A stretch of 30,896 nucleotides of DNA, from contig JAJRTK010000239.1 of assembly GCA_024278345.1 (NCBI GenBank), positions 1 through 30,896 on the forward strand, read 5' to 3'. Within the stretch, counting starts at the first letter, position 1. The number at the start of each line of letters is the position of its first letter. Origin of the DNA: a bacterium. GTDB lineage: Bacteria; CSSED10-310; JAJRTK01. Below the pieces are notes generated by a model. That model was not told the origin of the DNA, searched no databases, and saw only the letters and a list, made by a program, of their open reading frames with translations. Positions 1 to 30,896 of the stretch are shown in pieces. Position numbers and translations under genes: made by a program.

Positions 1-16
1 AGCGTCCCCGGACGAC

Positions 17-64
17 CTTCGAGTCACGCGAGGCGTGACCCTTCGAGTCACGCAAACGTGACCC
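17..64. repeat. Tandem pair of GTCACG hairpin repeats
   Basis: Two consecutive 24-bp units both start CTTCGAGTCACGC. The first folds as GTCACGC-GAG-GCGTGAC (23-39) and the second as GTCACG-CAAA-CGTGAC (47-62). The same core, GGTCACG...CGTGACC, returns as a long perfect palindrome at 30681-30706, so this is probably a dispersed REP-like family of the genome. Its function is unknown. It could act in mRNA 3'-end formation of a gene left of the window. Confidence 0.7.
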
Positions 65-351
65 GCCGAGCGGAGCGCGGCGCTGCCCGATGCCAAGTTT
101 TTTTTCCGCGACCCATTGTCCCGCTTTGCGTGGATACCCGGATGGAAGCTGCGGTGTGGGAGGTCCCGGGGCGACGGAAAAGACCGTAGCCTGTAGAGTT
201 CCCGGTCCCGCCTACCTCCTTCCTCTCCAACCTCTTCCGGGGGGCGACAAAAAATTCCATTTTTTTCGTCGATTCCTCTCCACACGCATCTAATGGCCTA
301 TTCCAACGCGGAAAAACTACACTCTTCAGAGCTGCAGGGACGCAAAGTTCG
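65..351. other. Spacer upstream of the Tad operon, no gene seen
   Basis: No convincing coding region is visible. There is a T8 tract at 100-107 and an A6/T6 inverted repeat at about 245-271 (CGAC plus A6, then T6 plus CGTCG). Either could belong to the 3' end of an upstream transcript, but neither has a classic GC-rich terminator stem. The segment GGGACGCAAAG at about 338-348 matches the core of c-di-GMP-I riboswitches, but the rest of that fold is not seen. Confidence 0.5.
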
Positions 352-380
352 TTGACATCGGCTTTTCTTCTGTGTTAACT
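352..380 (+). promoter_or_regulatory. Sigma70-type promoter for the Tad operon
   Basis: TTGACA (352-357), a 17-nt spacer and TTAACT (375-380) form a near-consensus sigma70 promoter on the plus strand. Transcription would start near 387, leaving a leader of about 265 nt before cpaB at 652. A direct repeat (ACATCGG at about 355 and 382) overlaps the promoter and could be an operator half-site pair, though this is only a guess. Confidence 0.6.
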
Positions 381-651
381 AACATCGGTTGGAGGGTCTT
401 TCTCAGGTTTCTTACCGCTCACTGCGGGTCGGGGTCACAGCGATGCAGGTAGCCTAAGAGTGGGACTCCGCCGCCGCCTGAGGCGTGCCGTCAAGGACGC
501 CAAGGTTGGGAACTTCCAGTGAACAGAATTTGTCCGCCGGCCTACGCTGAGTGCGCGAAAAGTGCTCGGTCTGGGTGCAGTTGAAGAGCAGGCACCGGAG
601 GCGTGGAAGGCTGAGGTGGTGCGAATCGGCGCTAGTCTCAAGGAGGAACAT

Positions 652-1581
652 ATGCTGAGTCAGCAGAAAGGGGTCTTAATCCTCGCCGTCGTGATGGGAG
701 TGGTGGCCATAATCCTGGTGAACACCTACGCCACGCGCGTCAGGCAGGAGTCGCGGACGGCGAAGGGCGAGATGACGACTGTGCTGACTGTGTCTCGGGA
801 CATCAAGCAGGGCATGGAACTCACAGGAGAAATCCTCGCGGAGATCAAGGTGCCGAAGAAATGGCGAAATCCCAACGCATTGGGACCCGAGGACAAAGAG
901 CTGGTGCTCGGAGCTCGCACCGCTGTCCCAGTTTTTCAGGATCAGCAATTGACTTGGGCTGATTTGGGACGGGAGCAGACCGTTTCGGGGCTTGCCGATA
1001 CCTTGAAACCAGGGGAGCGTGCCCTTACCATTCCAGTCGATCCAATTACCGGTATCGCTGGCTTGCTCCGTCCCAACGATCATGTCGATGTGATCGCTAC
1101 GTTCTCTGTTCCCGGCGAGGTGGAGAGCGGTTTTGAGTTGCCGAAACGCACGTTCAACGAACTGAAGAAACAGGGGCTGGAGCCACCACCGCGGTACTCC
1201 TTGAAGACGGTCACGGTCACGCTGTTACAGAACGTGACAATCCTTGCCACGGGCCGTAGGACTGGCGTCGATGACGAGAGCTGGAAAATCGAGGAAGGAC
1301 GGCGCAACGCCAACAAGAGCCCATACCAGAATGTGACGCTCCTTGTAGGCCCGAAAGAAGCCGAAATCCTGGTGTATGCCATCCGAAAAGGCGACTTGAG
1401 CTTAGCTTTGCGGAGCTCTGAAGACCTTGACACCGTGGCGGACTTCGGCAAGATTGTCTTTACGGATCTGGTGGCGCCAGATCTACGCAAGGTCATGCAG
1501 CAACAGCACAATACGATTCAGAAAAAACGCCGCGAACGGCGACCGGAAGTTATTTACGGAAGGCCAAACAAACGACAGTAA
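652..1581 (+). CDS. cpaB: Tad/Flp pilus assembly protein CpaB (RcpC)
   Basis: Inner-membrane-anchored periplasmic subunit of the Tad (Flp) pilus machine, thought to link the inner-membrane complex to the outer-membrane secretin. The 309-residue protein has one N-terminal membrane segment (about residues 6-24). A SAF-like domain follows (about 38-105, TVLTVSRDIKQGMEL...), then the RcpC/CpaB domain (about 110-275), including the typical GERALTIPVDP and LLRPNDHVDVIATF stretches. The basic C-terminus (QKKRRERR) is probably disordered. The start at 652 was chosen because AAGGAGG lies 5-6 nt upstream; an in-frame ATG 90 nt earlier has no comparable ribosome site and adds a non-conserved extension. 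First gene of the pilus operon, 272 nt before cpaC. No flp pilin or prepilin peptidase precedes it, so those genes must lie elsewhere. Confidence 0.9.
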   Translation: MLSQQKGVLILAVVMGVVAIILVNTYATRVRQESRTAKGEMTTVLTVSRDIKQGMELTGEILAEIKVPKKWRNPNALGPEDKELVLGARTAVPVFQDQQLTWADLGREQTVSGLADTLKPGERALTIPVDPITGIAGLLRPNDHVDVIATFSVPGEVESGFELPKRTFNELKKQGLEPPPRYSLKTVTVTLLQNVTILATGRRTGVDDESWKIEEGRRNANKSPYQNVTLLVGPKEAEILVYAIRKGDLSLALRSSEDLDTVADFGKIVFTDLVAPDLRKVMQQQHNTIQKKRRERRPEVIYGRPNKRQ

Positions 1582-1853
1582 CCGCCGAGCTGTCGGCACC
1601 TTAGTCTTTGGCTGCCGAAACTTTGCTGAACTAGCAGGAAGAGGCTGAACAGGCGTTTGTGGTGGCCAGGGGTTGTCCCGTATGCCAGGCGTGTTGCCGC
1701 CTGAGGTTTTCAACTGCACGGGGGGGTACGAGTGAAAGGCACTTTTTGAGTGGTCTTGTCTTTGTTAGGATCGCGGCCAGGAAGTGGCTCGGTTCGAAGG
1801 AGATTTTCTAAGTGTTGGTGTTCAGTCAATCCCCACAGGGGAGGTAGGAGTTC
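1582..1853 (+). other. cpaB-cpaC spacer
   Basis: 272 nt without a credible reading frame, long for a gap inside an operon. The last 50 nt carry the strong cpaC ribosome site (GGGGAGGTAGGAG). A TTGAGT...TAGGAT pair near 1746-1772 has too short a spacer to be called a promoter. Small hairpins are possible but no T-tract follows them. Confidence 0.4.
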
Positions 1854-3116
1854 ATGAAGCGAGCTTTGCAGTTAGTGTGTCTGATAGGCGTGCTGATGGC
1901 CAGCCAAGTGGGAGCCATCGATAAGATTAATTTGCTCTTGGGTGAGCAAAAGACGTTGGAGGTCAATGGCGTCAGCAAGGTTTCCGTAGGTGATGGGACA
2001 GTTTTGAAGGTCACTGTTCTCGGTGCCAATGAGCTCCTGTTGTCCGGTTTGGCGACCGGGTTGACGACCATGACCATCTGGAACACTGCCGGCCAGAAGG
2101 AAACGCTCACCGTGGAGGTCTACGCGGTCAATCCCGAAGATGTCCGCCGGGAGCTTGAGGCGCTGCTAACGGTTGAGGGAACCCCCATCGAGGGCGTCCA
2201 GGTCCGGGTTATCGGTGATCGTGTGGTCATTGATGGCCAGGTCTTCAAAGAAGGAGATGTTACTCGCGTCGAAGCGGTCGCCAAGATGTATAAGAGCGTG
2301 ACAAACCTCACGACCTTCAACAAGTCGTACAACCAAATCAAGAGAATGGTGCAGCTCGACTTCCATTTCTATGAGATGCGGCGGGATGACACGGCATCCA
2401 TCGGAGTCAACTGGGCGGATATCGTTGATCCGTCGAATGGCACTATCATCGAGGCCACCTACACGAAGCCCGTCGGTTCCGACTTGTCAAGTGGCGGCGA
2501 CATCAAGCTCATCAACTCTTTTAACCCGATTCGCCTTCGGGGGGACTACCAGGGAAACCGTTTGCTCCACCATCACAAGGTGGTGGTTCGAAGCGGTGAG
2601 ACGGCCCATTATCTCGAAGGCGGCAAGATCTACCTTGTCGCGGCCGCCATCGCTTCGCAGGCAACGATTCAAGAGGAAGAGTTCGGATTCATCGTCGAAG
2701 CGACGGTGGACGTGGATAAGGCGGACAATGTCTTGCTGAAGATCGACATCGAGTTCTCGGTACCGGACTCTACGCTTTCCCAGGACTTGGGTGGATTTCC
2801 CACTTTTCAGAAACGGGGCGTGGAGACCAGTGTCAACCTACCGCTGGGGAAGACCGTGATGCTTTCGGGCTTCTTGACGGAGACTTTTGGAAGGCGAGCC
2901 TTGGGGATTCCGGGGCTGTCCAAGTTGCCGGTTCTCGGAGCCCTTTTTGGTAGCCAGGGCTTTACCGAGCAACAGACTGACGGCGTACTCTTTGTGACCC
3001 CGACCATCGTTCGCGGTGTGGGCGATCCCAAAGAGGATCCTTTCGTACAGGGCGTGGTGGATCGCTATCACGCCGATCGCTATCGAAGCGGTGCCGGATC
3101 TGCCGGCGATTACTAG
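1854..3116 (+). CDS. cpaC: Tad pilus outer-membrane secretin CpaC (RcpA)
   Basis: Forms the outer-membrane channel through which the Flp pilus is extruded. The 420-residue protein, about normal for the family, has a Sec signal peptide (1 to about 21, cleavage after SQVGA). An N-terminal pilus/secretin domain follows (about 24-95, LLLGEQKTLEVNGVSKVSVG...TTMTIW). A BON-like repeat comes next (about 100-160, GVQVRVIGDRVVIDGQV). The secretin domain covers about 170-400 and includes VNLPLGKTVMLSGFL and the conserved LPVLGALFGS segment before the final beta strands. The start follows GGGGAGGTAGGAG at ideal distance. It is the second gene of the operon, between cpaB and cpaF, the usual Tad order. 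No separate pilotin is recognisable, although the TPR protein at 11398 might serve such a role (guess). Confidence 0.92.
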   Translation: MKRALQLVCLIGVLMASQVGAIDKINLLLGEQKTLEVNGVSKVSVGDGTVLKVTVLGANELLLSGLATGLTTMTIWNTAGQKETLTVEVYAVNPEDVRRELEALLTVEGTPIEGVQVRVIGDRVVIDGQVFKEGDVTRVEAVAKMYKSVTNLTTFNKSYNQIKRMVQLDFHFYEMRRDDTASIGVNWADIVDPSNGTIIEATYTKPVGSDLSSGGDIKLINSFNPIRLRGDYQGNRLLHHHKVVVRSGETAHYLEGGKIYLVAAAIASQATIQEEEFGFIVEATVDVDKADNVLLKIDIEFSVPDSTLSQDLGGFPTFQKRGVETSVNLPLGKTVMLSGFLTETFGRRALGIPGLSKLPVLGALFGSQGFTEQQTDGVLFVTPTIVRGVGDPKEDPFVQGVVDRYHADRYRSGAGSAGDY

Positions 3117-3151
3117 AATTCGCATCGATGTGCGGTTGCAGAAGGGGTTGA

Positions 3152-3171
3152 GGGCGCCGCGTGCGGCGTCC
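3152..3171 (+). other. GC-rich hairpin between cpaC and cpaF
   Basis: GGGCGCCGC (3152-3160) pairs with GCGGCGTCC (3163-3171), with one G.T pair, giving a very stable stem in the 126-nt gap. No T-tract follows, so it is more likely an mRNA-stability or processing element, or a leaky attenuator, than a full terminator. Confidence 0.45.
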
Positions 3172-3242
3172 CGCCTTATCGCTCGCAGGCCTATTTGCTG
3201 GCGCTGGGAGCTTGATTACACAGGATTGTCGGACCGAGTAAA

Positions 3243-5003
3243 ATGGTAGATCTAGTCATCCGAGGCCCCGATGGGCGAGAAGAGACTGCCCAACTTGGGG
3301 AGGGCGATACGACTATCGGCAGAGTCGATAAATGCGATATCGTGCTTCCCCATGGGAAGGTGTCCCGAAAGCACGCCATTCTTAGAATTGACGGCTCACG
3401 GATTCTTCTCAGGGATGCCGGAAGCGCCAACGGCACCTACCTCAACGGGGAGCGCTTGACTGGATCTGCAAGGCTTAGGGTTGGCGATGAGATAGGGATC
3501 GCCGAGTACCGCCTTTGGGTAGAACAGGAAGTTCACGAACCGACTCGGCCCGGGAAGCGGTTCCCGCAGCGCGGTCGTGGGGGCGCCGAGCCTTCGCGTT
3601 CAGTGGCTCTCCGGTCCAGAGAGCGCAAAGGTATGGAGGGAGCTGAACGCTCCTCCGCGGTGGCGCCACGACGAATTGACAATGATATCGACGTCGCCGA
3701 GGGAGATGAACGCAAGCTGCAAATGCTCACTGATGTCCGACGTCAGGTTCACTCCCGGTTGTTGGAGTACATGAATCTACGGAAAATGGACTTCAACAAG
3801 GTCTCCGACCAAGAGATTCGGAACAAGGTGCGGTCCCTCATCAAGGACATCATTATCGAAATGGCGGGGTCCATCCCTTCCTGGGCGAATAAGTCCATGA
3901 TTGCCAAAGAAGTGATGGACGAGGCTTTGGGCCTTGGGCCGCTTGAAGATTTCTTGGCCGATTCGAGCGTCACGGAGATCATGGTCAACGGCAAAGACCA
4001 GATCTACTATGAGAAAGAGGGAAAACTGATTCTCAGCCAGAAGCGATTCACCTCGAATGAATCGCTCATGGGCGTTATAGAGCGGATTGTGGCACCATTG
4101 GGCCGAAGGATTGATGAGTCGTCACCCATGGTGGATGCTCGCCTCAAGGATGGCTCCCGGGTCAATGCCATCATCCCGCCACTCGCTATCAAAGGACCCG
4201 CCATAACGATTCGAAAATTTGCCGAGGATCCGTTTACTGTTCAAGATCTCATCGCATTCGGGACGCTCACCGAGGCGATGGCGGAGTTTTTCCGAGCATC
4301 GGTCTTGGGGCGGAAGAACATCATTATTTCTGGGGGGACAGGCTCTGGAAAGACGACGTTGCTCAACGTGTTTTCGGGCTTCATTCCACTGGGCGAGCGA
4401 ATTGTCACCATCGAGGATGCCGCGGAGCTTCAGCTTCCGCAGCCTCACGTGGTGTCTCTGGAAAGCCGTCCTCCAAATATCGAGGGAAAGGGTGCTGTAG
4501 CGATTCGAGATCTTGTCAAGAACAGCCTGCGGATGCGACCGGATCGTATTGTGGTCGGTGAGTGCCGCGGGGCGGAAGCTCTCGACATGTTGCAGGCCAT
4601 GAATACGGGGCACGATGGCTCCTTGACCACTGGGCACGCCAATAGCCCCAAGGATATTCTCAGCCGCCTTGAGACCATGGTTCTCATGGGGGGCGTTGAG
4701 CTGCCCGTGCAGGCCATTCGTGAGCAAATCGCCAGCGCTATCGATCTCATTGTTCACCAGTCGCGTTTTCCAGACGGAACGCGGAAAGTGACCTATGCCA
4801 CGGAGATTCTCGGACTTGATGACAACCTTCGCTACGACCTTCGCGACATTTTCCGCTTTCGCCAAGAGGGGATTAATCGCGATGGCAAGGTCTATGGAAT
4901 GATGGATACGACGGGCGAAATCCCATCGTATCTGAAAGAACTCCGATCTCGTGGCATTGCGCTGAATGAAAAAATCTTTGAAGCAAGCTCTGTCCGATTG
5001 TAG
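3243..5003 (+). CDS. cpaF: FHA-CpaF fusion: Tad pilus assembly ATPase (TadA family)
   Basis: Hexameric secretion ATPase that powers pilus assembly at the inner membrane. The 586-residue protein is longer than a plain CpaF because it begins with an FHA phosphothreonine-binding domain. FHA (1 to about 95) keeps the canonical residues: GR at 26-27, SRKH, and ANGTYLNG. A charged linker (about 96-150) leads to the CpaF N-terminal helical domain (about 155-250) and the RecA-like ATPase. The Walker A box is GGTGSGKTT (about 363-371), the Walker B region MRPDRIVVGECRG (about 428-440) and the His box near GHDGSLTTGHANSP. It lies 126 nt after cpaC and 8 nt before tadB, clearly one operon. The FHA fusion suggests that motor activity or assembly responds to a phosphothreonine partner (inference). 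No Ser/Thr kinase is in view. Confidence 0.94.
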   Translation: MVDLVIRGPDGREETAQLGEGDTTIGRVDKCDIVLPHGKVSRKHAILRIDGSRILLRDAGSANGTYLNGERLTGSARLRVGDEIGIAEYRLWVEQEVHEPTRPGKRFPQRGRGGAEPSRSVALRSRERKGMEGAERSSAVAPRRIDNDIDVAEGDERKLQMLTDVRRQVHSRLLEYMNLRKMDFNKVSDQEIRNKVRSLIKDIIIEMAGSIPSWANKSMIAKEVMDEALGLGPLEDFLADSSVTEIMVNGKDQIYYEKEGKLILSQKRFTSNESLMGVIERIVAPLGRRIDESSPMVDARLKDGSRVNAIIPPLAIKGPAITIRKFAEDPFTVQDLIAFGTLTEAMAEFFRASVLGRKNIIISGGTGSGKTTLLNVFSGFIPLGERIVTIEDAAELQLPQPHVVSLESRPPNIEGKGAVAIRDLVKNSLRMRPDRIVVGECRGAEALDMLQAMNTGHDGSLTTGHANSPKDILSRLETMVLMGGVELPVQAIREQIASAIDLIVHQSRFPDGTRKVTYATEILGLDDNLRYDLRDIFRFRQEGINRDGKVYGMMDTTGEIPSYLKELRSRGIALNEKIFEASSVRL

Positions 5004-5011
5004 AAGGCCTC

Positions 5012-5866
5012 ATGGATATTCACATCCTCATTATTTCCATCTTTACGTTCGTGTCGGTCGTCCTTCTTGCTGTCGTGCTGCTCAACAGTCTACGGGAGAC
5101 AGCCGAGGCATACCGCAAGAAATACGTTGCCGAGACAGGGCAACAGCTTGAAGAGATGTTTCTCTTCTTCACCCCTGACCAGCTCTTGGTGCTTTCGATC
5201 CTCTTTGCATTGCTCGGTGGCTTTTTGGGCTATGTCTATCGGGGAAGTTGGATCACGGGGCTGGTGCTTGCTGCTGTTGGCTGGTATCTTCCCAAAGTCT
5301 ACCTGACGGTGGCGCGCCGAAAGCGAATTGAGAAGTTTGAACAGCAACTAATGGACGCGCTATCGACGTTGTCAAACTCGATGAGGGCAGGATTCTCTTT
5401 GATTCAAGCCCTGGAAATGTGCGCCAAGGAGATGAATCCTCCCCTGAGCCAGGAATTTGGGCTCATGCTCCGCGAGCACCGTTTGGGAGTGACACTGGAC
5501 ATGGCCCTGCAAAACCTCGGGCATCGGATTCCTTCGAAAAACCTCGACCTGGTCGTTACGTCGATTCTCATTGCTCGGAGTACTGGGGGAAATCTCACGG
5601 AAGTTTTCACGTCTATCGCCGATACGATGCGCACCATTATGACGATTGAGGGCAAGATCCGTTCATTGACGGCCCAAGGAAAGCTCCAGGGCATGGTCAT
5701 TGGGTGTTTGCCTGTCGTCATGGCGTGGGTGATGTATCAGTTAGACCCGTCGATGATGAATATCTTGTTCACCGATCCGATTGGATGGGGCATTCTTGGG
5801 CTCATCGTCTTTCTAGAGGTGATTGGAGCGTATTTTATCTGGCGGATTGTCTCCATTGATATTTGA
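5012..5866 (+). CDS. tadB: Tad pilus inner-membrane platform protein TadB
   Basis: Polytopic inner-membrane protein of the GspF/T2SSF family. With TadC it forms the platform on which the CpaF ATPase acts. The 284-residue protein has an N-terminal membrane helix (about 5-27) and a hydrophobic pair at about 55-90. The cytoplasmic T2SSF domain spans about 105-230, with the family pattern FEQQLMDALSTLSNSMRAGFSLIQALE and later PLSQEFGLMLREHRLG. C-terminal helices are at about 225-282. The start is 8 nt after the cpaF stop, and AAGG lies 4-5 nt before the ATG. Length and position fit TadB, upstream of its paralogue tadC. Confidence 0.92.
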   Translation: MDIHILIISIFTFVSVVLLAVVLLNSLRETAEAYRKKYVAETGQQLEEMFLFFTPDQLLVLSILFALLGGFLGYVYRGSWITGLVLAAVGWYLPKVYLTVARRKRIEKFEQQLMDALSTLSNSMRAGFSLIQALEMCAKEMNPPLSQEFGLMLREHRLGVTLDMALQNLGHRIPSKNLDLVVTSILIARSTGGNLTEVFTSIADTMRTIMTIEGKIRSLTAQGKLQGMVIGCLPVVMAWVMYQLDPSMMNILFTDPIGWGILGLIVFLEVIGAYFIWRIVSIDI

Positions 5867-5967
5867 TTTTCACCCGGAAACTGGACCGAGTGGCGAAGAC
5901 CGCGAGGCCATCGCCGAAAGATTCAGATACGGATGCTTTTCCTTGTGTCGAAAGTGTATGGACTCTC

Positions 5968-6918
5968 ATGGATGCTTCGACGACGTTTCCACTCTTGATT
6001 CCGGTGGCGAGTGTTCTTGCTTTCGCCGGCGTGGCGATTCTCTTTACGCAGCTTGCTCCCCGTAAATCGACGCTTCAGAAGCTGACGGACTATAATCCGG
6101 TCACGGTTCGGGGTTCGCTGGGAGAAATGCGGCGTGAGTACGAGCAGAACTACCCACTCTACCGCTTGACATTGCCCATCATCTCCTGGTTTGCGGCCTT
6201 GCACACTAAACTTGATCGAAAAAACTATGTGGCACGAATGCAGCGGCGATTGAACGCGGCTGGGAATCCGGGCGCCTATACTCCCGACGAGATCGTGGGA
6301 TTGCGACTTCTGTTGGCAATTGCCTTCCCGGTCCTGGCTTATGCCGTGATGGTTGGAACAGTCTCCCTCGAAGAAGGTGGCCGCGGGTTTGTGGCGGGCT
6401 GTTCCTGCCTCTTTGGCCTTGTTTACCCGAGCATCTGGATCTCGGATCATGTTACTCGACGGTCAAAAGCGATTAATCGGGCATTACCCTACGTTTTGGA
6501 CCTTTTGACTCTGGCCGTGGAAGCCGGTTTGGATTTCATTTCCGCCGTGGAGAGAATTGTCTCCAAAGCCAGTGAAAGGGACCCGTTGACCGATGAATTT
6601 TTTGTGATGCTCCAAGAGCTCAAGATGGGAAAAACTCGGCGCGAGTCTCTTCGAGACATGGCCCATCGCTGCAAAATGGAGAATGTGGACACGGTGGTTG
6701 CGGCTCTCATCCAGGCAGATCAACTGGGAACCTCTCTGGGACCGGTCCTCCGAATTCAAGCGGAGATGTTGCGCGTTCGGCGTTCGCAACGGGCTGAAAA
6801 GCTTGCCATGGAAGCGCCGGTGAAGATGCTATTTCCTTTGCTTTTCATCTTCTCCAGCGTTTTTTTGCTGCTTTTCGGGCCAACAGTGGTGAGGTTTTTC
6901 CGGGAGGGCTTGTTCTGA
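5968..6918 (+). CDS. tadC: Tad pilus inner-membrane platform protein TadC
   Basis: Second T2SSF-family platform protein, partner of TadB. Called from the ATG at 5968 it has 316 residues, with a membrane helix right at the N-terminus (FPLLIPVASVLAFAGVAILF). Helices at about 105-150 follow, then the T2SSF domain (about 165-285, INRALPYVLDLLTLAVEAGLDFISAVERIV...) and a C-terminal helix (LLFIFSSVFLLLFGP). The frame stays open back to a TTG at 5863 that overlaps the tadB stop. Translational coupling from there is possible, but it would add about 35 polar residues before the first helix. Neither start has a strong ribosome site, so the N-terminus is uncertain. Its role is supported by the cpaF-tadB-tadC order. 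Confidence 0.88.
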   Translation: MDASTTFPLLIPVASVLAFAGVAILFTQLAPRKSTLQKLTDYNPVTVRGSLGEMRREYEQNYPLYRLTLPIISWFAALHTKLDRKNYVARMQRRLNAAGNPGAYTPDEIVGLRLLLAIAFPVLAYAVMVGTVSLEEGGRGFVAGCSCLFGLVYPSIWISDHVTRRSKAINRALPYVLDLLTLAVEAGLDFISAVERIVSKASERDPLTDEFFVMLQELKMGKTRRESLRDMAHRCKMENVDTVVAALIQADQLGTSLGPVLRIQAEMLRVRRSQRAEKLAMEAPVKMLFPLLFIFSSVFLLLFGPTVVRFFREGLF

Positions 6919-7039
6919 GAGCGGCTGCTTGTTATCAACTCCTCGGGTTGGAACCCGCTTTCGTCGAGCGATTGTTCGAATGGATGGAACGGAGCTGCAT
7001 GCAAGTCATCGCATGTGGCCATCAGCGTTGAGGCTGGAA

Positions 7040-8356
7040 ATGCCAAGGCTCAAAATTACACAGCCAGATGGGACAGTAAAGACACTTGCCTTGCGCCCGG
7101 ATTCTCGGATTCGCATCGGGCGTGCGGGAGACAATGAAGCCGTTCTCGACGACCCTCGTTCTTCCAGGGTGCATGCCATCGTGGAGCGGACGGGCGATGG
7201 CTGGGTTTTGACCGACATGGGGTCTCGCAATGGAACGCGCTTGAACGGGCGACCGGTTTCCGAAGCGATTCTTCGCGGGAGGGACAAGATTCAGATCGGG
7301 AAATCGACGGTTCTTTTCGAGTCGGAAGCCTCTTCCCCTCGTTCGGGGAAGACCAAGGGTCCACAGCCAAAGGAGCGGAAGCCAGTCATTGCTTCTAGAA
7401 GGCGTTCGGAGCCCAGTGAATTCAGTGAAGACGATTTTGACGTGGAGGCGCGGGAGAGGGAACGTGGGAGAGGGGAGCCACAAAACAAGGGTGGCCAGCT
7501 TATTATCGTTGTCTTGGCGTTGATTGTTGCTGCCGGAGGGTTTTTCTTGGTCCAGGGTTCTAAGCCCGTCGCCAAGCCACTCCCCTCCATCAGCTTGCCC
7601 ACGGATGACCCCGTGGGTTTCATCCCTAATGGCGATTCAGACCATGGTTACAGCGCGGTCTTTACTTATATCCCTCCTCAGCCGCTTCCCGGGCAACTGG
7701 AGCTGAAGTTTAAAGCGTTCGATATCGATACGGAAGACGAAGTACAAGTTTATCTCAACGGCCAGGTCATTTTGGCTCTTGAACCGACTGGCGATGGGAT
7801 TTGGAGCTCAGGGCGAACCCGGCGCTTACCCACGGAGCTGTTCAAGCCAGGGCAAACGAACTACATTGTGTTTCAGCATAATTACAATAGGCGAGGTGAA
7901 CCGGCCACGTATGCTTGGGGAGTGAGCGACGTGGAGGTGTCGCCGGTCATTATTCTGCCGTGCGATCTTGCCGGGGCGAAAGAGGATTACCGAATTGGCA
8001 AGAATCTGTGGGAGAATCGCCGTGTCGCCACATCAAATCTGCACGATTCTATCGAAAGGTTCCGCAGTGCATTGGCATTTTCTAAGAGTTGCGAACCGAA
8101 GCCGGTCTTTTACATTGACCTGAGCCGATTGTCTCACGAAGCTGATGCTGAATTGGACGAGGCATATCGAGCGTTGCGAATTGAGTTCATCAAGGCGCGG
8201 AAGCTCAACCGCGTGTCAGATGGACTGCGCTATTTGTCACTGATTGAGCAACTGATTCCGGATTCGGACGACCCGCGCCGGATTGAGGCGCAGCGATGGA
8301 AAAGAAGCTTTCGGGCAGCGAGCCGATCCAAGAATCGTAAGAATCGCTTGTATTGA
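7040..8356 (+). CDS. Membrane-anchored FHA-domain protein of the Tad operon
   Basis: Probable bitopic inner-membrane protein with a cytoplasmic phosphothreonine-binding module. In the 438-residue form the FHA domain (1 to about 95) has all key residues: GR at 27-28, SRVH, and RNGTRLNG. A charged linker (about 100-150) leads to one membrane helix (about 153-172, LIIVVLALIVAAGGFFLV). The remaining 265 residues are extracytoplasmic. They include a beta-rich part (about 190-300, LELKFKAFDIDTEDEVQVYLNG) that looks like a carbohydrate-binding or jelly-roll fold, and a helical basic C-terminus. The ATG at 7040 was chosen because the FHA fold begins there; a TTG at 6929 would add a non-conserved leader. 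It is the gene after tadC. The exact role is unknown; a signal-transducing scaffold of the pilus machine is inferred. Confidence 0.8.
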   Translation: MPRLKITQPDGTVKTLALRPDSRIRIGRAGDNEAVLDDPRSSRVHAIVERTGDGWVLTDMGSRNGTRLNGRPVSEAILRGRDKIQIGKSTVLFESEASSPRSGKTKGPQPKERKPVIASRRRSEPSEFSEDDFDVEARERERGRGEPQNKGGQLIIVVLALIVAAGGFFLVQGSKPVAKPLPSISLPTDDPVGFIPNGDSDHGYSAVFTYIPPQPLPGQLELKFKAFDIDTEDEVQVYLNGQVILALEPTGDGIWSSGRTRRLPTELFKPGQTNYIVFQHNYNRRGEPATYAWGVSDVEVSPVIILPCDLAGAKEDYRIGKNLWENRRVATSNLHDSIERFRSALAFSKSCEPKPVFYIDLSRLSHEADAELDEAYRALRIEFIKARKLNRVSDGLRYLSLIEQLIPDSDDPRRIEAQRWKRSFRAASRSKNRKNRLY

Positions 8357-8370
8357 TAGGTCGAAGAAGG

Positions 8371-11325
8371 ATGGCAGTACTGATTCTGAAAACGGGAGAG
8401 ACTGGTCAAGAGAGCTACGAGCTTAATGGCGAGTCCATGACCATTGGTCGCGACGCAGACTGCGATATCCTGCTGGGCGATACCTCTGTTTCGCGGAACC
8501 ATGCCGTCATCTATCGCATCGACGAACGATTGTTTCGGATCGAAGATCACAATAGTTCCAACGGCACGTTGGTCAACGGAGAGAAAATCGTCACCGAGTT
8601 TCTACAACATGGCGACGAGATAGAGATCGGCTGTTATGAGCTCCTCTTCGAAAACGTGGTCTCTTCCGGCCAAGCAGAAGAAACAGCGGTCGAGGAAAGG
8701 CAGACCAATTCCACTTCATCGGATCTTCGCCCTGCCAGTTTGCTCGTCTTGGAGGCTGGACGAGTGATTTGCGAACAGCCTATCGAGACCGATCTGTTGA
8801 AGATCGGGGCGAGCCCTAGTTGTGGACTGGTCCTTTCCGGTGACGACGCGATTTCCGACGAGCATGCTCAGATCGTGTTCCACGATGGCTCCTACTACGT
8901 GGAGGACATGGAGAGCCTCCTTGGAACGTATTGCAATCACGAGCGGATCATTTCCAAAGAACTCAAATCCGGAGACGAGCTTTCGCTCGGTCGCTTTGTC
9001 CTGGTTTTTGAGGTGGAGGATGACTTTGAGTTTTCTTCTGTTTCCGAAGGTCTTGGCCCCGAGCCGTTGGCCGGAATCGCGCCATCTCCTGAGGCGGATG
9101 CCCCCATGGAACTTCTTCCCATGCCTCGCGGAGGGGCAACTGACGTCGATGGGGGGCGGTCGGGGTTTCAATCCAAAGAGGATGCATATCTTGAAGACCA
9201 GGTGAGTCCCGATCTCCCAGTGTCTCCCGTAGCTCCGAAGCAGGAGCTTGAAAGGATATTGGCCACGGAAGAGGACTGGGGCGAAGAATTCGAGAAGGCC
9301 CAGGAGAGCCAACCCCGAATGGAGTTTGATGCCGCGGAATACGATGGAACCCGTGCGGTGATTGCTGCGCCCAGATCGAGCCGACCGACGAGAACGGATG
9401 AGCCCCTTCCTCGTGTCATCGTGACTTTTCCCGATGGCCACAAGGAAGAGTTTGCTTTGGACAAACCCGAAGTCACTGTCGGTCGCTTACCGTCCAATGA
9501 TATCGCAGTCGATGATGACTCTATTTCTCGAGCCCATGCTCGCTTCATGTTTCAGGGTGGGAAGGTGACAATCCGAGATCTGGACAGCCTGAACGGAGTC
9601 CAGGTCGAGGGGGAATTCGTGGATGAAGCGGTTCTACGGGATGGTGATCGCTTGGCACTTGGCGAGATCCAGATGGAATTCCGTTACGAGCTAGCAAAGA
9701 AAGCGCCACCTCGTTCTCCCCAACCGGCTCGTGAATCAGCGTATGCGGAAACGATTTATGATGACTTTGAACAGGATGGCCGGGTCGATCGAGACGGTGC
9801 GACCATTGTCGAAGAATTCGATGAAGGAGTCGAGCCTGCTGCTGGCGGCGCGGCGGGTCTCCGTTTCGCGGAGACCATGTATGACGATGTTTTCGAGGAT
9901 GAGGAAGAGGAAACGGAGGAGGAGATCGGCGACATTGAGATCGACGCATCAGGGCCTCTGGACAAGCTCAAACTACTCTATTTGAAGCTTGGAAAGACAC
10001 CGAAAGAACGGAAGACGAGAGTTTTTCTCGGTGGCCTCATTGTACTTTTTGCAGTTGTTGCCATCGCCATGCAGAATGCGCCTCCACCAGCAAAGCCCAA
10101 GCCGAGGCCCACGGATCATCAGCTCCCGATGGAGCGCGGCGGAGCGCCAGGCGTCGTGGACTCAAACCAGGCCCGGCTGAGCCGAATCAATGCGATCCAG
10201 GATGCCTCCGGAGCATTGGAGGTTCAAGAGTGGGACCGGGCGCTTAAGCTCGTCGAACCGGTACTAGCGGAGGAGCCAGGGAATGTCAGAGCTCTCGACA
10301 TTCGCGAGAGTGCGACCCGGGAGAAGGATGCCAAGGCCCGAGTCGATCGAGCCATGGATCTCATCCGGTTCGAGCAGTACGGGGAGGCCTTGGAGATGTT
10401 GCGGGGGTTTCAAGCCCAGAGCATTTATTATTCCCTCGCCGAGTCTTCGAAACATGAGGCGGAGACGAAGTTCGTGCAAAAGACTCTTGGCGAAGCCGAT
10501 CGCCTCCGGAAGGAGAAAAAATACCCGGAGGCTCTGGCCGAGATTGACAAGGCTCTCGAGGCCGTTCCAGATTCTGCGGACGCGCTCAAGGTGAAGGCGG
10601 AAATCGAAGAACTTATGAAACAGCCAGTCCGGAGAGGGCCCAGCGCTGCGGAGATTGCGAGGAGGAGGCGTGCCGCAGCGGAAAGCGCTCGCGGAAAGCA
10701 AGCAGAAGCTCAGCAATCCATCGACCGCGCCATGTTGGCTTATGCCGCCGGAGAAATCGATTCCGCTCTGTCCCAACTGGGAACCGTTTCCAACAGGCAG
10801 TCCGGGGTTCCCATGGATTCACCGGCTTATCGACGTGCTAAGGAGGTTGCCAGTCTGATGCGCCGGGCCCGCCGACATTATCAAGCCGGAAGTCAGGCCA
10901 TGTCGCAAAACCGCCTCGATACAGCGCTCACGGAATGGCGAGGGCTCTTGGAGATCGATCGCAAACTCCTTGGCCCCTCCAAAAAGAGCCTTTATCGGCA
11001 GGAGGCGTCTCTACCTTTTGCCCAAGTACTTACCGGCCAGGGCGACAAGCTCTATGCGGCGGGGAAAGCCAATTGGGAACTTGCCGGGGCATACACGAAG
11101 TACACCGAAGCGCTGAGCTACGTTCCCAACTATGCGCCAGCCCGGTCGAAATTGGCTTCAATCGTCAAGGACGCCAAGGAGATCTATCGACGGGGCTATG
11201 GGCTTTGGGAGTCCGATCCGGAGGCTGGTCTTATAGAGGTCAGTAAGGTTCTCAAGATGCTTCCGGCCAGTCACAACTACTATGGGCGGGCGCAGGCTCT
11301 GAAGACGAAGATCCAATCGAGGTAA
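8371..11325 (+). CDS. Triple-FHA, TPR-containing membrane protein of the Tad operon
   Basis: A 984-residue scaffold. FHA1 (about 1-100) is canonical, with GR at 26-27, SRNH and SNGT. FHA2 (about 124-220) is degenerate: GA replaces GR and LLGT replaces xNGT. FHA3 (about 345-445) is near canonical, with GR, SRAH and LNGV. A very acidic linker (about 450-535, FEDEEEETEEEIGDIEID) precedes one membrane helix (about 551-570, VFLGGLIVLFAVVAIAM). A Pro/Lys segment and then a long extracytoplasmic TPR-like helical region (about 600-984) follow, with repeats such as LRKEKKYPEALAEIDKALEA. The ATG at 8371 opens FHA1 directly; a TTG at 8353 overlapping the previous stop is possible and adds six residues. 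It probably bridges phospho-signals inside the cell to periplasmic protein contacts (inference). Confidence 0.83.
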   Translation: MAVLILKTGETGQESYELNGESMTIGRDADCDILLGDTSVSRNHAVIYRIDERLFRIEDHNSSNGTLVNGEKIVTEFLQHGDEIEIGCYELLFENVVSSGQAEETAVEERQTNSTSSDLRPASLLVLEAGRVICEQPIETDLLKIGASPSCGLVLSGDDAISDEHAQIVFHDGSYYVEDMESLLGTYCNHERIISKELKSGDELSLGRFVLVFEVEDDFEFSSVSEGLGPEPLAGIAPSPEADAPMELLPMPRGGATDVDGGRSGFQSKEDAYLEDQVSPDLPVSPVAPKQELERILATEEDWGEEFEKAQESQPRMEFDAAEYDGTRAVIAAPRSSRPTRTDEPLPRVIVTFPDGHKEEFALDKPEVTVGRLPSNDIAVDDDSISRAHARFMFQGGKVTIRDLDSLNGVQVEGEFVDEAVLRDGDRLALGEIQMEFRYELAKKAPPRSPQPARESAYAETIYDDFEQDGRVDRDGATIVEEFDEGVEPAAGGAAGLRFAETMYDDVFEDEEEETEEEIGDIEIDASGPLDKLKLLYLKLGKTPKERKTRVFLGGLIVLFAVVAIAMQNAPPPAKPKPRPTDHQLPMERGGAPGVVDSNQARLSRINAIQDASGALEVQEWDRALKLVEPVLAEEPGNVRALDIRESATREKDAKARVDRAMDLIRFEQYGEALEMLRGFQAQSIYYSLAESSKHEAETKFVQKTLGEADRLRKEKKYPEALAEIDKALEAVPDSADALKVKAEIEELMKQPVRRGPSAAEIARRRRAAAESARGKQAEAQQSIDRAMLAYAAGEIDSALSQLGTVSNRQSGVPMDSPAYRRAKEVASLMRRARRHYQAGSQAMSQNRLDTALTEWRGLLEIDRKLLGPSKKSLYRQEASLPFAQVLTGQGDKLYAAGKANWELAGAYTKYTEALSYVPNYAPARSKLASIVKDAKEIYRRGYGLWESDPEAGLIEVSKVLKMLPASHNYYGRAQALKTKIQSR

Positions 11326-11397
11326 ATCGTTGGCCGGCTCCTCTCCTATCCGGTGGCTGGTCCAGTGGATCCAAGGCCTTTTGGCCGGGAAGACACC

Positions 11398-12522
11398 ATG
11401 ATCATTCCCCTCTTCTACACGACACTTGGGTTCTTTCCCGATTTTCTTCGGAGCCCACCAGTTCGGGCTTTGCGGCGACTCTTAGCGGGAAGTCTTGGAT
11501 GGAGGGGGTTCTTGCTTTTTCCGGCGCTGGTGCTGGGGATCCATTGTGCTCCCGCCGGGAAAGGCGACCTCCAGTCACAGGCCGATGCCGCGTACCGTGC
11601 GAAGGACTACCATCGCGCGGCCAAGGGTTATCAGCAATTGTTGAGCCGTTCTTCTGACCCGCGCAACTACCTAAAGCTTGCGGAAGTGAAACTGAAACTG
11701 GAGAAGCAGTCAGAGGCGGTGGCCGTGGTGTCGAGCGCGGTGCGCCGGTTTCCCAGCTGTTCGGAATGCTACGAGCTGCTGGGCCTGCTGGCCATCCATG
11801 ATCGGGAATATGATCGCGCCGAGACGCTGCTCCGGAATGCCCTGCACTTCAACCCGGAGAATCGTGCGGCTCGGAATAACCTTGGCCTGATCTACCTGGA
11901 TCGCCACGAGCCTGCTCGAGCGTACGAGAACTATTACCGTGTGTTAGTTCTCAATCCAGATGACCCGGTGGCCAACCTGACCATTGCCAGGATTTGTCGG
12001 GACTATTTCCATGACTCGGATTGTGCCAAACGCCATTTTAGGCGCTATGTCACAGTCCATCCCGGGGGACGGGAGGCGATTCGTGTTCGGGCGTGGCTCC
12101 AGGAGCAGGAAGACTCCTTGGAAGGGAGGGCTCACCAGGATTCCTCCAAAACCTCACACGCCTCACCTGCCGATCCCTTTTCTTCGCCGAAAGGCCCTGA
12201 GGAAACGGATCTAAAGGAGAAAGCAGGAGACCGGGAGAAACCGTTCTTAGACCCAGACCAGGCGAAGACGCGGACCATGGTTTTTGTGGGAGAGGCAACG
12301 GCCCCAGGCTCTGACCCATCTTTGGGCAAGGACTACGCCGAGTTCTACTTGGCGCAGTCCAAAGACTGGGAGGAGCGGGCAATCGATACCATTCAGATGC
12401 GCGTGGCCCTGAAATATGCGGAGGAAGCAGCAAGGCATGATTCCTCCCCTGAAGTCAAGGCTACCTTGAAACGGCTCAAGAAAAAGCTAGCCAAAATGGA
12501 AGAGGCCGGGAAAAAGCGGTAG
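11398..12522 (+). CDS. TPR protein, last gene of the Tad operon
   Basis: A 374-residue tetratricopeptide-repeat protein. After a basic and hydrophobic N-terminus (about 25-47, GFLLFPALVLGIHC) comes Cys50 in a CAPAG context. This could be a lipoprotein cysteine, although GIHC is a poor lipobox. TPRs cover about 58-230, for example KDYHRAAKGYQQLLSRS, REYDRAETLLRNALHFNPENRAARNNLGLIY and HEPARAYENYYRVLVLNPDD. A Pro/Lys/Glu-rich linker and a helical tail follow. TadD-family TPR lipoproteins belong to many Tad loci, and this gene could be a TadD analogue. The start has GGGAAG five bases upstream; a GTG at 11353 is an alternative. Gap to the previous gene is 72 nt. Its 3' end faces metG. Confidence 0.78.
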   Translation: MIIPLFYTTLGFFPDFLRSPPVRALRRLLAGSLGWRGFLLFPALVLGIHCAPAGKGDLQSQADAAYRAKDYHRAAKGYQQLLSRSSDPRNYLKLAEVKLKLEKQSEAVAVVSSAVRRFPSCSECYELLGLLAIHDREYDRAETLLRNALHFNPENRAARNNLGLIYLDRHEPARAYENYYRVLVLNPDDPVANLTIARICRDYFHDSDCAKRHFRRYVTVHPGGREAIRVRAWLQEQEDSLEGRAHQDSSKTSHASPADPFSSPKGPEETDLKEKAGDREKPFLDPDQAKTRTMVFVGEATAPGSDPSLGKDYAEFYLAQSKDWEERAIDTIQMRVALKYAEEAARHDSSPEVKATLKRLKKKLAKMEEAGKKR

Positions 12523-12542
12523 GGATCCATTTTCAGGGTAAC

Positions 12543-12568
12543 CGATGGGGAAAAGCGTCCCACCATCG
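12543..12568. terminator. Inverted repeat between convergent genes
   Basis: CGATGG (12543-12548) pairs with CCATCG (12563-12568), and further G-C pairs in between can extend the stem. It lies in the 119-nt gap between the convergent TPR gene and metG, so a shared terminator is plausible. A5 rather than T follows on the plus strand, so it does not fit the classic intrinsic model. Confidence 0.35.
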
Positions 12569-12641
12569 AAAAACCAGTCCTAGCGAGGAGCACTATCGAG
12601 TGGATCGCCGGAGTTCCGTCCTGCCTCCGCCATCGTTTCTC

Positions 12642-14585
12642 CTAGGAGATGGTCGATCCTGGTGGCAGATCTCCCGCGGATACGAACTCCATCTGTCCGT
12701 CATGCTGCGCCACTAAGAGCATGCCTCGGGACTCCAGCCCAAAGATCTTCCGTGGCGCAAGATTGGCCACGGCGACAACCTGTCGTCCAGGAAGGCTGTC
12801 TACGTCGAAGGCCAAAGCGATACCCGCCACGATCTGGCGTGGCTCGGCTTCTCCGAGATCCACTGAAAGCTTCAAGAGTTTCTTTGATTTCTTGATTTTT
12901 TCCGCACTGAGAATTTTCCCGGCGACGAGCTGGATCTTACAGAATTCCTCGAAACTGGCTGTCAACCTCCCTGGGTTACTGGCAGCCGGCACGGCTTCGG
13001 ATTGGCTGGCTGCAACCGATTTCCCAGATTCCTTTTCCTTCTTGGGGGACAGAGAATTCTTGGGAAAAAGAGAGTCACCTTTCTGAACGTGAAACGCCTC
13101 CTGGTAGTCGTCCCACGAGGCTTCGTCGGGAATCAACTGCTCCGGGATACCCGGTTTGCCCAATTGCCGCCATGCGCGTTCGCTGGTCTTGGGCATGACG
13201 GGGGCGATGAGGATACAGGTTGTTCGGAGAACGGCCAGGAGATTTCGGAGGGTTACCTCCAGGACAGGAGCCTTTTCCGGGTCCTTGGTCAGTTTCCACG
13301 GGGCGCGGGTATCGACGTAGCCATTGGCAAACCGGAGAAGCTCCCACACTCGCTCCAAAGCTTGGTGCGGCAGCATTTTGTCCATGGCTTCAAGGTAGGC
13401 GGCGTGGGTGCTACGGTGGAGATCGATAAGCTCCTCATCAAGTTTGTCCATGCAATGGGTTTCGGGGCGTGGAACCCCTTGGGGACGATAGCGTCGCGCC
13501 ATGGTGACGACTCTGGAGAGGAGGTTCCCAAGAGTGTTGGCCAGATCGGTGTTGTAGCGCTCGTCAAAACGGTCCCAGGTGAAATCGCCATCCCGATCGA
13601 AGGCCACTTCCCGGAGCAGATAATAGCGAAGAGCATCGGCTCCGTACCGCTTCCTGGCCGCCTCCAGATCGACGGTGGTCCCTTTCGACTTCGACATTTT
13701 TCTTCCGCCAAAGTGAATCCAACCGTGGCACCAGATGGTCTTGGGCAAGGGCAGCTCCGCGGCCATGAGCATCGCGGGCCAGACAATACTGTGGAAGCGG
13801 TTGATGTCTTTGCCGATGACATGGAAGTCCACGGGCCAAAAACGTTCGAATTTTCCCGGATCATCCGAACCGAAGCCAAGGGCCGAAATGTAGTTGATGA
13901 GAGCGTCGAACCAAACGTAGACAACCTGCCCCGGTCGTCCCGGCACGGGGATACCCCACCGAATACTGGCGCGGGAGACACTGATGTCCTCCAGGCCTCG
14001 GTCGATGAGCGCCAGCATTTCGTTGCGGTAACGGTTCGGCCTGACGAAATCAGGATTCTCCTGAAAGTGCCGTTTCAACCGATGGGCAAAGCTCGAAAGG
14101 CGAAAAAAGGTGTTGCTCTCCTGAATCCATTTTGGGCGGCTTTGGTGGTTTTTGCAGAGCCCCTCATCCAGGTCTTTTTCCGCCAGAAAAGCCTCGCAGC
14201 TCTCGCAGTAGTGGCCTTCGTAGGTGCCCTCGTAGAGAGCGCCCGCCGCGTCGATCCGGCGGAAGAGAGTCTCCACGGCGATGCGATGCCGCCCTTCAGT
14301 CGTGCGAATGAAGTCGTCGAACGAGATGTCCAGAGCAGACCACTGCCGACGGAAGACTTCCTCCATCCGGCGGCAGTATTCCAGGGGCTCAAGTCCTTGC
14401 TTTCGAGCACTTCGCTCCACGTTGAGGCTGTGCTCGTCATTCCCCATCAAAAAGAGAGTTTCATAACCGCGCTGCCTCCGATAACGGGCGATAACGTCGG
14501 CGCCAATCTTCTCGTAGGCCGTCCCCAGGTGTGGCTTGGCATTGACGTAGTCGATGGCGGTGGTGATGTAAAACCTCTTGGTCAT
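12642..14585 (-). CDS. metG: Methionyl-tRNA synthetase
   Basis: Cytoplasmic class I aminoacyl-tRNA synthetase that charges tRNA-Met. The 647-residue protein has the HIGH-type motif as PHLG (about 18-21). A shortened zinc-knuckle region (C-x2-C near HYCESCEAF, then C-x2-H in LCKNH) follows, and KMSKS is intact at about 297-301. The anticodon-binding helical domain (about 370-500) is followed by a Lys/Ser-rich linker and a C-terminal Trbp111/EMAP-II-like tRNA-binding domain (about 545-647, EEFCKIQLVAGKILSAEKIKKS). The start at 14585 has AAGGAAG five bases upstream; an in-frame ATG at 14621 adds 12 residues without a good ribosome site. It lies 48 nt downstream of tmk, probably in one fadD-tmk-metG transcript. 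Confidence 0.96.
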   Translation of the reverse strand: MTKRFYITTAIDYVNAKPHLGTAYEKIGADVIARYRRQRGYETLFLMGNDEHSLNVERSARKQGLEPLEYCRRMEEVFRRQWSALDISFDDFIRTTEGRHRIAVETLFRRIDAAGALYEGTYEGHYCESCEAFLAEKDLDEGLCKNHQSRPKWIQESNTFFRLSSFAHRLKRHFQENPDFVRPNRYRNEMLALIDRGLEDISVSRASIRWGIPVPGRPGQVVYVWFDALINYISALGFGSDDPGKFERFWPVDFHVIGKDINRFHSIVWPAMLMAAELPLPKTIWCHGWIHFGGRKMSKSKGTTVDLEAARKRYGADALRYYLLREVAFDRDGDFTWDRFDERYNTDLANTLGNLLSRVVTMARRYRPQGVPRPETHCMDKLDEELIDLHRSTHAAYLEAMDKMLPHQALERVWELLRFANGYVDTRAPWKLTKDPEKAPVLEVTLRNLLAVLRTTCILIAPVMPKTSERAWRQLGKPGIPEQLIPDEASWDDYQEAFHVQKGDSLFPKNSLSPKKEKESGKSVAASQSEAVPAASNPGRLTASFEEFCKIQLVAGKILSAEKIKKSKKLLKLSVDLGEAEPRQIVAGIALAFDVDSLPGRQVVAVANLAPRKIFGLESRGMLLVAQHDGQMEFVSAGDLPPGSTIS

Positions 14586-14633
14586 CTTGGCTTCCTTCGT
14601 AGGCGACGTTCCAGATTCCATGGCGAGATCCGA

Positions 14634-15308
14634 TCAGGGGGATTTCGCGTCCCCGTCTATATTTTCCAGTACGAGGCGTGTTCTTTCAAAGACTTTTTCG
14701 GGCGAGCCGCTTGCGTCGATCCGAAGAATACGACCAGGGAACCGCTGGTGGAGCCAGCGGTAGCCATCTCTGACGCGCAGGTGGAACTCCATGGGCTCCC
14801 GCTCGAACCGGTCAGCCGCGCCGCCGCGCTCTGTTTCTCTTTGTTGTGCCCGTTCAATGGCCGAGCGCGGATCGACATCCAGCCAGACGGTGCGCCACGG
14901 TATCCAGCAGTCCACGACATCAAGGCAGACTTTGAGAGAGTTTTCCAATCCCAGCCCCTTGGCGCTTCCCTGGTAGGCAACGGACGCGTCGAAATACCGG
15001 TCGCAAAGGACGCTTCGCCCTTCCCGAATCGCGGGAATCACGACTTGGCTTAGGTGCTCGGCTCGGCTTGCATTGAAGAGACAGAGCTCCGCCATGGGAC
15101 TGGGCTGATGGGTTTCGGGGTCAAGAAGAAACGTTCGAATCGCTTCGCCTAGTCGGGTACCACCGGGCTCCCGGGTGACCAAGAGATCGACTCCAAGTTG
15201 CCGGAGATAGTTGGCCCAGAGCTCAATTTGAGTGGTTTTCCCCGAGCCCTCGACGCCCTCGAAGGTCAGGAATCGTCCATACCAGTTTTTCATCACTTTG
15301 GCCTGCAT
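14634..15308 (-). CDS. tmk: Thymidylate kinase
   Basis: Phosphorylates dTMP to dTDP in dTTP synthesis. The 224-residue protein begins, after a short lead, with the P-loop GVEGSGKTTQ (about 18-27). TREPGGT (the DR/REPG nucleoside-binding segment) and the CDRYFDAS motif follow. A lid-like Arg/Glu-rich region (ERAQQRETERGGAADRFE) comes near 155-172. The length is typical. Starts at 15308 or 15293 are both possible; neither has a strong ribosome site. It lies 48 nt before metG and 70 nt after the acyl-CoA synthetase gene on the same strand. Confidence 0.94.
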   Translation of the reverse strand: MQAKVMKNWYGRFLTFEGVEGSGKTTQIELWANYLRQLGVDLLVTREPGGTRLGEAIRTFLLDPETHQPSPMAELCLFNASRAEHLSQVVIPAIREGRSVLCDRYFDASVAYQGSAKGLGLENSLKVCLDVVDCWIPWRTVWLDVDPRSAIERAQQRETERGGAADRFEREPMEFHLRVRDGYRWLHQRFPGRILRIDASGSPEKVFERTRLVLENIDGDAKSP

Positions 15309-15378
15309 CGTTCAGGGTTTCCGGAGTTGCGGGTCGTCGCGAGTGTCGGGGCCTCGCGGAACCTGGCGCTCAACGGGT

Positions 15379-17391
15379 TCAATCATCGTAGAAGCCGTCA
15401 AGGAGATCCTGGTATCGATCAGTCACGAACTTTCGCTTGACCTTGAGGCTGGGAGTCAGCTCGCCCGTCTCGATGGTAAATTCGTCCGGAACGATGGCAA
15501 ACTTCTTAATGGTCTCGTAGGAGGGCAGCTTTCCGTTCACGTCATCGATGGCTGTTTGCACCCACTCCCGCACCTCCTTTGATCCCGCGAGATCGGGCCA
15601 GGAATCCATCGGAACGTTCTTTTCCGACGCCCATTTCTCCACGACCTCCCGATCCAGGGTCACGATGGCACCAAGGAATTTCCGGAGATCGCCGTGAACC
15701 ATCACCTGGGAAATGGGAGGTGCCGTCTTGAGCAAGTTTTCGATAATCTGAGGAGCCACGTTCTTGCCGCCGGCCGTGACGATAAGATCCTTTTTGCGGT
15801 CCGTAATGCGGAGAAAACCCTCTTTGTCAAACTTACCGATATCACCGGTGTGAAACCATCCCTCTTCGTCGAAAGCCTCCGCGGTCGCCTCGGGCCGCTT
15901 GTAGTAGCCACGGACCACGTTCGGGCCTCGGGCCAGGATCTCGCCGTCCGACGCGATACGGATCTCCACGCCCGGAAGGGGCTTGCCTACGGTGCCGAAA
16001 CGATAAGCCTCGGGGTGGTTCAGAGTCAACGCCGGCGTGGTTTCCGTGAGCCCATAGCCTTCCAGAATCAGCATGCCCGCTGCGTGGAAAAAGAGAGAAA
16101 TCTCCTTGGAAAGTGGCGCCCCACCCGAAATGAAATACCGTATGCGGCCGCCAAGCTTCGCGTGGATCTTGCGAAAGACAAGCCAATGCGCCACCTTGCG
16201 TTGGATCTCGATTCCGAAGGGAATTGGTTTTCCCGCCTGTTCTAGCGCGCTGACCCGCTTGCCAATGCCAATGGCCCAGTGGAAAATCCTCTGTTTCGCC
16301 GGAGAACCTTCAGCCACGCCCTGCTGGATCTTGGCGTAGAGCTTCTCGAAAATACGGGGCACGCTGGGCAGGAAATGAGGCCGCACTTCAACCAAATTCT
16401 CCGCCACTTTGGGAATACTTTCCGCAAAAGCGGTGATGGTGCCGGCGCGGATATCCACGTACTCGATACAGCGGGCAAAGGAATGGGCAAGAGGAAGGAA
16501 GAGCAAGTCGATCTCACCTTCCCGAATGAGCCCGTAATCGCAGATGGAATTCACCGTGTGAAGGTGGTTGCCATGGGTCTGGATGACGCCTTTCGGTGGC
16601 CCCGTGGTGCCAGAAGTGTAGACGGTGGTGGCCACGTCATCAGGGGCGATGGAGGCGATGCGGTTGTCCAGCTCGTCACGCTCTATTGGAACGGCGTTGC
16701 GACCATATTCCAGAAGCTCGTCATAACTCCAAATCAGCAGCTTGCTACCGCTATCATCACCTTCCAAGGGCGTCTGGGGTTCACGGCCAAACGGTTCTTC
16801 GGGTTGCGTTCCCCTCGGGCTGCTCGCGGCCGCTCCCATCCCTCGCTGGTGGACCCCCGATTCAGTCGGTGTACAGACGGGATCGGAGTCACTGGCAGTA
16901 TCCGCCGCGCCCGGGGCAGGGGCCGCTTGGGAGGCTGGACCGCCCGTAGCGGTTGTTCCCCGGGGAGTGGTGCTCGGTTCCAGGCAGACAACAATCTGGA
17001 GCTCAGAAAGGGAATCCTGGATCTCCTCAAGCTTGGCCAAGTGCTCGGTCGTCTCCAGGAAGAGGAGCCTGGCCCCGGAGTTTTCGAGGATATAGTGGAT
17101 TTGCTCCGCGGTGCTGGACGGATAAATCGGTACAACGATGGCTCTTGCCGATAGGGAGGCGAGATCGGCGGTGACCCATTCGGGACGCGTATTTGCCAAA
17201 AGGCAGACGCGATCACCCACCTGGATTTCCAGGCGAATGAGGGCCAGGGCGGTTTCTCGAACAACGCGGCCCATCTCCTGATAGCTGACTTCTGTCCATC
17301 GGCCATTCCGTTTGACCAGTTGCCCGGTGCGCATGGAGGATTTTTCGAGCCGGCGGTGAAACATGGCGACAAGGTTTGTGGGTTCGCTCAT
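15379..17391 (-). CDS. Long-chain acyl-CoA synthetase (AMP-forming), with an inserted linker
   Basis: Activates fatty acids to acyl-CoA via acyl-AMP (ANL superfamily, FadD/ACSL type). The 670-residue protein carries the AMP-binding P-loop YTSGTTGPPKG (about 257-267) and EGYGLTETTPALT. GWFHTGDIGKFD and the hinge/A8 region DRKKDLIVTAGGKNVAPQ lie at about 505-535, and the catalytic-type Lys is in the C-terminal domain. Residues about 138-225 are an unusual Pro/Ala/Ser/Gly-rich insertion with no secondary-structure character, placed between core strands of the N-terminal domain; without it the length would be normal. The start follows GAGGAGG six bases upstream. First gene of a probable operon with tmk and metG. 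Substrate chain length cannot be told from sequence. Confidence 0.92.
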   Translation of the reverse strand: MSEPTNLVAMFHRRLEKSSMRTGQLVKRNGRWTEVSYQEMGRVVRETALALIRLEIQVGDRVCLLANTRPEWVTADLASLSARAIVVPIYPSSTAEQIHYILENSGARLLFLETTEHLAKLEEIQDSLSELQIVVCLEPSTTPRGTTATGGPASQAAPAPGAADTASDSDPVCTPTESGVHQRGMGAAASSPRGTQPEEPFGREPQTPLEGDDSGSKLLIWSYDELLEYGRNAVPIERDELDNRIASIAPDDVATTVYTSGTTGPPKGVIQTHGNHLHTVNSICDYGLIREGEIDLLFLPLAHSFARCIEYVDIRAGTITAFAESIPKVAENLVEVRPHFLPSVPRIFEKLYAKIQQGVAEGSPAKQRIFHWAIGIGKRVSALEQAGKPIPFGIEIQRKVAHWLVFRKIHAKLGGRIRYFISGGAPLSKEISLFFHAAGMLILEGYGLTETTPALTLNHPEAYRFGTVGKPLPGVEIRIASDGEILARGPNVVRGYYKRPEATAEAFDEEGWFHTGDIGKFDKEGFLRITDRKKDLIVTAGGKNVAPQIIENLLKTAPPISQVMVHGDLRKFLGAIVTLDREVVEKWASEKNVPMDSWPDLAGSKEVREWVQTAIDDVNGKLPSYETIKKFAIVPDEFTIETGELTPSLKVKRKFVTDRYQDLLDGFYDD

Positions 17392-17554
17392 ATCGTGTCC
17401 TCCTCAAGCGCGAAAGGTTCTGAAAACGAAGGGTTAACGCGAACTCCGCAAAAACGCAAGCGGGATTGTCAAGATGGGGACCTATCAGATCCGGTTGACC
17501 ACTTCACCGCGGGGGCGGGCCTCCTTCCCGGCTCCGTGAAGCCCGGAGGGCGCT

Positions 17555-17575
17555 GCACCGGCAAGATGCCGGTGC
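17555..17575. repeat. Perfect hairpin GCACCGGC/GCCGGTGC
   Basis: Eight-bp perfect stem with loop AAGAT (17563-17567). No T-tract follows on either strand. The sequence resembles intergenic REP-like hairpins seen in many bacteria. Confidence 0.6.
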
Positions 17576-17674
17576 CACCGTTTCGGCGAAGAAAATTGTA
17601 AAGCAAAAACACGACAATTTGATAGGTCCCTCAAGATGTTTGATTGTATCACGCATGGACCGGCCATGGGTGGT

Positions 17675-17702
17675 GCCTCCGCCGGGACCCTGGGGCGGAG
17701 GC
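17675..17702. repeat. Palindrome GCCTCCGCC...GGCGGAGGC
   Basis: Nine-bp perfect stem enclosing GGGACCCTGG. Its two flanks match the segment that starts at 30859 and runs to the window end, where a further small palindrome is inserted in the middle. Both copies therefore belong to one nested repeat family of this genome. Confidence 0.65.
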
Positions 17703-17805
17703 CCTTGCGCCCCGCCCGAATTCACTCGGCTGAGACGATGACCAAGGTCACAGCCGCGCATGGACGGCTTTTGGAGCAGGCCACCTGAAATTCCCGTCGT
17801 TGCAA

Positions 17806-17928
17806 ATGCAGTTTGAGGAACTTGGGACCAAATTGTCACTCGATGAGTCTGAACTCTGGCAGGTTGAGCAACTCTTCGATAAAGCTGAGGTCCGTAAGCG
17901 GGGATTCTCCTTTCCATTCATTCCTTGA
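17806..17928 (+). CDS. Possible small ORF, 40 residues
   Basis: ATG at 17806 opens 40 codons (MQFEELGTKLSLDESELWQ...), and the frame stays open upstream to about 17734. The peptide is amphipathic and looks more protein-like than its surroundings, with an acidic helix and the aromatic end FSFPFIP. No ribosome site is evident. I do not recognise it. It may be a remnant of a longer decayed gene or a chance frame. Confidence 0.2.
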   Translation: MQFEELGTKLSLDESELWQVEQLFDKAEVRKRGFSFPFIP

Positions 17929-18033
17929 CCTCATATTTGGCGCTTGCCGGTGAACTTTGCGAGGAGCGGGAGCGGCCGCGAGCGAGTCCGAGCGGAACGC
18001 GACCCTAAAAAAATTGCTTTGGAGGAGTTTTTG

Positions 18034-19422
18034 ATGAAGCGAACGATGACCTCTGGGTTGACCATGGACACGATTGTGTCGCTGGCGAAGCGCCGGGGAT
18101 TTGTCTTCCAGTCCAGCGAGATTTATGGAGGCCTTGCCAGTTGTTGGGACTATGGCCCCGTGGGTGTGGAGCTCAAGCGGAACGTCAAGGAGGCTTGGTG
18201 GCGATCCGTCGTGACGGCGCGGGATGACGTTGTGGCGATCGATTGCTCCATTTTAATGCATCCACGGGTTTGGGAGGCGTCGGGGCACCTGGAGAGTTTC
18301 ACGGACCCGCTGGTGGATTGCAAGAAGTGCAAGAACCGGTTTCGGGCGGACCAGCTTCACGAGCTTCGCTGCCCGGAAAAACCGTCGAAGCGGCCAGGAG
18401 AGTGTGGTGGCGAGCTCACGGAGGCGCGGCAGTTCAATCTGATGTTCAAGACCTTCATGGGGCCGGTGGAGGATTCTTCGGCCGTGGCCTATCTGCGGCC
18501 TGAGACAGCTCAGGGGATTTTCGTGAACTTCCGGAACGTTCAGACGACCACCCGGAAGAAGCTGCCTTTTGGGATTGCTCAGGTGGGCAAGTCTTTCCGC
18601 AACGAAATAACTCCGGGGAACTTCACGTTCCGGACTCGCGAGTTCGAGCAGATGGAGATGGAGTTTTTCTGTCATCCTTCGGAGGCGGAGAAATGGTACC
18701 GCTACTGGCTGGAAGAGAGGTTTGATTGGTATCTTCGCCTGGGAATTCGCAAGGAGCACCTGCGACTCCGGGATCACGGCAGGGACGAGCTTGCCCACTA
18801 CGCCAAGGAGAAGGGCGCCTGTGCCGATATCGAGTATCTCTATCCGTTTGAGAAGGGGGGCCGCTGGTCGGAGCTTGAGGGGGTGGCCAATCGGACGGAT
18901 TACGACTTGAAACGGCATGGGGAGTTCAGTGGCAAGGATTTGTCTTACTTCGATCCTGCCACCCGGGAGAGGTATCATCCTTACGTCATCGAGCCGGCAG
19001 CCGGCGCGGATCGGGCGACCTTGGCCTTTTTGGTGGACGCCTACGATGAAGAGACGATCATCAGTGCCAAGGGGAAGGCGGAGACGAGGGTCATTCTTCG
19101 CTTTCATCCGCGTCTGGCGCCGGTTCAGGTGGCGGTTCTCCCCTTGTCCAAGAAAGAGCCATTGATGGAGGTGGCCCGGAAGCTCTACGATTCGCTTCGG
19201 GTTCGCGGGCTTCGGTGCGAATACGACGTGGCGGGGGGGATCGGCAAACGCTACCGCCGCCAGGACGAGCTTGGGACTCCCTTTTGCGTCACGATTGACT
19301 TTGATTCGGCGGAAGATGGTAAGGCGACGATCCGGGATCGCGACAGCATGGAGCAAGAGAGGGTGGATTTGGAGCAGGTTTTTGGCTTCGTGCAGGCCAA
19401 GTTTCTCGGGGATGCGCGGTAA
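18034..19422 (+). CDS. glyS: Glycyl-tRNA synthetase, alpha2 (single-chain) type
   Basis: Class II aminoacyl-tRNA synthetase that charges tRNA-Gly as a homodimer. The 462-residue protein is of the single-chain kind found in Bacillota, Actinobacteria, several other phyla and eukaryotes, unlike the alpha2beta2 enzyme of most Proteobacteria. It starts with the typical [27 protein letters not shown] Cys-rich segment ([20 protein letters not shown], about 95-115) follows. Motif 2 is [19 protein letters not shown] and motif 3 lies around [17 protein letters not shown]. The anticodon-binding domain occupies the last 110 residues. The start has GGAGGAG six bases upstream; the frame extends upstream to 17944 without conservation. 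It is followed by a stable-RNA unit. Confidence 0.95.
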
Positions 19423-19485
19423 AACAAGCTATCCCTTGCCCATGGGGTTCGGTCGCTCCGGTTGCCGAGCCGGAGAAAAATGCTG

Positions 19486-19514
19486 TTGCAGTGCTGCCCG
19501 ACGCCGTGTTATAA
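19486..19514 (+). promoter_or_regulatory. Promoter of the tRNA-Ser / SRP RNA unit
   Basis: TTGCAG (19486-19491), exactly 17 nt, then TTATAA (19509-19514). Start of transcription is expected near 19521, about 40 nt before the tRNA. A hairpin CTCCGG...CCGGAG (19456-19475) just upstream may mark the end of the glyS transcript. Confidence 0.6.
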
Positions 19515-19561
19515 AAGTGGCCGCAGCCGATGGCTGGAGTGGGCCAAGGCCCCAAATGTCA

Positions 19562-19651
19562 GGAGAGATGTCCGAGTCGGGTTGAAGGAGCACGACTGGA
19601 AATCGTGTGGGTGGGTAAACTGCCTCGAGGGTTCGAATCCCTCTCTCTCCG
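19562..19651 (+). tRNA. tRNA-Ser (anticodon GGA)
   Basis: A 90-nt class II tRNA. The acceptor stem GGAGAGA pairs with TCTCTCC, and the discriminator is G. The anticodon stem CACGA/TCGTG encloses the loop CTGGAAA, giving anticodon GGA. A long variable arm (GTGGGTGGGTAAACTGCC region) is typical of serine tRNAs, and the T arm is GAGGG-TTCGAAT-CCCTC. The 3' CCA is not encoded. It is followed 52 nt later by the SRP RNA, a pairing known from many bacteria. Confidence 0.95.
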
Positions 19652-19703
19652 TATCGCCGTTCTTTGGAAGAGTGGCCGCGCCAATGTTCGATGAGCGGCT
19701 TGT

Positions 19704-19834
19704 CGGCTCGTGCTATAGATGCCTGGGTCTCGCGCAATGAGAGGCTGTGAACCTGGTCAGGCGGGGAACCGAGCAGCCATAAGCGGAATCTCTCGTGTGC
19801 CGCGAGGGCGCCTGGGCATCTATAGGACGAGCCG
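19704..19834 (+). ncRNA. ffs: Signal recognition particle RNA (4.5S type)
   Basis: RNA scaffold of the signal recognition particle; binds Ffh and guides membrane-protein ribosomes to FtsY. The apical domain IV is clear: ACCTGGTCAGG...GGGGAACCGAGCAGCC (about 19750-19778) contains the conserved GTCAGG and GAGCAGCC sides of the Ffh-binding loops. The ends CGGCTCGTGCTATAGATGCC and GGCATCTATAGGACGAGCCG pair over about 20 bp with one mismatch. The length of about 131 nt fits a rod-like bacterial RNA without an Alu domain. Exact ends are inferred from pairing. It shares a promoter with tRNA-Ser and ends at a strong terminator. Confidence 0.9.
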
Positions 19835-19893
19835 GTCGGAGCATGTTCGTCGTCGGTCTTTGGATCGTGTGTGGCCTTCATTTCCCGTTGGAT

Positions 19894-19925
19894 CGGGGTT
19901 CCAGGACTTGGGACCCCGTTTTTTT
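19894..19925 (+). terminator. Intrinsic terminator after the SRP RNA
   Basis: CGGGGTTCC (19894-19902), loop AGGACTT, GGGACCCCG (19910-19918; one T.G pair), then T7 (19919-19925). A textbook rho-independent terminator closing the tRNA-Ser/SRP RNA unit, 17 nt before the next gene. Confidence 0.88.
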
Positions 19926-19941
19926 CTCGGAAGAATGCGCC

Positions 19942-21513
19942 ATGGCTAAGAAACCCTCCTCCCCCCTTCCGTTCATCATTCTTTTGCTGGTTGCCACGCC
20001 CGTACTCATCTACTACATGGCTGTTCCGGACTACGTCCGCAAGGATCTGTGGCGTGCCATCGATTCCTGGATGGGGAAGGAGCCGCCACCGAAAGCGACT
20101 CCCAAGGCGGTGGCGCCTGGAAAAATGAAGACGCCGAAAGCTGCCGAAAAACCAACGCCGGCAAGCCCGGTGGGGCGGACCAGGAAGAAAAAGCGCCGGA
20201 GGCCGGGGCGCGGCAAGGTTGCCTTGGAGGTTTCGAGCCGGCCTGGCGGCGCCCGTCTCTATCTTGGTGGAACGCGTCTTGGAAAGGCGCCGTACAAGGG
20301 TCGCCTTCGCAGGGGAAATCGACGTTTCGTCGCTTTCTTGCCGGGCCATCATCCCGATATTCGCCACCTGATTTTCGACAGGGATCCAGAGATGGCGCTT
20401 CGGGCTGAGATCCAGCCTCTGCCTAGGAAAATGACCCCGTGGGGGCTTTTCCGTGGGGATCCGGGCAGGACCGGTTTTTCCAGTGAAACTGGCGACCCCA
20501 AGCGGATGCTTCAGGTCTGGACGGCGCGCCTGGAGGGCGAGATTCTAGCGAGTCCGGTTCAGATGGACGGTAAGGTTTACATCTCCACGGATGAGCTCTA
20601 TCTGGCCTGCCTCGATGGGGCCACGGGCAACATCCTTTGGAGGATCCCGGGAGTGGGGAACACGAAGGCGACCGCTGCCCTTTATAAGCGCTTTGCCATC
20701 GTGGGAAGCAGTTCGGGGGTGCTGATGGGGATCCGGCTGGACAAGGGCAAGGTGGCCTGGAAAGAGGCTCTGGACGTAGCCGTGGACGCCTCTCCCTTGA
20801 TCCTTGGAAACCGCTTGGTGGTAGGGGACTACGCTGGGCGGCTTCATGCCTGGACCTTGCGCAGGTCGGGTAAAAAGTTGAAGTCTTCCTGGAAGATGGA
20901 GGTGGGTGGGGCAATTCGGGCTTCTCCGGCTGGTGCCGGAGACCGGGTCTTTGTGGCAACCGACAAGAAACTGTTTGGAATTGACGCGGTTTCGGGGAGA
21001 AAACTGTTCCAGCGCCCCCTCGCTCGGGGCAAGTCTTCCTCCGAAAGTGGTGTCCGAACCGTGGGAACACGGTTCCTGGGATCGACGCCCGCCGTGCTTG
21101 GGAAGATCGTCGTCGCTGGAACCATCTCCGGTGAGGTGAAGGCGTTTAGGACCGATGGCAACGAGCTTTGGACGGCTTCCTTGAGAAGCCCGGTCTATGC
21201 TTCTCCGGCCCTTGCTTATCGATCGGCCTATGTGGGAACTCAAAGCGGACTCCTTGTTTGCCTGGATCTTGAGTCTGGCTCGGTACTTTGGAAGCGGAAG
21301 TTGGGTAGCTCGGCTTTCAGCTCGCCTTTAGTCGCTGACGGGGCGGTTTATGTCGGCACTGACGCCGGACTTTTCTACGTGCTGGATGCCTTCGACGGGA
21401 GCGTCATCGTCAAGAAAAAAATTGGGGCACCCGTTCGCTCATCGCCTTCTTTGAGCAGTGGCTTGCTTGTGGTGGGTGCGTCGGATGGTCAGCTCCATGC
21501 CTATCGTTTCTGA
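19942..21513 (+). CDS. Membrane-anchored PEGA and PQQ-repeat beta-propeller protein
   Basis: A 523-residue protein with one N-terminal membrane helix (about 9-27, PFIILLLVATPVLIYYMAV). A basic Pro/Lys/Ala linker (about 50-92) is followed by a PEGA-like domain (about 93-142, LEVSSRPGGARLYLGGTRLGKAPYKG). A seven- or eight-bladed PQQ/BamB-like propeller takes the rest, with repeated blade ends such as YLACLDGATGNILWR, LVCLDLESGSVLWKRKLG and FYVLDAFDGSVIVKKK. It is likely an extracytoplasmic scaffold or wall/outer-membrane-binding protein; no catalytic residues are seen. The start was chosen at 19942 (GGAAG upstream) because the in-frame sequence further upstream runs through the SRP RNA and its terminator. 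A BamB role is possible but PEGA domains are not normal there. Confidence 0.85.
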   Translation: MAKKPSSPLPFIILLLVATPVLIYYMAVPDYVRKDLWRAIDSWMGKEPPPKATPKAVAPGKMKTPKAAEKPTPASPVGRTRKKKRRRPGRGKVALEVSSRPGGARLYLGGTRLGKAPYKGRLRRGNRRFVAFLPGHHPDIRHLIFDRDPEMALRAEIQPLPRKMTPWGLFRGDPGRTGFSSETGDPKRMLQVWTARLEGEILASPVQMDGKVYISTDELYLACLDGATGNILWRIPGVGNTKATAALYKRFAIVGSSSGVLMGIRLDKGKVAWKEALDVAVDASPLILGNRLVVGDYAGRLHAWTLRRSGKKLKSSWKMEVGGAIRASPAGAGDRVFVATDKKLFGIDAVSGRKLFQRPLARGKSSSESGVRTVGTRFLGSTPAVLGKIVVAGTISGEVKAFRTDGNELWTASLRSPVYASPALAYRSAYVGTQSGLLVCLDLESGSVLWKRKLGSSAFSSPLVADGAVYVGTDAGLFYVLDAFDGSVIVKKKIGAPVRSSPSLSSGLLVVGASDGQLHAYRF

Positions 21514-21570
21514 GAGCAAACCGTCCTAGAGTCCAGCGAAAACGTGTGATGCACGAGGTCGGAGTCTGGT

Positions 21571-22881
21571 ATGAAGAAAAACTATGTCATCGACACGAAT
21601 GTACTCCTCCACGATCCCGAGGCGATCTTCAAGTTTCAAGATAATGATGTCATCCTCCCCATCCAGGTGATCGAGGAGATCGACCACTTTAAACGGGAAA
21701 TGAACGACCTCGGCTATTCGGCCCGGCAGGTTGTCCGCCACCTTGACGAGTTCCGTAAAGTAGGGAGTCTGTCCCAGGGAGTGCCTTTGCCATCTGGCGG
21801 CCGCCTCAGGATCGACTTGAGCGTCACGACCCTTCCAGCGGAGCTCTCCATGATTCGAGGCAATCCCGATAACTACATCTTGGCTCTGGGGCTGGAGCTC
21901 CAGAAAAGAGCACCGGATGTGCCCATGGTACTGGTGTCAAAAGATGTCAACATGCGAGTCAAAGCCGACGCCATGGGCCTCCGCGCCGAAAACTATGAAA
22001 ACGACAGGGTTCCGTCAGCCGATGTCTACAGTGGAAGCTTTGAGCTCGAAGTGACGGACGAAGACTTCGACCTCTTTCGGGAACAGGGGGATTTGCCGTT
22101 TGAAGCCGACGGGCATTTGCCCAACGAGTGCGTCATGCTTCGGCAGGGGGATGGCGTGCGCCAAACTCTTCTTGGCCGCCTTTCGCCCGACAGAAGCCGG
22201 ATTCGGCGGCTCTATGACACGAAGCGAAACTTCTGGGGATTGCGGGCCAAGAATCGGGAACAGTGTTATGCCCTGGACCTCCTCCTCGACCCCGAGCTCA
22301 GCCTCGTCACCATCGCCGGAAAGGCAGGCACGGGGAAAACCCTTCTCGCAGCCGCGGCGGGCCTCCACATGGTGACGGAAGAAAAGCTCTTCCAGCGGCT
22401 CCTGATTTCCAGGCCGATCTACCCCATGGGCCGGGATATCGGCTATTTGCCGGGAGCCGTGGAGACCAAGCTGGCGCCCTGGATGCAACCCATCTATGAC
22501 AGTATCGGACTGCTCATCGAAATGCGCTACGGCAAGCGATCAAAACGAAAAACAGAGGATCTGGCCAGTTCCGGTAGGTTGGCCATCGAGCCTCTGACCT
22601 ACATCAGAGGCCGGAGCATCCCCAACCAAATCCTGTTGGTGGATGAAGCCCAAAACTTAACTCCCATCGAGGCGAAAACTGTTCTGACCCGCGCTGGGGA
22701 TAATACCAAGGTGGTCTTCACGGGGGATCTGTCTCAGATCGACAATCCCTACGTCGATAGCCAATCCAACGGGTTGAGCACAGTGGTGGATCGCTTCAAG
22801 GGCCAACCTCTGGCTGGGCATGTGACCCTGACAAAGGGGGAGCGGTCGCCCCTGGCCGAGTTAGCCGCCAACGTCCTTTGA
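21571..22881 (+). CDS. PIN-PhoH protein (PhoH2/YlaK type)
   Basis: RNA-acting PIN nuclease domain fused to a PhoH-type ATPase; family members have been reported as RNA helicase/RNases. In 436 residues the PIN domain (about 1-135) begins NYVIDTNVLLHDP with the first catalytic Asp at 8, and further acidic residues lie in IEEIDHFK and LVSKDVNMRVKAD. PhoH (about 230-436) has Walker A AGKAGTGKT (about 249-257) and Walker B LLVDEAQN (about 354-361), then VFTGDLSQID with the expected spacing. GGAG lies six bases before the ATG. It is 57 nt after the propeller gene; co-transcription is possible. It is the last protein gene before the 1.4-kb non-coding region. Confidence 0.93.
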   Translation: MKKNYVIDTNVLLHDPEAIFKFQDNDVILPIQVIEEIDHFKREMNDLGYSARQVVRHLDEFRKVGSLSQGVPLPSGGRLRIDLSVTTLPAELSMIRGNPDNYILALGLELQKRAPDVPMVLVSKDVNMRVKADAMGLRAENYENDRVPSADVYSGSFELEVTDEDFDLFREQGDLPFEADGHLPNECVMLRQGDGVRQTLLGRLSPDRSRIRRLYDTKRNFWGLRAKNREQCYALDLLLDPELSLVTIAGKAGTGKTLLAAAAGLHMVTEEKLFQRLLISRPIYPMGRDIGYLPGAVETKLAPWMQPIYDSIGLLIEMRYGKRSKRKTEDLASSGRLAIEPLTYIRGRSIPNQILLVDEAQNLTPIEAKTVLTRAGDNTKVVFTGDLSQIDNPYVDSQSNGLSTVVDRFKGQPLAGHVTLTKGERSPLAELAANVL

Positions 22882-23178
22882 AGGCCGGCTTGCCCTCTCG
22901 GATCTGCCCGTGTGGGCGGCTGGCTTTGGGAAAACTGCTCGTCCACCACGGCGTGTTGTTTTTGAGAGCTCCCCAGGCGTGCCAAGACCAGGTTGCCTTC
23001 CCTCTTGAGGCTGCCCGGGAAGACCGTTCGTGAGAGGCTCGGAGATCCGATGCCTCTCGCATCACGGGTTTTCGTCAGTCAGCGGGGAAGAGCATGTTGA
23101 TAGATTGTGATTTTGACTGTCATTGGATTGTCGTACAAGGACTTGCTTTGGTCTGTTAATAAGTTGATAAAAAAAGCC
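22882..23178 (+). other. Spacer between phoH-type gene and RNA candidate
   Basis: AAGGCCGGC (22881-22889, overlapping the stop) can pair with GCTGGCTTT (22919-22927), with an inner GCCC-GTGT-GGGC hairpin. This is a possible weak terminator of the PIN-PhoH gene. A second strong hairpin has GAGAGGCTCGG, loop AGAT and CCGA(T)GCCTCTC (23032-23058). From about 23088 the sequence turns AT-rich, like an UP element, before the promoter at 23179. No gene is seen. Confidence 0.45.
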
Positions 23179-23207
23179 TTGACATCGCTTGATTCCGTTG
23201 CTAAAGA
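23179..23207 (+). promoter_or_regulatory. Sigma70-type promoter ahead of the large RNA candidate
   Basis: TTGACA (23179-23184), a 17-nt spacer and TAAAGA (23202-23207), preceded by an A/T-rich stretch (TTAATAAGTTGATAAAAAAAG). Predicted start of transcription is near 23213-23216. No reading frame with a ribosome site follows on this strand. Confidence 0.65.
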
Positions 23208-23213
23208 GTGAAG

Positions 23214-24258
23214 AGAGGATGAAGAATCCTGGAGGCACCGGCACTCAAGGGCGTCGGGCTCCGGTCGGTTGCTTGGTTGTATGGAGCGGTTGGGAGGCCA
23301 ATCGGACAATAGTTGGTGACATCTGTTGGTCGGTGAGTTTATCTATCACTTTATGCGGCGGGCGACCTCACTGGCGGCGTTGGGAAGGTGCAAGGAGTTC
23401 AGGAGGGGCGGCAGCCTTGAGAGAGGTAAGCCGGCTCCGGTGTTCGTGAGACCCTGAAGGTCAGGCGGCGCTTCGGTTTTTCTGGGAGCTTGCTCTTGGG
23501 TAGCTGCGGCGGCGGGGAAGGCCATGAGGGGAGGAATCGTGAAGGCGGTTCCAGGGCACTGGAGAGGAAACCCCTGGAGGGCGGAAAAGCCAGGAGGGCA
23601 GCGGCTTGGCGTGGGCCGTAAATGGATGGGCCGCGTCGAGTGTCGGATCTTCGCGAGGAGCAAAGCCTTGAAGGCGAGGCCAACCGCTGGTTTTTTGATC
23701 AGTGGGGGCCAACGGCAGGAGGGCAACCGGGCTCGGAAGGGCACGAAGGCTTCGCGGAGGGGAAAGGCCCTGAAGGTGAAAACCCCATGAGTGTGACCGG
23801 CATGAAACAAGGCCGGAGGGCTTTGAAGGAAGGAAACCGTCAAGAGGGTGAGAAACCCTGGAGGCGGAAGGTGTCGGGTGAGGCAAGCCCGAGTTGACCG
23901 GGCCTTCGGAGCTGGGGGCGCTGAAGGGGAAGGAACCCTATGAGAGGGACTGTTGGCTTTGGCCGATAGGCCGTTGGCGAGTTTGGACTCTGAAGAAGAG
24001 GGTAAGCTCAAGGGCGGAGAGGGCATTCTTTTTTGAAAGGATGGCTTCACGGCGAGTTGCGGAAGACCTGGACACCGCGAGAGCGGTAGAAAGGGATCGC
24101 TCAACCGATACGGCGATACCTGCTCGTTGGAACCGCTGAAGGGCGCTTGACTTCATGAGAGGCATTTGCGTGGGGCCGGTGACGGTTCCGCAAAAGGCGC
24201 GCCGGTGGTGAATCTCTGGAAGGGAAACTCCGGGAAACTTTGTCCTCGCCATTTTTTT
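23214..24258 (+). ncRNA. Candidate large structured non-coding RNA, about 1.05 kb
   Basis: Begins just after a near-consensus promoter and ends at a T7 tract (24252-24258), with no credible plus-strand gene. The strand is purine-rich, full of GGAGG, GAAGG and GAAA, unlike the neighbouring genes. Visible hairpins include AGGAT-GAAGA-ATCCT (23216-23230), CGGTTGG-GAGG-CCAATCG (23287-23304) and GACC-CTGAA-GGTC (23450-23462). Others are CCAGGG/CCCTGG (23551-23577), CCGCTG/CAGTGG (23684-23705), CCGGC/GCCGG (23797-23816), TCGGG/CCCGA (23874-23892) and ACCGC-GAGA-GCGGT with a GNRA loop (24074-24087). ATCGC/GCGAT (24096-24117) and GGAACCG/CGGTTCC (24129-24189) complete the set. TGRAGG recurs many times. 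It does not show the signatures of RNase P RNA, tmRNA, rRNA or group II introns. Ends are estimated. Many GC-rich sequences form some hairpins, so structure needs covariation. Confidence 0.5.
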
Positions 24259-24301
24259 GTACCGGGCCCGAGGCGAGCTTCATCCGGGAACCCCAGCTCC
24301 G

Positions 24302-25546
24302 TCAGGCGGTGAAGCGGATTCCTTCCACTAGGATGTGTGGCGCCTGGATGCCGAGGGTTGGCGAAAACTGGCCGTCGGACATGAAGGTGACCCGATCTTT
24401 CTTGAAGAGCTCGAAGATATTGGCGGTCATGTTGAGATTCTTGACTCTTCCCAGGATCTTGCCCTGTTCCACGTAGAGGGCGTCGAGGCCGCAGGTGAAG
24501 TCCCCCATGGGATTGGTGGTCCTAGCCACCTCCCAACAGTGGCGTACGATAACCGCCCGATCCAGGCCAGTCAGGCAGTCCGCCAGAGTTTGGCTGCCCG
24601 GCGGGATCAGGAGGGGCGTTCGTTGGAAGCGGCGGCGCGGGATACCGGTAGCGAGGCCGGAAGCCTCGTGTCCGCATTTCCTGCCGTATTCAAGATCGTA
24701 GAATGCGTCCACCAGCCGTCCCCGGGAGACAAGATCTAGTTTTTTTGCCGCCACACCCTCGATGTCGAATCCCCTTGTTCCCAGGGATTGCGGGTCAATA
24801 CTCAGATGGAAGTCCGGAGAGAAAAACTCTTGTTCGAACCGGGACTGGAGAGGAGACCTATTTTCGTAGATCTCTTTTGAGTCAAGCGCCTGCCAGAACC
24901 CTGTAAGGAACGACGTGTGATTGTGTGCCAGCACCACCGCCGGATAAAGGCCGTTGGGGATCTTTCTCACGGGAAGCTGTCGCTCGATGCCCTCTAGGAC
25001 CGAGAAGAGCTTCTCTCGTCCCGGCTCCCCGTGGACCTGGTGATCAAACAGTTCCCACTGGGAAAAGAGATCGTTTTCGGTGGAGCGCTCCATGTCAATG
25101 GAGTAGATAAGAAAGTGCTCCAGCCCGTGGTGCTCGACGCCGTGGCTGTTTTGGTATCGCCGCTCCGAAGTCGTTCTGTGAGCTTTGATTTCTACCGAAA
25201 ACTCGGGATGGCTTTTCTTCGCCTTGGCAATGAAGTCTTCGCAGAGCTCCCGGATTTCGCCATCCGTGATTTTGGGCACGGCTTGATTGCGGGGCTCGTT
25301 GTCACTGGATCCAATTTTGGGGAAGGCGTAGTCGATCTTCCTGCTGAAGGGGCAGAGCTCGCGTGCCTGGACCGTGAGCTTGTCGGTGTCGGAGAGAAGT
25401 GTTCCTTCCGCCAACCCGATGCGCTGGTCCTCAAGGACCGATACGAGCTTCCTGGTAGTTTCCTTGGAGATCCCGCCGCGGAAACGGCCGCCGGTGAACT
25501 GAAATTCATCGGTCTGGACTCGGGTCGTGTAGATTGCTCGATCCAT
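24302..25546 (-). CDS. tldE: TldE/PmbA-family protein
   Basis: Inactive-site partner of the TldD metalloprotease. The TldD/TldE heterodimer degrades unfolded peptides and matures microcin B17 in E. coli. This 414-residue protein lacks the HExxxH motif, as expected for TldE. It shows the family fold markers: an N-terminal domain to about residue 190, then GTRGFDIEGVAAKKLDLVSRGRLVDAFYDLEYG (about 250-285), TNPMGDFTCGLDALYVEQGK and a C-terminal SDGQFSPTLGIQAPHILVEGI. The ATG at 25546 overlaps the tldD stop (TGATG) and has GGAGGAG upstream, so the pair is translationally coupled. Confidence 0.9.
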   Translation of the reverse strand: MDRAIYTTRVQTDEFQFTGGRFRGGISKETTRKLVSVLEDQRIGLAEGTLLSDTDKLTVQARELCPFSRKIDYAFPKIGSSDNEPRNQAVPKITDGEIRELCEDFIAKAKKSHPEFSVEIKAHRTTSERRYQNSHGVEHHGLEHFLIYSIDMERSTENDLFSQWELFDHQVHGEPGREKLFSVLEGIERQLPVRKIPNGLYPAVVLAHNHTSFLTGFWQALDSKEIYENRSPLQSRFEQEFFSPDFHLSIDPQSLGTRGFDIEGVAAKKLDLVSRGRLVDAFYDLEYGRKCGHEASGLATGIPRRRFQRTPLLIPPGSQTLADCLTGLDRAVIVRHCWEVARTTNPMGDFTCGLDALYVEQGKILGRVKNLNMTANIFELFKKDRVTFMSDGQFSPTLGIQAPHILVEGIRFTA

Positions 25547-26919
25547 CAGCGGTCTCCTCCCACCAGGCAGTGACGAATACGGATGTGAGGTCCTCCGAAG
25601 GAGATGGGAAGGGGCGCCTGTCCGTTTTTGCCGCACCCACCCATGCTGTCGGGGGTGAAAAAATCGTCACCCACGCCGTCGATGGCCCCGAGTGTTTCAA
25701 AAAGGTTCCCTAGAAGAGAGATATTCCGAACGAGCTCCCCAAGGCGTCCCTTCCGGATCCGCCGGCCATAACGGGCGAAGAACTGAAACTTTTCTCCGTC
25801 CGTGGAACCTCCCGCGGAATCGACGACGTAAATACCATCGTCAATGTCGGCGATAAGATCATTGAGACTACTTGTTCCAGGTGCGAGGGCCGTGGTCCGC
25901 ATCCGGACGATGGGCGGGAACTGGCAATTGATGGCCCGGGCGTTGCCTGTGGGCTCTTCGTTCAAGAGTCCGGCGGTTTCCCTGGAATGGAGATGGCTAC
26001 AAAGAACCCCTCTGTCAAGGAGCATGGTTTCTCGGGTCCGAACACCTTCGTCGTCAAAAACTACGTAGCCGCGGTTGCCAGGATGTCCACCGGAGTCATG
26101 AATACTGACGATGGGCTTGGCAAGCTGCCGTCCAATGCGCAGCACCTTGGCCTGGTCGGGTTTTTCCGCGAAGTGGTCTGCTTCCATGGTATGGCCGAAG
26201 GCTTCATGGGTGAAAAGCCCTGTCATGTCGGGATTCAAGACGACATCCCGGTGTCTGCTTTTCACCGAATCCGCCTCGGCGAGGTCATTGGTCGTGGCGA
26301 TGTGGTTCCGGACCTTCTGGTCGAGCCGTTTCATGTAGTTGAAGGTGTTGCTGGACCCATCACTCAGATGGTTTCGGACGATCACTTCGCCCTTTTTCGC
26401 GATGACCACCAGGGTGGCAGCGCTGTCTAGGAGGTCTTGCCGGATCAAGGTTCCCTCGGAATTGCCGAAGACCACGGTGCGAGCAAGATCGTAGTAGTAA
26501 GCAAGAACATCGACGACCTGCTTGCCAAACCCAAGCGCCTGGCTCCGCCACCCAAGAAGGTAGTCCAGTTTTTTCTGGAGAGGCACGTCATCCGGATGCG
26601 ACGAGGTGACGACCCTGTGGTCTTCTTCCACAACGGGGACAGGTGCCAAGATTGATCGTCTGCCTCGACCCTGCTTCGCCCATGCCAATGCACGCTCCAC
26701 GTGGCAGTCCAGATCATCGAGGGACTCGAAGCTGGAAAAACCCCATCCACCTTGGATCCAGGCTCGTACGCAGCCTCTGGACGCATTTCTTCTGAGCACC
26801 TCCTGGAGTCCCGTCTTGTCGGTTTGGAGCCGGAGCATCTGGTTCTCTTCCATTCGGACTTCCAGGTAATCGGCCCGATGCTTGTGCCGTCCAAGGAGGT
26901 CTCGCACAATGTTCTTCAC
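25546..26919 (-). CDS. tldD: TldD metalloprotease
   Basis: Zinc-dependent peptidase subunit of the TldD/TldE complex in the cytoplasm. The 457-residue protein contains the family metal motif HEAFGH (238-243), followed by TMEADH. A C-terminal Cys in GGCGKNGQ (about residue 433) probably completes the site. The Gly-rich strands DSGGHPGNRGYVVFDDEG and PTGNARAINCQFPPIVRM are typical. The start is GTG at 26919, with AGGA eight bases upstream. It is first of the pair, coupled to tldE. Its 5' end faces the 6S RNA gene, so the AT-rich 55-nt gap must hold promoters for both directions. Confidence 0.93.
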   Translation of the reverse strand: MKNIVRDLLGRHKHRADYLEVRMEENQMLRLQTDKTGLQEVLRRNASRGCVRAWIQGGWGFSSFESLDDLDCHVERALAWAKQGRGRRSILAPVPVVEEDHRVVTSSHPDDVPLQKKLDYLLGWRSQALGFGKQVVDVLAYYYDLARTVVFGNSEGTLIRQDLLDSAATLVVIAKKGEVIVRNHLSDGSSNTFNYMKRLDQKVRNHIATTNDLAEADSVKSRHRDVVLNPDMTGLFTHEAFGHTMEADHFAEKPDQAKVLRIGRQLAKPIVSIHDSGGHPGNRGYVVFDDEGVRTRETMLLDRGVLCSHLHSRETAGLLNEEPTGNARAINCQFPPIVRMRTTALAPGTSSLNDLIADIDDGIYVVDSAGGSTDGEKFQFFARYGRRIRKGRLGELVRNISLLGNLFETLGAIDGVGDDFFTPDSMGGCGKNGQAPLPISFGGPHIRIRHCLVGGDR

Positions 26920-26973
26920 GCTGGCAATCCTATTGAAAATGTTTAAAATGATATTATTTCAGCGAATTGCGTG

Positions 26974-27165
26974 GAGCCAGAGAGTTTTCGCCACCGAACA
27001 CGCCTTCGGCGACTACCTCTGATACAGTTGGCAAGGGCACTGAGTTCCATAACTCGCCCCCGCGCTCTCGGCGGGGGTTCCGGGAGAAGAGCTCCCGGGT
27101 GCCATAGCCGGAGGCCCAGGGGACTTAGGAAGTGGCGAAAGCCTGTGGCGGCATGCTCTGCAACG
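26974..27165 (+). ncRNA. ssrS: 6S RNA
   Basis: Regulatory RNA that binds the sigma70 RNA polymerase holoenzyme by mimicking an open promoter. The 3' part AAAGCCTGTGGCGGCATGCTCTG (about 27138-27160, here given as key blocks GCCTGTGGCGG and CATGCTCTG) closely follows the conserved 6S 3' end. It pairs with the 5' part: CAGAG (26978-26982) with CTCTG (27156-27160), and CGCCAC (26990-26995) with GTGGCG (27145-27150). Between these lie two very stable stems, CCCCCGC/GCGGGGG (27057-27077) and CCGGGAG/CTCCCGG (27080-27098), at the apical end. The length of about 190 nt is right. Ends are approximate. The AT-rich promoter region overlaps the tldD leader. The next gene is not the folate cyclo-ligase often found beside 6S RNA. 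Confidence 0.77.
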
Positions 27166-27334
27166 AAGCACTTTATCCTGTTGTTGATGAAAAGCCGGAT
27201 TCCTGGGAGACTTGTCCGCCATGGAATTGGCATCCTTAGCCCGGAGCTCTCATCAGGGAAGGTGGCGAGGCGGGGTTTGGTGCATTTCCACCAAAGGGAC
27301 ACGTGAAGATGAGGTTGTTTGGGCCATCAGCCCC

Positions 27335-27967
27335 ATGAGTCAAGAAACAGATAGTTTTTCCTGGGCGCTCGTATTTGTTGGCCACCCTCTCATGGGCGGT
27401 TCCGTCGATCTTTATGGCGCGATGGCCGGGATCTATGTCGGTCGCGAGGCTGGGGAACTCGAAGAGAGGATGTCGGGGCTGCTGGCGGCGAGTCCCGTGA
27501 AGATTGCCTCCTTGGGCCGGGATCTCATGTACGTCCCGTGGCCCGAAATCTGGTTGGAGGAGGATCCGCTGCCTCCGATTCAGGAGCCGCTCGAACTGGT
27601 TTCCCAACTGGTGTTGCCGCTGATTCCGGCTATTGGCCGTCCGGTTCTCGTCTCGCGGTTGGGACGTACGCCCGCGGCGCTTCGCGGGCGCTTGGAGTTT
27701 CAGCCAGAAACGGTTCTTCGGTTCGGTGGACCTTTAGATCCGGTTCGAGTTTCCGAACAGCTCACCAGAGAGCCGCCTTGGATCGCTTCGGTTTTGGAGT
27801 ATCGGGGGGAAGTATGGACGGCGGACTGTCGGTTGGGGCTCCTCAAGAGTTTCGGGATCACCGTTGAATCGCTGGCGACCGCTTCGGCTGTGGTGGGCGG
27901 GGATCGCCCGGGAAGGTGCCGCCTTTCTGATCCTGGTGGTCCGGCGGGTTTCGCGGGCGAGCCGTGA
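27335..27967 (+). CDS. Protein of unknown function
   Basis: A 210-residue protein from the ATG at 27335 (MSQETDSFSWALVFVGHPLMGG...). The frame is open upstream to a TTG at 27212 with an ATG at 27221; that extension is basic and unpersuasive, and no start has a strong ribosome site. It has a mix of hydrophobic beta-like segments, Pro-rich stretches (YVPWPEIWLEEDPLPPIQEP) and LTREPPWIASVLEYRGEVWTAD. I recognise no family. The last 20 residues (PGRCRLSDPGGPAGFAGEP) look like out-of-frame sequence, while another frame there encodes a hydrophobic stretch, so a frameshift near 27905-27920 is possible. It is followed closely by two more genes of the same strand. Confidence 0.55.
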   Translation: MSQETDSFSWALVFVGHPLMGGSVDLYGAMAGIYVGREAGELEERMSGLLAASPVKIASLGRDLMYVPWPEIWLEEDPLPPIQEPLELVSQLVLPLIPAIGRPVLVSRLGRTPAALRGRLEFQPETVLRFGGPLDPVRVSEQLTREPPWIASVLEYRGEVWTADCRLGLLKSFGITVESLATASAVVGGDRPGRCRLSDPGGPAGFAGEP

Positions 27968-28022
27968 CCGGCGGATTTCCCAAGCTCGGCATGATTCGGA
28001 CAGGTTTGAAATGAGGTACTAG
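27864..28022 (+). CDS. Small overlapping frame, possible membrane peptide or true C-terminus of the preceding gene
   Basis: A TTG at 27864 opens 52 codons (MNRWRPLRLWWAGIAREG...) ending one base before the ATG of the next gene at 28024. It contains the hydrophobic stretch AAFLILVV followed by many Arg residues, as in a membrane anchor with a positive inside. It could be a separate coupled small protein or the continuation of the preceding gene after a frameshift. No ribosome site is clear. Confidence 0.3.
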   Translation: MNRWRPLRLWWAGIAREGAAFLILVVRRVSRASRDRRISQARHDSDRFEMRY

Positions 28023-28023
28023 G

Positions 28024-28749
28024 ATGAAAGTGATCGATCCGGTTCCAAAGACCAGTGATAGAGGGTGGTATCCTGGGGGAAAGCTGGGATGGGCGTTTGG
28101 CTGCGCGGGTCTCTTTTTTACCGCGCTGGTGGTATTACGGATCTCTTGGGGGCTGCTACTGGCCGGTCCGGCCATCGCCCAGCCGCCTTATGATGCTGGT
28201 GCGGCTCGCGATCTCGAGCGAAAAATCGAAAGGATCCAGGCCGCCTATCGCAAGAAATCCAATCTGCTGGACATGCTGGTCAACAGCAAGCCCAATCCGG
28301 TTTTTGCCGGAACTTTTTATGTCAAGGAGTCCGAGCTCAATTCCTTTTTGCAGCAGAGGGCCGAGGCATCCATGACCCCCGAGGTGCGCCGCCTGCTTCG
28401 CGCCATGGTCATCGAGCTTCGCGAGGAAGGCTTTCTGATTCGCGTGCGCCTTGATCTTCTGGGGCTTCTCAGTGGTTTCACCGCCAAGTTGCCCTGGCCT
28501 TTCGGGTTGGAGGCGGGAATCGAAATCGAAGGGACGTTGGAATGGCGGGAGAACCTCGGGCAGGTGCGGTTGGCCATCAAGTCGGTTCGCCTTGGATCTA
28601 TCGAGGTTTCGCCGGAAACACTTTTCCATTGGATCGGTCGCTTCATCGAGATTCCGCCGGTGGTGGAGGCTCTTCGTCAGGGATTGCCTCTGGTGGGTGC
28701 AAAAAACCTCGAAATGGAAGAGAATAGGATTCGGATCGAGGGTTCCTGA
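28024..28749 (+). CDS. Membrane-anchored protein of unknown function
   Basis: 241 residues. An N-terminal membrane helix (about 22-50, AFGCAGLFFTALVVLRISWGLLLAG) is followed by a short helical segment (about 60-85, DLERKIERIQAAYRKKSNLLDML). An extracytoplasmic beta-rich domain (about 92-241) has alternating strands such as FYVKESELNSFL, IELREEGFLIRVRLDLLGLL and IEIEGTLEWRENLGQVRLAIKSVRLG. The strand pattern recalls lipid-binding barrel domains of the LmeA/DUF2993 kind, but this is only a structural impression. The start has GAGG and AGG upstream. It lies directly after the small frame and 31 nt before the HAD gene, so probably one operon. Confidence 0.75.
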   Translation: MKVIDPVPKTSDRGWYPGGKLGWAFGCAGLFFTALVVLRISWGLLLAGPAIAQPPYDAGAARDLERKIERIQAAYRKKSNLLDMLVNSKPNPVFAGTFYVKESELNSFLQQRAEASMTPEVRRLLRAMVIELREEGFLIRVRLDLLGLLSGFTAKLPWPFGLEAGIEIEGTLEWRENLGQVRLAIKSVRLGSIEVSPETLFHWIGRFIEIPPVVEALRQGLPLVGAKNLEMEENRIRIEGS

Positions 28750-28780
28750 CAACGAACGGAAACAGATTGGATGCCAGCCG

Positions 28781-29836
28781 ATGAGGTGGTTCAAACAGGA
28801 TCGAGGCGAATACTCCTTTCCCCTCCGAAGGAGCATTGACAGGGTACTTCCACCCGACTATTCCGGGCCGATTTACACGTGGGACATCGACAATACCTAT
28901 ATCCGGACCGAAATCCGGAGCGTCCGGGCGATGCTGGCAATCCCCTTCGAGCTTGGCGTCGATAAGAAACCGTTTCCCGGCGCCGCGGCTCTCCTTCGGG
29001 AGATCCGGCGGGGTCCTGGTGCAGACAGCCGCGAGACTCCACTCTTCTTTGTCAGCGCTTCCCCTGTCCAGCTCAAGAAAGTCCTGGAATCAAGGATGCT
29101 TCTCGACGGCATCCAGCACGACGGGATCACCCTTCGCGACTGGGGGGCTTTGCTTCGGGGCGGCGACTTCAGGAAGCTCAAGGATCCTCTGGCCTACAAG
29201 CTTTCGGCACTCATCTTGGCACGCCTCGACTATCCTCCTCGTGCCAAAGAGATCCTGTTTGGCGACGATACGGAGCGGGATGCCGTCATCTACAGCCTGT
29301 ATGGCGACATCGTTGCCGGTCGCCTTCGGGGCGAGCCTCTCGGGGCTGCGTTGCACGACGCGCCCAAGAAAGACCGGGACTACCTGGTGAAGCTCGCGGA
29401 CGGTTTGTCCAAAACTGAAGCCGTGGAAGCGATTTTTATCCACCAGGTCCGCCAGGACTCCCATCCGGACCGCCTCCGCCTCAATCCACGGGTGTGGCCC
29501 ATCCAAGACTATTTGCAGGCCGCTCTCCGGTTGCATTCGATGGAGCAAATCGGCCATGAGGGACTGATGCGGGTCGTGGATGCGGTGAGCGACGATGGCG
29601 TCGAACTGGAAAGAAGCCTGCTGGATGCCCGGGACCGGGGCCTGGCTTCAACGGATACGGTGCGACTGCTGGGGGAGCAGCGCCGGATAAGCCTTTCCAC
29701 GGCAGCGGGTTCAGACCCGGTAAAAGCTCCTGAGGCAGACGCGGGTTCAGACCCGGTAAAAGCTCCTGAGGCAGACTCTGATTCATCCAGCAGCCAAGAA
29801 AACCAGTTCCTGACGCCCGCAAGCTACCGAGGATAG
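28781..29836 (+). CDS. HAD-superfamily App1-like phosphatase
   Basis: 351 residues. HAD motif I is WDIDNT, with nucleophile Asp35 and acid/base Asp37, in a context (GPIYTWDIDNTYIRT) like the App1/LNS2 phosphatidate-phosphatase group. Motif II is FVSASP (about 89-94). A Lys follows in the FRKLKDPLAYKLSAL region, and motif IV is FGDDTERDAVIY (about 160-171). App1 proteins dephosphorylate phosphatidate in yeast; the bacterial substrate is unknown. The C-terminal 50 residues are Ser/Asp/Ala-rich and contain a perfect tandem duplication (GSDPVKAPEADA twice), probably disordered. The ATG at 28781 lacks a strong ribosome site; a longer in-frame extension overlaps the previous gene and is unlikely. 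Confidence 0.8.
   Translation: MRWFKQDRGEYSFPLRRSIDRVLPPDYSGPIYTWDIDNTYIRTEIRSVRAMLAIPFELGVDKKPFPGAAALLREIRRGPGADSRETPLFFVSASPVQLKKVLESRMLLDGIQHDGITLRDWGALLRGGDFRKLKDPLAYKLSALILARLDYPPRAKEILFGDDTERDAVIYSLYGDIVAGRLRGEPLGAALHDAPKKDRDYLVKLADGLSKTEAVEAIFIHQVRQDSHPDRLRLNPRVWPIQDYLQAALRLHSMEQIGHEGLMRVVDAVSDDGVELERSLLDARDRGLASTDTVRLLGEQRRISLSTAAGSDPVKAPEADAGSDPVKAPEADSDSSSSQENQFLTPASYRG
29705..29776 (+). repeat. 36-bp perfect tandem duplication inside the HAD gene
   Basis: Two adjacent identical 36-bp units (29705-29740 and 29741-29776) each contain the small palindrome GGGTTCAGACCC and keep the reading frame (12 codons). The perfect identity points to a recent duplication. Confidence 0.9.
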
Positions 29837-29862
29837 GCACCGTTCATCGTTTTGGCGAGTGG

Positions 29863-30642
29863 CTACGCGTCATGGGAGGAGGGAGCAAGATCTTTTTCCA
29901 CCTGTTTTGCCCAAGTCAGGAAGGTGGAAAAGGCTGAGATGGTGGCTTGGATAAGGCCTCGCCGGCCTTCCAGGAACCCGAGCTTGAGGAGGTAGACACG
30001 GAAAAATTTCCAGGCCGGCCTGAGAAGCATCTGCAAGACCGGGAATCGGCGCTCTTGGGGGATGGCCAGAGACGAATAGCGGTTGAGGCGGTCCACCTGG
30101 TCCGCCAGATTTCGGAAGCTCCGGTGTTCCAGAAATCCGGGGAGCGTTTGAACTGTCGCGCCGGGTCGAAGGCGGAGCTTTTCGTGGGGTGAGCCTATCC
30201 AGTCTCCCCACCGCCTGTCGTAGAACCGGACGACATAGTCCGGGGTCCAGGCGCCGAAGCGAAGCCAGCGGCCCAGATAGAGGTTCTTCCTTCGTATTCG
30301 GTAGGCTGCAATTTTCAGTGAATCCGTTACCAGGGCCTCCTTGATGGCGGTCTGGAGGTGAGGCGTGACCCTTTCGTCCGCATCGACGAAAAGGATCCAA
30401 TCGTGGGCGGCCAGCTTGGCCGCCGCATTCCGCTGGCTGGCGTAGTCGTCGAAGGGCCGGATCTCCACTTTGCAGCCCAGTCTTCTGCAGAGCTCGGGGG
30501 TTCCGTCCGTGCTTTCGGAGTCGAGCACGAGGATCTCCTGGGCGAAATCAAGACTCTCGATGCAGGCGGTGATTTTGTCATGTTCGTTCAATGCAAGGAT
30601 GCAAGCCGTCAAGAGGCGGCGCGGTGGCAGGTTTATCGGCAC
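29863..30642 (-). CDS. Family 2 glycosyltransferase, WaaE/KdtX-like
   Basis: 259-residue GT-A fold transferase of the group that adds a hexose to the inner core of lipopolysaccharide. It begins LTACILALNEHDKITACIESL, followed by EILVLDSESTDGT. The DxD-type metal site is FVDADERV (Asp87, Asp89). The family-specific YLGRWLRFGAWTPDYVVRFYDR and WIGSPHEKL follow, and a basic amphipathic C-terminus (LRPAWKFFRVYLLKLGFLEG) probably touches the membrane. Donor and acceptor cannot be told here. It stands alone on this strand, convergent to the HAD gene; only palindromic repeats lie upstream. Confidence 0.87.
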   Translation of the reverse strand: MPINLPPRRLLTACILALNEHDKITACIESLDFAQEILVLDSESTDGTPELCRRLGCKVEIRPFDDYASQRNAAAKLAAHDWILFVDADERVTPHLQTAIKEALVTDSLKIAAYRIRRKNLYLGRWLRFGAWTPDYVVRFYDRRWGDWIGSPHEKLRLRPGATVQTLPGFLEHRSFRNLADQVDRLNRYSSLAIPQERRFPVLQMLLRPAWKFFRVYLLKLGFLEGRRGLIQATISAFSTFLTWAKQVEKDLAPSSHDA

Positions 30643-30680
30643 GAGGTGTTGCCCTTCTTTTAAATGTGGGTTCAGGAATG

Positions 30681-30706
30681 TAGGGTCACGGCGCGCCGTG
30701 ACCCTA
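30681..30706. repeat. 26-bp perfect palindrome
   Basis: TAGGGTCACGGCG followed directly by its exact reverse complement. The core GGTCACG/CGTGACC is shared with the tandem hairpins at 17-64. It sits 39 bases upstream of the glycosyltransferase start, so it may be a REP-like unit, a regulator site or a terminator for a leftward gene. Confidence 0.8.
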
Positions 30707-30794
30707 TTCTTCGGGGTGCTTCCATGGGGCTCCTTGGGCCTCGGTCATGGTACCAGCCACCCGAAAAAAGCGCGCAGCGCACAAAGATGTGGGT

Positions 30795-30891
30795 CCAGGG
30801 AGCTGGCTCCCTGGCGTGGGTCTGGGAGCGGCGCTCCCAGCGGAGGTCCGGAGGCAGAGCCTCCGCCGGGTTCCAGGGCTGGAAGCCCTGG
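30795..30891. repeat. Array of four perfect hairpins
   Basis: Four palindromes follow one another: CCAGGGAGC/GCTCCCTGG (30795-30814), CTGGGAGC/GCTCCCAG (30822-30840), CGGAGGC/GCCTCCG (30849-30865) and CCAGGGC/GCCCTGG (30873-30891). Short spacers such as CGTGGGT separate them. The last two form the nested family also seen at 17675-17702. The array runs off the window end. It looks like a composite intergenic repeat. Confidence 0.8.
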
Positions 30892-30896
30892 GGCGG

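Follow-up and report, generated by a model that had tools for sequence, protein, structure and literature searches.

A large structured RNA, about 1,033 nt long and so far undescribed, is very likely encoded in the window analyzed here (the whole 30,896-nt stretch of contig JAJRTK010000239.1), a conclusion reached without transcript data. Comparison with homologous loci shows the gene boundaries, a conserved fold and the absence of any conserved neighbour that would make the RNA a leader. An earlier note, made from the letters of the window, had proposed a large, ornate and unrecognised non-coding RNA with its own promoter. This proposal is supported by conservation, by covariation and by the lack of a protein family or Rfam match, and every check able to refute it that could be run (conservation beyond the genome, covariation, protein families, Rfam) came out in its favour.

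Promoter, boundaries and composition of the RNA gene

The features of the locus are listed in Table 1. The promoter is made of a -35 box TTGACA (23179-23184), a spacer of 17 nt and a -10 box TAAAGA (23202-23207). It was skipped by our consensus promoter scanner because this scanner requires T as the final base of the -10 box. Its score is 9/12, and the fraction of control windows scoring as well or better was 0.01. The assignment is supported by the homologs, since in most of them a comparable element, TTGAC(A/T)-16/18-TANNNT, ends 4-8 nt upstream of the 5' arm of the closing helix; in locus L209 it is a perfect TTGACA-17-TATAAT (12/12).

Table 1. Features of the RNA locus and its neighbours (positions in the window)
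Feature	Position	Strand	Basis
PIN-PhoH (PhoH2-type RNase-helicase) gene, possible partner	21571..22881	+	Pfam PF13638 (PIN_4), PF02562 (PhoH)
Sigma-70-type promoter TTGACA-N17-TAAAGA	23179..23207	+	sequence; in most homologs, an equivalent element with equal spacing to the 5' arm
Large structured non-coding RNA, ~1,033 nt	23215..24247	+	z -5.0, homologs, covariation; start and end inferred
Closing-helix 5' arm GAGGAUGAAG	23215..23224	+	best helix beside the T-run, restricted end-to-end search
Conserved block GUGUCGGAUCUUCGCGAGGAGCAAAGCCUUGAAGGCG	23640..23676	+	alignment with L089
Conserved core, basis of models R1-R3	23707..23872	+	A5 covariation
Hairpin CCGGC..GCCGG, conserved loop UGAAACAA	23796..23817	+	A5 helix 2: 5/5 pairs double-changed, 100% of cells paired
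Double hairpin CCGUC-AAG-AGGG..CCCU-GGA-GGCGG, 3x3 internal loop (CANGA/UGNAG type)	23837..23867	+	A5 helices 3 and 4; six-lineage alignment; recurrent loop type
Hairpin, conserved loop GAGGCAA	23874..23892	+	4/5 pairs compensated across lineages
Hairpin, conserved loop AACCNAU	24096..24117	+	5/6 pairs compensated; loop kept in all lineages
Closing-helix 3' arm CUUUGUCCUC	24238..24247	+	partner of 23215-23224; 8 Watson-Crick and 2 G-U pairs
T7 tract, presumed transcript end	24252..24258	+	sequence; U-run shortly past the 3' arm in many homologs
TldE-like gene, convergent, 3' of the RNA	24302..25636	-	next gene in the window

The best end-to-end helix falls at the same two places in most homologs, often with T4-T9 directly past the 3' arm, and reaches 21 bp in L209 and 23 bp in G185. 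The 10-bp helix of the window does not score above chance on its own and is convincing mainly through its position. The T7 tract does not belong to a local hairpin terminator and sits, like those of other homologs, after the 3' arm, while several members of family f123 carry a separate hairpin terminator there instead of the U-run. The window copy shows every feature of the class, namely the core, a promoter preceding the 5' arm, a helix closing the 5' and 3' ends, and a U-run, and its length is in line with that of the homologs (996-1,123 nt).

Two variations of this layout were observed. In three loci of family f272 (L201, L202 and L209), the 5' end and the core are separated by about 410 nt rather than about 550 nt and the 3' half is longer, with promoter and closing helix kept, so there has been gain or loss of domains. 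In most f123 RNAs, a (T)TCTTTGA motif resembling boxA (columns 16-24 of alignment A6) is found just inside the 5' closing arm and is absent from the window copy. The boxA identity is inferred, and the motif could possibly recruit antitermination factors.

Across the region, GC skew ranges from +0.26 to +0.34, against about 0 in the flanking genes, and GGA, considered with a CsrA sponge in mind, occurs 43 times where a rough estimate from base composition expects about 34. The ORFs of the region, on both strands, gave no Pfam match. The claims of the earlier note for a promoter (upheld by sequence and by homolog comparison), for the absence of a credible gene, for purine bias and for a terminal T7 tract thus all held, and its ends were corrected to 23215 and about 24247-24258, both inferred.

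Homologs occur in at least four phyla

DNA searches within the phylum of the window genome recovered no relative. A search of named genomes for phoH gave 80 loci, of which L089 (JAHWKZ010000073.1, labelled Gemmatimonadetes bacterium) has the RNA directly after phoH (nhmmer E 6e-24); the PhoH proteins of the two loci are only 52% identical. A covariance model built from the window and L089 sequences (R1) was run on 386 genomes and matched G185 (E 2e-22), G179 (2e-19), G195 (2e-13) and G125 (5e-9). The window core, which helped to build R1, obtains 189.8 bits with it. Models of six (R2) and ten sequences (R3) added G386 and G464 (three copies) and, around G125, 22 of the 24 genomes in family f123, as well as three from f272 and a single one from f273. 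By our count, confident homologs are present in about 33 genomes including that of the window, mostly metagenome-assembled.

The RNA is present in at least four phyla, because those of the window genome, G185 and G195 (8, 5 and 2 genomes in the set) are distinct and the class of G179 alone comprises 80 genomes. Its distribution is patchy, as nothing convincing was recovered from the seven other genomes searched in the window's phylum; nor was the RNA found in these seven by synteny at phoH or tldE. Negative genome searches are weak evidence here: few candidates were scored per genome, and the first pass is lossy in GC-rich genomes. Blastn searches with three members against phages returned nothing, and those with two members against plasmids returned only a 39-nt chance match in a tssH gene. 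Viral pattern scans were empty or gave chance coding matches, and distant relatives could escape them.

Several further matches were set aside or noted separately. Weak matches in G413, G409 and G039 were rejected, being located within protein genes. The viral pattern GGATCTYCGNGNGGAGCAAAGC gave 12 matches, all in one coding family of T4-like appearance, and was attributed to chance; L138-L149 show this chance occurrence of a 22-nt RNA motif in a conserved viral gene. Some genomes have the RNA more than once, with two or three copies at unrelated loci: G464 (contigs C21, C8 and C202), G475, G487 and G493.

The fold is supported by covariation

On the plus strand, positions 23214-24100 fold with a minimum free energy of -390.9 kcal/mol, whereas shuffled sequences average -345.9 +/- 9.0 (z -5.0). 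Folding of the minus strand was no better than shuffled (z +1.56). All nine homologs tested gave sense-strand z values between -5.3 and -12.6.

In a ten-sequence alignment of the core, fitted to the covariance model (A5), both partners vary in 12 of 19 pairs; double-change cells number 36, compared with 10.3 +/- 2.4 after shuffling. Alignments fitted in this manner are biased to the structure of the model. Alignment A6, which comprises 18 full-length f123 RNAs aligned by MAFFT without structure fitting, is free of that bias. It holds 274 consensus pairs, 191 of them with compensatory changes, and 94.6% of cells are paired; double-change cells number 767, against 234.7 +/- 14.3 in shuffled alignments and 105-145 with slid partners. 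Against circularity, the structure was also predicted from ten sequences and scored on the remaining eight, where 88.3% of cells were paired and 153 of 293 pairs had double changes, compared with 37-46% paired for slid partners. Swapping the roles gave 87% paired, and over both directions slid partners gave 36-46%. An alignment of six lineages, the window among them, has compensatory changes in 115 of its 182 pairs.

Within the RNA, compensation is seen in 8 of the 11 pairs of helix 23648-23658/23750-23761, and the lineages share three conserved unpaired loops, AACCNAU, GAGGCAA and UGAAAYAA. A6 contains nine recurring 3x3 internal loops, the majority with the consensus 5'-CANGA / 5'-UGNAG. A strict count of hairpins flanked by UGNA/ANGA is enriched in the window and L089 (0/200 shuffles) and not in all homologs, so the claim for this loop rests on the A6 alignment. 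As a separate observation, the RNA of L172 has an additional core match of lower strength some 400 nt 5' of the core (L172:5947-6111), and so do those of G467, G468, G470 and G475, which suggests an internal duplication; in the window, a weak R1 match is located at 23514-23626.

Two local stems had been named in the earlier note. The GNRA-capped stem is present (ACCGC-GAGA-GCGGU, 24074-24087). The arms of the 7-bp stem, GGAACCG (24129-24135) and CGGUUCC (24183-24189), are complementary, yet this helix is probably wrong because the cross-lineage consensus pairs 24134-24144 with 24006-24016.

The RNA matches no catalogued family

Comparison of the window with Rfam 15 (4,227 families) by cmscan gave nothing at the gathering cut-offs and, at E up to 10, only chance fragments of human lncRNA, microRNA and sRNA. 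Nor did any Rfam family match the 25 homologous loci, which were searched with E limits of 0.5-1. Neither set matched the OLE, GOLLD, ROOL, raiA or HEARO models or any intron family, group II and circularly permuted group II (domain V/VI) included. The region has no match to RNase P RNA (RF00010), the genome's copy of which lies elsewhere (G000:C103:5730-6127, 311 bits). For tRNA and tmRNA, ARAGORN and Rfam found in the window only a tRNA-Ser(GGA) at 19562-19651; it is followed by a small SRP RNA (19721-19820), an ordinary arrangement. The earlier statement that the RNA is not recognisable as a known one therefore held. No description of it was found in the open-access literature, subscription papers being outside the scope of the search.

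Alternative explanations

The main rival is a large ribozyme, for example a self-splicing or self-cleaving RNA with distant kinship to group II introns or to the circularly permuted group II RNAs once called T-large. The size of the RNA, its elaborate closed architecture and the conserved unpaired loops have a ribozyme-like look. Against it, no Rfam intron or ribozyme matches the window or the 25 loci, and the RNA is flanked by a promoter and, in many cases, a U-run rather than by exons. We consider this reading unlikely.

It is also unlikely that the RNA is the partner of a PhoH2-type RNase-helicase, be it as substrate, RNA antitoxin or guide. PhoH2 proteins reportedly combine a PIN RNase activity with an RNA helicase activity (PMC7390352), and phoH lies immediately 5' of the RNA, in the same order, in the window, L089, G179 and G386. 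The last two, from one family, were located by the RNA model without reference to phoH, which makes a chance adjacency improbable (about 1 in 2,000 by gene count, our estimate). L089, found through phoH, is biased evidence. Against this reading, no phoH adjoins the RNA in G185, G195, G464 or the f123 and f272 loci. The RNA is absent from 79 of the 80 close phoH loci, which confines any partnership with phoH to a subset of lineages. The earlier idea of an RNA without protein partner may not hold, because a PIN-PhoH gene lies ahead of the RNA in these four genomes.

A divergent GOLLD, ROOL, OLE or raiA RNA escaping the Rfam models would share the size class and ornate style (PMC12286853). It is very unlikely given the absence of any match at the permissive thresholds above; moreover ROOL is common in phages (PMC12286853), whereas the phage and plasmid records held only the 39-nt chance match.

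A 3' UTR of phoH or a cis-acting leader is equally improbable and largely refuted. In the window the RNA does lie downstream of phoH on the same strand, but it has its own promoter. Neighbours vary between lineages, even within f123, and the next gene in the window is convergent, which together argue against a leader; the variable neighbours are in addition an argument for a trans-acting RNA. Finally, a protein-coding origin, whether a gene damaged by decay or frameshift or one on the minus strand (252-aa ORF), to which a purine-rich strand with long chance ORFs could point, is all but excluded by the lack of a Pfam match and refuted by the compensatory changes in the related family.

Proposed function and significance

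Our preferred explanation, a so far undescribed class of trans-acting structured RNAs of about 1.0-1.1 kb with a scaffold role, is likely as a whole, its function being inferred only. Transcription would start at the 5' closing arm from the sigma-70-type promoter. The RNA would fold into about 50 helices, with stacked short stems of 4 bp split by the purine-rich 3x3 loop; its 3' arm would pair with the 5' end, and a U-run would often end the transcript. The product is inferred to be a stable particle, either a self-assembling RNA or an RNA-protein scaffold, and not to act by base-pairing with mRNA. In some lineages, its loading, remodelling or processing may fall to the PhoH2-type RNase-helicase encoded next to it. 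The scaffold or particle action is inferred by analogy with OLE, ROOL and GOLLD, and could as well prove wrong as right: no function, partner or oligomer has been shown.

A bolder reading is that these RNAs form a broad new class of more than 1 kb, nearly universal in at least one family, acting as an RNA-only or RNA-scaffolded particle (a cage, an organising scaffold or a ribozyme) built of repeated short stems joined by a structurally uncharacterised 3x3 loop. We hold this more tentatively, and would not quite expect it to be borne out. The RNA is judged new in kind, having no homolog among the catalogued RNA families. The term "large ornate RNA" describes a group and does not define a family; if that group is taken as a kind, the window RNA is a new member of it.

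Outside rRNA and introns, very few bacterial RNA classes approaching or exceeding 1 kb are known, and most proved structurally remarkable. The present class is longer than OLE, has about 270 covariation-defined pairs, occurs in nearly all genomes of one family and is missing from Rfam 15. The alignment, gene boundaries and covariance model are ready for cryo-EM, probing and genetics, and the class gives a testable lead to the widespread and poorly understood PhoH2 proteins.

Comparison with known large RNAs

OLE is likewise a large, ornate, conserved and free-standing bacterial RNA (PMC12286853, PMC9723947), but it measures about 600 nt, is found mostly in Bacillota, and its covariance model does not match the window RNA. 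ROOL and GOLLD are also large and ornate without a known obligatory protein, and form homo-oligomeric cages; homo-oligomers have been shown for OLE as well (PMC12286853). ROOL often lies in phages or prophages near tRNAs, unlike the window RNA, which had no match in the phage collection searched. Circularly permuted group II RNAs (T-large) are structured RNAs of about 0.9 kb found in several phyla (PMC8637638); the class described here differs by its promoter, its frequent U-run and the lack of a group II model match. No similarity to rRNA was detected by cmscan, and the window copy is without the boxA-like motif. The arrangement of the gene nevertheless recalls an rRNA transcription unit, in which a flanking leader-trailer helix closes a long untranslated RNA, and the motif inside the 5' arm of most f123 homologs, if its inferred identity is correct, resembles the boxA of rRNA leaders (PMC10250234).
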